Assembly (NCBI GenBank): GCA_016781505.1 | Contig: JADDQF010000021.1 | Coordinates: 1 to 51,820, forward strand | DNA from: a bacterium | GTDB lineage: Bacteria > Chloroflexota > Chloroflexia > Chloroflexales > Kallotenuaceae | Direction: 5' to 3' | DNA: 51,820 nucleotides | Shown here: in pieces, positions 1 through 51,820 of the stretch | Numbering within the stretch: position 1 is the stretch's first letter | Layout: each line of letters begins with the position of its first letter | Notes under the pieces: generated by a model | What the model was told of the DNA's origin: nothing | Databases searched by the model: none | The model's input: the letters and a program-made list of their open reading frames with translations, nothing else | Made by a program: the position numbers and the translations under genes

Positions 1-57
1 GCCGTCGCGCAACCATGTTCTTGACATCCAACCTTCGTTCTCGTTTTTGAGGCTAAT

Positions 58-297
58 ATGAGCGTGCAAACACCATCCCGACGAGTAGTTTTGGCGCTGT
101 TGCAGCAGAACGGCGGCTCAATCACGCTTTCCGCCAGCGATCCCAGTGTGGCGGCGCTCCGCCGGCGCTTGCAAGATTTGGTGTCGCATGGCCAGGTCGA
201 GCTAGCAGCACGCACAAGCGCAACAATCACCTACTGTCTGCGTCAAAAGTCCCGTGTCGTGCCGTCCAAATTCCAGCCCTCGGATGCTAATGCATAG
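58..297 (+). CDS. Small protein of unknown function (79 aa)
   Basis: I do not recognise this 79-residue protein. It is basic, has no signal peptide or membrane segment, and its middle (around residues 30-60) could form a small winged-helix-like fold (Leu-Arg-Arg-Arg-Leu-Gln-Asp-Leu followed by a beta-prone stretch), but that is only an impression. The ATG has a GAGG element about 5 bases upstream, and a TTGACA hexamer sits at 21-26, although no good -10 follows it. It stands alone, 229 bases before a response-regulator gene on the same strand. It could be a genuine short gene; composition is like the neighbours. Confidence 0.5.
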   Translation: MSVQTPSRRVVLALLQQNGGSITLSASDPSVAALRRRLQDLVSHGQVELAARTSATITYCLRQKSRVVPSKFQPSDANA

Positions 298-526
298 GGT
301 GTGCGGGGCATAGCCGCAGACAGCACTTCAGTCACGGGTGTTGAAAGCCGCCTAGCTCATCCCCAAATAGTGCTTGACTTCATGCCTAAGCCAGGTACAC
401 TTCGACGCGATGTCACCTACGGCTCACGGCAGTGACGTTTGATGCTTTGGCTCGGGGCGAGCGGCGTGCAAAACGCGCCCGTATGCCGACAAAACCGCAG
501 CGGGTAGGCAGTGCAAGGAGTGTCGC

Positions 527-907
527 ATGACACAGTCACAATCTTCGGCCACGATTTTGGTGGTTGATGATGACTCCGGAATTCGTGAAGCACTAACTGA
601 TATTTTGGAAGACGAAGGCTACGCTGTCCGCAGTGCTTGCGACGGTCAAGCAGCCTTGGATTTGCTCAGGCAACAAGCCGAGCCGCCTGCGCTTGTGCTG
701 CTTGACCTGATGATGCCGCGCATGAATGGATGGCAATTTCGCAGTGAGCAGCGGCGCGATCCGGCGCTGGCGAATATTCCGGTCGTTGTTATATCCGCGA
801 GTGCCAATATTCAGGATCAGGTCCATGCGTTAGATGCAGCAGCCTTTATCCCAAAGCCAATCGAGTTTGATCGCTTGGTTGGCGTCGTAGAGCAGTATTG
901 CAGCTAA
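527..907 (+). CDS. Single-domain response regulator (CheY-like receiver)
   Basis: A 126-residue protein that is nothing but a receiver domain, so it would signal through protein contacts and not by binding DNA itself. The acidic pocket is seen at Asp14-Asp16 (VVDDD), the phospho-acceptor at Asp60 (VLLDLMMP), the switch Ser at 90 (VVVIS) and the conserved Lys at 110 (IPKP). The ATG is preceded by AAGGAG at good spacing. No partner kinase lies next to it; the nearest histidine kinase in the window is about 50 kb away at 50402, so its partner is unknown. It is followed by a 392-base gap before the exopolysaccharide operon. Confidence 0.93.
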   Translation: MTQSQSSATILVVDDDSGIREALTDILEDEGYAVRSACDGQAALDLLRQQAEPPALVLLDLMMPRMNGWQFRSEQRRDPALANIPVVVISASANIQDQVHALDAAAFIPKPIEFDRLVGVVEQYCS

Positions 908-1299
908 CGTCCCGGGAACAGGCCGTTGCCGGGCAAGCGCCTGTTGCTTTGGAGCGTCATCCAGCACCCGGCGCCAAGCCAAACATGCGCTGCGCTTGCC
1001 GAGTGCTGGAGCCTGGTGCTGCCCGATTGGCTGTGCTCTGATCTGGTGGCAGCGGCACAGCCTCACGGACAATGCATCACAAGTGGCACAACCATGTTGG
1101 GGATCGTCATGTGCCGCGCGCCGAATGTTGTCGTATCGTCGGCGTTGTACGTTTGCCCGCTGCTCTGTGCGCACGCATCCATCGGGCTAATCCCCGCTCC
1201 CGCCACCGACTCCTCCACATCCAATATGCGCAAGCATTTCTCCTCGGTCTTATGACGGTGCCTTGCCGCTAGCTGCAAGCCGTGCTATGATCGGGTCCT
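908..1299. other. Intergenic stretch, no gene seen
   Basis: This 392-base gap between the response regulator and the first glycosyltransferase gene contains only short overlapping open frames in several phases, none with a convincing ribosome-binding site or recognisable protein. I see no strong hairpin or promoter in it, but the promoter of the following exopolysaccharide operon must lie here. Confidence 0.5.
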
Positions 1300-2433
1300 G
1301 TGAATGCGTACGGGCGTGTTGCCCTTGTCCATGACTACCTCAATCAATACGGCGGCGCCGAGCGTGTGCTCGAAGCGTTACATGAGCTCTACCCCGACGC
1401 ACCGGTGTACACGTCGATCTACGATCCGGCGGCGATGCCGGCGAGCTATGCACGCTGGGATATTCGCACATCCTGGATGCAGCGAATTCCCGCGTGGCGC
1501 AAACATTTTCGCAAATACTTCCTGTTGTATCCGAGCGCGTTTGAAGCGTTTGACCTCAGCGCCTACGATCTTGTCATCAGCTCATCAAGCGCGTATGCGA
1601 AGGGCATCATCCCCAAACCAGGCGCCCTCCATGTATGCTACTGCCATACGCCGATGCGCTTTGCCTGGCGGACCGACGACTATGTTGAGCGCGAAGCCAT
1701 CGGCGGCCGAGCTAGCGGAGTGCTGGCGGTTCTGCTGACCTTTTTACGCGTTTGGGATGTTGTATCGGCGAAACGGGTGGATGTTTTTGTGGCCAACTCG
1801 CGGGAGGTGGCTGGCCGCATTCGCCGCTTCTATGGCCAACCGGCAGCGGTCATTCCGCCGCCCGTGGATCTCGCGCCCTACACGGCTCTGGCGCCCGAGG
1901 ACTTTTATCTGACGGGTGGCCGGCTCGTGCCTTACAAACGGATTGATTTGGTGGTGCAAGCCTTTACCGCCATGAAGCTCCCACTGGTTGTTTTCGGCTC
2001 CGGGCGTGATCGGGCAAAGCTTGAAGCGCTTGCCGGCCCAACCGTGCGCTTTGTGGGTCGGGTTGACGACGCCGAGCTTCAGCGTCTGTATCAGCGCTGT
2101 CGGGCCTACATCACGGCGGGTGATGAAGATGCCGGCATTCAACCGGTCGAGGCAATGGCAGCGGGCCGGCCCGTGATTGCATATGCTGCCGGCGGCGTGC
2201 GCGAAACCGTGATTGATGGCGTGACGGGCTGTTTTTTTCATGAGCAAACACCCGCAGCGCTCGCCGTCACGGTTGCGCACAGCCGAGCGGCAACCTTTGA
2301 TCCGCTTACGATTCGGCGGCATGCCGAGCAGTTCGGCCGTGAGCGGTTCAAACAGCGCATGGCAGAGTTTATTGCCGAGCAGCGCAACGGAAAATATGAC
2401 GTGCTTGCTTCGCCCGGCAGAGCAGAGCACTAG
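1300..2433 (+). CDS. GT4-family glycosyltransferase
   Basis: A 377-residue retaining GT-B glycosyltransferase that probably adds a sugar to a lipid-linked exopolysaccharide precursor at the cytoplasmic face. The N-terminal domain starts with VALVHDYLNQYGGAERV, the typical GGAE acceptor-side loop of GT4 enzymes. The C-terminal donor domain has the Glu-x7-Glu motif as DEDAGIQPVEAMAAGRPV (about residues 270-288) followed by a Gly-Gly loop (YAAGGVRE). Start is GTG at 1300, the first codon before the conserved N-terminus; no strong Shine-Dalgarno is visible. It leads an operon with two Wzz proteins and a tyrosine kinase, which places it in polysaccharide synthesis. Donor and acceptor sugars cannot be told from sequence. 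Confidence 0.88.
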   Translation: MNAYGRVALVHDYLNQYGGAERVLEALHELYPDAPVYTSIYDPAAMPASYARWDIRTSWMQRIPAWRKHFRKYFLLYPSAFEAFDLSAYDLVISSSSAYAKGIIPKPGALHVCYCHTPMRFAWRTDDYVEREAIGGRASGVLAVLLTFLRVWDVVSAKRVDVFVANSREVAGRIRRFYGQPAAVIPPPVDLAPYTALAPEDFYLTGGRLVPYKRIDLVVQAFTAMKLPLVVFGSGRDRAKLEALAGPTVRFVGRVDDAELQRLYQRCRAYITAGDEDAGIQPVEAMAAGRPVIAYAAGGVRETVIDGVTGCFFHEQTPAALAVTVAHSRAATFDPLTIRRHAEQFGRERFKQRMAEFIAEQRNGKYDVLASPGRAEH

Positions 2434-2451
2434 ATACAGGATCGCAGCACG

Positions 2452-3162
2452 ATGGATTTGTGGCACTATTTCAATATCATCCGGCGCTCATGGTGGCTGG
2501 TGGTGGGGCTGCCCCTGCTTGTGGCACTCGTCACCATCCTGCTGTGGGCGATTGGTCCGGCCCGCTACGGTACGCGTGTGGCCATGTTGGTAACGCAACG
2601 CCCGATCGCAACCAATCAACCGAATGTCACGCTGCCGGACTACAATAATTTCAACAGCTGGGCCGCATCGGAATATATTGTCGATGATCTGTTGCAGCTG
2701 GTGGCCACCCGCCGCTTTGCGCAGGATATCGTGGGGTATGTCAAGCAGCAGCACAACCAAGATTTGGATGTTGAGGCGGTGCAGGAAGGGCTGGAAGCCG
2801 AGCGGAAGCATCGCACGGTGTTCTTAGATGTTTCGGCAGATCAGACCGATCAAGTGATGTGGATCGCCGATGGCGCGGTCGCGGTGCTGCAACAAAATGG
2901 TCTGGCGTATTGGGATCGCAGTGATTCGGCCCAACTAGGGGTGTCGGTGCTGGAACAGCCGGCCGAGGCCGAGCGCGTCAATAACCTGAGTGCGCTCGCG
3001 CTTGATCTGGTGATTCGCACGCTGCTGGCCCTGTTGTTAGCATTGGGCCTTGCATTTTTGCGTCACTACCTCGACCGCACGCTGCGACAGCGCAACGATG
3101 TCGAAGCGCTGGGGCTGGATGTGGTTGGCGCGATTCCGGTTGCGAAAGGAGCAAACGGCTAG
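2452..3162 (+). CDS. Wzz-type polysaccharide chain-length protein (first copy)
   Basis: A 236-residue membrane protein with the two-helix topology of polysaccharide co-polymerases: a membrane segment near residues 14-35 (WWLVVGLPLLVALVTILL), a periplasmic/extracytoplasmic region of about 140 residues and a second membrane segment near residues 183-205. It is short for a Wzz protein but carries the usual N-terminal layout. It begins 18 bases after the glycosyltransferase stop and is followed by a second Wzz gene, so the two may form a mixed oligomer controlling polymer length with the downstream kinase. No kinase domain is fused to it. The C-terminus ends in the cytoplasm with a short tail. 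Confidence 0.8.
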   Translation: MDLWHYFNIIRRSWWLVVGLPLLVALVTILLWAIGPARYGTRVAMLVTQRPIATNQPNVTLPDYNNFNSWAASEYIVDDLLQLVATRRFAQDIVGYVKQQHNQDLDVEAVQEGLEAERKHRTVFLDVSADQTDQVMWIADGAVAVLQQNGLAYWDRSDSAQLGVSVLEQPAEAERVNNLSALALDLVIRTLLALLLALGLAFLRHYLDRTLRQRNDVEALGLDVVGAIPVAKGANG

Positions 3163-3200
3163 GGAGCTGCCTCACAGGTTGTGCCCAAGCCTTAAAAGCT

Positions 3201-3950
3201 ATGCGGTTAGAAGAATATTTGCGCGTTGTGCAAAAGCGCTGGTGGATGATCGCGCTGATCGCATTGACGGCGGCGGCGGCGGCGTATGGCTTTTCCAAGA
3301 CGCAACAACGGATGTATCGCTCGCAGGTGCGCTATGTGGTCTTTATCAATCGGCTTGACTCGGGCGCGCGGATGTTTGCCGAGTCCACGCTGAACAGCTA
3401 CGTCAACCTGATCTATACGCCTGGACGCTTGGAGAGCATCGCGCAACAGCTGAAGATCGACCAGTCCGGCTCGGCTATGATGCAGTTTGTGCGCATCCAG
3501 CCGCAGCCCAACGAGTCGCAGATTGTGATCGAGGCCGATTATTACGATCCGGCGACCTCGCAGCAGATCGCGGATGCCGTTGGCCAGATGTTGAATGCCA
3601 CGGTGGTTGAAAAAAATCGCACGCTGCAGGGCGAAGATCGGTTGAGCCTGGATCCGCCGCAGCCGGCGCAATATGTGAGCTCCAAGCCAAATACCAGGAT
3701 AAATGTGTTGGCTGGCGCGATCCTGGGCGGTATTCTGGGTATATTGCTGGTGTTTGTGCTGGAATACCTGGACGACACGCTCAAAAATGCGGCGGATGTG
3801 GAGCGCTACTCCAACCTGCCGACCATCGGAGCCATTCCCAGTGGTGCTGCTCAAGGTAGCGGTGGGCGGCCACGCATCCGGCCCGTACCGGTCTCCGGCT
3901 TTATCATGCAGCCACCGCAGCGTAACAGGAACATCGACCATGACGAATAA
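3201..3950 (+). CDS. Wzz-type polysaccharide chain-length protein (second copy)
   Basis: A 249-residue protein with the classical Wzz N-terminus (MRLEEYLRVVQKRWWMIALI), a first membrane helix at about residues 14-32, an extracytoplasmic domain, and a second helix at about 170-190 (AGAILGGILGILLVFVLEYLDD) followed by the LKNAADVER element that usually links to the kinase domain in fused proteins. Here the kinase is a separate gene whose ATG lies inside the end of this one, an 11-base overlap that suggests coupled translation. The pairing of an activator membrane protein with a separate BY-kinase resembles Gram-positive CapA/CapB systems. It would regulate polymer length and activate the kinase. 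Confidence 0.88.
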   Translation: MRLEEYLRVVQKRWWMIALIALTAAAAAYGFSKTQQRMYRSQVRYVVFINRLDSGARMFAESTLNSYVNLIYTPGRLESIAQQLKIDQSGSAMMQFVRIQPQPNESQIVIEADYYDPATSQQIADAVGQMLNATVVEKNRTLQGEDRLSLDPPQPAQYVSSKPNTRINVLAGAILGGILGILLVFVLEYLDDTLKNAADVERYSNLPTIGAIPSGAAQGSGGRPRIRPVPVSGFIMQPPQRNRNIDHDE

Positions 3951-4614
3951 AGCCGCCCCCAACCTGTCGCAGCTGGTGGCTCTGCGCGATCCGCGGTCGC
4001 CGGCTGCCGAAGCGTATCGCGCGCTGCGCACCAACATTCAGTTTTCAAGCCTTGACAAGCCGCTCCGCACTATCCTGACGACGAGTACGGCGCCGGATGA
4101 GGGCAAGAGCACAACCGTGGCTAATCTGGCGATCACGATCGCTCAGTCCGAGCAGCGCGTTATTTTGGTGGACTGCGACCTGCGCCGACCGACGCTGCAT
4201 ACGTTGTTTGGGTTGCCGAACGAGGAAGGACTCACCAGCCTGATGCTGCAAGAAGGCGGGCGCGTGCCGCTGCAAAAGACCGAGGTGCCGGGTCTGATGG
4301 TGCTGACCAGCGGCCCACTCCCGCCGCGGCCCGCCGATATTCTGGGCTCCAGGCGGATGGAAGCGGTGATCGCCCAGCTGCGCGAACACGCCGATATTGT
4401 GCTCTTCGACACGCCGCCGGTGAATGCGGTGACCGACGCGGCGGTGCTGGCCACCAAGGTCGACGGCGTGCTGCTGGTGTTTCGGGCCGGCGCGACCAGG
4501 CGGGATCGTGCCGGCGAAGCCCGCCGGCTGCTGGACAAAGTGAACGCCAACATTGTGGGCGTCGTGCTGACGGATGTGAAACAGGAGGACGGCTACAGCT
4601 ACTACGGCAGCTAG
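3940..4614 (+). CDS. BY-kinase, capsular polysaccharide tyrosine kinase (CpsD/CapB type)
   Basis: A 224-residue P-loop tyrosine kinase. Walker A is TAPDEGKST (about residues 48-56), Walker A' is ILVDCDLRRP (about 73-82) and Walker B is IVLFDTPP (about 153-160). The C-terminus is a short Tyr cluster, GYSYYG, the usual autophosphorylation tail. The start chosen is ATG 3940, which overlaps the end of the Wzz gene; the frame stays open upstream, but the conserved EAYRALRTNI element then falls at the normal distance from the N-terminus. It acts on or with the two Wzz proteins to control exopolysaccharide assembly. A strong terminator follows. Confidence 0.93.
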   Translation: MTNKAAPNLSQLVALRDPRSPAAEAYRALRTNIQFSSLDKPLRTILTTSTAPDEGKSTTVANLAITIAQSEQRVILVDCDLRRPTLHTLFGLPNEEGLTSLMLQEGGRVPLQKTEVPGLMVLTSGPLPPRPADILGSRRMEAVIAQLREHADIVLFDTPPVNAVTDAAVLATKVDGVLLVFRAGATRRDRAGEARRLLDKVNANIVGVVLTDVKQEDGYSYYGS

Positions 4615-4641
4615 CCGAGGCGAGAACCCGGTAAACGATTA

Positions 4642-4682
4642 TTGGACCGCGTCGTGTTGTGACGCGGTTCAGTGTTTTTTTT
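4642..4682 (+). terminator. Rho-independent terminator after the exopolysaccharide operon
   Basis: An 8-bp GC-rich stem (ACCGCGTC / GACGCGGT, 4646-4653 and 4661-4668) with a 7-base loop is followed by eight T residues at 4675-4682. It lies 28 bases after the kinase stop and would end the operon that starts with the glycosyltransferase. Confidence 0.9.
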
Positions 4683-4694
4683 GGCGATCCAGTG

Positions 4695-5585
4695 TCATTC
4701 GCGCCCACCGTGGCTTGGATCGTCGAGCAGTACCAGCGCCGCAGTGATCGGCTGGATGGGCTCCACCATTGAGGAGTCGTGCCGGAACCAGCGCGCGTTA
4801 AGCTGCTCAAAAACCTTATCCTGCTGCATCTCGTCCAGCTGCCGGTTCGTTGCCTGGTGCAGCTGATAGGCCGCAATCGGCACCGCCAGTACGTACGGCT
4901 CAAAGGTCAGCGGCCGGGCGATCACGAGGCTAGGATGTTCACTGACGCCGGTCAGGGCGCTTACCGTATCGGTAATCACGGCGTCGAGCTCTCCTCCAGC
5001 CAGCGCGTCCAGTGCCTGCTCAGCTGTTTCGTACGTCGATTGCAGCGTCATGCTCGGCAGGTCTCGGTGCAGCTTGCGAGCCAGGGTATCGGCTTCGCTG
5101 CCGAGGGCCACGCCCACCCTGCGTCCCCCCAGCTGGCTCTCATCTTGGATATTCGCGCCTGTTCCGACGATCAGCAGTTGCCCAGCGTTCAGGTAGGGCG
5201 TTGTGAAGCGCGCGCGCCAGCCTTGCTCTGGCGCGAGCGGCAGCGCAGCCGCAAGCAGATCGACGCGACCTGTACTCAATGCGTCGTAGAGAGCATCATA
5301 GCCGACCGGCACGAACTCGACTTCGAGCCCCAGCCGCCGCCCCAGCTCGTTAACCAGATCGATGTCATAGCCTTGCAGCCGGCCCTCCCGCTGCTCGGCA
5401 AATGGCCGAAAGCCGGGATCGGTTCCGACCCGCAGCACCCCGCGCCGTTGAATCTCCGTCCACACCGGGTCGGCCGCTCCGCGCGTCGTATAGTGCACCG
5501 TCCAAGCGTAGCCCAGCACGACCACCACAGCCACTATGTCCCAGATCCAGCGGTGTTTTCTGTGCACCCCGGTATAGTAACGCAT
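4695..5585 (-). CDS. Family-3 extracellular solute-binding protein, membrane-anchored orphan
   Basis: A roughly 296-residue protein with the amino-acid-binding fold of ABC importers (SBP family 3). After a short basic N-terminus there is one hydrophobic anchor (WIWDIVAVVVVLGYAW, about residues 13-30), with no lipobox or clear cleavage site. The binding domain begins with the typical GVLRVGTDPGFRPFAE, then GYDIDLVNELGRRLGLEVEFV and FTTPYLNAGQ. I chose the internal ATG at 5585 because it places the anchor near the N-terminus; an upstream ATG at 5648 would add 21 residues and neither has a good Shine-Dalgarno. No permease or ATPase is adjacent, so it could be a sensor-like protein or pair with a distant transporter. 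Confidence 0.82.
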   Translation of the reverse strand: MRYYTGVHRKHRWIWDIVAVVVVLGYAWTVHYTTRGAADPVWTEIQRRGVLRVGTDPGFRPFAEQREGRLQGYDIDLVNELGRRLGLEVEFVPVGYDALYDALSTGRVDLLAAALPLAPEQGWRARFTTPYLNAGQLLIVGTGANIQDESQLGGRRVGVALGSEADTLARKLHRDLPSMTLQSTYETAEQALDALAGGELDAVITDTVSALTGVSEHPSLVIARPLTFEPYVLAVPIAAYQLHQATNRQLDEMQQDKVFEQLNARWFRHDSSMVEPIQPITAALVLLDDPSHGGRE

Positions 5586-5735
5586 CGTGGTCCGGGTGTC
5601 GAAGCCAGTCCTGTGTTGTTGTAGGAGAAGCGGCCGCGTGCCAAGCATCCGTTGGTTTATGCCTCCGTGCCCAGCCGCGTGCTATGCTCCACGCGTATCC
5701 AGCTAGCGCAACAACACCGGAGGATTGAGACGATC

Positions 5736-6908
5736 ATGCCTAAGCTGTCTTTCAAGCAAAAGTCTGCGGACGAAAGCGCTCCGCTCAGCAGCTACATTCC
5801 GACCCAGATGGTGGATTACACCTCGCTGCCACCCATCGAAGAAGAAACTGCCATGACCCGGTTCCGCCAGCTGCCGGTCATCGCCCGGATTGTCGCGCTC
5901 CTGCTGCCGCTGTTGTTGCTAGCCGGCGCTGGCTGGGGTGTTTGGACCTACCTGGCACCTCCCGCCCCGCCTGCGCAAGCACATGTTCCCCCGCCAGCCC
6001 AGATAACGGCGATCAAAGCACGCGCCGTGAGTGGCGACTCGGTCAACATCGAGCTGACCATCGAGAACTTGCCCGCCGAAACGACGGCGTCGGCGCAGCT
6101 CGTCGCCGCCGGCCAGCCAATCGAGTGGATCGACGCAGAAAAGAACGCCGAGGCGGTTAAGAACGGGGCCCAAAAGCTGCGCTTCCGCAAAGCCGCTGGG
6201 GCCGTGGTGGTGCTCGATCCGGCCGCGCCATACACGGTAGAGCTCACCATCGACAATGCGGGTAGCCCATTGACCGCCCAAACAGAGCTGGAAGTGCCGG
6301 AGATGGTCAAAGCTGCGTTTTTCGCCGCTCCGGTCGCTGAGGCTTCGCCATCGCCCACGCCAAGCCCCACGCCTGAGCCAACCCCATCGCCCACGCCTGA
6401 GCCCACGCCTGAGCCGAGTACACCGGCCGGACCGCCGACGCTTGAAGTGGCGCTGGATGCAACGCTCTTGATCAGCCCGACCCTCGGTACAGAATCAGTG
6501 GCAAGTGTTGCGGCAGGCACAACCTTCGAGCCGCTGCTGCGTACCGGCGATAACGCGTGGTTCTTGGTGGCGCAGGGCGAGCAGGTCGGCTGGTTGGCTG
6601 CGGATGCTGCGAAGATCGATGCCGCGACCAGCGAACAGGTCAAGCTCGTGAGGCCTGCCGCCGCGGCAGTAACAGCCGGACCATATCTGGGCACGGTGGG
6701 CAACGGTGGCAATATTCGCTATCGGCCAAATGTAAAGACGGGCACCGTGCTTGGTCAGTTGCACGCCGGCCAAGCAATCACCTTGGTGGCCCAAACGGTG
6801 GATGGCGCGTGGTTCAAAGTTGTTGCGCCGGAGGCCGAAGGCTGGGTAAGCGTAACGCTGCTCACCGTTGAAGAAGACGTATTGGCGCAGGTGCCTGTCG
6901 CCAAGTAA
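5736..6908 (+). CDS. Membrane-anchored protein with C-terminal SH3-like domains
   Basis: A 390-residue protein with a cytoplasmic N-terminus of about 45 residues, one membrane helix (about 47-69, ARIVALLLPLLLLAGAGWGV), an extracytoplasmic beta-rich domain (about 85-190), a Pro/Thr/Ser/Glu linker of PTPEP repeats (about 205-232), and two bacterial SH3-like domains at the C-terminus (about 240-305 and 310-385; the second has the usual NIRYRPNVKTGTVLGQL). Such SH3 domains generally contact peptidoglycan or other wall polymers. ATG 5736 is chosen because CCGGAGGA precedes it by about 11 bases and the 28 upstream codons have no such site. A hairpin follows the stop. Role is likely structural in the cell envelope. 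Confidence 0.8.
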   Translation: MPKLSFKQKSADESAPLSSYIPTQMVDYTSLPPIEEETAMTRFRQLPVIARIVALLLPLLLLAGAGWGVWTYLAPPAPPAQAHVPPPAQITAIKARAVSGDSVNIELTIENLPAETTASAQLVAAGQPIEWIDAEKNAEAVKNGAQKLRFRKAAGAVVVLDPAAPYTVELTIDNAGSPLTAQTELEVPEMVKAAFFAAPVAEASPSPTPSPTPEPTPSPTPEPTPEPSTPAGPPTLEVALDATLLISPTLGTESVASVAAGTTFEPLLRTGDNAWFLVAQGEQVGWLAADAAKIDAATSEQVKLVRPAAAAVTAGPYLGTVGNGGNIRYRPNVKTGTVLGQLHAGQAITLVAQTVDGAWFKVVAPEAEGWVSVTLLTVEEDVLAQVPVAK

Positions 6909-6927
6909 GCAGCCTGGTCGTACTCCA

Positions 6928-6962
6928 GCCGACGCCCTTGCGCTATGCGTAAGGGCGTCGGC
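6928..6962 (+). terminator. Hairpin after the SH3 gene
   Basis: A perfect 12-bp inverted repeat (GCCGACGCCCTT / AAGGGCGTCGGC) with an 11-base loop lies 19 bases after the stop codon. No T-run follows, so it may end transcription weakly or protect the 3' end. Confidence 0.6.
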
Positions 6963-7120
6963 CTGTCTGGTGGTTGCAGCGACGGTATCAGGAGCGTGGT
7001 AGCCGTTTGGCCTGCTGAGCATAGGCCAAAAACGGTTTGCATCTCGGCATTGATGTCGGTATTATGGAGGCATATAGGCCCCGACGCAATATCGCGCCCT
7101 GACATCACACCCCTTTGCGT

Positions 7121-7140
7121 CGCCTCGCCTCGCCTCGCCT
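7121..7140. repeat. Four tandem copies of CGCCT
   Basis: The pentamer CGCCT is repeated four times without interruption, 31 bases before the start codon of the AAA+ gene and just ahead of its ribosome-binding site. Copy number at such a site can vary by slippage, but nothing shows that it does here. Confidence 0.8.
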
Positions 7141-7171
7141 TAGCACGTGTCCTGTCAGGAGGATATTTGGC

Positions 7172-8374
7172 ATGAGCACCGCACATCAACTCGCTCCACT
7201 TCCCGGCGACGAAATTCCCGAAGGTATGCAGCTGGCAACCCGTGGAACGGCTAATCCCCTCGACGCCATCGAGCAAGATCTGCGCACCGCAATCTTTGGC
7301 CAGAACCGCGCGATCGAAAGCGTCATCCGGGCCATGAACCGCGCGCGCTACGGCTTTGCCGCCGGCAACCGGAACCGTCCGCTGGTTAACTTGATGTTTC
7401 TCGGCCCGACCGGCGTAGGCAAGAGCGAATGTGCCAAGCGGCTGGCCAGTCGGCTCCATCCGGAGGGTGGTGGCTTTCTCAAGGTCGATTGCTCGCTTTT
7501 CAGCCAGGGCCATGAAGTTTCAGCACTGGTTGGCGCGCCGCCAAGCTATGTAGGTCGTGATCAAAAGCCTCTGCTCGACCCGGACATTATTGAGACCGAA
7601 AACAGTGTGCTGCTGTTCGACGAGATCGAAAAAGGCACCTCCGAACTGTGGAATTTGCTGTTGCAGATCATGGAAGACGGCGAAGTAACGCTGCTCAACA
7701 GTGGTCGTACCGTCTCGTTCCGCAACACCATCTTGATCATGACCACCAATGTCGGCGCGAAAGAAATGGTCGATTATCTCGACAAGCGCAACATCGGTTT
7801 CCGCTCCACCCGCCAGGATATGGAGGCGACCGGCCAGCAGATCTTCCAGATCGGTTTTGAAGCGCTGCAGCGCCACTTCCGTCCTGAGTGGATTAACCGT
7901 ATCGACGAAATCATCGCTTTTCGCCCGTTGTCAAGCGCCACGATGAGCCGGATCTTCGACCGCATGATCGACGAGGCCAATGGACAGTACATCAACTACG
8001 GGGTCAAGGTCGATGTGAGCGAGGCGGCGAAAGATCATATTCTGCGCAAAGGCTACAATCCAACCTTTGGCGCGCGCCCGCTGCGCGCCCGGCTGCTCAA
8101 GGACCTTGACGCGCCGCTGGCCGACCTGCTGGCCTCGGGCGGGATTCCCCAAGGCAGCCGCGTGCTGGTGGCCTTTAACGGCAACGAGACATTTGGTGAA
8201 GAGCTGTCGTTCTACTTCCAGCCCGATGCCGAGCTGGAGGCGCAAGGTCGGAAGCGCCGTGACACAGCAGCCCAGACCAAGAAGCGAGCGACCGCGCCGC
8301 AGGAAAGCAAATCGCCGCCATCCTCCCAGGGCCCGGCAATGGCCAAGTCGATCGACGGCTCACATCGCCGCTAG
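7172..8374 (+). CDS. Single-ring AAA+ ATPase resembling the D2 ring of ClpB/ClpC
   Basis: A 400-residue AAA+ unfoldase-like ATPase. It has an N-terminal stretch without a known domain (1-30), then a Clp-type AAA module: Walker A GPTGVGKS (78-85), the pore loop region SYVGRD, Walker B VLLFDEIEK, sensor 1 (TTNVGA), the Arg-finger region FRPEWINRIDEIIAF, and the C-terminal small domain with sensor 2 GARPLRARL. This corresponds to the second ring of ClpB/ClpC/ClpA; the first ring, Clp N-domain and zinc domain are absent. I see no ClpP-binding loop (IGF/L). The tail after about residue 350 is Lys/Ser/Pro rich. ATG 7172 follows CAGGAGG. It may work as a hexameric chaperone on its own; partners are unknown. 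Confidence 0.85.
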   Translation: MSTAHQLAPLPGDEIPEGMQLATRGTANPLDAIEQDLRTAIFGQNRAIESVIRAMNRARYGFAAGNRNRPLVNLMFLGPTGVGKSECAKRLASRLHPEGGGFLKVDCSLFSQGHEVSALVGAPPSYVGRDQKPLLDPDIIETENSVLLFDEIEKGTSELWNLLLQIMEDGEVTLLNSGRTVSFRNTILIMTTNVGAKEMVDYLDKRNIGFRSTRQDMEATGQQIFQIGFEALQRHFRPEWINRIDEIIAFRPLSSATMSRIFDRMIDEANGQYINYGVKVDVSEAAKDHILRKGYNPTFGARPLRARLLKDLDAPLADLLASGGIPQGSRVLVAFNGNETFGEELSFYFQPDAELEAQGRKRRDTAAQTKKRATAPQESKSPPSSQGPAMAKSIDGSHRR

Positions 8375-8397
8375 CCAGTTTCACGTCTCCTCCATAC

Positions 8398-8441
8398 GGC
8401 CGGGTGAAAGCAAGCAGCGCTTTTGCCCGGCTTTGTTTTTG
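8398..8441 (+). terminator. Terminator after the AAA+ gene
   Basis: A GCCGGG / CCCGGC stem (8399-8404 and 8426-8431) whose arms extend inward through AAAGC and GCTTT is followed by TTTGTTTTT. It lies about 25 bases after the stop codon and separates the AAA+ gene from uridine kinase. Confidence 0.75.
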
Positions 8442-8551
8442 GCCTCGTGCTATTCGGCGCGGAATCCAAGCATCACGAGGTTGCTATGTTACAATTCGCC
8501 CAATCTGCCGACGATGCGCAGAGCTGATACTGTGGAAGCTACCAAAAACAT

Positions 8552-9226
8552 ATGCAACATCCGATCATTATTGGCGTCGCAGGGGGGACAGGCTCGGGAA
8601 AGACCACGGTGTCGCGGGCTATTTTGCAGCGGGTCGGGGCGGAGCGGATTGCCTTTTTGGAGCACGATTCGTATTATCGTGACCTGTCGCACTTGGCGTT
8701 GGAAGAGCGTGGCCGGGTCAACTTCGATCATCCCGACTCATTGGACAACACCCTGCTGATCGAGCATCTGGATGCGTTGTGCAATGGTTGTGCGGTCGAG
8801 GTGCCGATCTATGATTTCACCCGGCATAATCGCAAGGACGAGGCGCGAATTGTCGAGCCGCAGCCGGTGGTGCTGGTTGAGGGAATTTTGATCTTTGCGG
8901 ACAAGCCGTTACGAGAGCGCATGGATATCAAAATCTATGTCGACACCGACGCCGACCTGCGATTTATTCGGCGCATCCAGCGCGATATTCGCGACCGGGG
9001 ACGTTCGGTCGAGTCGGTGGTCGAGCAATATTTGCGCACAGTACGGCCGATGCATCTTGAATTTGTGGAGCCGTCCAAGCGCTACGCCGATATCATTATT
9101 CCCCGAGGTGGCCTGAACTCGATCGCGATCGACATGGTTGTGGCCCGGATTGAGGGCATGCTGGCCGCGCACCAACCGCAGCAGAAAACAGTTGCTGGAA
9201 TCACTGCACCTGCCGACCTCCTTTAG
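8552..9226 (+). CDS. udk: Uridine kinase
   Basis: A 224-residue cytoplasmic enzyme that phosphorylates uridine and cytidine to UMP and CMP in pyrimidine salvage. The P-loop is GGTGSGKT (residues 11-18). The substrate region HDSYYRD and NFDHPDSLD, the PIYDFTRHNR motif, the VLVEGILIF strand and the RRIQRDIRDRGR lid are all typical of Udk, and length is normal. The stop lies only 2 bases before the GTG of a membrane glycosyltransferase, so the enzyme is co-transcribed with the second polysaccharide locus; supply of UTP for UDP-sugars would make sense of this, but that is inference. Confidence 0.95.
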   Translation: MQHPIIIGVAGGTGSGKTTVSRAILQRVGAERIAFLEHDSYYRDLSHLALEERGRVNFDHPDSLDNTLLIEHLDALCNGCAVEVPIYDFTRHNRKDEARIVEPQPVVLVEGILIFADKPLRERMDIKIYVDTDADLRFIRRIQRDIRDRGRSVESVVEQYLRTVRPMHLEFVEPSKRYADIIIPRGGLNSIAIDMVVARIEGMLAAHQPQQKTVAGITAPADLL

Positions 9227-9228
9227 CC

Positions 9229-10716
9229 GTGGACGCCAAATCTACACCCTACGTGTCGCGGGCCGTCGCACCTGCACGGGAAGCAGGGCGCGTCCCTGCC
9301 TGGCTCGTTTGGAGCTTGATCCTCGGCGCTGCGCTAGCCCTGCGCCTCTTTAACCTGGCTGCCGACGCTCCCACGACGCTGTCTTGGAGCGGCGCTCCCT
9401 TTACGGACGAAGGGTTGTACAGCCACGCCGCCCGCAACCGTGTGCTCTTCGGCGTATGGCGGACCGATGAGTGGGATAACCGGCTGGTCAGCCCGCTCCA
9501 CGACGCGCTGGCCTACCTGGTCTTCCGCTGGCTGGGCGTCGGCTATGTGCAGCTGCGGTTGCTGAGCGTCCTACTGGCGATGGTGGCGCTCGCCGTCTTT
9601 TGGCGACTGCTGCGGGTCGATCTCGGCGAGCGACTGGCGCTGCTGGGCGCTGCGCTGTGGGGCCTGGACTATTTTTGGTTGCAATTCAGCCGCCTGGGCT
9701 TGCTTGAACCGGGCATGGTAGCCTGGCTGGTCATCGGGGCGTGGCTGTGGCGACGGAGTTTAGACGGCGGAGCAGCTTGGGCTTTGGCCAGTGGTGTAGC
9801 CATCGGAATTGCCTGGGTTTGGAAGTCGCTCGCCCTCCTCGTTGTGCCGGCGCCGCTGCTCGCACTGCTGTTAATTAGCCGGGAGTGGCCGCGCCGGCGC
9901 GTAGCAGCGAGCTATGTGGCTGGCCTCGGGGCTGTGCTGGTGGTATATGGTGTGGCATGGTTTTGGCCGCATCGGAATGAACTGGTGGCTTACCAGCAGT
10001 TTTATGCCGCGGATCGGTTCCCGGCCTCGCTTGATGGCCTTGGCCAGGCCCTGGGGCGTAACGTGCGCTCGCCATATGTGTGGAGCCAAACGCCGGTGAT
10101 CATGGCTGTTGGAGTGGTGGGTGCGGGCATCGCAGCTGGCCGCGCTGGACATCGCGCCTTGCCCCCCGTCGTCGCATTAAGTTTAGCCTGGGTTGTATGC
10201 GGCTTGGGCCTATTGCTGATGCCCTACAGCCCGCCGCGCTATTACACGTTGGTGTTGCCGCCGCTGGTATGTCTCGCTGGTGTTGCTGCTAATGTTGCCG
10301 ATAATCTTTTTTCTCCGAGAAGACCAATCCTCAGCATAGGCGTCTTAGGTCTCAGCCTGGTGTGGGGCGGCATGTTCTACATGCGCTGGCTTGGCGAGCG
10401 GCAAACAACCCTGCCGGATAGCTCACGCGCCCTCGGAGCGCTGGTGCCGCCAGGCGAGCTGGTCCTGGGCGTGTCGGCATGTGGCCTCAGCCTCGACAAC
10501 GAGCTGCGCTGCGCACCTCCGTTCGCTGGCTTGGCGAATGATGCCGCTCCGGTCGCCGCTCTCGGTGCAAAATATGCGCTTGTGGAAAACAATCCCGATG
10601 ATTACATGCGCCGCTTTTACGGAGCGCTGCTGGCAGAAGCCACGCCGATCCGAACCCTGCCGTTTGGTCGGCAGCGGGCGACGCTGTACCGGCTGGAGGA
10701 CCCGCCGACGCCATGA
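9229..10716 (+). CDS. GT39/ArnT-like integral membrane glycosyltransferase
   Basis: A 495-residue polytopic protein of the GT-C fold (dolichyl-phosphate-mannose mannosyltransferase/ArnT group), which uses a lipid-phosphate sugar and transfers it on the outer side of the membrane. The first extracytoplasmic loop has the acidic motif FTDEGLYSHAARN (about residues 61-73) and the SPLHDAL segment that normally sit at the active site. About ten hydrophobic helices follow and a soluble tail of about 110 residues ends the protein. The start is GTG 9229, 2 bases after the udk stop. It heads the polysaccharide/glycolipid cluster with a flippase and four further transferases. Confidence 0.85.
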   Translation: MDAKSTPYVSRAVAPAREAGRVPAWLVWSLILGAALALRLFNLAADAPTTLSWSGAPFTDEGLYSHAARNRVLFGVWRTDEWDNRLVSPLHDALAYLVFRWLGVGYVQLRLLSVLLAMVALAVFWRLLRVDLGERLALLGAALWGLDYFWLQFSRLGLLEPGMVAWLVIGAWLWRRSLDGGAAWALASGVAIGIAWVWKSLALLVVPAPLLALLLISREWPRRRVAASYVAGLGAVLVVYGVAWFWPHRNELVAYQQFYAADRFPASLDGLGQALGRNVRSPYVWSQTPVIMAVGVVGAGIAAGRAGHRALPPVVALSLAWVVCGLGLLLMPYSPPRYYTLVLPPLVCLAGVAANVADNLFSPRRPILSIGVLGLSLVWGGMFYMRWLGERQTTLPDSSRALGALVPPGELVLGVSACGLSLDNELRCAPPFAGLANDAAPVAALGAKYALVENNPDDYMRRFYGALLAEATPIRTLPFGRQRATLYRLEDPPTP

Positions 10717-10771
10717 GTAGCCCACTTGCACAGCTGTTGTGCGGGCAGAGCGCCCGCGCCCGAAGGAATGT

Positions 10772-12076
10772 ATGCTGATTCGGAACGCTGCTTGGAGCTT
10801 TGGCGCGCAGGTGGTGCGGCTCCTTACCGCGCTTCTGCTGATCGGGCTGCTCGATCCGGCCGCGCGTGGCGTGCAAAGCCTGCTGGTACTCGTGCCCACA
10901 GTGTTGGCAGCGCTTGGCACGCTCAGCGTCACCAGCGCCGCGCCTGTGCTGCTGCGTCGTTCAGGGAGTGCCGTGGTTCCGCCACGGATTGACGAGCGCC
11001 GGCTACTGCCGAATTTACTGGGTCTAGGTTTATGCGTGCTTGGTCTGCTCCTGCTTGTGATCGTGCCTTTGACCCCTTTGCTGGCCCGCTACCTGAGCGC
11101 CGAGTACCCCGTTTCTACCGCGGATGTGCTGGTGGGACTGCTGCTGCTGCCGCCGCTGCTTCTGGGAGAATACCTGCGCGCGCTGTTGGTGGCCCGTCGG
11201 GACTTACGGCAGGTGGCGCTGGCGCATACGATCCAAGCAGTTGCTCAGCTGCTGCTTGCCGTGCTGCTGGTATTGGGGCTGCACCAAGGCGCGCGAGGTG
11301 CGGTTTGGGCTACGGTATATGCAGCTTGGCTTGGCTTTGGCTGGACGATCTGGACGGTACGCGATCTGGGAGCGCTCCGCCCACATCTGGATTGGAGCGT
11401 GCTTCGTCCGCTGCTTGGGCTTGGGCTGCGCGGCCATGCCGGCAACGTGGTGCAAACCTTCAACTATCGTTTGGATGCCTTTTTGCTGCAAGGCTTCCTT
11501 GGCCAAGCCGCCGTTGGTCTGTATCAGACCGGTGTGCTGCTGGCAGAGCTGGTCTGGTATCTGCCGAACGCCGTCGGCGCGGCGCTGCTGCCGCATGTTG
11601 CCGCAACCGAGGATCGTCAATCAACACCACGCATTGTGCGGCATACGCTGATGCTGATGCTGGTCGGGGCGCTGCTGTTGCTCGCGCTCGCATGGCCTGG
11701 CTTTACGCTGCTGCGTCCGGCGTACCAAGCCACGCTGCCGCCCATGACGATTTTGTTGTGCGGCGTTGTTGCTCTCGGCATCCATAAAGTATTGGCCAGC
11801 GATTTGTCCGGCCGTGGCCTGCCGCACTATCCATCGCTGACGTCGGCGGCGGCGTTGGTGGTGACAATTGTGGGCGACCTTCTGCTGATTCCACGTTTTG
11901 GCATGGTCGGGGCGGCGGTCGCTTCCGCACTTGCCTACATGGTGCAAACGGTGGCGCTGCTGCTGGTGTATCGCCGCATCGCGCAGGTTGGTTGGCGCGA
12001 ACTGCTTGTGCTCGGGCGCGACGATTGGCGCTGGTATAGTCGGCTCCTGACTCGACTGGGAGGCGCGTGGGGGTGA
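10772..12076 (+). CDS. Wzx-like polysaccharide flippase (MVF/MATE-type)
   Basis: A 434-residue protein made almost wholly of membrane helices (about twelve to fourteen), of the oligosaccharide flippase type. It starts with MLIRNAAWSFGAQVVRLLTA, the usual first helix of these proteins, has paired helices separated by short Arg-rich loops, and the NYRLDAFLLQGFLGQAAVGLYQTGVLLAELVW segment typical of the second half. It would flip a lipid-linked glycan across the cytoplasmic membrane. ATG 10772 is chosen because GAAGGA lies 4 bases before it; an upstream TTG would add 11 residues without hydrophobic character. Its stop overlaps the GTG of the next transferase by 4 bases. Confidence 0.85.
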   Translation: MLIRNAAWSFGAQVVRLLTALLLIGLLDPAARGVQSLLVLVPTVLAALGTLSVTSAAPVLLRRSGSAVVPPRIDERRLLPNLLGLGLCVLGLLLLVIVPLTPLLARYLSAEYPVSTADVLVGLLLLPPLLLGEYLRALLVARRDLRQVALAHTIQAVAQLLLAVLLVLGLHQGARGAVWATVYAAWLGFGWTIWTVRDLGALRPHLDWSVLRPLLGLGLRGHAGNVVQTFNYRLDAFLLQGFLGQAAVGLYQTGVLLAELVWYLPNAVGAALLPHVAATEDRQSTPRIVRHTLMLMLVGALLLLALAWPGFTLLRPAYQATLPPMTILLCGVVALGIHKVLASDLSGRGLPHYPSLTSAAALVVTIVGDLLLIPRFGMVGAAVASALAYMVQTVALLLVYRRIAQVGWRELLVLGRDDWRWYSRLLTRLGGAWG

Positions 12077-13155
12077 AACGTCGTCACATCTGCCTCCTTG
12101 GACCGGGAAACAATGTGCATGTGCAGCGCTGGGCCCAGGCATTGCGCGCCGAAAATTGCTCCGTCAGCCTGATCTCGACCACCCCCATCGACGCTACATG
12201 GCCGCCCGCGCTGCGCTCGCTGCCGCGCTATGTGATGCCCGTTGCCACCGCCGGTATGCGTCCCGCTGCACGGCTACGGACGCTGCTGCGTGGGTGGGGC
12301 CGTGTGCCGGCGCTTGTGCGCGCACTCCAGCCCGACATCGTCCATCTGCACGCGTTACCGACACCGGCCGCTACGCCGCTGCTGCGATTGGTGCCGCGCC
12401 TGGTCGTTTCGGTGTGGGGCTCAGACGTGGCGGAGCGCGATCGGCGCAAAGCGCAGCTGTATCCGGCGTTGTTGGCGCACGCAGCCGCGCTTACGGCAAC
12501 CTCCCACTACCTGGCCGCCGTCGCCGAAAGCTACTTGCGCGTCCCACGGCCGATCCAGGTTGTGCCGTTTGGCGTGGATGTGTCCACGTTTTATCCGGCT
12601 CCTGCAGCCGCAGATCCATTCCTGATCGGGACGCTGCGGCACCTTGAGCCAAACTATGGCATTGATCTGCTGCTCGCGGCTGTGCCTTCGCTGCTGCCAC
12701 AAGAGCCACGGCTGAAGGTGGCGATCGGAGGCGCAGGCAGTCTGGCCCGGCCCTTGCAGCATCAGGCGCAACACTTGGGTGTCGCGGGGGCAATCGATTG
12801 GCGCGGCCGCATTCCGCATGGCGACGTGCCCGCATTCCTGCGCTCGCTTAGCATGTTTGTGATGCCATCGCGGGCCGAGTCATTTGGCGTGGCGGCGTTG
12901 GAAGCACAGGCGTGTGGGCTGCCGGTGGTCGCAACCAACGTTGGGGGGCTGCCGGAGGTGGTGCGGGCCGGCGAGACAGGAATTTTGGTGCCGCCCAATG
13001 ATCCGCCAGCGCTTGCCGAGGGTGTGCTAACGCTGCTGTCCGATCCCCAACGTCAAGCCGCCATGGGCGCTGCTGGTGCCGCCTGGGTTCGCGAGCGATA
13101 CGATTGGCGGTCGAGCGTGGCCCAGATGTTGGCGGTATATGCCCGAGTGCGGTGA
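12073..13155 (+). CDS. GT4-family glycosyltransferase
   Basis: A 360-residue GT-B enzyme. The C-terminal half has MPSRAESFGVAALEAQACGLPVVATNVGGLPEVV, which contains the Glu-x7-Glu pair that holds the donor nucleotide sugar; the N-terminal half has the PDIVHLHALPT strand and WGSDVAERDRR, common in sucrose-synthase-like GT4 enzymes. The start GTG 12073 overlaps the flippase stop (GTGA), with GGGAGG 9 bases upstream; a second GTG at 12067 would be too close to that site. It is translationally coupled to the flippase and so should act on the same glycan. Confidence 0.9.
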   Translation: MKRRHICLLGPGNNVHVQRWAQALRAENCSVSLISTTPIDATWPPALRSLPRYVMPVATAGMRPAARLRTLLRGWGRVPALVRALQPDIVHLHALPTPAATPLLRLVPRLVVSVWGSDVAERDRRKAQLYPALLAHAAALTATSHYLAAVAESYLRVPRPIQVVPFGVDVSTFYPAPAAADPFLIGTLRHLEPNYGIDLLLAAVPSLLPQEPRLKVAIGGAGSLARPLQHQAQHLGVAGAIDWRGRIPHGDVPAFLRSLSMFVMPSRAESFGVAALEAQACGLPVVATNVGGLPEVVRAGETGILVPPNDPPALAEGVLTLLSDPQRQAAMGAAGAAWVRERYDWRSSVAQMLAVYARVR

Positions 13156-13208
13156 GCGGCTGGGAGGCGCAGCAACGGAACATGGTACAATCCGCCAAAA
13201 GGTCTCCT

Positions 13209-14483
13209 ATGCAGCGCCGTGTACTCGTTCTGGCATATGATTTTCCGCCGCGTGGCGCCACCAGCGTGTTCCGCGTAACCAAGTTTGTGCGCTACCTGCC
13301 GGAGTTCGGTTGGCAACCCGTGGTGCTGACGGCGGCCGTGCGTGGCGGCGTGCGCGATGAGGCGCTGCTGGATCAGCTGCCGCCCGATCTGGAAATCATC
13401 CGTGTCTCTAATCCATTCGCTCCGGCGGGCGCCGGCACAGGCGCGCACACGGCAACTCCTAGCCTTCAGGCCCGCTTGCGCCAGCAGCTCCGCCGCGTCT
13501 GCATTCCGGATGCGCAAATTTTATGGCTGCCGGCTGCAGTTCGCGCTGCTGCCAAGCGTTTGTCGCGCGGTGATATTGCGGCGCTGTTTACAACCGCCCC
13601 ACCGTACTCAGTCCATCTTGGTGGTTTATGGCTCAAACGCCGCAATCCCCACCTCCCTTGGCTCATGGACCTGCGCGATATTTGGAGCGAAAATCCGGCG
13701 ATTACGAACTTAATAACCTATAAATTGCAACGAGCCTGCGAGGCTGCGTGTCTCCAGGCAGCCGACCATATCACAACCGCCACGGATGGTCAGCGGCAGC
13801 TCCTTCGGTCCGCGTTTGGCCTTGCCTCTGCCCGTGTATCGACCATCACCAATGGCTTTGACTCGGCCGACCTGCCGTCCATCCAAGCCGCCCCCCCAGA
13901 ACGGGGCACTCCATTGCGACTAACGTATATTGGCTCGTTGACCGATAATCGAGCGCGAGCAACACGGGGCTTATTCGTGGCGTTGGCTCGGCTTGTGGCG
14001 AGTGGCGTGACCGGCCGGGACATCAAGGTGAGGCTTATTGGCGTCTTCGATCAGGCCGTCTACAGCTGGAGCCAACCATTCGCAACCACAGGGATGGTGG
14101 AGATCGTGCCGTTTATGGCGCAGGCGTCGGCGTACGCTGAGATTGCCGCCGCCGATGTCCTGCTGTTGGTCGCATCCGACGATCGTGAAGGGCGGCTCAG
14201 CCATCCCAACAAGCTATTTGAGTATTTCGCCGTTGGGCGGCCGATCTTGGCGTTGGCGCCGGAAGGCGATGTCGCCCGGCTGGTCCGTGCGGCGCAGGCG
14301 GGCGAGGTTGTGGCGCCGAGGGATGTGGAGGGGATTGCCGCTGTGCTGGTGCACTTGATCGCGCGGCACAAAGCCAGCGTGCCAAACAACCAGTCTGTGG
14401 ATGCGGCGACGTTGGCGCGATTTGAGCGGCGGGAACTGACCCGGCAACTTGCCGCGCGGCTAGATGCTTTGGTGCGCTCGTGA
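13209..14483 (+). CDS. Glycosyltransferase, GT4-like
   Basis: A 424-residue GT-B type protein. N-terminal MQRRVLVLAYDFPPRGATSVFRVTKFVRYL is the typical opening of a group of GT4-like transferases (AYDFPP, then a long acceptor domain). The donor-site region reads ASDDREGRLSHPNKLFEYFAVGRPILALAPEGDVARLV, where the usual first Glu is kept and the second lies in FEYF. ATG 13209 is preceded by AAAGG at 6 bases; an alternative ATG at 13182 would add 9 residues. The stop overlaps the next gene's GTG by 4 bases. Donor and acceptor are unknown. Confidence 0.85.
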   Translation: MQRRVLVLAYDFPPRGATSVFRVTKFVRYLPEFGWQPVVLTAAVRGGVRDEALLDQLPPDLEIIRVSNPFAPAGAGTGAHTATPSLQARLRQQLRRVCIPDAQILWLPAAVRAAAKRLSRGDIAALFTTAPPYSVHLGGLWLKRRNPHLPWLMDLRDIWSENPAITNLITYKLQRACEAACLQAADHITTATDGQRQLLRSAFGLASARVSTITNGFDSADLPSIQAAPPERGTPLRLTYIGSLTDNRARATRGLFVALARLVASGVTGRDIKVRLIGVFDQAVYSWSQPFATTGMVEIVPFMAQASAYAEIAAADVLLLVASDDREGRLSHPNKLFEYFAVGRPILALAPEGDVARLVRAAQAGEVVAPRDVEGIAAVLVHLIARHKASVPNNQSVDAATLARFERRELTRQLAARLDALVRS

Positions 14484-15337
14484 ACGAGCGGGCAGACGGA
14501 GGCGGCGCGGTTCCTGTTCTCTCGATCAGTGTGGTGGCCTACAACAAACCCGATTTACTGCGTTCAACCTTAGCCTCCGTTACCCAGGCAGCGGCGAACA
14601 TTCCGCATGAGCTGTTTGTGGTTGACAGCGCATCGCAGGCCGTACCGTGGGCTACCATCCACGCCGATTTTCGTGCCGCGTGCTTTCTGCACAGCCGCCG
14701 TAATCTTGGCTTTGCCGCCGCTAATAACGTAGCTTTGCGCCTGTGTCGCGGGCGATATGCGTTGTTGCTGAATCCGGATACGCTTGTGTCTGATACGGCT
14801 TTGGAGGCGCTGGTGGCTTGGATGGAGCAACATCCCCAGGTGGGCCTAGCTGCGCCACAGCTGCTTCAGCCCAATGGCAGCGCCCAGCCCTACAGCTTCG
14901 GCGCCGCCCCAACTCCAGCCTACCTGTTGCGGCGGCTGATGGCGCATATGCGTGGCCGGTACTTGCATGAATGGGACGGCGCGCAGCCGTTGCCGGTGGA
15001 CTGGGTGGCGGGTACCTGTCTCATGGTGCGTCGACGGGCGCTGGAGGAGGTCGGCCTGCTCGACGAGCGGTTTTTCCTCTACTTCGAGGATGTTGACTGG
15101 GGCCTGCGCTTTCGCCAGGCCGGTTGGCACGTTGTGTTTTTGCCGATGATCGCCATCACCCATATCGGCGGCGGCAGTGTTGGCCAAGGTGCAAGCCAGC
15201 ATTATGATCGCTCGCTCGTCCGGTGGTACGGCAAGTATTACGGCCAGTGGCTCGGTTTCCTGGTTTGGCTGGCACTCCGCCTGTATCGGCGTGTGCTTCG
15301 GCTGCGCCAACGGGTCCGGCGGAGGTTGTGGGGATGA
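14480..15337 (+). CDS. GT2-family glycosyltransferase (rhamnosyltransferase-like)
   Basis: A 285-residue inverting GT-A enzyme. The fold signature is visible: LSISVVAYNKPDLLRSTLASV at the N-terminus, NLGFAAANNVALRLCRGRYALLLNPDTLV with the metal/nucleotide-binding NPD in place of DxD, the acceptor region VDWVAGTCLMVRRRALEEVGLLDERFF and the FEDVDWGLRFRQAGW motif with the catalytic Asp. The order matches rhamnosyltransferase-like WbbL enzymes. The start GTG 14480 overlaps the preceding stop (GTGA), and the stop overlaps the following ATG (ATGA), so this is a translationally coupled middle gene. It would add one sugar of the repeat unit at the cytoplasmic membrane. Confidence 0.92.
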   Translation: MNERADGGGAVPVLSISVVAYNKPDLLRSTLASVTQAAANIPHELFVVDSASQAVPWATIHADFRAACFLHSRRNLGFAAANNVALRLCRGRYALLLNPDTLVSDTALEALVAWMEQHPQVGLAAPQLLQPNGSAQPYSFGAAPTPAYLLRRLMAHMRGRYLHEWDGAQPLPVDWVAGTCLMVRRRALEEVGLLDERFFLYFEDVDWGLRFRQAGWHVVFLPMIAITHIGGGSVGQGASQHYDRSLVRWYGKYYGQWLGFLVWLALRLYRRVLRLRQRVRRRLWG

Positions 15338-16455
15338 CGAGCTCGCTCTCGATTGTGCTCGACGCGCGCGCAACCTCGGCCCACTTTCCCGGCATCGCGC
15401 GGGCGACCCTGGGCTTGCTCGGCGGGCTGCATCAGCTGGAGCACAACCACACCATCGCTGTGCTAAGCCACGCCGACGATCCTCCCGTGACATTGCCTGT
15501 GTTTAAGGACCCTCGTTTTGTGCGTGTCCCAACGCGCGCTCCGGCGCTCAGCCTCGCGCAGCAATGGCAGCTGCCACTCTTAAGCCGAACATTGGCTCCC
15601 AACCTTTGGCACGCGCCGTACTATATCCGGCCTTTTCGGGGCATTCCCCGGCCGATCGTCACCGTTTGGGATATTATTGGCCATGTTGTGCCTGGTGCCC
15701 TCCCATCCCTGCGCGCTCGACTGCTGTTTGAACTGACGCTGCGATGGTCGCTGCGGAGTGCGGCCCACATTATCACCTCCTCGCACGCCACACGTCATGA
15801 TCTGGAGCGGGTGTATCGGCTGCCGTCCGCTTCGATCTCCGTGATTCCGCTGGCAGCCGATGCGCGGTTTCATCCGCAATCGCCGGAACGGGTAGCTGCG
15901 GTACGCGCTCGGTATGGGCTGCCGTGCGAGTACGTGTTGTATCTGGGCAGCAACAAACCGCACAAGAATTTGCCGGCATTACTGCGTGCGTTTGCCCCTG
16001 TGGAAACGTCGGCTCAGCTGGTGATCGCCGGCCGGTGGGATGGGCGCTACACCGAGCCACGGCGGCTGGTGGCGGAGCTGCAGCTTGGCGGGAGGGTTCT
16101 GTTTCTCCAGGACGTTGCCGACGACGATCTGCCGGCGCTGCTCAGCGGGGCGCTGGCCTTTGTGTTTCCATCGCGCTACGAGGGCTTTGGCTTGCCGCCG
16201 CTCGAAGCTATGGCCTGCGGCACGCCCGTGATCGCCTCCAACACGGCTGCCTTGCCCGAAGTGGTGGGCGATGGCGCGCTGCTGGTCGCGCCAGAGCCGG
16301 AGCCGCTGCGTGCAGCGCTGCACGCGGTGATCACGCAGCCAGAGCTGCGCGCCCAGCTCCGAGAGCGCGGGCTGCGCCGAGCCCGGCAGTTTTCATGGGA
16401 AGCAACTGCTCGCCAAACCATCGCGGTGTATGAACAGGTTGCCTCAGCAAGCTGA
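15334..16455 (+). CDS. GT4-family glycosyltransferase (mannosyltransferase-like)
   Basis: A 373-residue GT-B enzyme and the last gene of the cluster. Its N-terminus ([28 protein letters not shown]) is the GIGRYT-like opening of mannosyltransferase-type GT4 enzymes. The donor site is [41 protein letters not shown], with both conserved Glu residues. The chosen start ATG 15334 overlaps the previous stop by 4 bases; an open frame upstream (from 15223) would give an unrelated N-terminal extension inside the preceding gene. No terminator was found directly after it. Confidence 0.92.
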
Positions 16456-16603
16456 CGCGCTATAACATCGGCTATGTTCTTCTACCGCTCGGAAGCTGGA
16501 TGAGAACAGCACCAATGTTGGCCGCATCGGCATGAGAGCACCAATGTCCGCCGCAACGACTCGTGCCGTGAAGTGCCCGAGCTACCGTTGCTGGGAGGAG
16601 TGC

Positions 16604-16981
16604 TTAGGCCGCCGCTTGGACAACCTCGTAGGGCTGAATCAAAACATCAGCAGAAATTCCTAACCCTGCGCGTATTCGTCGAATCATGTCAATCGAAAGC
16701 GGACGTTTCCGATTGAGAACTTCTGCGACGCGTGCTCGACTGCCAATGTACGGTTCTAAGTCATGCCGCGTTAAGCCACGACTTTCCATATGGTACATGA
16801 TCGCTTCAATCGGGTCGGGAAAAGGTATGGCGTCATGAAGTTGTTCATAATGTTCCACCAGGGTTGTCAAAACATCAAGCTTATCACCTTGTGGCGTGCC
16901 TGGCTCTGCATCGAAGAGCTGTTCGATTTCGGCTAAGGCTGCTTGGTAATCAGCCTCGGTCTTGATAGGGCGAATGTCCAT
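16604..16981 (-). CDS. higA: HigA-type antitoxin, XRE-family HTH
   Basis: A 125-residue antitoxin of the COG5499 HigA type. It opens with MDIRPIKTEADYQAALAEIEQLFD, the family hallmark, and ends with an XRE helix-turn-helix (about residues 66-118: MESRGLTRHDLEPYIGSRARVAEVLNRKRPLSIDMIRRI). It neutralises the neighbouring HigB toxin and normally represses its own promoter. Start ATG 16981 fits the family N-terminus; a longer open frame upstream overlaps the toxin gene and is not needed. It lies 16 bases downstream of the toxin stop, toxin first, as usual for higBA. Confidence 0.92.
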   Translation of the reverse strand: MDIRPIKTEADYQAALAEIEQLFDAEPGTPQGDKLDVLTTLVEHYEQLHDAIPFPDPIEAIMYHMESRGLTRHDLEPYIGSRARVAEVLNRKRPLSIDMIRRIRAGLGISADVLIQPYEVVQAAA

Positions 16982-16997
16982 GTATTGCTCCGTCTCG

Positions 16998-17291
16998 CTA
17001 AATAGTTGTCGCATCAACGCGGTCATACTCTTGGTGGGTACCAACAAATCGAATATAAACAATGCCGTATGCATAATTGATGGCGACAACTAAGCGGTAC
17101 TGATTGCCGCGGATGTTGAACACGACGCGATTATTAGGCAAGATACTTGCTGTCGCATACATGCGTCGGATATCCGCCGGGCTCGTCCATGTAGCAGCTT
17201 GTGCATCATGAAACCAAGCTTGTAAGGCTTGCTCTACGTCAGGATGCTGCACCCAATACTCTCGTAATGTTCGACGCGCAATTATCCGCAT
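16998..17291 (-). CDS. higB: HigB-type toxin, mRNA interferase
   Basis: A 97-residue toxin of the RelE-like HigB family (COG4680). MRIIARRTLREYWVQHPDVEQALQAWFHDAQAATW is the family N-terminus; the middle has FNIRGNQYRLVVAINYAYGIVYIRFVGTHQEYDRVDA, with the conserved Arg/Tyr/His residues of the interferase surface. It would cleave mRNA at the ribosome when not bound by HigA. ATG 17291 is chosen over the longer frame because it gives the conserved N-terminus. The pair stands at the border between the polysaccharide cluster and a secreted glycosidase. Confidence 0.92.
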   Translation of the reverse strand: MRIIARRTLREYWVQHPDVEQALQAWFHDAQAATWTSPADIRRMYATASILPNNRVVFNIRGNQYRLVVAINYAYGIVYIRFVGTHQEYDRVDATTI

Positions 17292-17385
17292 GCGGCAATT
17301 ATAGCTTGCTCCCAAGATGGGATCAACATACTCGATCCCTTTGTGAGATCACGTCCCCGACCGCTTCATCAAGCTGACATGCACA

Positions 17386-17415
17386 AACAGGCCCGAGCAC
17401 TCGCCCAGGCCTGTT
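17386..17415 (-). terminator. Hairpin downstream of the GH39-like gene
   Basis: An 8-bp inverted repeat (AACAGGCC / GGCCTGTT) lies about 30 bases after the glycosidase stop on the minus strand. The tail on that strand is TTTGTGC, so termination would be weak. On the plus strand a looser T-rich tail (GTTTGTTTTT) follows. Confidence 0.5.
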
Positions 17416-17443
17416 CGTCCGTTTGTTTTTCAATTGGCCGCCG

Positions 17444-20068
17444 TTAACGGCCGTAGCGCCAGCGTAGATAGTGCTGGCCGACATTGCCCATTTCAACCTG
17501 GAAGCCGGCCGGATTGCTGGGGGTGTAGGTCAGCACTCGCCGTTGAAAGGCTTGCATCAGCACGTCCTTTTCCACGCCGCCGACCTTGACCTTGGCCCAG
17601 TACGGCTCGCTGATCGGCAGGCCCACGGCAAAGATCGCGTCAATAACCTGGCCCTGTTTGAAGCTGCCTTCGTACACAAGCCCGCGTTGGGCGAAAAAGG
17701 CGGTGAAGACGCGTGGAACGTTGTGGCCAAGCGTATCGTCGTAGCTGGCAATCCGGACATCGTAGCTCGCCAGCGCGGCATCATCCGCGACGCTGCCATC
17801 GCGCCGCAGCACTCCCGTTACCTGCTGACCGTTGCGGTTTGCCGCTTTGGTCGGATTGACCGGAAAGGCGACGCTTCGAAACGAAGCATAGGTTGGACCA
17901 TTGGGATTAGCTTCGGTCGGATCGCCGGCGACGGACTGCTCGGCCGGTGAGCTGTCGGCAAACGCTGCATCGCCGATCTGAAGCTTGCCGGTGATCATCT
18001 CCACAACCAGTAAGCCGTTGGTGACGCGGCCGTTGGCCGGATTATTCAGCTCCATCCGGCTCTTGTCGAAGTATTGTACTAACCGGCTACCACCGGGGCT
18101 GTCGCTGTACGGCTCCCGATGTGAAGCCGAGCTGGGCTGCGGTCCCCAGAGCCATGTGCGCGGCTCCGTCAAGCGGTTTTCTGCTACCGGCTTATCCGTC
18201 CGCTGCCAGACCTGTTGGAACAACGGGTCCGCATAGCGGCCGTCAAAGGCAGCCGGTGCGCCAACCGGGGCGGGTGCCGGTTTTTGCTCCGGCGCGGGAG
18301 CGCTGCCGGGCACATAGCGCACATAGATGGGTGCGGGCCCTACATTCAGGCTGAGAATGCCGCCGTTAGCGTTAACAACCCGGCTGCCGCCATCTCGCTC
18401 AGTAACGGTGGCACTGCCCGAAGCAGAAGCCAGCTGCACGCTCGCGCCAAGGGGCGACCACAGCACATCGACCACCTCGCCGCCGCGCCCGAAGCGCTGG
18501 GCATACACTTCACCCCCTTGGAATGCCGTCAGATCGTCGACATAAAAGGTGCCGGAGCCGGCAGCAGTGTTTGGATCGTCGTCGACGATCAGCTCCTTGA
18601 GCCGGAGCGTGCCATCCAGCCGGCCGTTACCGCCGGTGATCCGGTTGCCCTGCTCCACCTCGCCGGTGAGCGATGCGCTCATAAACTGCCAGCCTGGCGC
18701 ACCCAAAAAGCCAAGGCGATACTGCAGCACCTCGTTCTGCTCGTCAACGACGCGGAGCTGCAGCATATGTCCCGAGCCATCGCCATACACCCACAGCCCA
18801 ATGCGGGAAGTGTTGGCTGGCAGAGCGGTGTTGGCGCTGCGGGGAAAGGCGACATAATCGTTGTCACCGCTGGTGAACTGGTAGGTGATCTGTCCTGCCG
18901 CCGTGCCGCCATGGACCTGAGCGGTGCTGGAAGAGATGGCGGGCTTGCCAACGGGGAACGGTGCGCCCCAGCCGTTAGCGTCGTCGAACGTGAGCACTGT
19001 TTGCCGCGGCATCACATCCTGTGGCCCGAGTGGCTGAGCACCTCCAACCTGCTCGCTGAGCACTTTGAGCGCCCGGGCCGCTGGCTTGAGCGGGGCGTAG
19101 TCGGTTGGACCGCCACCGCCACGGACCAATCCGTAGCAGGGCTGCGCGTGGTCTTTGAAGTTGTACCACAGCACGCGCTCAGCACCTGCGCCCCGCAGCA
19201 TGGCCGCGGCGCGGACCAGATAGTTCGCCTGCTCTTCGTCATCAGTTCGGCCTTCAGGATCGCGCTCGCAGGGCCCGGTTGTCCAGCCGAACTCGGTCAC
19301 CCAGATTGGCTTACGGCCGTACCGCGCTGCCAAGGTTTGTACATTTTGGACGCCGACCACGTCAATCTGCGCCGTTTCAGGCGTGAACGGATCAACATAC
19401 GGATGGATCGAAAGCGCATCAAAGGCGTTCCAGGCGCCATGCGCGGCAACGGCATTCAAAAACGATGGGTCAAACGGCACGACGCCGCCGCTCAGCACCG
19501 TCACTCCCGGATCGACGGATTTAATGGCCGCGGAGGCTTTGCTGAGGAGCTGTGCGTAGGCGGCCGGATTCGGGGCGGGCTTCCAGTACAACGCGTTTTC
19601 GGGCTCGTTCCAGATTTCCCAGGCTTGCACACGGCCTTTATACCGTGTTGCCGCCGCTTTGGCGAAGGTGGCAAACAGGTTTGGATCGGGCGGAAAGAAC
19701 GAAACGCCGTTCGGTGCATCCCCGGGCTCGGACGTGGCCCAGCCGACCGCGGGATTAAGCAGGCCGATGATGTTGACACCATTACGTCTGTGAGCGTCAA
19801 ATACTTTGTCGTACCAGGTCCAGTCGAACTGGCCTGGCTGTTCCTCGATCCGATGCCACTGCACTTCTTCGCGAACCCAGCCGGCCGATAAGTTGTTGAC
19901 CAGCGCCGCGGGCTGCTCCAGCGAATCGAAGACCGGGTAGCGCGAGGCAATGTGGCTGTTGAGGCCAAAAACGGAGTCGCGGGGAGCGGACTGCGCTTCG
20001 GCGCGTTGGCCGAGGAGCGGCAGCAGTGCTACGATCAACAAAACACAAGCGAGGACGAAGCGTTTCAC
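17444..20068 (-). CDS. Secreted glycoside hydrolase, clan GH-A (GH39/GH5-like), multi-domain
   Basis: An 874-residue secreted enzyme. Residues 1-25 are a signal peptide ending in AEA. A TIM-barrel domain (about 30-350) has the acid/base Glu155 in WEIWNEPE and the nucleophile Glu259 in PIWVTEFGW, with SIHPY before it; this is the GH-A layout and closest by eye to GH39/GH5. A beta-sandwich region (about 380-530, with GLWVYGDGSGHMLQLRV and TFYVDDLTAF) looks like a carbohydrate-binding module. The last 230 residues hold modules with the pattern Gln-x-Phe-x-Arg, also found in the secreted protein at 29707. GTG 20068 is preceded by AAAGG at 7 bases and starts right at the signal peptide; 43 upstream codons are not signal-like. 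Substrate unknown. Confidence 0.85.
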   Translation of the reverse strand: MKRFVLACVLLIVALLPLLGQRAEAQSAPRDSVFGLNSHIASRYPVFDSLEQPAALVNNLSAGWVREEVQWHRIEEQPGQFDWTWYDKVFDAHRRNGVNIIGLLNPAVGWATSEPGDAPNGVSFFPPDPNLFATFAKAAATRYKGRVQAWEIWNEPENALYWKPAPNPAAYAQLLSKASAAIKSVDPGVTVLSGGVVPFDPSFLNAVAAHGAWNAFDALSIHPYVDPFTPETAQIDVVGVQNVQTLAARYGRKPIWVTEFGWTTGPCERDPEGRTDDEEQANYLVRAAAMLRGAGAERVLWYNFKDHAQPCYGLVRGGGGPTDYAPLKPAARALKVLSEQVGGAQPLGPQDVMPRQTVLTFDDANGWGAPFPVGKPAISSSTAQVHGGTAAGQITYQFTSGDNDYVAFPRSANTALPANTSRIGLWVYGDGSGHMLQLRVVDEQNEVLQYRLGFLGAPGWQFMSASLTGEVEQGNRITGGNGRLDGTLRLKELIVDDDPNTAAGSGTFYVDDLTAFQGGEVYAQRFGRGGEVVDVLWSPLGASVQLASASGSATVTERDGGSRVVNANGGILSLNVGPAPIYVRYVPGSAPAPEQKPAPAPVGAPAAFDGRYADPLFQQVWQRTDKPVAENRLTEPRTWLWGPQPSSASHREPYSDSPGGSRLVQYFDKSRMELNNPANGRVTNGLLVVEMITGKLQIGDAAFADSSPAEQSVAGDPTEANPNGPTYASFRSVAFPVNPTKAANRNGQQVTGVLRRDGSVADDAALASYDVRIASYDDTLGHNVPRVFTAFFAQRGLVYEGSFKQGQVIDAIFAVGLPISEPYWAKVKVGGVEKDVLMQAFQRRVLTYTPSNPAGFQVEMGNVGQHYLRWRYGR

Positions 20069-20497
20069 GAAGCTACCTTTCAAGGGGAGATTGACATGCT
20101 GATCGGTATCAGGGCATCCACGCAGCCGAATACAGAAACAGTTGGAATGGTGTATAACCCAGGGCTGGGGCGTGCAGCTCGATTGCGATGCCAGCATCGA
20201 ACACGGTGATTATAACGGCTCCGCCTCCTGAATATAGCCCTTCAACCCAACGTAATGCACACGCATTGGTCCTGAATGCGCAGGACCATCCGAGCTACAC
20301 AATCCTGATATGCGCCAACGAGAGCGGTGCCTCTGAGTGCATTGCCCGATCCGATCAACCTTGCCGACGTGGGCACCGATGTTGCTGTCCATGAACGGCG
20401 ACCGAGCGTATGCGCTCCCGTATACCATGGCTCCAATGGTCATGACAGGTTGTTGGTAGCCCATCAAGTTGGTAGATGCACTGGATGAGGTCGATGC
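20069..20497. other. Intergenic region between divergent glycosidase and oxidoreductase genes
   Basis: About 430 bases with no supported gene. It must hold the promoters of both flanking divergent genes. A palindromic stretch ACCAT-N7-ATGGT is seen near 20424-20440, which could be an operator, but no clear -35/-10 pair was recognised. Confidence 0.4.
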
Positions 20498-21934
20498 ATG
20501 AGCAATGCCTACGATGTTTTGGTGATCGGCGCAGGTCCAGCCGGATCAATGGCGGCGCTGCACGCGGCGGAGCTGGGTGCGCGCGTGGCAGTGGTTGAAC
20601 GAAATCGGACCGGCGGTACCTGTACCAATACCGGATGTGTTCCGACGCGCGTTCTGGCCAAAACAGCGCGGACCTTGCGTGATATTCGCGGTGCCGATGA
20701 GTACGGGATCGAGGTCGGCGCTCCAGGCTTGGTCTGGCAGCGCACACTAGCCCGCGTGCGCCAGGTGATCGAGGATGTGCATACCAATAAGCAGGTGTCG
20801 CAGCGGATGCGTGAGGCGGGCGCCGATGTGTTCTTTGAAGGCACGGCCACCTTTCGTTCCCCGAACGAGATTCATTTGTCCGAAAGCGGCCGGACACTTT
20901 CTGCCAATAATATGATCGTGTGTATCGGCGGGAAGTCACGCCGGCTGCCGTTTCCCGGGGCAGAGCACGCGATGTACCCCGAGCAAATCTTGCAGCTTGA
21001 AGCCCTGCCGCGCTCGGTGGTGATCGTAGGCAGCGGCTATACCGGCGTGCAACTTGTTACTTGCATGAATGCTTTCGGCGTGGACGTGACGCTGCTGGAG
21101 ATCGCGCCCGGCGTGTTGCCCGGTGCAGATCCCGATGTTGGCCGCGTCTTGGCCGATAGCTTTCGCATGCAAGGCGTGCGGATCGACACGGGCATCAAGG
21201 GCGTGGACCAGATCGAGCTGCGTGACGGTGTGCGGACTTTGCGTTACACCAAGGACGACCAGCAACAAACGGTTGACTGTGACGCGGTGATTTTGTGCGC
21301 GGGGTGGCCCGCGAATATCGAGGAGATCGGGCTGGACAAGATTGGCGTTGAGACGAAGCGCGGCTTCGTCACCGTAAACGAGTATTTGCAAACCAATGTG
21401 CCGCATATTTTTGTTGCCGGCGATGCCAACGGACAGGGCATGTTGGTGCAGGGTGCGCATTTCGAGGCCTATGTCGCAGCCGAGAATGCGGTGCACGGCC
21501 CACGCTTGCCGTTCAAGCACGAGCTGCTGCCGAATGGCGGCTTTACGGATCCTGATCACGCTGGCGTAGGCTTGATCGAGGATGAGGCGCGCAAACAATA
21601 TACCGATGTGGCGGTTGCGGTAGCCCAGTATGCCGACCTCGACCGGGCGATCATCGACAACCGTACGGCCGGATTTTTGAAGCTGATCGTGGACCGCAAA
21701 ACAGATCTGGTGGTGGGCGCGCATGCCGCGGGCGAAAACGCGGTTGAGGTGATCCAGGCGGTTGCCACGGCCATGGCGGCGGGGGTGAAGGCTTCGACGT
21801 TGGCCGCGATCGAGCTGGCCTATCCCACCTACACCGCGATCATCGGCGCTGCCGCCAGTGAGCTGGCTCCCAAAGCCGGACGGGCCACCGTTCGTCCGAT
21901 CCAGCCGCACTCCGGCGTTTCCAACGATGTGTGA
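20498..21934 (+). CDS. Class I flavin disulfide oxidoreductase (dihydrolipoyl dehydrogenase/MerA-like)
   Basis: A 478-residue FAD/NAD(P) enzyme. The FAD-binding GAGPAG is at 11-16, the redox pair is Cys42 and Cys47 in GGTCTNTGCVPTR, a second dinucleotide-binding GSGYTG lies near 178, and FVAGDANGQGMLV near 307 is the second FAD motif. The dimerisation domain ends with LAYPTYTAIIGAAA where dihydrolipoyl dehydrogenase and glutathione reductase have His-x-x-Pro-Thr-x-x-Glu, so the catalytic His-Glu dyad is missing. It is therefore unlikely to be a true lipoamide dehydrogenase; no 2-oxoacid dehydrogenase genes are nearby. ATG 20498 follows GATGAGG. A strong hairpin follows the stop. Substrate unknown. 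Confidence 0.85.
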   Translation: MSNAYDVLVIGAGPAGSMAALHAAELGARVAVVERNRTGGTCTNTGCVPTRVLAKTARTLRDIRGADEYGIEVGAPGLVWQRTLARVRQVIEDVHTNKQVSQRMREAGADVFFEGTATFRSPNEIHLSESGRTLSANNMIVCIGGKSRRLPFPGAEHAMYPEQILQLEALPRSVVIVGSGYTGVQLVTCMNAFGVDVTLLEIAPGVLPGADPDVGRVLADSFRMQGVRIDTGIKGVDQIELRDGVRTLRYTKDDQQQTVDCDAVILCAGWPANIEEIGLDKIGVETKRGFVTVNEYLQTNVPHIFVAGDANGQGMLVQGAHFEAYVAAENAVHGPRLPFKHELLPNGGFTDPDHAGVGLIEDEARKQYTDVAVAVAQYADLDRAIIDNRTAGFLKLIVDRKTDLVVGAHAAGENAVEVIQAVATAMAAGVKASTLAAIELAYPTYTAIIGAAASELAPKAGRATVRPIQPHSGVSNDV

Positions 21935-21958
21935 AACCACGTGCTGTTGGCGTTAGTT

Positions 21959-21992
21959 ACCGACCCTTACACAATTCGGTGTAGGGGTCGGT
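21959..21992 (+). terminator. Hairpin terminator after the oxidoreductase gene
   Basis: A 14-base inverted repeat with one mismatch (ACCGACCCTTACAC / GTGTAGGGGTCGGT) and a 6-base loop, 24 bases after the stop, followed by GTT only. Likely the end of the transcript. Confidence 0.7.
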
Positions 21993-22172
21993 GTTATGAT
22001 GCGCCGAAATTACCCATACCTCGTCTGGAACATCAATCGCTCACGGTCGGTATGGGTATGTCGCACGTTGGGCCTACGGTTGCGCGCCCGCGGCGAACTG
22101 CCAGGTTGCTGATTTCACCCCTGCGCACGTGGTTGTTGGTACACTGAGTCGTAGGGACGTTGGGAGGTGATA

Positions 22173-22808
22173 ATGGGAGATCTGCCGACAAACTATTTTC
22201 AGCGCTACGACGAGGCGCAGGACGAGCGTTTTTATGAGCAGCCGCGGCTGGTAACACATATCGACGAAGGGGCGATCGCCGCGGTCACCCAGCTTTACCG
22301 CGAGTTCTTTCCACCGGATGGCGCTATTCTTGACCTTATGAGCAGCTGGGTTAGCCATCTACCGCGGGAAGTGACGTATCGGCGTGTGGTGGGTGTCGGC
22401 ATGAATGCAGTGGAGTTGGCGGCGAACGAGCGCTTGCATGAGCGCATTGTTTTGAACCTTAATCGCACGCCCAGTCTGCCATTTGGTGACGGCGAATTCG
22501 ACGGTGCCGGGATCTGCGTTTCGGTGCAGTATCTGACACAGCCGGTCGCAGCGTTTCGTGAAATCGGCCGTGTGCTTCGCCCGGCCGCGCCGTTGGTCGT
22601 CTCGTTCTCGAATCGCTGTTTTCCCACCAAAGCGGTAGCCGTTTGGCAGGCGCTGGATGACCACGGCCATGGCCAGCTGGTGCAGCGCTACTTTCGCGAT
22701 GCTGGGAATTGGACCGATATCCAATTTTTGGATCGCAGTTCTCGTCGCCGGTCGGGTGATCCGCTGTTCGCCGTGGTCGGCCGCAGTGCTGGACCCGTTT
22801 CGCCATAG
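22173..22808 (+). CDS. Class I SAM-dependent methyltransferase with variant motif I
   Basis: About 211 residues. The fold is read from the later motifs: PFGDGEFDGAGICVSVQYLTQP (motif II region) and EIGRVLRPAAPLVVSFSNRCFPTKA (motif III and following). Motif I, normally a Gly-rich LDLGCGxG, is ILDLMSSWVSHLPRE, a variant also known in a plant/cyanobacterial methyltransferase-like family as I recall it. The next strand, VVGVGMNAVELAAN, would hold the acidic residue region but has Met-Asn there. Start ATG 22173 follows GGGAGG at about 5 bases. Substrate unknown; it stands between an oxidoreductase and an SPFH gene with no obvious link. Confidence 0.75.
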   Translation: MGDLPTNYFQRYDEAQDERFYEQPRLVTHIDEGAIAAVTQLYREFFPPDGAILDLMSSWVSHLPREVTYRRVVGVGMNAVELAANERLHERIVLNLNRTPSLPFGDGEFDGAGICVSVQYLTQPVAAFREIGRVLRPAAPLVVSFSNRCFPTKAVAVWQALDDHGHGQLVQRYFRDAGNWTDIQFLDRSSRRRSGDPLFAVVGRSAGPVSP

Positions 22809-22925
22809 CGCTTGCACCCAGGTATATACTGAGATGAAACCTACGCTCCCATTCCTCGTATACATCAGCAGGAACATAGCCGCACCACGTTTCATATCAG
22901 TTTTATTTGTAGGAGGCATTGCCGT

Positions 22926-24170
22926 ATGGCGAACGCAGCGTATTCCAATCAGGTTGCGCAGGGTATTTCACAGCTGGCCCAGGTCAAAGCGGCGCTGGAA
23001 GAAGCGAGTGAGATTTTTGGACGGAAGGATGAGGCGGGGCGTACGCCGATCGTGGTTGTGCCGAAGCGGCAAAATCGTATTCGCTGGGGCCTGATTATTT
23101 TTGGCCTATTCATTGTCGGCGGCGGGGTTTTTGTTGGCGGCACGGCTGGAAACGCTGGCCTGGCAAGCTTGGCGGCCTTTTTTGGCGTGTTGTTTATCTT
23201 GTTCGGTCTGCTGCGCGCGCTGTATATTCAGGTGCCGGAAGGTGTGAACGCTCTGCTGGCCCGCGGCGGCAAGCATATCGGTACCGTTGGCGCTGGCCTG
23301 CATTTTGTGCCGCCATGGGTGGTGGTCTCGCATCTTGTTACCCGCCGCGAGGTTCCGTATGACGCGCCGGTGAAGGAAGCGCCAACCAAAGACAATGTGC
23401 GGGCAGCAGTTGACACCTCGATTACCTTTATGGTGACCGATCCGTACCGGTTCGTGTACGGCATCTCGGCGACCGGCTTTGACCAGGTGTTTCAAGCGGC
23501 GTGTCAAGACGCGCTGCGCTCGATGGTGCGCCTGGTGACCTCGGATCAGGTCAACGACCTTGCCCGGCAGGAAACCGCCGGCCTGCGCGAGTCGTTGAGC
23601 GCCGATGTTGAGCAGTATGGTGTTACCATTACCAAAATCAACATCACCGACGCACGGCCGCCCGCGGATTTTCTGCAATCACAAGAGGCCCGGCAGCTGG
23701 CGGTGCTGCAGCGCGCGGAGCAAGCGGAGAAGCAAGCGCTGGCCCAACGGCGTCAGGCCGACCAGGAAGCCTTAGCTCGGCAGCAGGTCGTGGCGCGGGT
23801 CGAGCGGGAACGCGAGGAGCTGCAAGTGCAGGTACAGCAGGCGGAGGCGCGGCGGCGCATTGCCGAGCTTGATGCCGAGGCCGAGGCTGTGCGTTTGCTG
23901 CGGGTTGAGGAAGGCCTGCGCAAGAATCCGCTTGCAGCCCAGCGTGAACTGCAGCTGGCCCAGTTTGAAGTGGCCCGAGCCTTAGCTTCAAATAGCCGGG
24001 CCGTGCTGCAAGTCGGTGGCGCCGACGACTTGGTGCGCGCTTTTGTGATGCGTGAAGTGCTGCACGACGCGGCGCAAGCTCCGGTAGGGGGCGCAACTGC
24101 TGACGGAAACGGCAAGGTCGTCGATCAGGGCGGGCCGGAACCAGTCGAGCGGCGTCCTGCGGCTCGCTGA
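22926..24170 (+). CDS. SPFH/band-7 membrane protein
   Basis: A 414-residue stomatin/flotillin-like protein. There are two neighbouring membrane helices (about 54-72 and 77-98), then an SPFH domain (about 100-250) beginning YIQVPEGVNALLARGGKHIGTVGAGLHFVPPW, and a long Glu/Ala/Arg/Gln-rich coiled coil (about 245-345) before a variable tail. Such proteins form large oligomeric scaffolds in the membrane. ATG 22926 is preceded by AGGAGG. The coiled coil and length are normal for the family. No NfeD-type protein, a frequent partner, is adjacent. A hairpin follows the gene. Confidence 0.9.
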   Translation: MANAAYSNQVAQGISQLAQVKAALEEASEIFGRKDEAGRTPIVVVPKRQNRIRWGLIIFGLFIVGGGVFVGGTAGNAGLASLAAFFGVLFILFGLLRALYIQVPEGVNALLARGGKHIGTVGAGLHFVPPWVVVSHLVTRREVPYDAPVKEAPTKDNVRAAVDTSITFMVTDPYRFVYGISATGFDQVFQAACQDALRSMVRLVTSDQVNDLARQETAGLRESLSADVEQYGVTITKINITDARPPADFLQSQEARQLAVLQRAEQAEKQALAQRRQADQEALARQQVVARVEREREELQVQVQQAEARRRIAELDAEAEAVRLLRVEEGLRKNPLAAQRELQLAQFEVARALASNSRAVLQVGGADDLVRAFVMREVLHDAAQAPVGGATADGNGKVVDQGGPEPVERRPAAR

Positions 24171-24192
24171 TGGAGCACCGTTTGTGTGTCAT

Positions 24193-24214
24193 GCCCGCGT
24201 GGATTGCATGCGGG
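24193..24214 (+). terminator. Short hairpin after the SPFH gene
   Basis: GCCCGC-N10-GCGGGC, a 6-bp GC stem about 23 bases after the stop, without a T-run. Probably a weak terminator or 3' stabiliser. Confidence 0.45.
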
Positions 24215-24333
24215 CCTATCCGTATTAGTTGGTTCGCAAACGTAACTCAATCGACATATACGGCGTTGATCATGTATTATGAGGCTTGTATGATGTGCTT
24301 AACTCCTTATACGCCCCCAACCGGTGAGCATAT

Positions 24334-25203
24334 ATGACCCGACCTGAATCGATGCATAGCGACAATTCCATTGGACAATTGACCCAATTAGGCTTGAATA
24401 TCTACGAAGCCAAAGCGTATGTTGCGCTGGTTGGCCGAGATAGCTCATCCGCTACCGAAGTGGCGGAGGTGTCGGGCGTGCCTCGTCAGCGCATCTATGA
24501 TATTTTAGCCAGCCTGGTTGAGCGGGGTATGGCCATTAGCCGCCCAGGCCGGAACGGAACAAAATATGCTGCCGTTGCGCCATCCAACGCACTCGCTGGA
24601 CTGCTTGAGCGCGAGCAAAAACGACTCAACGAGCTGCAAGCCGTTACCACCAGCTTGACCACTGCTCTCGGTCGGCAATACAAGGCCGGCCAAGAAGTCA
24701 GCAGCCCACTGGAGTACATCGAGGTGCTGCGCGGGCGGCAAGCGATCAATGCCCGGTTTGCCGAGATTCAGGAGCATTGCAAGAAAGAAATCTTGATCTT
24801 TACCAAACCGCCGTATGCCATGCCGCCGCAGGAAGATCAAAACAAAGAAGAGGTGATCTCAACGCTTAAGCGGCAAATTGTTGCCCGCTCGGTCTACGAG
24901 TATAGCGTGTTAACGAACGAAGAAACGCGCCGGGCAGTCGAGCTGTTTGTGCGTAGCGGTGAAGATGCGCGTTTTGTCGAGCGCCTACCTCTCAAGCTGG
25001 TGATTGTGGACGAAGAGATCGTGATGTTTGCGATGGAGGACCCGATTGCCGGGCGAACCGAACTTACCATTATGGTGGTTGAGCAGAAACAGTTGGCCGA
25101 AATGATGAAGCTGGCTTTCGAAACCATGTGGGCCCGTGGTGATACGTTCGAAGAAGCGTTGATGCGGCTTGGCATCGGCGAAGTTTCCGAGCAACCTTCA
25201 TAG
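24334..25203 (+). CDS. TrmB-family transcriptional regulator
   Basis: A 289-residue regulator. The N-terminal winged helix (about residues 14-85) reads LGLNIYEAKAYVALV, SSATEVAEVSGVPRQRIYDILASLVERGMA, which is the TrmB pattern. A helical linker (about 90-115) leads to a C-terminal domain resembling the phospholipase-D-like/TrmB sensor domain (IEVLRGRQAINARFAEIQEHCKKEILIFTKPP). No sugar-binding signature was seen. It is encoded just upstream of the two secreted-protein genes that share an inverted repeat, which makes it a candidate for their regulator, but this is only a positional argument. ATG 24334 used; a second ATG six codons later is possible. Confidence 0.88.
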   Translation: MTRPESMHSDNSIGQLTQLGLNIYEAKAYVALVGRDSSSATEVAEVSGVPRQRIYDILASLVERGMAISRPGRNGTKYAAVAPSNALAGLLEREQKRLNELQAVTTSLTTALGRQYKAGQEVSSPLEYIEVLRGRQAINARFAEIQEHCKKEILIFTKPPYAMPPQEDQNKEEVISTLKRQIVARSVYEYSVLTNEETRRAVELFVRSGEDARFVERLPLKLVIVDEEIVMFAMEDPIAGRTELTIMVVEQKQLAEMMKLAFETMWARGDTFEEALMRLGIGEVSEQPS

Positions 25204-25368
25204 CTAGCTGATCTGCATGATTTGGGGGCGCTCTTGGTCGTGGTGCGGATGCAGCGCGGCGTGGGAGCGCTCTGTTGCCTGCTTCTGCTACAGCGTTCCC
25301 GACGCTTAACCTATCCCCGCGGGGGTACCCATAGGTCCTGTCTTGGCTTAGTTATTGCTTTAATATTG

Positions 25369-25396
25369 TTGACACCATGAAAGTGGTGCGTATAAT
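25369..25396 (+). promoter_or_regulatory. Consensus promoter with built-in inverted repeat, subtilisin gene
   Basis: TTGACA (25369-25374) and TATAAT (25391-25396) are perfect consensus hexamers 16 bases apart. The spacer and the end of the -35 hold an inverted repeat, CACCA-TGAAAG-TGGTG (25373-25388). The start codon of the subtilisin gene lies 30 bases after the -10, so the leader is very short. Confidence 0.85.
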
Positions 25397-25425
25397 TCGT
25401 GCAATCAAATGCAAGGATGTGCCCG

Positions 25426-27204
25426 ATGCGACGCCTCCACCTCATAGGTAAATTGTTTGTTTTGGCACTGCTGGTGCTTGGTGGCGCACTTTTGCCGGCA
25501 CGTACCATTGCCGCCTCGGTTGTGGTTGATCCTGTTCTGCAAAAGCAACTTGCTTCAGCCCTGCCGACGCAGCAACTATCGGTGATCGTTACCTTTGAGC
25601 AACAGCCGAGCGCCGCTGACCTGCAAGCATTGACCGGAACCGGCGCTGCTATCGCACCCCTACGGCACCTGCCCAGTGTTGGCGCACTAGCCACACCCGT
25701 CCAGCTTGAGCTGGTTAAGCAATTGACTGGAGTCCGCTCGATCTATGCCAACCGGCCTCTGGCGTATTTTCTGCGGGAAAGTGTACCGCTGATTGGCGCG
25801 CCGGACGTTTGGCAGGATTACGGCTTCAAAGGCGACGGGGTTGGCGTTGCGGTGCTTGATACGGGTGTAGATGCAACACACGCCGACCTTACATTAGGCG
25901 ACACCACTGTTGAAAATGTTAAGATCGCGGGCCTCCAATATTTCACCGGTCAAAATCTCAATACCCTGCCATTGCCGGAGTACTACCTTGCGGGCGTGCC
26001 AAACTCTGATACCACCGGCGGGCATGGAACTCATGTTGCCGGCATCATTGGCGCATCAGGCGATGCCAGTGGCGGTTATTACCAGGGTGTGGCGCCCGAA
26101 GCGGATTTGATTGGTTTGGGCGCCGGTGAAGGCATTGCCATCATGACTGCCTTGGCCGGCTTTGATTGGATCCTGGAACATCAAGCCGAGCACAATATTC
26201 GTGTTGTGAATTGTAGCTGGGGACCGGATCTACCGAACGGCTTCGATCCCGATGATCCGGTTAACGTGGCGACCAAACTGGTCCACGACGCCGGCATTGC
26301 AGTGGTCTTTGCGGCTGGCAACTCCGGGCCAAGTCCGAACACCATGAACTCGTACAGCGTCGCGCCCTGGGTGATTAGCGTGGCTGCGGGCGGTGATACC
26401 AGCGGCATTGATGTGCCAAGCAAAACTCGGCTGGCGGTAGCCGGTTTCTCTTCGCGCGGCATACCAGGCGACAGCTTGTATCATCCAACCTTAACCGCGC
26501 CCGGCTACCTGATCGTTTCGGATCGTGCCAGTACCGGCGCTGCCACAAACGCTACCACCACGGCTACCGACGCAGCCTTTATTCCACCTGAACATGTGTT
26601 ATCATACACCACGGCGAGCGGTACCAGCATGGCCGCGCCACACGTCGCCGGTGCAATTGCCTTGATGGTCCAGGCAAATCCGGGTTTGACGCCGGACGTG
26701 ATCAAGCGCGTCTTGGTTAACACGGCTACGCCGATGCCGAACTATCAGCAGTATGCGGCGGGCGCGGGCTACCTCAACGTCAAGGCTGCCGTTGACCAAG
26801 CCCTGCAAATCAAGAATATCCGCAGTTATCGTGATCCGCGCACGGGCAAGAGCAGCCAAGTGTACGATCAGACCTCGAATTGGACGGGCACGGTTGGTGT
26901 AAGTCTGCCGGGCAAAACCGCGAGCGATATACGGCAACTCACCGTAGCAGCCGGAACCGTCTCGCTCGATATCTCCGTTGACTGGAACCTGGCGGCCAGC
27001 GATCTCAATCTTTACCTGTATGATCCCCACGGCAACCTGGCAGCTCAATCGGAGAACATTCAGGCCGCTACCACGTTCGCAAACGAAAGCGTACACCTCA
27101 ACGAGCCAGAGGCCGGTACATGGACCGTTAAAGTGAGTGGGTCGTTGAACGCGCCACAGGAGTACAAGGCGGTCAGCAACGCCGTTGTGCGAGTAAATCC
27201 TTAA
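25426..27204 (+). CDS. Secreted S8-family (subtilisin-like) serine protease
   Basis: A 592-residue preproprotease. A signal peptide covers about residues 1-30, an inhibitor-like propeptide follows (VIVTFEQQPSAADLQAL...), and the catalytic domain runs from about 115 to 450. The triad is Asp145 (VLDTGVD), His200 (GGHGTHVAGI) and Ser401 (SGTSMAAPHVAG), with the oxyanion Asn299 in AAGNSGP. A C-terminal beta domain of about 110 residues (SLDISVDWNLAASDLNLYLYDPHGN...GTWTVKVSG) is a P/proprotein-convertase-like or pre-peptidase-type domain. ATG 25426 has AAGGA upstream; nine further in-frame codons upstream would sit ahead of the signal peptide. The promoter carries an operator-like inverted repeat shared with the LVIVD gene. 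Confidence 0.93.
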   Translation: MRRLHLIGKLFVLALLVLGGALLPARTIAASVVVDPVLQKQLASALPTQQLSVIVTFEQQPSAADLQALTGTGAAIAPLRHLPSVGALATPVQLELVKQLTGVRSIYANRPLAYFLRESVPLIGAPDVWQDYGFKGDGVGVAVLDTGVDATHADLTLGDTTVENVKIAGLQYFTGQNLNTLPLPEYYLAGVPNSDTTGGHGTHVAGIIGASGDASGGYYQGVAPEADLIGLGAGEGIAIMTALAGFDWILEHQAEHNIRVVNCSWGPDLPNGFDPDDPVNVATKLVHDAGIAVVFAAGNSGPSPNTMNSYSVAPWVISVAAGGDTSGIDVPSKTRLAVAGFSSRGIPGDSLYHPTLTAPGYLIVSDRASTGAATNATTTATDAAFIPPEHVLSYTTASGTSMAAPHVAGAIALMVQANPGLTPDVIKRVLVNTATPMPNYQQYAAGAGYLNVKAAVDQALQIKNIRSYRDPRTGKSSQVYDQTSNWTGTVGVSLPGKTASDIRQLTVAAGTVSLDISVDWNLAASDLNLYLYDPHGNLAAQSENIQAATTFANESVHLNEPEAGTWTVKVSGSLNAPQEYKAVSNAVVRVNP

Positions 27205-27227
27205 CCGCTTTACTGAACGTCGCTCTG

Positions 27228-27262
27228 CGCTGCTTCCCCTTATGGCGGAAGCAGCGTTTTTG
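27228..27262 (+). terminator. Rho-independent terminator after the subtilisin gene
   Basis: A 10-bp stem CGCTGCTTCC / GGAAGCAGCG (27228-27237 and 27247-27256) followed directly by TTTTT (27257-27261), 24 bases after the stop. Confidence 0.9.
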
Positions 27263-27380
27263 TTGCCCTCGCCAGTTCTCGGTCACCCAACCTTAGTCTC
27301 CTTACGTGCATCCTAGGCCCCTCCCATCGTGTTCATTTGTGAAACACTATCGCTTTGGGCGAACACCCCAAGATTTGTAG

Positions 27381-27410
27381 TTGACATCCGTTATGACCGT
27401 CTGCTATAGT
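27381..27410 (+). promoter_or_regulatory. Promoter in front of a non-coding stretch
   Basis: TTGACA (27381-27386), an 18-base spacer, and TATAGT (27405-27410). Transcription from about 27417 would run into a 400-base stretch with no supported gene before the LVIVD gene. A CACCA-N7-TGGTG repeat lies directly at the expected transcript start. Confidence 0.65.
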
Positions 27411-27416
27411 AGCTGA

Positions 27417-27720
27417 CAACACCACTGGCAATGGTGGCGCCTCATCCCCAAGCTGCCATTGCTGGGTTGGTGTAAGCGATACAAAGCGGGTCCGAAACGA
27501 CCTGTTTGCTGCGAAACAGCAGGCGCGTGAATGGAAGCGCTGGTTGTGAAGCATCGATTTTACTACCCACAACTACCATAAGCAGTTACTCGTCGCGATT
27601 TTGGATACCTCCTCATTTGCCCACTGCGCATCGTATCCCACTCCACAAATATCCTGCCTGCTTACGCACCCATAACTACCTCGCCGACTAAAAAATAGGT
27701 AAAGAGGACGCGATCAGGGA
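27417..27720 (+). ncRNA. Candidate structured RNA or long leader
   Basis: Downstream of the promoter at 27381 there is no convincing open frame, but several inverted repeats: CACCA/TGGTG (27420-27424, 27432-27436, and alternatively 27468-27472), GCAATGG/CCATTGC (27428-27434, 27456-27462), CTGTTT/AAACAG (27502-27507, 27514-27519) and GTTGTG/CACAAC (27543-27548, 27568-27573). These could fold into successive hairpins. The 3' end is unknown and no T-run terminator was found. It matches no RNA family that I recognise; it could also simply be a long leader. Confidence 0.3.
27420..27436. promoter_or_regulatory. CACCA-N7-TGGTG inverted repeat at a transcript start
   Basis: Same 5-base arms and 7-base spacer as the copies in the subtilisin and LVIVD promoters, but located just after the -10 box. 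Its left arm and an inner segment can also pair with sequence at 27456-27472, so this copy may act in RNA instead. Confidence 0.5.
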
Positions 27721-27750
27721 TTGACACCATGTCTAGTGGTGTGCTATATT
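27721..27750 (+). promoter_or_regulatory. Upstream LVIVD-gene promoter with built-in inverted repeat
   Basis: TTGACA (27721-27726), 18-base spacer, TATATT (27745-27750). CACCA-TGTCTAG-TGGTG (27725-27741) starts in the -35 box and fills the spacer, the same arrangement as in the subtilisin promoter. Confidence 0.75.
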
Positions 27751-27779
27751 TGCACCACTTCTAATGGTGGCACTATAAC
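27750..27779 (+). promoter_or_regulatory. Second, tandem LVIVD-gene promoter with the same repeat
   Basis: TTGCAC (27750-27755), 18-base spacer, TATAAC (27774-27779). CACCA-CTTCTAA-TGGTG (27753-27769) again begins in the -35 box. The unit looks like a degenerate tandem copy of the promoter at 27721, offset by 28-29 bases. Confidence 0.6.
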
Positions 27780-27822
27780 CTTGCCAACATCGCAGCCTTG
27801 CTAGTTGTTATAGGAGACGCGG

Positions 27823-29208
27823 ATGTTGTCTACACCTACATTACTTCGGCGGATTGGTGGCGTTCTGTGCGCGCTCGTTCTGACCCTGGCGATCAGCCTA
27901 CCGGCAAAAGCAGACGTGATCGTAGGCGGGATCACGGTGGTGGACGGCGATGTTCCGCTGGTTTCAGATAACATCGACCTGCTGGGAACAGTTCCGGTTG
28001 TCGGCGCGATCAGCGCCAATTTCCGGGGCAACTACATGTTTGTTACCGGCGTGGAAGGCTTGTCCACCTTTGATATTTCGAATCCTGCCCTGCCGCTGCT
28101 GACGAGCTTTATCCCGCTGCCGCATTTCGAGAATGAAGACGTGTCGCTCGGCGGCAACTTGCTGCTGATCGCCAACGACAAGTCGGAAAGTGCAGCGGTT
28201 TTGTATGTGTTCGACATCAGCAACCCCGCAGCGCCACGTTTGCGTACTGTGTTCCCGATCGGCACGTCGACGATTGCCACCAGTGGGTTGCCAAGCCATA
28301 CCGTTACCTGCCTCAATGGCTGCGACTTCGCGTACCTGGCTGGCTCGCGTCGTGGAATTGGCATCCTCGACCTGCGTAATCCAGACGCTCCGGTGATCGC
28401 CGGGGAATTCAAGCCGCCGATTACCGATTGGGCCACACATGATGTCCAAATCGACTCACAGGGCATCGCCTGGATCGTCGGTGCCGCCGGTACGGCTGCC
28501 TATAACATTGCCGATCCGCGCAACCCGGTGCTGGTGGGTATGACGGACGCGTCGGCGACTACGGGACCGCTTAACGATTTTATTCACCACAACTCCATGC
28601 GGCTCGACAAGATCACGCCAACCGGCAAGCGGATTCCCTCCGATGTGGTGCTGATCACCGAGGAGGACTACGAGCGGCCTACCTGCCAGGACGCGGGCTC
28701 GTTCCAAACATGGAAGATTAACGGTGATTTGACGGCGACAACGCCGGCCGTATTGACAAACCTTGACTCATGGGCGACCGAGCTGGATGAGCTAACGCGT
28801 CTTGAGGGTAAATCACCGGCAACCGTGTTGTGCTCGGCCCATTGGTTTGACGAGGACCGCGGCTTGGTTGCGCAAGGTTGGTATGAGCAAGGCACGCGTA
28901 TTCTCGACGTGCGCAATCCGGCCGATATCAAGCAGGTCGGGTATTTCGTGATGCCGGTCACCGAGACCTGGGCTGCCTACTGGGCGCCGACAGATTCGAC
29001 TGGCCAAATTCTTTACACGGTGGACCTGGCGCGCGGAGTCGATATTCTGCGCATCCAACGGCCGGCTGCGGATGGTCCAGCTAAGAAGGCCCCCGTACGC
29101 AAGCAGTGGATCGGCGATGGCAGCTCGAACACGGCACCAGCTTCCGAGTTCTCGGTTGCACATACCTCGTTCGGCTGGGCTTGTCGCTTGCCAGACATCG
29201 GTGAGTAA
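27823..29208 (+). CDS. Secreted LVIVD-repeat protein (beta-propeller-like)
   Basis: A 461-residue exported protein. A signal peptide ends near residue 30 (SLPAKA). The body consists of repeats with the LVIVD-type pattern of a short strand followed by Asp-Ile/Val-Ser/Arg-Asn-Pro: TFDISNPALP, VFDISNPAAP, ILDLRNPDAP, AYNIADPRNP, ILDVRNPADI. Each repeat probably forms one blade. Several Asp/His/Glu residues (HHNSM, EEDYERP) could bind metal. The family is usually described as surface or choice-of-anchor proteins of unknown function. ATG 27823 follows TAGGAG. Two tandem promoters with an operator-like repeat lie upstream, and a hairpin follows the stop. Confidence 0.85.
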   Translation: MLSTPTLLRRIGGVLCALVLTLAISLPAKADVIVGGITVVDGDVPLVSDNIDLLGTVPVVGAISANFRGNYMFVTGVEGLSTFDISNPALPLLTSFIPLPHFENEDVSLGGNLLLIANDKSESAAVLYVFDISNPAAPRLRTVFPIGTSTIATSGLPSHTVTCLNGCDFAYLAGSRRGIGILDLRNPDAPVIAGEFKPPITDWATHDVQIDSQGIAWIVGAAGTAAYNIADPRNPVLVGMTDASATTGPLNDFIHHNSMRLDKITPTGKRIPSDVVLITEEDYERPTCQDAGSFQTWKINGDLTATTPAVLTNLDSWATELDELTRLEGKSPATVLCSAHWFDEDRGLVAQGWYEQGTRILDVRNPADIKQVGYFVMPVTETWAAYWAPTDSTGQILYTVDLARGVDILRIQRPAADGPAKKAPVRKQWIGDGSSNTAPASEFSVAHTSFGWACRLPDIGE

Positions 29209-29217
29209 GGATCAAAG

Positions 29218-29242
29218 CTGCTGTTCCGTGATGGAACAGCAG
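29218..29242 (+). terminator. Hairpin after the LVIVD gene
   Basis: Perfect 10-bp stem CTGCTGTTCC / GGAACAGCAG with a 5-base loop, 9 bases after the stop codon. Only TTC follows. Confidence 0.65.
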
Positions 29243-29433
29243 TTCATGTATCGTCCGGCCATGTTGCTCAACACCGCTTTTTCGCTTAACATCAGTCGGT
29301 TGGCCGATGACGAAGCTGACCACATGCATGTAATCCTCGCCAACGGTTATTGTCGGTAGACGGCGCTTTCCTCGAGTGGAACGCGTAACGGTGTGAGCGG
29401 CAACGCCTAATCGGGCGCATAAACAAACAAGAA

Positions 29434-29471
29434 CCAAACACGCTCGGCCACCCTTGGCCGAGCGCGTTTGG
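29434..29471 (-). terminator. Strong hairpin with T-rich tail on the minus strand
   Basis: A 17-base stem with one mismatch (arms 29434-29450 and 29455-29471, CCAAAC-A-CGCTCGGCCA) and a 4-base loop. On the minus strand it is followed by TTCTTGTTTGTTT, so it should stop minus-strand transcripts coming from 29707. Confidence 0.75.
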
Positions 29472-29651
29472 CTAAAGAGAGAGCGAGGTTTAGAATACGC
29501 TGACGAACGGCGGCACGCGAACGGCCTCGTTTTTCCCAGCCAACGCCTTGACTGCTACCCGGCCGGGGGCGTTCTCCGTGGAAGGCAACGACCACCTGCA
29601 CGAGTATGTAATGGTGCCAGCTGGTGGGGAAGCGTGGCGTTGGTCAAGAGA

Positions 29652-29689
29652 GTGGGTGAGCCTAGCTGTGAACGTGCTGGCTCACCCAC
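29652..29689 (-). terminator. Hairpin directly after the two-module secreted protein gene
   Basis: Perfect 11-bp inverted repeat GTGGGTGAGCC / GGCTCACCCAC with a 16-base loop, 18 bases after the minus-strand stop; the tail is TCTCTTG. With the hairpin at 29434 it makes a double stop. The rest of 29209-29706 holds no supported gene. Confidence 0.65.
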
Positions 29690-29706
29690 CTCTACCTTAG
29701 ATGAGG

Positions 29707-30732
29707 TTACGGGATGACGCGGAAGGAGGCACGCGCTGTTTGGTTCCGGCCCTGGGTGTCCTGCGCTTGGAAGTTGTAATCGCCAGGCCGCAGCTCAGCA
29801 CCTAGAAAACCTTTCGTATCGATGTCAATGGTTGCGAACCCATTCACGCCTACCCGTGTCGTCTGGCTCCTGCCAACTGTCGCTCCCGACTGATTCGTCA
29901 CGCTGAAACTGATCTCTTGGTTTGGCTCAAAGCCAAACACGGCGACTGAAACAATTTCACCAAATTCAACGCAATCTGGAGCGGCGATAGCGTTGCTCGG
30001 CGCGGCTATGCCGTTGCACTCTGGAAACGGATCCGGTGCGGGCGTTGGTAATGGAGCTCCTGGGGGCGGTGGAGTTCGCGTCTCATTGCCTAACAAACCG
30101 AGGAGCACACGCGACTGGCGCGGATTATTCAGGTGATACTCGAAGCGCGCACGCTCAAACCACTGCGTGATAACGGTGTCCCCGGACGCGTTTGTTTCCA
30201 CCGTTAGCTCCGACAACGGTAAACCGAAGAGCGCGAGCGAGCGTTGGAACGCATCGAGCTTTGGATCTTGCAAGCCGTGACCGGACCAATAGGTCTTGAA
30301 TCCTACGCCTGTTTCCAAATCGCAGATGTTGTGTCCTGTTTCGCGGAAAAACAAGCATCCACTCTCGCGCTTAGCTGCGCCGAAGTCTTGCCAGTTGCGA
30401 CGTTGTTGTTTCAAGCGGTCGTCGCCGAGTCGTCCCAACAACACGTCATACGGCCGCGCTTTTTCGGGATGCAATTCAAAGCGATTGCGCTCGAAGTATT
30501 GGGTGAGGAACGTACCCTCGGCCGTTCGCTCATTGGTTGCTCCAGTGATGGGATACCCAAAGACTGGGAGCCCACCATTCTGCTCCCAATACTCACGAAA
30601 GCGCCCCTCAATACAGTTGGTAATGCCGGGCACGTTGAAACAGAGCCGGGCGCTTTGCGCCTGCGCGGATTGGAAGCTCAGTAAGCCGCTTCCGAGCAGT
30701 ACAGTTACGATCAGCACGCGCATTCGATACAT
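29707..30732 (-). CDS. Secreted protein with two Gln-x-Phe-x-Arg modules and a C-terminal Ig-like domain
   Basis: A 341-residue exported protein. A signal peptide ends near residue 26 (SAQAQS). Two related modules follow. The first (about 30-115) holds FREYWEQNGGLPVFGYPIT, TQYFERNRFELHPEKARPYDVLLGRLG. The second (about 125-222) holds FKTYWSGHGLQDP, LALFGLPLSE, TQWFERARFEYHLNNPRQSRVLLGLLG. A Pro-rich linker (RTPPPPGAPLPTPAPDP) leads to an Ig-like beta domain of about 95 residues. I do not know the function; the modules resemble the tail of the large glycosidase at 17444. Cys pairs in each module may form disulfides. The ATG is preceded by GGAGGAAGGA. Confidence 0.75.
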   Translation of the reverse strand: MYRMRVLIVTVLLGSGLLSFQSAQAQSARLCFNVPGITNCIEGRFREYWEQNGGLPVFGYPITGATNERTAEGTFLTQYFERNRFELHPEKARPYDVLLGRLGDDRLKQQRRNWQDFGAAKRESGCLFFRETGHNICDLETGVGFKTYWSGHGLQDPKLDAFQRSLALFGLPLSELTVETNASGDTVITQWFERARFEYHLNNPRQSRVLLGLLGNETRTPPPPGAPLPTPAPDPFPECNGIAAPSNAIAAPDCVEFGEIVSVAVFGFEPNQEISFSVTNQSGATVGRSQTTRVGVNGFATIDIDTKGFLGAELRPGDYNFQAQDTQGRNQTARASFRVIP

Positions 30733-30846
30733 GTTCGAAATCCTTCCTCCATAAGATAACAGCTACACACTCATCGGTTAGCTCAGCATGATGGCCAAGC
30801 GCTCAAACTGATGCTATCAGGGAACGTTCGTCTCGAAAAGAGCAAC

Positions 30847-30884
30847 ACGCCGTAGGGTAATACTCCCTACGGCGTGTTGCACTC
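30847..30884 (-). terminator. Rho-independent terminator after the ferritin-like gene
   Basis: A 16-base perfect stem (GCAACACGCCGTAGGG / CCCTACGGCGTGTTGC) with a 6- to 7-base loop. On the minus strand it is followed by TCTTTTC. It lies about 45 bases after the ferritin-like stop and separates it from the next minus-strand gene at 30732. Confidence 0.85.
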
Positions 30885-30927
30885 CTATCCGATGGTCTGA
30901 TCTCCAGCACGTAAACGCGAGTGTTTG

Positions 30928-31740
30928 CTAGCTCCGGTTGAAGGCTTGCAGCGGCGCAGGTACCGGCGTCAGCGGATTGCCAACCGCGTTGACCTGTTGC
31001 GGGGTCGGCATCCGTACCGGACCGAGCCCGAAGTTAACGCCCGCAACTAGCTGACCCGCCGAAGCTGGTGCCACACCACCGGTAAGCACCGGACCAAGCG
31101 TCGGGACGGCCTGTGACACCTGGAACAGCGTGGCAGGCTCGAAGGGCTCGCGAGTGGGGGAATTGGTTATGCCTTGGTTGTTGCCTGCGGCGTTCCCTGC
31201 TTCGGAAATGCCCATGGCGCGGTTCAACGCTTTGTGCTCGGCCTCGATGCCCATCACCGAAGCGGACGTCCATGCCAAGTCTGGCCGATTCAGCTCGGCG
31301 AAGCGCCGTACTGACGCCAGGTAGGCGCCGATGAACACGCCTTCAAGCACGTCGGTAACGAACACGTAGAGGTTTAAGTTCTCAAGGATACCGTTGGGGA
31401 AGAAGAACTGATTGGCCAGCGGCCTCGCCCCGGCCGCGACCAAAAAGTTGTAGTGTGCCATCTCCTGCGTCAGGGCGGACTTCAGGTAGTTTTGGTAGAC
31501 CGGCTGGAGGCGACCGTAGAAGGTGCTGAGGGTAATGACGGAGTGAAACGCGGTCACGGCCAACGCTTCGGCGGTCGAGGCCAGGTTCAGAATCGTCTGA
31601 GGATCATCGCCGGCCGTCTGGGCGTTCACCGCCTCGGACATGCCAAAGGTTAATGCAGCGGCACCCCCACCAATACCAATCGTCTTCAGGACGTTCCGAC
31701 GTGAGACACCCGACCGCGACTGTGTGTTCTCGGCATCCAT
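30928..31740 (-). CDS. Tat-exported ferritin-like domain protein
   Basis: A 270-residue protein with a twin-arginine signal: SRRNVLK at residues 13-19 followed by a Gly/Ala-rich hydrophobic stretch and a cut near AVNAQ. The mature part is a ferritin-like four-helix bundle (about 45-195) with AEALAVTAFHSVI, LTQEMAHYNFLV and MGIEAEHKALNRA; the Glu-x-x-His pairs are the expected di-metal ligands. Export by Tat fits a protein that binds its cofactor before transport. Function in the family is not settled (metal storage, catalase-like or dessication-linked proteins are described). ATG 31740 follows AAAGGAGAGG. A terminator follows. Confidence 0.85.
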   Translation of the reverse strand: MDAENTQSRSGVSRRNVLKTIGIGGGAAALTFGMSEAVNAQTAGDDPQTILNLASTAEALAVTAFHSVITLSTFYGRLQPVYQNYLKSALTQEMAHYNFLVAAGARPLANQFFFPNGILENLNLYVFVTDVLEGVFIGAYLASVRRFAELNRPDLAWTSASVMGIEAEHKALNRAMGISEAGNAAGNNQGITNSPTREPFEPATLFQVSQAVPTLGPVLTGGVAPASAGQLVAGVNFGLGPVRMPTPQQVNAVGNPLTPVPAPLQAFNRS

Positions 31741-32695
31741 GTGAACCTCTCCTTTAGTTTGCGCTGACGTTGCGCATTAACTGTTCCACTGCAACGTACG
31801 CCACCGCGCGGGGGATGGATGCATCAATTTTCTTGGCAAGATGCACCACTTTCGGGAGACATTGCAGCACACGTTTATCTATCAGCACTTATTATGCCAG
31901 CATTTGCTCATTTCATACTTTCGTCTGCAAGCAATAGTGTAAGCAACAGAATGTAGCAAATTATTGGGGACCAATGAGGGCTCTTGATCCAATTTTAGGT
32001 TCAATTGGCGCAAGATTCTTTGTCCAATATGACATAACGAAACCGTGGCATATGTAACATTATGTCATGATGTCACAGGAAACAAAAATACGTGCGGGTT
32101 TGATTAACCGAGGATGCATCCGGCGGCAAAAAAGACAAGCATTAGCTCTGCTGTCGATCGCGCATTGCTCCAAGCGCGCGTTGATGTCGTTCCCGAAACC
32201 GGCATCGAGCGCATTGAAAACGAGGCTAACTTTTTTTGCCTCTCCTTGCCGCGTGCGTAACCATTGCCTTGTTGAGTTTTCCTGCTTGGTCAGATCGTTC
32301 AACCGCACGTTCTGCTTGTTGAGTCCGCCGCTTGACCAAGGGGGGCCAGGAGGCACTTGGTCGCGCTTGCGTTTACCGGAGCAGATGTGTGACGGGGCGC
32401 GGCTAAGCCGCCGCGGTTTGGACGATGTGCTTGCTTAGACGATGTAGCAAAAGCATTGCGTGTATCATTGAGGGCGTTCGTTTGGCTGCGACTTGCGGCA
32501 TTGCCGATGCGAAGACCACTTGTCCGTCCGCCTTCAGCATTCGAGGTGATAGACAGAAAGTGACAGCTCTCGGCTGTAACGACTGAAAATAAGTACCGGC
32601 TGCGTGTCCAGTGGAACACGCAGCCGGAGCTTATACTTTGCATTGTGTTGTGCATTAAGCCTGGCCGTAGCACTTTTGCGACAGTGGATGAGGCC
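31741..32695. other. Long gene-poor, partly AT-rich stretch
   Basis: About 950 bases without a supported gene. The part from 31860 to 32080 is clearly more AT-rich than the surroundings. It contains an 8-bp inverted repeat TGACATAA / TTATGTCA (32030-32037, 32060-32067). Short open frames at 32060-32440 on both strands have no good ribosome-binding site; one contains a PPLDQGGPGG-like translation that reminds me of intergenic repeats rather than of a protein. The 3' part ends in the terminator of the glf gene. Confidence 0.5.
32596..32627 (-). terminator. Terminator of UDP-galactopyranose mutase gene
   Basis: A 12-bp stem CCGGCTGCGTGT / ACACGCAGCCGG with an 8-base loop; on the minus strand the tail is TACTTATTTTC. 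It lies 69 bases after the glf stop. Confidence 0.8.
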
Positions 32696-33892
32696 TTACT
32701 TGGCCTTTCCGTTGCCCTTGCTGGTGCCATTGCTCACCACGGGTACCGTGGCTGGCATCGTTGTTCGGCTCAAGCGCGGAAGCGTTGCCGCCTCGGTGCG
32801 CTTCGTGCCCATGATTTTGCGATACACCGTTAGGGCTTGGGCAACCACCTGGTCCATGTTGTAGTATTTATAGGTCGCCAACCGGCCAACAAAGTGGACC
32901 TCCGGCGTGTCATCGGCTAATGCCTTGTACTGGGCGTACACCTCGGCATTTTCCGGTCGTGGCACGGGATAGTACGGATCGCCTTCGGCACGGGGAAATT
33001 CGTACACAATGCTGGTTTTGGTATGTTCCTGGCCGGTCAGATACTTGAACTCGGTGATCCGGGTATAAGCATAGTCGTTCGGGTAGTTGATAACGGGCGC
33101 GGCCTGATAAATCGGCACGTTGTGTGTCTCGTGCTTGAATTCCAACGAACGATACGGCAGCTTGCCATAACGGTAATCAAAGAATGCATCAACCGGCCCG
33201 GTATAGATCATCTCGCGATACGGAATCACGCCTTCAATCTCACGATAATCGGTATTCAGCATGATCTTGATGTTGGGATGATCGAGCATCTCCTCAAACA
33301 TGCGGGTATAGCCGTGGAGCGGCATCGCCTGATACGTGTCGGTGAAGTAGCGGTCATCACGGTTGGTACGCGTTGGCACCCGGGCCGTTACCGCGGCGTC
33401 CAGCTCCGATGGATCAAGCCCCCACTGTTTGCGCGTGTATCCACGGAAAAATTTCTCATACAGCTCACGGCCGACTTTGCTGACAACCACATCTTCTGAT
33501 GTGCTGATCTGATCGCGTGGTTCGGCGACGGAGGCAAAGAACTCATCCAGTTGAAAGGCGGTAAGATTGAGGCCATACAGCTGATTAATCGTGTCGAGGT
33601 TGATCGGCATGGGTACGAGTTGACCGTCCACGGAAGCTTTGACGCGGTGTTGGTACGGGCGCCAGTCGGTGAAGCGCGACAAATACTCAAACACTTCCTG
33701 GGAGTTCGTATGAAAGATATGCGGCCCGTATTTGTGGATCAGGATGCCGTCCGCGTTATAATGATCATAAGCGTTGCCGCCGATATGGTTGCGCACATCG
33801 ATCAATAAGACCTTTTTGTCCGCTCCGGCTGCCAAACGCTCAGCGAGGACACTGCCCGCAAAACCCGCCCCCACGATCAAGTAATCGAACAT
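32696..33892 (-). CDS. glf: UDP-galactopyranose mutase
   Basis: A 398-residue flavoenzyme that interconverts UDP-galactopyranose and UDP-galactofuranose, the donor for galactofuranose in surface glycans. The N-terminal FAD site is YLIVGAGFAGSVLAERL (GxGxxG at 8-13). NHIGGNAYDH, KYGPHIFHTN and the flavin/substrate-contacting RVKASVDGQLVPMPINLDTINQLYG are nearly invariant in Glf, as are FFRGYTRKQWGLDP and YTGPVDAFFDYRYGKLPYRSL. The C-terminal tail after about residue 370 is a variable Ser/Thr/Lys extension. ATG 33892 is preceded by AAGAGGTAG. The transferases at 9229-16455 may use its product, but this link is inferred. Confidence 0.96.
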   Translation of the reverse strand: MFDYLIVGAGFAGSVLAERLAAGADKKVLLIDVRNHIGGNAYDHYNADGILIHKYGPHIFHTNSQEVFEYLSRFTDWRPYQHRVKASVDGQLVPMPINLDTINQLYGLNLTAFQLDEFFASVAEPRDQISTSEDVVVSKVGRELYEKFFRGYTRKQWGLDPSELDAAVTARVPTRTNRDDRYFTDTYQAMPLHGYTRMFEEMLDHPNIKIMLNTDYREIEGVIPYREMIYTGPVDAFFDYRYGKLPYRSLEFKHETHNVPIYQAAPVINYPNDYAYTRITEFKYLTGQEHTKTSIVYEFPRAEGDPYYPVPRPENAEVYAQYKALADDTPEVHFVGRLATYKYYNMDQVVAQALTVYRKIMGTKRTEAATLPRLSRTTMPATVPVVSNGTSKGNGKAK

Positions 33893-34431
33893 GATTCTAC
33901 CTCTTCATCCTTTCGTGTCGAGTGCCAGTTGCCTTGCCTGCCCGGTTATCATCGCTGTCACTTTTGATGCTCCGCAAGCATCACATCCCGTTGCCTGGCT
34001 CAGGCAAAGAGCGACATTGTGCTACGTCCGGTGCCCAGTGCTGCCACTGAGCGCAGTATGCGGCAATGGGTTCGTCGAGAACCAGGCGCTCGGCCGTTGC
34101 TGTCCAACGCGTATTGCTCGATACGCCCCCTCCAGTGGGGGCGGTGCAATATACTACTTCATTGTATGGAGAGTAAGCAATGAATCTGTCATGTAGCAAG
34201 AAGCGTGCTAGCAATGTTGGATAAGCACAAAAAGTTAGCACTGCTCAAGGACAAAATGGCAGACGCAGATAAAGGCGCGGAGCCGGATTAGGCAGCCGGG
34301 CCGCGCTGCTGCACCACCCACAACCGACGTATATGCCTTGCGGTTAAGTGAAACTCAAGATCAAAAAAGAGCGGGGGAGCAACCTCACGGCATTGCTCCC
34401 CCACTAGCTCCAACGCATCGGGCGGTACTGG
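33893..34431. other. Intergenic region between glf and the GH2 gene
   Basis: About 540 bases with no supported gene. It should contain the glf promoter (minus strand). A 6-bp GC hairpin, GCCCCC-N6-GGGGGC, sits near 34126-34143, and the 3' terminator of the GH2 gene lies at 34362-34402. Confidence 0.5.
34362..34402 (-). terminator. Rho-independent terminator of the GH2 gene
   Basis: A perfect 10-bp stem GGGGGAGCAA / TTGCTCCCCC (34373-34382, 34393-34402). On the minus strand it is followed by GCTCTTTTTTG. It lies 30 bases after the GH2 stop. Confidence 0.92.
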
Positions 34432-36309
34432 TTATTCGGGCACTTCTTCGGTTATTTCCGCCGCAGGATCTTCGAGCGGTACCTGATGCTCGCGCTGGAA
34501 CCGCAGCAGTCGCTCCCGCCACTCTCGTTCAATCTGCTGTTCGTGGGGCGTTTTTGGCCCACGGGTCGCAGCTGCCATATCTTCCAGCGGGAACTTGGGC
34601 CTACGGTCGGCATAGAGCAGGCCGTTGCTTTCCTGATAGGTGTCGGCAAACTGGGTGTAACAAAAGCCCGCAAACAGCGTCGGCTCACGTACCACCTCGA
34701 GCAAAGAGCGATACTGGCCGGCGAATGCGTCCGAACTTTCGCTGCGGCTATACCCCCACGTTGCATCCTGGTCTCCGGAAAAGGCTATACCTCCAAACTC
34801 GGTCAGCATAATTGGCTGTCCGGTATGCGGGTGTCCTTCAATGGTTAGCAGGCGGCCGCCTGGTCGCTCACGGGTAAACAACCGGCCCACCACCTCATCC
34901 GAGTGGTAGCGCTCGGCGATCTCCCCAGGGTCGTCCGCATAGTCGTGGATGCCTATGATATCGGTAGCCACGCTTTCCCAGCCGTCGTTGCCGATCACCG
35001 GCCGCGTGGAGTCCAACGTTCGCGTGAGATGATACAATGCCTGGACGTAGTGCCGCTGCTCGGGAATTTCCGGCAGGTCGGGAATGCCCCACGACTCATT
35101 GAAGGGCACCCAGGACACGATGCACGGATGGCTGTAATCGCGTTCGATTGCTTCCGTCCATTCGCGGGCCAGCCGTTCGACCGCTTTTTTGGTGAAACGG
35201 TAGGCGCTCGGCATTTCTTCCCAGACCAGGAGCCCAAGCGTATCGGCCCAATACAGGTAGCGCGGATCTTCGATCTTCTGGTGCTTACGCACACCATTGA
35301 AGCCCATCGCTTTGGCTAGCTCAACATCGCGTTGCAATGCCTCGTCATTCGGCGCGGTGATGCCGGTTCCGGGCCAGTAGCCCTGATCCAGCACCATGCG
35401 CAACCTGTATGGCCGACCATTAAGCACAAAGCGGTCGCCCTGGAGCGCGACTTGCCGCAAGGCGGTGTAGCTATGGACCTCGTCCACCAGCTCGCCGCGC
35501 CGGCCCCACAGCTGCATGTGGGCGCGAATCAGGGTTGGCTGCATCGGGCTCCACAATAACTCGTTGCGATAATCGTCGATGCCCGGATCGGAGAGCGCAA
35601 TCCGTCGGCTGACCTCGCCTGCCACCACTTTATATGTGTCGTCAGCCAGGATGATGTTGCCGACATACAACTTGACGCGTAAGCGCAAATCGTCGCGGCG
35701 TTGGCCATCCAGTCGCGCTTCCAGCCCCAATTCCCACCGTGCTAGGTTGGGCGTCCACTGGAGGCTGGCGATGGCGGTTGCGGGCACGCGCTCCATCCAG
35801 ACCGTTTGCCAAATGCCGGTGGTTCGGGGATACCAGATTGAATGCGGCTCCAACAGCCAATCTTGCTTGCCGCGCGGCTTGGCTAAATCCTGCGGATCAT
35901 CGAGCGCGCGCACCACAATCGTTTGTGGCTCGCCCTCCACGAGTGCTTCGGTAAGATCGGCACTAAATGGCGTGTAGCCACCCTCATGCTGCGCCACAAG
36001 CTTGCCGTTGGCCCACACGGTTGCACTGTAGTCTACCGCGCCAAAGTGCAAAACAAGGCGCTCGCCATTAGGCAGTTCGGGTGCGTTAAAGGTACAGCGG
36101 TACCAGCAGGCTTGGTAAAAACCGGTGTTGCCGACGCCGCTGGCCTCGGTTTCAGGTGAAAAAGGAACGTTGATTTTGGCGTTCCATTGAACGTGTTCGG
36201 GCTGCGACCAGCGGGCATCATGATCCAGGGCAAAATCCCACATTCCATTTAACGATGTCCAATTCCCCCGGACAAGCTGTGGTCGCGGGTACGCGTGTGT
36301 TTCACTCAC
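34432..36309 (-). CDS. Glycoside hydrolase family 2 beta-glycosidase
   Basis: A 625-residue cytoplasmic enzyme of the GH2 type (beta-galactosidase/glucuronidase group), without signal peptide. There is a jelly-roll sugar-binding domain (about 1-180; GFYQACWYRCTFNAP, GAVDYSATVWANGKLVAQHEGGYTPF), an Ig-like domain (about 180-285) and a TIM barrel from about 290. The acid/base is Glu405 in VPFNESWG and the nucleophile is Glu504 in MLTEFGG. GTG 36309 is chosen because AAAGGAGAA lies 9 bases before it and translation starts at the conserved N-terminus; the open frame upstream (to 36414) adds unrelated sequence. It is divergent from an ArsR-type regulator gene that probably controls it. Exact sugar specificity unknown. 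Confidence 0.92.
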   Translation of the reverse strand: MSETHAYPRPQLVRGNWTSLNGMWDFALDHDARWSQPEHVQWNAKINVPFSPETEASGVGNTGFYQACWYRCTFNAPELPNGERLVLHFGAVDYSATVWANGKLVAQHEGGYTPFSADLTEALVEGEPQTIVVRALDDPQDLAKPRGKQDWLLEPHSIWYPRTTGIWQTVWMERVPATAIASLQWTPNLARWELGLEARLDGQRRDDLRLRVKLYVGNIILADDTYKVVAGEVSRRIALSDPGIDDYRNELLWSPMQPTLIRAHMQLWGRRGELVDEVHSYTALRQVALQGDRFVLNGRPYRLRMVLDQGYWPGTGITAPNDEALQRDVELAKAMGFNGVRKHQKIEDPRYLYWADTLGLLVWEEMPSAYRFTKKAVERLAREWTEAIERDYSHPCIVSWVPFNESWGIPDLPEIPEQRHYVQALYHLTRTLDSTRPVIGNDGWESVATDIIGIHDYADDPGEIAERYHSDEVVGRLFTRERPGGRLLTIEGHPHTGQPIMLTEFGGIAFSGDQDATWGYSRSESSDAFAGQYRSLLEVVREPTLFAGFCYTQFADTYQESNGLLYADRRPKFPLEDMAAATRGPKTPHEQQIEREWRERLLRFQREHQVPLEDPAAEITEEVPE

Positions 36310-36483
36310 GGCAGACGATTCTCCTTTCGGTTGAGGGAGGCTACGTTGCCTAGCCCAGGGACAATGCTTGCCATAGCGTGCGACAATCGGTGCTGTTTCA
36401 TTTTTATAATCCAAACTACATGTTTTGTGCTCCTGGGCACTCTTCTTGCTCCAGGCGCATAACAGCGCGCATATGAGCCGCCA

Positions 36484-36513
36484 TTGACAAAAAACAGACT
36501 ACTGACATATACT
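36484..36513 (+). promoter_or_regulatory. Promoter of the ArsR-type regulator gene
   Basis: TTGACA (36484-36489), 18-base spacer, TATACT (36508-36513). The regulator start codon at 36612 lies about 95 bases downstream; an earlier ATG at 36567 would shorten the leader. Confidence 0.7.
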
Positions 36514-36611
36514 TTGTTAAATCGATTGGTATATTGCTGTGTCAAAGCCAAATTGTCAACCGCGCTATGCGCTTTTATAGCGCTACGGTCAATCCAGAAA
36601 GATGTGCGAAG

Positions 36612-37568
36612 ATGCACGGCAAGACATTGCATTTTGACACCAACTCAAATCCCGAACTACCCGTAGCGGTGCTCAAGGCGCTTGCTTCGGTTCCTCGGTG
36701 GCGTATCTTGCAGCATCTCGCGGCTGGCCGACGTACCGTTAACGAACTCGCCGACGCGCTTGAGCTTCCCGCATCGACCGCTGCCGCCCATATCAAAATC
36801 CTTGAAGAGGCGGGGTTGGTACATACTGAGCTGCAAGCAGCAAGCCACGGCCTGCAAAAACTATGCAACCGCACCTACGATAATCTGTTTCTGGCCTTGC
36901 CGACGAGCCCAGCTGATCTGAGCAACGTTGCCGAAGTTGCGATGCCCATTGGGGGATACACCGCATTCGAGGTAAAGCCCACTTGCGGGCTGGCAACGGA
37001 GAGTGCTCTTATTGGCTTTTTGGACGATCCGCTTAGTTTTTACGAGCCAGACCATGTTCACGCGAGTTTGCTCTGGTTTCGTAGTGGATACGTCGAGTAC
37101 ACCTTTCCTAATCGCCTGCCGCAAAGCGCGGCCGTGGTAAGTTTGCAAGTGAGCATGGAAATTTGCTCAGAAGCGCCACTGCACAACCACGCTTGGCCAT
37201 CCGATATTACCTTGTGGATTAACGACTGTGAGGTGGGTACGTGGACCTGTCCAGCCGATTTTGGTGGACAACGCGGCGTGCTTACACCGGCCTGGTGGGA
37301 TAACCGTGACTCGCAGTATGGGCTGCTCAAGCGGTGGTTGATTAATAGTGAAGCATCCTTTGTTGATGGACGTGGTTGCGGAGCTTTGACCATCGACAAG
37401 CTCCATCTTTCCAGCCGCCGCGTCATCAGTGTGCGACTTGGCGTCAAGCCAGACGCGTTGCATGTGGGTGGAGTTAACCTTTTTGGCCGTGCTTTTGGCA
37501 ATTACGCGCAAGATTTGACGCTGCGTTTAGAGTATCAACCAGGTCGCCGTAAAAAAGCTGCTTTCTAG
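36612..37568 (+). CDS. ArsR-type HTH regulator with large C-terminal domain
   Basis: About 318 residues from the chosen ATG. The N-terminal winged helix (about residues 14-85) reads LKALASVPRWRILQHLAAGRRTVNELADALELPASTAAAHIKILEEAGLV, without the metal-binding Cys of ArsR metal sensors. The C-terminal 200 residues are beta-rich (HASLLWFRSGYVEYTFPNRLP, SMEICSEAPLHNHAWPSDITLWINDCEVGTWTCPADFGG, RRVISVRLGV, GGVNLFGRAFGNYAQDL). I remember this pair of domains from regulators beside glycosidase genes in Chloroflexota and Paenibacillus, where the C-terminal part is presumed to sense a sugar. It is divergent from GH2 and 118 bases before a sugar ABC operon. Start is uncertain: ATG 36567 is also possible. 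Confidence 0.82.
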   Translation: MHGKTLHFDTNSNPELPVAVLKALASVPRWRILQHLAAGRRTVNELADALELPASTAAAHIKILEEAGLVHTELQAASHGLQKLCNRTYDNLFLALPTSPADLSNVAEVAMPIGGYTAFEVKPTCGLATESALIGFLDDPLSFYEPDHVHASLLWFRSGYVEYTFPNRLPQSAAVVSLQVSMEICSEAPLHNHAWPSDITLWINDCEVGTWTCPADFGGQRGVLTPAWWDNRDSQYGLLKRWLINSEASFVDGRGCGALTIDKLHLSSRRVISVRLGVKPDALHVGGVNLFGRAFGNYAQDLTLRLEYQPGRRKKAAF

Positions 37569-37571
37569 GCC

Positions 37572-37587
37572 ACGCCGACACATGTTG
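37572..37587. promoter_or_regulatory. Palindrome between the regulator and the ABC operon
   Basis: GCCGACACATGTTGGC is a near-perfect palindrome (one mismatched pair) 100 bases before the sugar-binding protein gene. It could be an operator of the ABC operon or a short 3' hairpin of the regulator gene. Confidence 0.4.
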
Positions 37588-37686
37588 GCGGCAGATATAC
37601 AGATACTTCATTGGAGGAGGTGCACCGCCGGTAGTTATCCTAAGGTCTTGTCCCCGGAAACGTTACTGGATCAAGGAGGATTGTTC

Positions 37687-39336
37687 ATGTTCAATCGGTT
37701 ACACAGAATGACAGCGCTCATCATGTTGATGAGCCTGCTCGGCGTCATCTTGGCGGCTTGCGGCGGCGGCGGCACGGGCGGTACGGGTGGCACGGGTGGC
37801 ACAGGTGGCACAACTGCCAGCACCGCTCCCGGCGGCGAAGGCACGACGGGCGGCGCTGCCAGTGCAGCGGGCACAACCGGCGGCGGTGCGGGCACGGCCA
37901 CAACCGCGACGGCGGGCACAACCGGTGGCGGTGCTGGTACGGCCACAACCGCAACGGCGGGCACAACCGGCGGCGGTGCGGGCACGGCCACAACCGCAAC
38001 GGCGGGCACAACCGGCGGCGGTGCTGGTACGGCCACAACCGCAACGGCGGGCACGACCGGTGGTGGTGCGGGCACGGCCACAACCGCGACGGCGGGCACA
38101 ACCGGTGGCGCTGCCGGTGGGCAGACGGCGGCAGCGGAATGCCCCGCGACAGCCCAAGGCCAGCAGATCACCATGTGGAGCCCGCTCACCGGGCCTGACG
38201 GTGATGAAATGACCGGGCTGGCCAATCAGTTCAGCCAGGACAACCCACAGGGCATCAGGGTCCAGCATGTTGCTCAACCTCAATACCTTGAGAAACTGAA
38301 CACGGCAGCTGCTGGCGGTGCGTTGCCCGATATGACGGTGATCCGCACCTACGACATGCCTGAGATGGCTGTCCGTAACGTGCTCAAGCCGATGTCGGAT
38401 GAGGCTTTGTCCATCATTGGGGCAGGTTCAGGTGAGGAATTCCCACCGGAGGCCTGGCAGGCCGGCGAGTTCCGCGGCCAGCGCTACATGATTCCGCTGG
38501 ACGTTCACCCGCTCGTGCTGTACTACAACAGGGATATGTTCCAGCAGGCCGGCATTACCATGCCGACGGACCGCCCAATGACCAGGGAGGAGTTCGACGC
38601 CGCGGTGCAGGCGCTCAATAAGAACGGCGTGGCCGGTGTAGCAATCGGCACTGGCTTCGGAGGTGCGACCCTCTTCCAGACGCTGGTGCGGCAGAACGGC
38701 GGTACCCTTGTTAACGAGGAAGGGACCGAGGCGACCTACAACAGTGAAGAAGGCGTCCAGGCCCTGACGTACCTGCGCGATCTCAAGCAAGCCAATACAC
38801 CCCAGGTCAGCGGTACAGGTGACCCCGAGGTCAAAGTCTTCCAGCAACAGAGGGCGGCGATGGTCATGCACGGCCCGTGGCACCTCAGCGATATGCAGAA
38901 GCTGCCGTTCGTTGGCTACGCTCAATTACCACAGTTCGGTCCAGAATTCTCAGTGTGGGGCAACTCCCATCAGCTAACACTTGCAACCGACGATCCAGCT
39001 AAACAGGCCGCGGCCGCTTGCTGGATCGGCTGGCTCTCGCAGAACTCCGTACAGTGGGCCAAGGCAGGTCAAGTCCCCGCGCGTCAGTCTGCACGTGAGG
39101 GTGGTCAGCTCGAAAGCGTCATGCCGCCAGTTGCCCTGTTTGCGGCCCAAGCTGAAGCTGTCGAGTTCTTGCCCCAGGTTCCCGGTATCGAGGCAGCACT
39201 GTGGGCGCAGGCCTTCGGCCCAGCCGTTGACGCCGTCCTGCTTGGTCAGCAGCAGGACGTCGGGGCCGCGTTAGACTCCGCCGCGCAGAAGTCAAACCAA
39301 CTGCTGCAGCAAAACGCGCAGCGGTACCAGCAATAA
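37687..39336 (+). CDS. Sugar ABC transporter substrate-binding lipoprotein
   Basis: A 549-residue family-1 binding protein. The lipoprotein signal ends in LAAC (Cys25). A Gly/Thr linker follows that contains five exact 15-residue repeats (GTTGGGAGTATTATA, residues 62-136). The binding domain starts near 152 (ITMWSPLTGPDGDEMTGLANQFSQDN) with the typical VLYYNRDMFQQAGI, PMTREEFDAAVQALNKNG and AAMVMHGPWHL. It captures a sugar outside the membrane and delivers it to the two permeases that follow. ATG 37687 is preceded by AAGGAGG. Without the linker, length is normal. The neighbouring GH43 suggests arabino-oligosaccharides as substrate, which is inference. Confidence 0.92.
   Translation: MFNRLHRMTALIMLMSLLGVILAACGGGGTGGTGGTGGTGGTTASTAPGGEGTTGGAASAAGTTGGGAGTATTATAGTTGGGAGTATTATAGTTGGGAGTATTATAGTTGGGAGTATTATAGTTGGGAGTATTATAGTTGGAAGGQTAAAECPATAQGQQITMWSPLTGPDGDEMTGLANQFSQDNPQGIRVQHVAQPQYLEKLNTAAAGGALPDMTVIRTYDMPEMAVRNVLKPMSDEALSIIGAGSGEEFPPEAWQAGEFRGQRYMIPLDVHPLVLYYNRDMFQQAGITMPTDRPMTREEFDAAVQALNKNGVAGVAIGTGFGGATLFQTLVRQNGGTLVNEEGTEATYNSEEGVQALTYLRDLKQANTPQVSGTGDPEVKVFQQQRAAMVMHGPWHLSDMQKLPFVGYAQLPQFGPEFSVWGNSHQLTLATDDPAKQAAAACWIGWLSQNSVQWAKAGQVPARQSAREGGQLESVMPPVALFAAQAEAVEFLPQVPGIEAALWAQAFGPAVDAVLLGQQQDVGAALDSAAQKSNQLLQQNAQRYQQ
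37870..38094 (+). repeat. Five tandem 45-bp repeats inside the binding-protein linker
   Basis: Five in-frame copies of a 45-bp unit encode GTTGGGAGTATTATA each time. The copies differ only by synonymous third-position changes, and two alternate in a regular way (GGTGCGGGC versus GGTGCTGGT), which suggests duplication of pairs. The repeat keeps all frames open, so long antisense open frames here mean nothing. Confidence 0.92.
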
Positions 39337-39352
39337 TCGGTCGGATGTTAGC

Positions 39353-39392
39353 GAGGAATGGGAGATGACCAGGTAGTCATCTCCCATTCCTC
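39353..39392 (+). terminator. Perfect 17-bp hairpin between binding protein and permease genes
   Basis: Arms 39353-39369 and 39376-39392 (GAGGAATGGGAGATGAC and its complement) with a 6-base loop, followed by AAGAGAA and no T-run. Within a sugar ABC operon such a hairpin normally shields the upstream mRNA from 3' decay and lowers permease expression relative to the binding protein. Confidence 0.7.
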
Positions 39393-39500
39393 AAGAGAAC
39401 ACAACAACGTTTTAAGTCGCGTGGGAAGTGATGACGGATGGGGCGAAAGGTGCTTCAATCCAATCCCCCATCCTCCCACCTTGGTGCTTGGAGAAGATGT

Positions 39501-40445
39501 ATGGCTACTTCGCAACAGGCCGGTACCCAAACCATTGCGACAACGGGCACCCCGGCACGCCGCCGTGTTAACTTCGTCCCCTATCTATTTATCCTGCCGC
39601 ACCTTATTTTTTTTACCGCGTTTTTGGCATACCCATTTTTCTACGGCATTTACATCAGCCTCTTCAACTTCGACTTTTTGCGCCCGGAGTTTCGTCCGTT
39701 CGTCGGCCTCCAAAATTACAACAATATCTTGTTCAACCGTAACAGTGTTCAGTTTACGGACTTCTGGTCTGCGATTGGGAATACTGCCCAGTTTATCCTG
39801 TACAGCGTGCCGTTCCTGGTCATTTTTGCGCTCCTACTGGCTGTGTTGCTTAACGGTAACTACCGCGGGCGCAACGTCTTCCGCGGCCTGTACTTTGCCC
39901 CCTACGCACTCTCAGTGACCGTTGCAGCGGTGTTGTGGCGCTGGATCTTTGAGAACGGTGGGTTGTTGGATACGTACCTCACACGGATTGGCTTACCGCC
40001 ACTTGGCGGGCTTGGAGCCCAGCCCGGGGCATGGATCGGCATCACGGTTGCTACCATTTGGTGGACCATTGGCTTCAATACGGTTATTTTCCTTGCGGCC
40101 TTGCAGGAGATTCCCGAATCGCTGTACGAGGCGGCCTCGCTTGACGGTGCCAACAAGGTACAGCAATTCTTCCGTATAACCATTCCGATGCTGCGCCCTG
40201 TGCTCGTCTTTGTCATCACCATCGCGCTGCTCGCCTCGGCCAACTTGTTCGGCCAGCCGCACATCATGACTGGCGTTCAGAGCCGGGTTGTCGGCACAGA
40301 GTCAATTGTCCAACGGATTTACGACGAGGGCATTATCCAGTACCGCATGGGTAGCGCGGCCGCGATGTCCGTCTCTGTTGCGGCGGTCTTGCTGCTCCTC
40401 ACGACGCTCAACTTCCGTATTTTCGGCCGCGGCGAACAACAATAA
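39501..40445 (+). CDS. Sugar ABC transporter permease (MalF/UgpA-like)
   Basis: A 314-residue inner-membrane permease with six helices. It opens with LFILPHLIFFTAFLAYPFFYGIYISLFNFD, the typical first helix of MalF/UgpA-type proteins, and has the EAA loop as EAASLDGANKVQQFFRITIPMLRPV (about residues 212-236), which contacts the ATPase. ATG 39501 has GGAGAAG upstream; the open frame further upstream is not conserved in type. It works with the binding protein before it and the permease after it. No ATPase gene is present in the operon. Confidence 0.93.
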   Translation: MATSQQAGTQTIATTGTPARRRVNFVPYLFILPHLIFFTAFLAYPFFYGIYISLFNFDFLRPEFRPFVGLQNYNNILFNRNSVQFTDFWSAIGNTAQFILYSVPFLVIFALLLAVLLNGNYRGRNVFRGLYFAPYALSVTVAAVLWRWIFENGGLLDTYLTRIGLPPLGGLGAQPGAWIGITVATIWWTIGFNTVIFLAALQEIPESLYEAASLDGANKVQQFFRITIPMLRPVLVFVITIALLASANLFGQPHIMTGVQSRVVGTESIVQRIYDEGIIQYRMGSAAAMSVSVAAVLLLLTTLNFRIFGRGEQQ

Positions 40446-40478
40446 CCAGCAAGCGTTCATATCGAAGGAGAGTTCACT

Positions 40479-41348
40479 ATGGCAACCGTATCTGTACCGG
40501 TTGAGCGTACAAGCAGCAGGCCAGCCGGGTCGAAATTGATCTCTCGAATCGTGTTATACACCGTGCTGGTACTTATCGGGCTGTTCTTCGTGTTGCCGCT
40601 GGTTTGGATGTTTACAACCGCGGTCAAGCCCTTTGTGGAGACCTTGCAGATTACCTGGATTCCGCAAGAGCCGACGCTCCAAAATTTCCGCGACATTTTC
40701 AACGACCCATCGATCCCGGTGTTGCGCTGGTTCTTGAACAGCCTTGGTCTCGCCACCGCCTTCACCTTGTCGGTGTTGGTCCTTGATTCACTGGCGGGCT
40801 ATGCCTATGCCCGTATCGAATTTCCTGGGCGCAATGCACTCTTCGGTTTGTTGCTGGCTACGCTGGTTATGCCAGGCATCATGTTTCTGGTGCCCAATTT
40901 CATCACGATCGCCCGCCTGAACTGGCTCAATACCTACCAAGGCGTGATGGCGCCGGGCCTCGCCGGTGTGTTCGGTGTCTTCTTTATGCGCCAATTCTTC
41001 CAGGGCATTCCCAAGGAACTGGAGGAGGCTGCATATATTGATGGAGCCTCGGTCTGGACGACCTTTTTTCGGGTGTCATTACCGCTCGCCAAAGGTGCGC
41101 TTGCGACGCTCGCCATCATTACCTTTTTGACATCCTGGAATGATTTTCTCTGGCCTTTGCTGATCATGAATGTGCGTGAGCGACAAACCCTGCCAGTCGG
41201 GCTTGCAACCATCCAGGGCCAGTACACCTTTGACTATGGGAAGCTCATGGCCGGTGCGGCTGTCACCGCCATTCCCGTGCTGATCCTGTACACCCTCTTG
41301 CAACGCTACATCGTGCAAAGCGTCGCCATGAGCGGTCTGAAGGGCTAG
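40479..41348 (+). CDS. Sugar ABC transporter permease (MalG/UgpE-like)
   Basis: A 289-residue six-helix permease, partner of the preceding one. N-terminal helix VLYTVLVLIGLFFVLPLVWMFTTAVK and the phrase LNWLNTYQGVMAPGLAGVFGVFFMRQFFQGIPKELEEAAYIDGASVWTTFFRVSLPLAK, whose EEAAYIDGAS is the EAA loop (about residues 185-205), are characteristic. The C-terminus LQRYIVQSVAMSGLKG is the standard end of this family. ATG 40479 is preceded by GAAGGAGAG. The next gene, GH43, starts 6 bases after its stop. Confidence 0.94.
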   Translation: MATVSVPVERTSSRPAGSKLISRIVLYTVLVLIGLFFVLPLVWMFTTAVKPFVETLQITWIPQEPTLQNFRDIFNDPSIPVLRWFLNSLGLATAFTLSVLVLDSLAGYAYARIEFPGRNALFGLLLATLVMPGIMFLVPNFITIARLNWLNTYQGVMAPGLAGVFGVFFMRQFFQGIPKELEEAAYIDGASVWTTFFRVSLPLAKGALATLAIITFLTSWNDFLWPLLIMNVRERQTLPVGLATIQGQYTFDYGKLMAGAAVTAIPVLILYTLLQRYIVQSVAMSGLKG

Positions 41349-41354
41349 TGAGGC

Positions 41355-42515
41355 ATGAAATACGGGATTCTACGTTGTTGGCTGCTGCTTTCCGTTGTCT
41401 TTCTGGCTGCATGTGGTAACACAGATCGGGAGGCGGCGTCCAATAGTGCGGTGGCTGCTGCCTCGAATGAAGCGCTTGCCGTGGCGAGTGCAGCACCCAG
41501 CGCGGCACAAACCGCGGCCAGTGTCGCGGCCAGTGCTGCGCCCAGCGCGGCAGCAAGCGCAAAGCCCACTGCGCGTCCAAGCCCAACGCCATTGCCCACG
41601 CCGGGACCAAATGAATTCGTTAATCCGGTTATCGCGCAGGATTTTCCTGATCCCGATATCGTGAAGGTTGGCGATACCTACTACGCCTATGCGACAAATG
41701 CGGGCGGGACCAATGTGCAGACAGCGAAGTCGACGGATCTGGTCGCGTGGCAGCCCCTAGGTGATGCCATGCCGTCATTGCCCCAATGGGTTCAACCTGG
41801 CCTAACCTGGGCTCCAGAAGTAACAACGTGGGATGATGGCCAAACCTTCACCATGTACTTCACGGCACGGGATATTGCCAGCGACAAACAGTGCATTGGT
41901 GTTGCGACGAGCAACAATCCCGAAGGGCCGTTTAATGGCGTCGGCGACAAGGCATTTATTTGCCAGGCCGAGCAGGGTGGCTCAATCGACGCCAGTTCGT
42001 TTCTGGAGGACGATGGTACGCAGTACGTGTTGTGGAAGAACGACGGCAACTGCTGCGGTTATCCGGTCTACCTGTATATTCAGAAGGTGTCCGAGGATGG
42101 TCTCACGCTCGAAGGCGAGCCAACCCAGCTGATCACCAACGATCAATCCTGGGAAGGTAATCTCGTTGAGGCGCCCACGCTTTGGAAGCACAACGGCAAA
42201 TATTACCTGTTGTATTCGGCAAATAGCTACGCGGGCGCCGACTACGCAACCGGATGGGCTGTTGCCGATACTCCCACGGGACCGTTTGCGAAACCTAGTT
42301 CTAAGCCACTGATGGAGACCGACTACAAGACCGGCGCGGCGATTGGTCCAGGTGGCCAGGATGTGATTGTGGACAAGGACGGCGAGACTTGGATCGCCTA
42401 TCACTCGTGGGATCCAACCGCAACGATGCGGCGTATGCTGCTGGATGAACTGGTATGGGAAAACGGTCAGCCCGTTGTTAAGGGCCCGGACAAGGGTCCG
42501 CAGCCTAATCCATAA
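41355..42515 (+). CDS. GH43-family glycosidase lipoprotein (arabinanase/xylosidase-like)
   Basis: A 386-residue lipoprotein: the signal ends in FLAAC (Cys20) and an Ala/Ser/Pro linker runs to about residue 88. The five-bladed propeller of GH43 follows with NPVIAQDFPDPDIVKVGDTYYAYATN (catalytic base Asp near 98), TWAPEVTTWDDGQTFTMYFTA, and NLVEAPTLWKHNGKYYLLYSANSY (acid Glu near 274). It cleaves arabinose- or xylose-containing chains at the cell surface so that products can be taken up by the ABC importer encoded just before it, 6 bases upstream. ATG 41355 is used; Shine-Dalgarno is weak (GAAGGGC). Exact substrate unknown. Confidence 0.9.
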   Translation: MKYGILRCWLLLSVVFLAACGNTDREAASNSAVAAASNEALAVASAAPSAAQTAASVAASAAPSAAASAKPTARPSPTPLPTPGPNEFVNPVIAQDFPDPDIVKVGDTYYAYATNAGGTNVQTAKSTDLVAWQPLGDAMPSLPQWVQPGLTWAPEVTTWDDGQTFTMYFTARDIASDKQCIGVATSNNPEGPFNGVGDKAFICQAEQGGSIDASSFLEDDGTQYVLWKNDGNCCGYPVYLYIQKVSEDGLTLEGEPTQLITNDQSWEGNLVEAPTLWKHNGKYYLLYSANSYAGADYATGWAVADTPTGPFAKPSSKPLMETDYKTGAAIGPGGQDVIVDKDGETWIAYHSWDPTATMRRMLLDELVWENGQPVVKGPDKGPQPNP

Positions 42516-42548
42516 CTGGCACTCGTTCTTTATGCAAGGAGAAAACGG

Positions 42549-42658
42549 ATGCAACGTCGTATCCTGCGGCAAGGCTTGCGGGCTATACCGCCAACTTCGA
42601 CTATGTCCATGTGGACAACCTGACCGACCGTATTTATTTGCCTATAGTTCAGCGCTAA
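42549..42658 (+). pseudogene. Remnant of a secreted-protein gene with internal deletion
   Basis: AAGGAG and an ATG at 42549 start a reading frame (MQRRILRQGLRAIP) that looks like the basic beginning of a signal peptide. It then runs out of phase. From about 42580 another frame reads AGYTANFDYVHVDNLTDRIYLPIVQR and stops at 42656-42658; this resembles the C-terminal end (RIYLPIVxR) of secreted Chloroflexota proteins. The simplest reading is one gene whose whole middle was deleted, joining start and end out of frame. A perfect hairpin follows. It might once have been the next gene of the GH43 operon. Confidence 0.45.
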
Positions 42659-42713
42659 CGAACAGCGACCCTGGCCGGTGCCGTCCGTGCTCGGCCAAAC
42701 TGCAACTTTGAGT

Positions 42714-42740
42714 GAGAGGCGAACACAGCGTTCGCCTCTC
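42714..42740 (+). terminator. Hairpin after the first gene remnant
   Basis: Perfect 11-bp stem GAGAGGCGAAC / GTTCGCCTCTC with a 5-base loop. No T-run. It would close the transcript of the GH43 operon and the remnant. Confidence 0.6.
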
Positions 42741-42777
42741 GGCATATCTGGCGTTGTAGCAAGGAGAGGGTCGCATA

Positions 42778-42900
42778 GGTTATCCGCGTGAGTTTCAATG
42801 GATGACCGCCTTTGAATGTTCGGCGTTTCCCCAGCTGGGCACCAACGAGCTGGATCAAGCGCAGCACTACCGGTGGGACAGCCTGATCGGCGGGACGTAA
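42778..42900 (+). pseudogene. N-terminal remnant of a glycosidase-like gene
   Basis: A 40-codon frame reads GYPREFQWMTAFECSAFPQL and continues through TNELDQAQHYRWDSL to TAA at 42898. This resembles, from memory, the beginning of clan-A glycosidase-like proteins (FxWMTAFECS, DELxxTQHYR). A good ribosome-binding site (AAGGAGAGG, 42761-42769) precedes it, but the codon in start position is ATA (42775-42777), so the start seems lost and the rest of the gene is missing. A long inverted repeat begins at the stop codon. Confidence 0.4.
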
Positions 42901-42958
42901 CAATGCGCTGTGTAAGCGCGACTCTCCCCCAAGTGTCGAGCTACACAGCGCACTGTTA
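42898..42958. repeat. Long imperfect inverted repeat after the second remnant
   Basis: Arms TAACAATGCGCTGTGT (42898-42913) and ACACAGCGCACTGTTA (42943-42958), 16 bases with one mismatch, enclose 29 bases. It could be the terminator of the decayed gene or a small mobile hairpin element; no T-run follows. Confidence 0.6.
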
Positions 42959-43148
42959 CCGACGGATGCACATCTATAGACTAACGCGTGCAATTAAGTG
43001 GTTCCTGAACAACTGCTGAGAAAAGACTAAGAACAGCATAGCTCGCCTGCTTGAAGCTGCGTGCTGTGCGGCTAAGACGGGTTTGGTATGCTGCTGCGTC
43101 GGCCGATAATTGGGCAAGACCAGCTCAATCACAGCCAAGGAGCTTCCG

Positions 43149-44159
43149 ATGACGTTTCGCAGTTTGGGGCGGACAGGGGTGCAGGTGTCGGCGCTGTGTC
43201 TTGGCGCGATGAACTTCGGCGGGCCAACGCCCGAGGACGAATCGTTCGCGATCATTGATGCCGCGCTCGACGGCGGGATCAACTTTATCGACACCGCGAA
43301 CGTGTACAACGCAGGTGAGAGCGAGGCGATTGTTGGCCGCGCGTTGCAGCGGAATGGGCGGCGCAACGATGTCGTGCTGGCCACAAAGGTGCACGGCGAG
43401 ATGGGCAAGGGGCCCAACGACCGCGGCAATAGCCGTTACCATATCATCCGGGCCTGTGAAGACTCGCTGCGGCGCTTGCAGGTTGAGCATATTGATCTGT
43501 ACCAGCTGCATCGGCCATCGCTCGACATTCCCCAGGACGAGACGCTGCGTGCTTTTGACGATCTGATCAGTTCCGGCAAAGTGCGCTACATCGGCTGCTC
43601 GACGCATCCAGCCTGGATGGTGATGGAGGCGATCATGCTCAGCGAACGGCTCCATATTGCGCGCTACATCTCGGAGCAGCCGCCGTATAACCTGCTGGAC
43701 CGGCGGATCGAGAATGAGCTGATTCCGTTAGCTCAGCGCTATGGCCTGGCGATCCTGCCCTGGTCGCCTCTGGCCGGCGGTATTTTGGCGGGGCGCTACA
43801 ACGACGTGGAAACGCCACCGCAAGGCTCACGCTTGGAACGGACAGGCCGGGAAAGTCCGTTTGGCGAGCGAGTAACGCGGCGTGGCATCGAGGTAGCTCG
43901 TGCGCTGGAGCCGATTGCGCAGGAGCGTGGCCTGAACGCCAGCCAGCTAGCCCTGCTGTGGTGTAAAGATCAGCCGGGCATCACCTCCCCGATCATTGGG
44001 CCGCGGACGATGCAGCAGCTGACAGACGCGCTCCAGGTGCTGCCGATGCGGCTGGAGGATGCGGATCGAGCGCGACTCGACGCCCTGAATCCACCCGGCA
44101 ATGCCGTCTCCGACTTCCACAACTCGAACCCATGGATGAAAACAAGGATCACTGACTAA
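43149..44159 (+). CDS. Aldo/keto reductase
   Basis: A 336-residue NADP(H)-dependent oxidoreductase with a TIM barrel. The catalytic tetrad is Asp48 (NFIDTANVY), Tyr53, Lys80 (VLATKVHG) and His121 (YQLHRPS). MTFRSLGRTGVQVSALCLGAMNFG is the standard N-terminal hairpin and strand of the YajO/YhdN-like group; the end SPIIGPRTMQQLTDALQVLPMRL binds the cofactor phosphate. It reduces sugar-derived or other aldehydes and ketones, and its place between two sugar importers suggests a sugar substrate. ATG 43149 is preceded by AAGGAG. Confidence 0.94.
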   Translation: MTFRSLGRTGVQVSALCLGAMNFGGPTPEDESFAIIDAALDGGINFIDTANVYNAGESEAIVGRALQRNGRRNDVVLATKVHGEMGKGPNDRGNSRYHIIRACEDSLRRLQVEHIDLYQLHRPSLDIPQDETLRAFDDLISSGKVRYIGCSTHPAWMVMEAIMLSERLHIARYISEQPPYNLLDRRIENELIPLAQRYGLAILPWSPLAGGILAGRYNDVETPPQGSRLERTGRESPFGERVTRRGIEVARALEPIAQERGLNASQLALLWCKDQPGITSPIIGPRTMQQLTDALQVLPMRLEDADRARLDALNPPGNAVSDFHNSNPWMKTRITD

Positions 44160-44264
44160 GCGTGGTGGCCTCCCATCGATCGGGCTACACAAAACAACGG
44201 ATTATCTGATCGTTTGCCGAGACCGACCCGTTTATTCATCAACGCTTAGACGAAGATATCTGGA

Positions 44265-44312
44265 ACAAAAAGGCTCCCGCTGGTCGTGCGTAAGCCGACC
44301 AACGGGAGCCTT
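44265..44312 (-). terminator. Terminator of the second sugar ABC operon
   Basis: A two-part stem (AAGGCTCCCG / CGGGAGCCTT outer, GGTCG / CGACC inner; 44270-44312). On the minus strand it is followed by TTTGTTCC, so with the outer arm there is a run of five T. It lies 111 bases after the minus-strand stop at 44423 and 111 bases after the aldo/keto reductase on the other side. Confidence 0.8.
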
Positions 44313-44422
44313 GTGCTTGCATCGACGACAGGTTGTATGGCGGCCTACTCAAACGTACATCCCTTGGCACAAGGCCGCGACCAGATGGGCTTGAGCAAGC
44401 CGACCACGTCTGCTAATACTGC

Positions 44423-45859
44423 CTAGGTCAGCGGAACATCCTTAACCTGTTGCTTAACCTCCTGGGCGTCCCGCTCGAGCTGCGCGGCAACATCGGCGAA
44501 GACTTTGTCGGCCGCCTCGTTGTTGACCAGGATGCGCTCCAAGCCAGTGCCAATCGTTTGATCGCCATTCGGGATAATCAAACGTGCGGTGTCCTGCTTC
44601 TGTGTCTTGGGCAGCTGCTCAACCGCCACTTGATAGTTCGGGTTTTCCTTGAAGTAGGCCTGCATGTCCTGTGATTCGCGCGCCGAATTGGTGGCCGGCA
44701 TGTAGCCGGAGTGCTTCGACCAGAACACAACATTCTCGGGCATGGCCAGGAACTTCAAGAACTCGACGGCTGCCTGTTTCTGCTCTTCTTGGGCGTTGGC
44801 CATAATAGCGAGGCCGGCGCCGCCAGTTGGGCAGCCGAACTGCTTCTGCTGGGGCAAAAAGGCTGTTCCGACCTGGAATTTGGCCGAGGTTGCGATACCA
44901 CCCAGGCCACCGGTGGACTGTGATGTCGTGGCGCACACGCCGTTGATGAAGTCGGTGGATTGGTCTTCCGCCATGTACCCCATCTTGTCGTCGTGGACAA
45001 ACCTGCGCAGCCACTCGCCCGCCTCCACGGCGTTTGCTTCGTCGAGCAAAGCGTTCAGTTCCGGATCGGAGTATGCTCCGCCCCACTGCCACACATTCCC
45101 GTGGAAGTGCCAGGCATTGTAGTTCTTGGCCGTGGTGTAGGCAAAGACCTTCATGTCGGCGCCACCGGCCTCCATCAGCTTCGGCCCCCACTCGCGCAGT
45201 TCGTCCCACGTCTCCGGGCCGCGGTCCGGCAAGCCGGCCTTCTGGAATACGTCGCGGTTGTAGTAAAAGATCGGCGTGCTGCGCGCGAAGGGAACCCACC
45301 AGATTTTACCCTGCCGCGTGCCCTCTTTGATCAGCGGCTCGACGTAGTCGGTCGGATCGAAGTTGGCCTTGGTGAAGTACTCATCCAGCGGCTGGATCGT
45401 CTGGTTGAGATAAAAGCGATTCCACGTCACCTCGGACATCGTCGCGATATCGGGAGTTTGCCGCGCTGCCAGCGCTGCCGTCAGCTTTTGGGCTGTTTCC
45501 TCATAGCTGCCCTGGAACTGATTTTCGACCACGATGTCGGACTGTGAGGCATTGAAGTCGTCCACTAACTTCTGCACGCCTTCGGCATTTTTACCACCCC
45601 AAGCGGACCAGAACAGCACCCGCGTACGGCCTGCCGTATTGAGCGCCGCGGCGCTCGGAGCCTGCGACTGAGCTGCGGCGCTGGCTGCCCCTGCCGCGCT
45701 CGGGGCGCCTGCCAGGCTAGGAGCAGCACCCGTGCTTGCCGCACCGCTTGGGGCTGTGGCAGTGTCGGTAGTCCCGACCCCACCGCACGCCGCCAAAGCC
45801 AAAGCGCTGAGCGCTCCACTGCCTGCCTTGAGAAATTTACGTCTGTTGAGCTTGGACAC
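44423..45859 (-). CDS. Sugar ABC transporter substrate-binding protein (Tat-type lipoprotein)
   Basis: A 478-residue family-1 binding protein. The N-terminus SKLNRRKFLKAGSGALSALALAAC combines a twin-Arg motif (NRRKFLK) with a lipobox, so it may leave the cell folded through Tat. An Ala/Ser/Pro linker is followed by the binding domain (VLFWSAWGGKNAEGVQKLVDDFNASQSDIVVENQF...; IFYYNRDVFQKAGLPDRGPETWDELREWG). GTG 45859 has AAGGAGAA upstream; the frame extends 17 codons further to a TTG with no signal-like sequence. It is the last gene after its two permeases. Confidence 0.92.
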   Translation of the reverse strand: MSKLNRRKFLKAGSGALSALALAACGGVGTTDTATAPSGAASTGAAPSLAGAPSAAGAASAAAQSQAPSAAALNTAGRTRVLFWSAWGGKNAEGVQKLVDDFNASQSDIVVENQFQGSYEETAQKLTAALAARQTPDIATMSEVTWNRFYLNQTIQPLDEYFTKANFDPTDYVEPLIKEGTRQGKIWWVPFARSTPIFYYNRDVFQKAGLPDRGPETWDELREWGPKLMEAGGADMKVFAYTTAKNYNAWHFHGNVWQWGGAYSDPELNALLDEANAVEAGEWLRRFVHDDKMGYMAEDQSTDFINGVCATTSQSTGGLGGIATSAKFQVGTAFLPQQKQFGCPTGGAGLAIMANAQEEQKQAAVEFLKFLAMPENVVFWSKHSGYMPATNSARESQDMQAYFKENPNYQVAVEQLPKTQKQDTARLIIPNGDQTIGTGLERILVNNEAADKVFADVAAQLERDAQEVKQQVKDVPLT

Positions 45860-46001
45860 CGTTGTTCTCCTTGTGGTCTGCGTTGATCGCATCACGTAAT
45901 CGGTCGGCAATAATCAGGTGCAATCCGCATGTGGGTAGCGGATATGCGTGGATAGTGTTTATATTGTTACACAATTCGGTTAAGACTGTGCTGTGTTGAT
46001 G

Positions 46002-46877
46002 TTAACCTTTGGTAGCACCAGCGGTAAGGCCTGAGATAATATGGCGCTGAGCCCAGACAAAGATCACCAGGATGGGCAGCACCACAAAGATCGTCCCCGC
46101 CATAATGATGCCCCACTGGTTGGTGCCCTCCTGTTGATACAGGTACGAGAGCCCGACCGGCAACACGCGCATCGCTGTCTGGTTGGTAACAATCAGCGGC
46201 CAAAGAAAATCGTTCCACTTGCCCACCAGGGCAATTAACCCAACGGTGACCAAGGTAGTCCGCGAGAGCGGTAACACAACTCGTGTCAGCAGCAGTATAT
46301 GGCCCGCTCCTTCGATGCGCGCCGCTTCAAGAATTTCGTTCGGCAGCGTCAAAAAATGCTGTCGGAGCAGAAAGGTGCCGAATGCAACCGCGGCGCCTGG
46401 CACGATGATGCCTTGATAGGTATTCAGCCAGCCCAAGCGCGCCACCGTCAGGTAGTTTGGCAGGATGGTAACATGAATGGGTACCATCAGCGCAGCCAGC
46501 AGAACCAGAAAGAGCACATTTTTGCCCGGAAAGGGCAGATACACAAAGGCATAGGCCGTCATCATGCCGAGGATGACTTCGGCGGCCACGCCAAAAAAGG
46601 TGGTGATAATGGTGTTGACGTAAAAGCGGCCAAACGGAGCGGCGTACCATGCCTCAACATAGTTCGACCATTTAAAGCTTTCCGGAATCCACTGCGGCGG
46701 AAAGGTGTAGATCTCCTGCAACGTTTTAAGCGATGCGCTGACCATCCAAAATACAGGCACGAGAAATACCGCCACAAACAGCAGCAAGATCGCGTACTTC
46801 AACAGTTGCGTGCTTACGTCCAGCCATGTTGCGCGACCGGACCTGGCTTCGGCGGACTTTTCCAGGGTGATATCCAC
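46002..46877 (-). CDS. Sugar ABC transporter permease (MalG/UgpE-like)
   Basis: A 291-residue six-helix permease. Its signature stretch is LGWLNTYQGIIVPGAAVAFGTFLLRQHFLTLPNEILEAARIEGAGHILLLTRVVLPLSR, where EAARIEGAG is the EAA loop (about residues 190-200). The end QRHIISGLTAGATKG is standard. It starts 10 bases after the stop of the MalF-like gene and is followed, 142 bases on, by the binding protein. No ATPase is encoded in the operon, so it must share one. Confidence 0.94.
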   Translation of the reverse strand: MDITLEKSAEARSGRATWLDVSTQLLKYAILLLFVAVFLVPVFWMVSASLKTLQEIYTFPPQWIPESFKWSNYVEAWYAAPFGRFYVNTIITTFFGVAAEVILGMMTAYAFVYLPFPGKNVLFLVLLAALMVPIHVTILPNYLTVARLGWLNTYQGIIVPGAAVAFGTFLLRQHFLTLPNEILEAARIEGAGHILLLTRVVLPLSRTTLVTVGLIALVGKWNDFLWPLIVTNQTAMRVLPVGLSYLYQQEGTNQWGIIMAGTIFVVLPILVIFVWAQRHIISGLTAGATKG

Positions 46878-46887
46878 GGTGATATCC

Positions 46888-47805
46888 TTAGCTATAATGG
46901 ACGCGCCGCTGCACGAAGAACACCTGGAACATGGTGATCAACAGCATCAGCACGAACAATAACATGCCCGCGGCGGCGGCGATTCCAGCCCGGAACGCGA
47001 TAAACCCTTGCTCGTACAGGTACCACACAAGCGTTGTGGTGGCGTTAACCGGTCCGCCGCCCGTCATAACCGCAATAATGTCGAAGGCCTGGATGGAAAA
47101 TAAAATCGTCGTCACGCTGATAAAGAATGTTACCGGTGAAAGCTGGGGCACCGTGATATGCCAGAACGATTGCCAGCTATTCGCGCCGTCGACCTTGGCC
47201 GCCTCGTACAGCTCCTGCGGGATGTTTTGTAGCCCGGCGAGGTAGATCACCGCGCTATACCCAACGTTTTTCCACAGGTACACAATGATCACTGCGGGCA
47301 TGGCCCAGGTGGTGTCGACCAGCCAGTTCGGCGAGACGATATAGAAAAAGTTCAGAAAGACGCGCATCAGGCCGTACACCGGATCGAAGATATAGGCCCA
47401 GACCAGGCCAATTGCGGCACCGCTGAGCACATACGGTGCGAAGATAATGGCACGGGCAACAGTACGTCCACGTAGCCGTTGATTCAGCAGCAGCGCCAGC
47501 GCCAAGCCCAGCACAATACTCCCTACCAGGACGGCACCCGTGAAGTAGAAGGTATTGAACATGACCTCGTAGAACTCACTACCGCCAAACATATAGCGGT
47601 AATTATCCAAGCCCACGAAGAGCTTCCGCGGCGAGATCATGTCCCAGCGGGTGAGGCTGAGATAGGCCTGGTAGAGCAGCGGCCAGTACGAAAAAACGCC
47701 CAGCAGGAAGAAGTTGGGCGTCACAAATGCCAGAAAGAGCAGATGCTCGCGTCGAAAGCCCCGACGCTTAGCCGGCGCATGCACCCGCGGGTTAACGATT
47801 ACCAA
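46888..47805 (-). CDS. Sugar ABC transporter permease (MalF/UgpA-like)
   Basis: A 305-residue six-helix permease and the first gene of the operon. N-terminal LLFLAFVTPNFFLLGVFSYWPLLYQAYLSLTRWD and the EAA loop ELYEAAKVDGANSWQSFWHITVPQLSPV (about residues 205-230) are typical. Start is TTG 47805, with AAAGGA 8 bases upstream; a GTG seven codons later is possible. Upstream in the leader are two TGATCA palindromes that may be regulatory. Confidence 0.93.
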   Translation of the reverse strand: MVIVNPRVHAPAKRRGFRREHLLFLAFVTPNFFLLGVFSYWPLLYQAYLSLTRWDMISPRKLFVGLDNYRYMFGGSEFYEVMFNTFYFTGAVLVGSIVLGLALALLLNQRLRGRTVARAIIFAPYVLSGAAIGLVWAYIFDPVYGLMRVFLNFFYIVSPNWLVDTTWAMPAVIIVYLWKNVGYSAVIYLAGLQNIPQELYEAAKVDGANSWQSFWHITVPQLSPVTFFISVTTILFSIQAFDIIAVMTGGGPVNATTTLVWYLYEQGFIAFRAGIAAAAGMLLFVLMLLITMFQVFFVQRRVHYS

Positions 47806-48406
47806 GCAGCTTGTCCTTTCGTCTACAGCTACGATTGATGATCAAGAAGTGATCACGCGACCAGCTAAACCAGGGGAGGCCAGCCGGACCACTTCGACGA
47901 CGACTGCTCAAGCAACACATTTGGTTTATTGGGTAATAACCAGTGGTTAGGACGCTATGATACCAAATCGCCTGTTTAACTGCAAGAAGCATTTGTGAAT
48001 ACCTAATCGCGTCGCTGGTCACACCTGTTGTAGGGCAGAATCCAAAACTCTGGCGGCACGCAGAACGGAGTCCTTCCGTACTATGGCTGTTGCCAGCAGG
48101 GTTGCGATACGCTGTGCTGAACTTACAGCTGGCACTTGCACAGGTGCTGTACAATGCCAGCCTTCCCTTGAATTGTTGCCTGGAAAGGAGCAACGAAGTA
48201 TCATTGATGTGCTGAACGACGTTTCTGACCGACGCCGGGCGCTGCTGGGTGGCGATCCCCCAATACGACTCAAGACACCGGTGGCAGAAGCTTGCGGATA
48301 CGCTACTCCGTTACCGGCGGCGAAGCGGCGTCACTTTCCCAACATTGTTTGTCGCATTAGTGGGAACACCTTGTCCACAGCGTCTGAACAGCTAGGAGCA
48401 TAGCTC
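47806..48406. other. Intergenic region between the divergent ABC and KaiC-like operons
   Basis: About 600 bases. No open frame is convincing. It must hold two divergent promoters. Two TGATCA palindromes lie at 47839-47844 and 47850-47855 near the permease gene, and TTATT-N4-AATAA sits near 47927-47940. I found no clear -35/-10 pair. Confidence 0.45.
47839..47855. promoter_or_regulatory. TGATCA-N5-TGATCA, possible operator
   Basis: Two identical 6-bp palindromes separated by 5 bases, 34-50 bases upstream of the TTG start of the permease operon. The spacing of 11 bases between centres places both on one DNA face. No regulator gene is adjacent. Confidence 0.4.
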
Positions 48407-48805
48407 ATGATCGAGCGATCCCCGCAGCCTAGCGAGGTTGCACGCCAGCTCCTTGTGCATCTCGTGCCGGAAGGGCAACCTCCGGATACGGTGCTCGATG
48501 CATTTGAAACAGTGTACCGTCAGCTCCGCGAACGTATGGCGCTTCTGCTGGGTCAGGCGGGCTTTGATGCTCTATGGTCACGTGCGCTGCACCAGGTGCA
48601 ACCCGGCGTCACCACATTACCGGCCCTGGTCAGCGGCCACGGTCAAGGTGATGTCCGGGAGTGCGTGCTTGCCGTATTCACCAACTGCTTTACACTACTA
48701 TACACGTTTATCGGCGGCGATCTCAGTTTCCGTCTGATCCGGCAAACATGGCCGAGCATCCCGTTCCGTGACCCGGAGGAGCAGGCAGGGGGAGCAAACC
48801 AATGA
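48407..48805 (+). CDS. Protein of unknown function in a KaiC-like operon (132 aa)
   Basis: I do not recognise this 132-residue protein. It appears mostly helical (VARQLLVHLVPEGQPPDTVLDAFETVYRQLRERMALLLGQAGFDALWSRALHQV), with a hydrophobic C-terminal half (VRECVLAVFTNCFTLLYTFIGGDLSFRLIRQTWP). It has two Cys residues and no signal peptide. It is not KaiB, which is a shorter thioredoxin-like protein. The ATG has AGGAG upstream, and its stop overlaps the KaiC-like start by 4 bases (ATGA), so the two are translated together and very probably act together, perhaps as an adaptor. Confidence 0.75.
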   Translation: MIERSPQPSEVARQLLVHLVPEGQPPDTVLDAFETVYRQLRERMALLLGQAGFDALWSRALHQVQPGVTTLPALVSGHGQGDVRECVLAVFTNCFTLLYTFIGGDLSFRLIRQTWPSIPFRDPEEQAGGANQ

Positions 48806-50334
48806 GCAATCGACCACGAATATCACTACCAGTGTTGCCAACGGGCGTGCCCGGCCTAGACCTGGTGCTGGGTGGTGGTTTACCCGAATATTCCCTTAAC
48901 CTGATTGGCGGCCCGCCTGGATCGGGCAAGACAACATTAGCGCATCAAATTATGTTTGCGAATGCCAGCGCTGAGCGTCCGGGGGTGTACTTTACAGTGC
49001 TGGGGGAGCCGCCGCTCAAAATGCTCCGGTATCAGCAGCAGCACGGCTTCTTCGACCCGGACAAAGTCGGGAGCGTTATCCAATTCGTCAGTCTGGCGCA
49101 GGTACTGCTGGATCGTGGGCTTGACGGCGTGCTGGAGGAGATCGTCCGGCATGTGAACGAGTCTAATCCAGGCATGGTGGTGGTAGATTCCTTTCGCACA
49201 ATCGTGCGCGCGCTGCTGCGCAGCGCCAGCAACGACCTGGACCTACAAGCCTTCTTGGAACGGCTGTCAATCTACTTGACCAGCTGGCAGACCACCACGT
49301 TCCTGATCGCCGAGTATGACGAGTCTGAATTGCGCAATAACTCGCTGGCAACGATGACGGACGGTATTTTCTGGCTCACTCAAAGCGTGCACGACAATTC
49401 GGTGGTGCGCAAGCTTCAGGTCGTGAAGCTGCGTGGGCAAGCGCCCAAGCCCGGCCTGCACACGTTCCGCATCACGGCGGACGGATTGAAGGTCTTTCCG
49501 CGCGTCTTCAGCCCAGAGGAGGCAGCCGATCGGCTACCTCAGGGTCAGCGGCTGTCCACGGGCATGCCCGATCTCGACGCGCTCATGGGCGGCGGTATCC
49601 CGGTCGGCAATTCCCTGCTGGTAACTGGCCCTCCAGGCACGGGCAAATCAGTGTTAGGGGCGCAATTCATCGCCGAAGGCGCGCGGCAGGGCGAGGTCGG
49701 GGTGGTGGTGCTGTTCGAGCAGGTGCATGCGAAGTACCTGCGCTGGGCCAGCAATTTTGGGGTTGATGTCGAGGATATGCAGCGCCAGGGCCTCGTGCAC
49801 GTTCTGCCGATGCAGCGCGTCGATCTCACGGCCGACGAAGCGGTGCAGGCCGTCTGGCAGATGGTGGAGCAGCACAAGGCTAAGCGGGTGCTCATCGACT
49901 CGCTGACCGGGCTTGAAGTAGCGGTGACGATGACCCAGCAGGATGAGCTGCGTCAGGCAATGTATCGCATGATCGAGGGCTTGGCGGCGTTGGGTGTCAC
50001 GGTGGTCGCGACCATGGAGTCGATCGAGGAGTCCACCAACCTTCTGATGGCCACCCGCCTGATCTCGTTTCTTGCCGACAACATCCTGATCCAACGCTAC
50101 GTGGAGATTGCCGGAAAGTTTGAACGGGTGCTTACCGTGCTCAAGATGCGCAACAGCGCCCATAGCACCGAGCTGCGCCGCTACCACATTACGGAGCAAG
50201 GTCTCGTGATCGACCAGGCGCTGGAAGAGTACGAAGGCGTCAGCACTGGCGTTGCCTCCTACCGGGGAATGGGTGGTAATCGAGCGGCGGGCACGCCACC
50301 AGGCAGCGGAACACCGTCGCGGGAGCCGGAGTGA
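48802..50334 (+). CDS. Two-domain KaiC-like ATPase
   Basis: A 510-residue protein with two RecA-like KaiC domains. Domain I has Walker A GGPPGSGKT (36-44) and VVVDSF (127-132); domain II has GPPGTGKS (276-283) and VLIDSL (363-368). The catalytic Glu region reads LGEPP (Glu69) in domain I and FEQVH (Glu306) in domain II, one Glu each instead of the usual pair. The C-terminal segment ISFLADNILIQRYVEIAGKFERVLTVLKMR (421-450) aligns with the KaiC phosphosite region: Ser431 of cyanobacterial KaiC corresponds to Ser422, but Thr432 is Phe423. No KaiA or KaiB is nearby. It is followed by a PAS histidine kinase, so a signalling role is likely, and a clock role is not shown. Confidence 0.9.
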   Translation: MSNRPRISLPVLPTGVPGLDLVLGGGLPEYSLNLIGGPPGSGKTTLAHQIMFANASAERPGVYFTVLGEPPLKMLRYQQQHGFFDPDKVGSVIQFVSLAQVLLDRGLDGVLEEIVRHVNESNPGMVVVDSFRTIVRALLRSASNDLDLQAFLERLSIYLTSWQTTTFLIAEYDESELRNNSLATMTDGIFWLTQSVHDNSVVRKLQVVKLRGQAPKPGLHTFRITADGLKVFPRVFSPEEAADRLPQGQRLSTGMPDLDALMGGGIPVGNSLLVTGPPGTGKSVLGAQFIAEGARQGEVGVVVLFEQVHAKYLRWASNFGVDVEDMQRQGLVHVLPMQRVDLTADEAVQAVWQMVEQHKAKRVLIDSLTGLEVAVTMTQQDELRQAMYRMIEGLAALGVTVVATMESIEESTNLLMATRLISFLADNILIQRYVEIAGKFERVLTVLKMRNSAHSTELRRYHITEQGLVIDQALEEYEGVSTGVASYRGMGGNRAAGTPPGSGTPSREPE

Positions 50335-50401
50335 GCAGCGCTCGAATCGGCACCAAGCAATCTCCAATCACATGTGGCGTATTGCTAAGGGGGCATACGA
50401 G

Positions 50402-51607
50402 ATGAAGGAACCAGGCGCCATTCCCAATCCGACGGATACGCTTACCGCGTGGTGCCGGCTGGTAGAACATGCGCCTGTCGCGATGGCGGTGACGCTCGGC
50501 GAGACGCATACCTTGCACTGCCTAAGTCCCGCCTTCGCCCAACTGCTTGACGCCGCTCCGCTCGAACTGCAAGGTCGCTGCGTCGCAGACGCCCTCGCGG
50601 TTGCGAACGCCGATGAAGTGGTGGCCTTGCTCGACCGGGTGTTTGCTACTGGTGCGGCGGAGGTGAGCGCAGTGTTCCACCATGTGCATCCGCATCGCGG
50701 CCCGGACTCCTACCATTGGGTCGTGTGGCGGATCGGCCTGGGCGACGGTTCCCCGATGGGACTGGCGCTGCAGGTTCAGGATGTTACGCCCCATGAGCAG
50801 AGGCACAACACCGACGAAGCGCTGGCCGAGCACCTACGTGAGGTCAACGAGCGCCTGGTGCTGGCAGGTCTGCGGGAGCAGGCGGCGCGGGCCGAGGCTG
50901 AGGCGGCGCTAGCGGTGCGCGACCAGTTCCTGGCGATCGCCTCGCACGAGCTGAAAACTCCGCTCACGTCGTTGATTGGGTACACCTATATGTTGCAACA
51001 GACCGCGTCCACGGTGATGCAATCCGATGAAATCTTCGGGCGGGCAGTCACCTTAATCACCAACCAGGCCAACCGGCTCAACTCCATGATCGACCAGCTG
51101 CTCGACGTATCACGCATAAGCAAGGGGCAGCTTAGCGTCGAGCAACAGCTGCTGGATCTCGGAGCGCTCGTTACGCGAGTCGTGGCTGGCATTCGGATCA
51201 CGCTTAAGCAGCATACCCTATGCTTGACCATTCCAGACGAACCGGTGCTGGTGCTCGGCGATGACCTGCGGCTGGAGCAAGTCGTGCAGAATTTGCTGAG
51301 CAACGCGGTGAAATACAGCCCCGCAGGCGGGCCGGTGCTGGTCAGTCTTGTACGATCCGGATCTGAAGCGCTGCTGGAGGTTACAGACAAGGGGATTGGT
51401 ATCCCGGCGGATGCGCAAATGCATCTGTTTGACTCGTTTTTCCGTGCCCCAAATGCTGGGCACCACACGTCTGGCTTCGGGATCGGCCTGTACGTCGTCA
51501 AAGAGATCGTGACGCAACACGGCGGGCGGATCGAGGTCGATAGCACGGAGGGGCAGGGCAGCACCTTTCGGGTGGCGCTACCCATACACATGGAGACCAC
51601 TGCCTAA
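50402..51607 (+). CDS. PAS-domain sensor histidine kinase
   Basis: A 401-residue soluble kinase without membrane helices. A PAS-like sensor (about 15-130) starts AWCRLVEHAPVAMAVTL and is followed by a coiled coil (about 134-172). The HisKA domain has the phosphoacceptor His182 in FLAIASHELKTPLTSLIGY. The ATP domain has the N box (QVVQNLLSNAVKYSP), G1 (VTDKGIGIP), F box (LFDSFFRA) and G2 (GFGIGLYVVKEI), all intact. ATG 50402 is preceded by AAGGGGG; an ATG ten codons earlier is possible. It comes 67 bases after the KaiC-like gene and probably reads out or controls it. No response regulator is encoded here. Confidence 0.93.
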   Translation: MKEPGAIPNPTDTLTAWCRLVEHAPVAMAVTLGETHTLHCLSPAFAQLLDAAPLELQGRCVADALAVANADEVVALLDRVFATGAAEVSAVFHHVHPHRGPDSYHWVVWRIGLGDGSPMGLALQVQDVTPHEQRHNTDEALAEHLREVNERLVLAGLREQAARAEAEAALAVRDQFLAIASHELKTPLTSLIGYTYMLQQTASTVMQSDEIFGRAVTLITNQANRLNSMIDQLLDVSRISKGQLSVEQQLLDLGALVTRVVAGIRITLKQHTLCLTIPDEPVLVLGDDLRLEQVVQNLLSNAVKYSPAGGPVLVSLVRSGSEALLEVTDKGIGIPADAQMHLFDSFFRAPNAGHHTSGFGIGLYVVKEIVTQHGGRIEVDSTEGQGSTFRVALPIHMETTA

Positions 51608-51646
51608 AAGCGCGGTGGCGTGATCTGCATTCCTGCCAACGAATCG

Positions 51647-51673
51647 AAGCGCGGCCAGCAGGGGGCCGCGCTT
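51647..51673 (+). terminator. Hairpin after the histidine kinase gene
   Basis: A perfect 10-bp GC stem AAGCGCGGCC / GGCCGCGCTT with a 7-base loop, 40 bases after the stop. No T-run follows on the plus strand. The rest of the window to 51820 holds no supported gene. Confidence 0.65.
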
Positions 51674-51820
51674 CCTGTCGCGTAGCGTAACGGCAGTTCG
51701 ACCGCAGTCCGATCCTGTCGGCATACTTTCTGCTTGATATCCGTGCCACGATCTGAGTACAATTTACGCGTGTTAGCATCACGCGTCAGCCTCGCAGGTG
51801 TCGAACGTCAAGAAGATAGG

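Follow-up and report, generated by a model that had tools for sequence, protein, structure and literature searches.

A conserved palindrome in exoprotease promoters as the predicted operator of an adjacent TrmB-family regulator in a family of Chloroflexota

The stretch of DNA analysed here (51.8 kb, in the following called the window) is part of a draft genome (G000) of 4.18 Mb in 159 contigs. Three of its genes are of interest, all on the + strand: trmB (24334..25203), which encodes a TrmB-family winged-helix regulator of 289 amino acids and is the proposed repressor; the gene of a secreted subtilase with S8 and PPC domains recognized by Pfam (25426..27204); and the gene of a probably secreted LVIVD-repeat protein (27823..29208; Pfam LVIVD, 38.3 bits). 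Since the listed start of the S8 open reading frame at 25399 is only 3 bp behind the -10 box, the in-frame ATG at 25426 was preferred. A gene for a Band 7 (SPFH) protein precedes trmB (22926-24170), and similar genes adjoin trmB in the related genomes G001 and G003.

Exact searches on both strands of the window gave one copy of CACCA-N6-TGGTG (25373-25388; 0.04 expected) and three copies of CACCA-N7-TGGTG (27420-27436, 27725-27741 and 27753-27769; 0.09 expected). Not one of 100 shuffled window sequences had at least three CACCA-N7-TGGTG copies, and a weight-matrix scan revealed no further 17-bp copies in the window. Thus, all four copies of the preliminary description were recovered, and its statement that the repeat is absent from the other intergenic regions of the window holds. 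The three N7 copies fit CACCAY-N5-RTGGTG and are palindromes of 17 bp with arms of six bases, whereas the copy at the S8 subtilase gene has 16 bp, one base less. In the promoters of secreted-protease genes of the family, the palindrome takes the form CACCAC-N5-GTGGTG.

The S8 promoter, as read from the sequence (25369..25396, + strand), is composed of TTGACA (25369-25374), a 16-bp spacer and TATAAT (25391-25396), and the LVIVD promoter (27721..27750, + strand) of TTGACA (27721-27726), an 18-bp spacer and TATATT (27745-27750). In both, the repeat indeed occupies the spacer and its left arm reaches into the -35 box, as had been claimed. The S8 promoter contains CACCATGAAAGTGGTG (25373..25388), the 16-bp form, and the orthologous promoters of G001, G002 and G003 contain the 17-bp form. 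The LVIVD promoter has two copies 28 bp apart: O1, CACCATGTCTAGTGGTG (27725..27741), in its spacer, and O2, CACCACTTCTAATGGTG (27753..27769), which covers the presumed start site. The remaining copy, CACCACTGGCAATGGTG (27420..27436), is an exact pattern match directly downstream of an upstream promoter (27381..27410, + strand; TTGACA 27381-27386, 18-bp spacer, TATAGT 27405-27410), just behind the -10 box and at the start of the transcript, where it had been placed before. This promoter is not conserved in G002, and a search for a hidden RNA or gene between the 27420 copy and the LVIVD promoter gave no Rfam match and no conservation in G002.

The main LVIVD promoter is conserved in G002, where an orthologue of the gene (L084:4290-5705) has the same promoter. 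The intergenic regions of the two genomes are otherwise poorly conserved, but the block ATTGACACCATGnnTAGTGGTGTGnTATAnTnGCACCACTnnTnATGGTG is common to both, O1 is kept, and the distance from O1 to O2 is again 28 bp. Such a pair is also found in a subtilase promoter of G005, 29 bp apart. Two tandem promoters had been assigned to the LVIVD gene, of which the second (TTGCAC...TATAAC) is doubtful: its -10 box, TATAAC, is not kept in G002, although its operator O2 is. This argues for O2 as an operator at the start site and against a second promoter; the LVIVD gene more probably has a single promoter with two operators than two promoters in tandem.

The distribution of the motif was determined by pattern searches in 158 genomes of the class, six from the same family (G000 to G005) and 152 others. 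In G000, CACCA-N6/7-TGGTG has 35 copies, many of them intragenic, compared with 10 for the reversed pattern, and in the sister genomes it occurs at about the rate of the reversed control. The bare palindrome is unspecific there and was rejected as genome-wide evidence. When the -35 box was included, TTGACACCA-N6/7-TGGTG gave 5 exact copies and no reversed control in the 4.18 Mb of G000, and each of the five is followed by a -10-like box. Four of the six family genomes together have 12 matches to TTGACACCAY-N4/5-RTGGTG, and the 152 other genomes of the class have 5; those of the latter that were read lie inside open reading frames. Hence, the genome-wide search at -35 boxes that the preliminary description had called for shows the motif to be rare and mostly placed before exported proteases, and the motif is conserved ahead of the sister-genome orthologues of the S8 clade and of the LVIVD gene. 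Operators are present in all five genomes with a TrmB orthologue (G000, G001, G002, G003 and G005), and G004 has neither a TrmB orthologue nor recognizable operator sites. From these comparisons the palindrome is almost certainly a real, conserved operator. One genome-wide copy of the motif (L014:1491-1527, contig C83 of G000) is part of a longer intergenic hairpin, GTAGCAACACCAC-GTCAA-GTGGTGTTGCTAC, and its sequence is more like that of a terminator than that of an operator.

In G000, the sites stand before three subtilase genes (that of the window, C6 and C53), the LVIVD gene, a fragment of an M4 protease gene (C62), the gene of a response regulator (C105) and a decayed gene (C135) that, in our own reading of the translations, appears to have a CARDB-like tail. 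In the other genomes they precede two subtilases in G001; in G002 the LVIVD orthologue and two subtilases, one next to trmB and one elsewhere (C57); three subtilases and one PPC-domain protein in G003; and one subtilase in G005. No good promoter-placed operator was found at other M4 protease genes. The promoters at L087:9490-11247 (C62) and L089:138-738 (C135) stand before genes without a 5' part, the former being the M4 protease fragment and the latter frameshifted; the loss could be either real decay or an assembly error. The small regulon of secreted proteins that had been suggested therefore stands insofar as most targets are exported proteases, but the response regulator of C105 is not secreted. 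Receiver-only response-regulator genes with an operator-like site upstream are present at L088:12440 (G000, C105) and L281:2053 (G002, C251); their products are 37% identical, and they are possibly a non-secreted member of the regulon.

To relate the operator to subtilase phylogeny, subtilase genes of the six family genomes were collected, their upstream regions were scored with a weight matrix and a tree was built. The window gene belongs to a 12-member clade with an SH-aLRT support of 99%. An operator was found upstream of 10 of the 11 testable clade members (nine strong, one weak) and of 3 of the 74 other subtilases (Fisher p ~1e-9), as scored by a matrix trained on several of the sites that it scores, most of which also match the stringent patterns. 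The twelfth member, with practically no upstream sequence, was left out, and the exception is the trmB-adjacent subtilase of G005, which has a degenerate site only. A regulon of all secreted proteins or of all subtilases was rejected, 71 of the 74 subtilases outside the operator clade having no site.

The window TrmB matches PF01978 with 69.8 bits (cut-off 25.6), and it scores 18.9 bits with PF11495, the C-terminal effector-binding domain (cut-off 22.2), for which the G005 orthologue reaches 21.2 bits. Its relatives in the PDB are TrmBL2 and TrmB. In the structure model the winged helix and a coiled coil are confident and the remainder is poor. The orthologues in G001, G002, G003 and G005 are 66 to 86% identical over the alignment, and trmB is directly 5' of the operator-clade subtilase in G000, G002, G003 and G005. 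The trmB promoter of the window lacks a good operator; in G002, a degenerate site, CACCCCCTTAAATGGTG, lies a few bases before trmB. A scan of genome contigs found two TrmB relatives in named records, both metagenome bins, one of them labelled Chloroflexota.

Order-level relatives from two other families each have a single TrmB homologue, which is 34 to 38% identical to the window protein and has the recognition helix PRQRIYD. Wherever the neighbours were read, this cousin trmB adjoins a gene for 4-hydroxyphenylpyruvate dioxygenase, and the loci (L099, L105, L106, L108 and L109; L287-L303) are unlinked to subtilases. CACCACT-N4-AGTGGTG or a close variant was found upstream of all 17 cousin trmB genes, just behind the -10 box at the loci printed, whereas distant TrmB paralogues with the helix PRSMVYEAL have no such site upstream. 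The exact 18-bp palindrome is present in one copy each in 16 of the 158 genomes (the reversed control in 7 genomes): 14 copies are at cousin trmB promoters, one is at the promoter of a homogentisate dioxygenase gene (L328:1288, in G027) and one is within an open reading frame. This arrangement suggests that the trmB genes next to 4-hydroxyphenylpyruvate dioxygenase form, together with homogentisate dioxygenase, a small regulon of tyrosine catabolism. The cousin sites played no part in forming the TrmB hypothesis and are thus an independent test of it; as they precede 17 of 17 cousin trmB genes, the half-site CACCAC is tied to this TrmB clade. The proposal that TrmB, the nearest candidate, is the regulator thereby gains strong support from synteny and from the half-site, and TrmB is very likely the protein that binds the palindrome. 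The operator has 18 bp in the cousins, 17 bp in the family and 16 bp at the window subtilase, and therefore a TrmB dimer would have to be tolerant of such changes in spacing or have become adapted to them. In the helix that follows the winged domain (the coiled coil), the cousin proteins have four residues more than those of the window family (alignment A1, columns 117-120).

How would TrmB act at these promoters? We propose that a TrmB dimer would place one recognition helix (PRQRIYDIL) in each CACCAY half-site of CACCAY-N5-RTGGTG and that, bound in the 16-18 bp spacer with the left arm over the -35 box, it would exclude RNA polymerase. At the LVIVD promoter the second copy, over the start site, would reinforce the block, and an effector at the C-terminal domain would presumably release TrmB. 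This model as a whole, in which the adjacent TrmB represses an exoprotease regulon through this operator, is likely from the sequence comparisons. All 18 tabulated promoters have spacers of 16-18 bp and mostly near-consensus boxes. Since such promoters should work unaided, the simplest role for a protein bound in the spacer is repression. The preliminary description had left the choice between a repressor and a MerR-like activator; the repressor is favoured because the spacers always have the normal length of 16-18 bp, and the MerR-like alternative fares poorly, as the spacers are not of 19-20 bp.

Three other explanations have to be weighed against repression by TrmB. That promoters beginning with TTGACACC carry the repeats by chance or owing to their composition might seem in keeping with the near-control rate of the bare palindrome in the sister genomes, but the shuffled windows never reached the three copies, the promoter-type pattern has five exact matches and no control in G000, and the motif is conserved across species in orthologous promoters; these comparative data refute chance, and its probability is practically nil. 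The operator could also be real and be bound by another regulator encoded elsewhere, with TrmB a mere neighbour. Adjacency alone is no proof of control, and the promoter of the window trmB gene lacks a clear site; however, the cousin trmB genes are preceded by the same half-site in every case, at loci without subtilases, and operators and TrmB orthologue occur together within the family, which makes a second regulator unlikely. Even less likely is MerR-like activation, in which TrmB bound in the spacer would distort the promoter. In its favour, the palindrome is located between the two promoter boxes, where it also lies in MerR promoters, and activation is known for some archaeal TrmB proteins (PMC4158304). 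But the promoters offer no long spacer to correct, the cousin sites are behind the -10 box, where binding blocks the polymerase, and when archaeal TrmBL1 activates, it does so from sites upstream (PMC4706686).

Repression by TrmB has a counterpart in archaea, where TrmBL1 and Tgr bind TATCAC-N5-GTGATA, the Thermococcales glycolytic motif, and act as repressors from sites located behind the elements of the core promoter (PMC4158304, PMC4706686). Both systems combine a TrmB-family winged helix with a palindrome of 17 bp whose six-base arms are separated by N5, four of the six arm positions are common, and repression from a site over or behind the core promoter is what we propose here. The arms are CACCAC instead of TATCAC, the promoters are bacterial with -35 and -10 boxes, and the predicted targets are exoproteases rather than sugar transport and glycolysis. 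Thus, with the same spacing and different arms, the operator would work like that of the glycolytic-motif regulon but is not that regulon. Among solved structures, those of TrmBL2 from Pyrococcus furiosus (5bqt, 5box, 5bpd) come closest in sequence and fold, with similarity along nearly the whole protein, but TrmBL2 has been described as a chromatin protein with broad DNA binding, whereas a specific palindrome with few sites is predicted here. MerR-type promoters share the palindrome between -35 and -10; they differ in having 19-20 bp spacers, and no MerR gene is implicated here. A described operator for a TrmB protein from Chloroflexota was not found in the open-access literature.

To our knowledge, work on TrmB regulators has been confined almost wholly to archaea and their promoters, with sugar metabolism as the main subject. 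From the present analysis we predict a regulon and the specific DNA code of a bacterial protein from this family known mostly from archaea. The analysis also supplies a list of candidate targets and, in Kallotenue, a culturable test organism that is probably of the same family as the window. It is possible, and we put it forward tentatively, that TrmB was rewired within one order, from autoregulation with tyrosine catabolism through an 18-bp operator in two families to a shortened operator in the core promoters of exoproteases. The shortening by one base would then have gone along with the four-residue gap in the dimerization helix, and the theme of protein and amino acid breakdown would have been kept while the targets changed. 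The system would offer a case of a regulator that keeps its recognition helix and half-site from family to family but differs in the spacing of the operator, its position in the promoter and the genes controlled.
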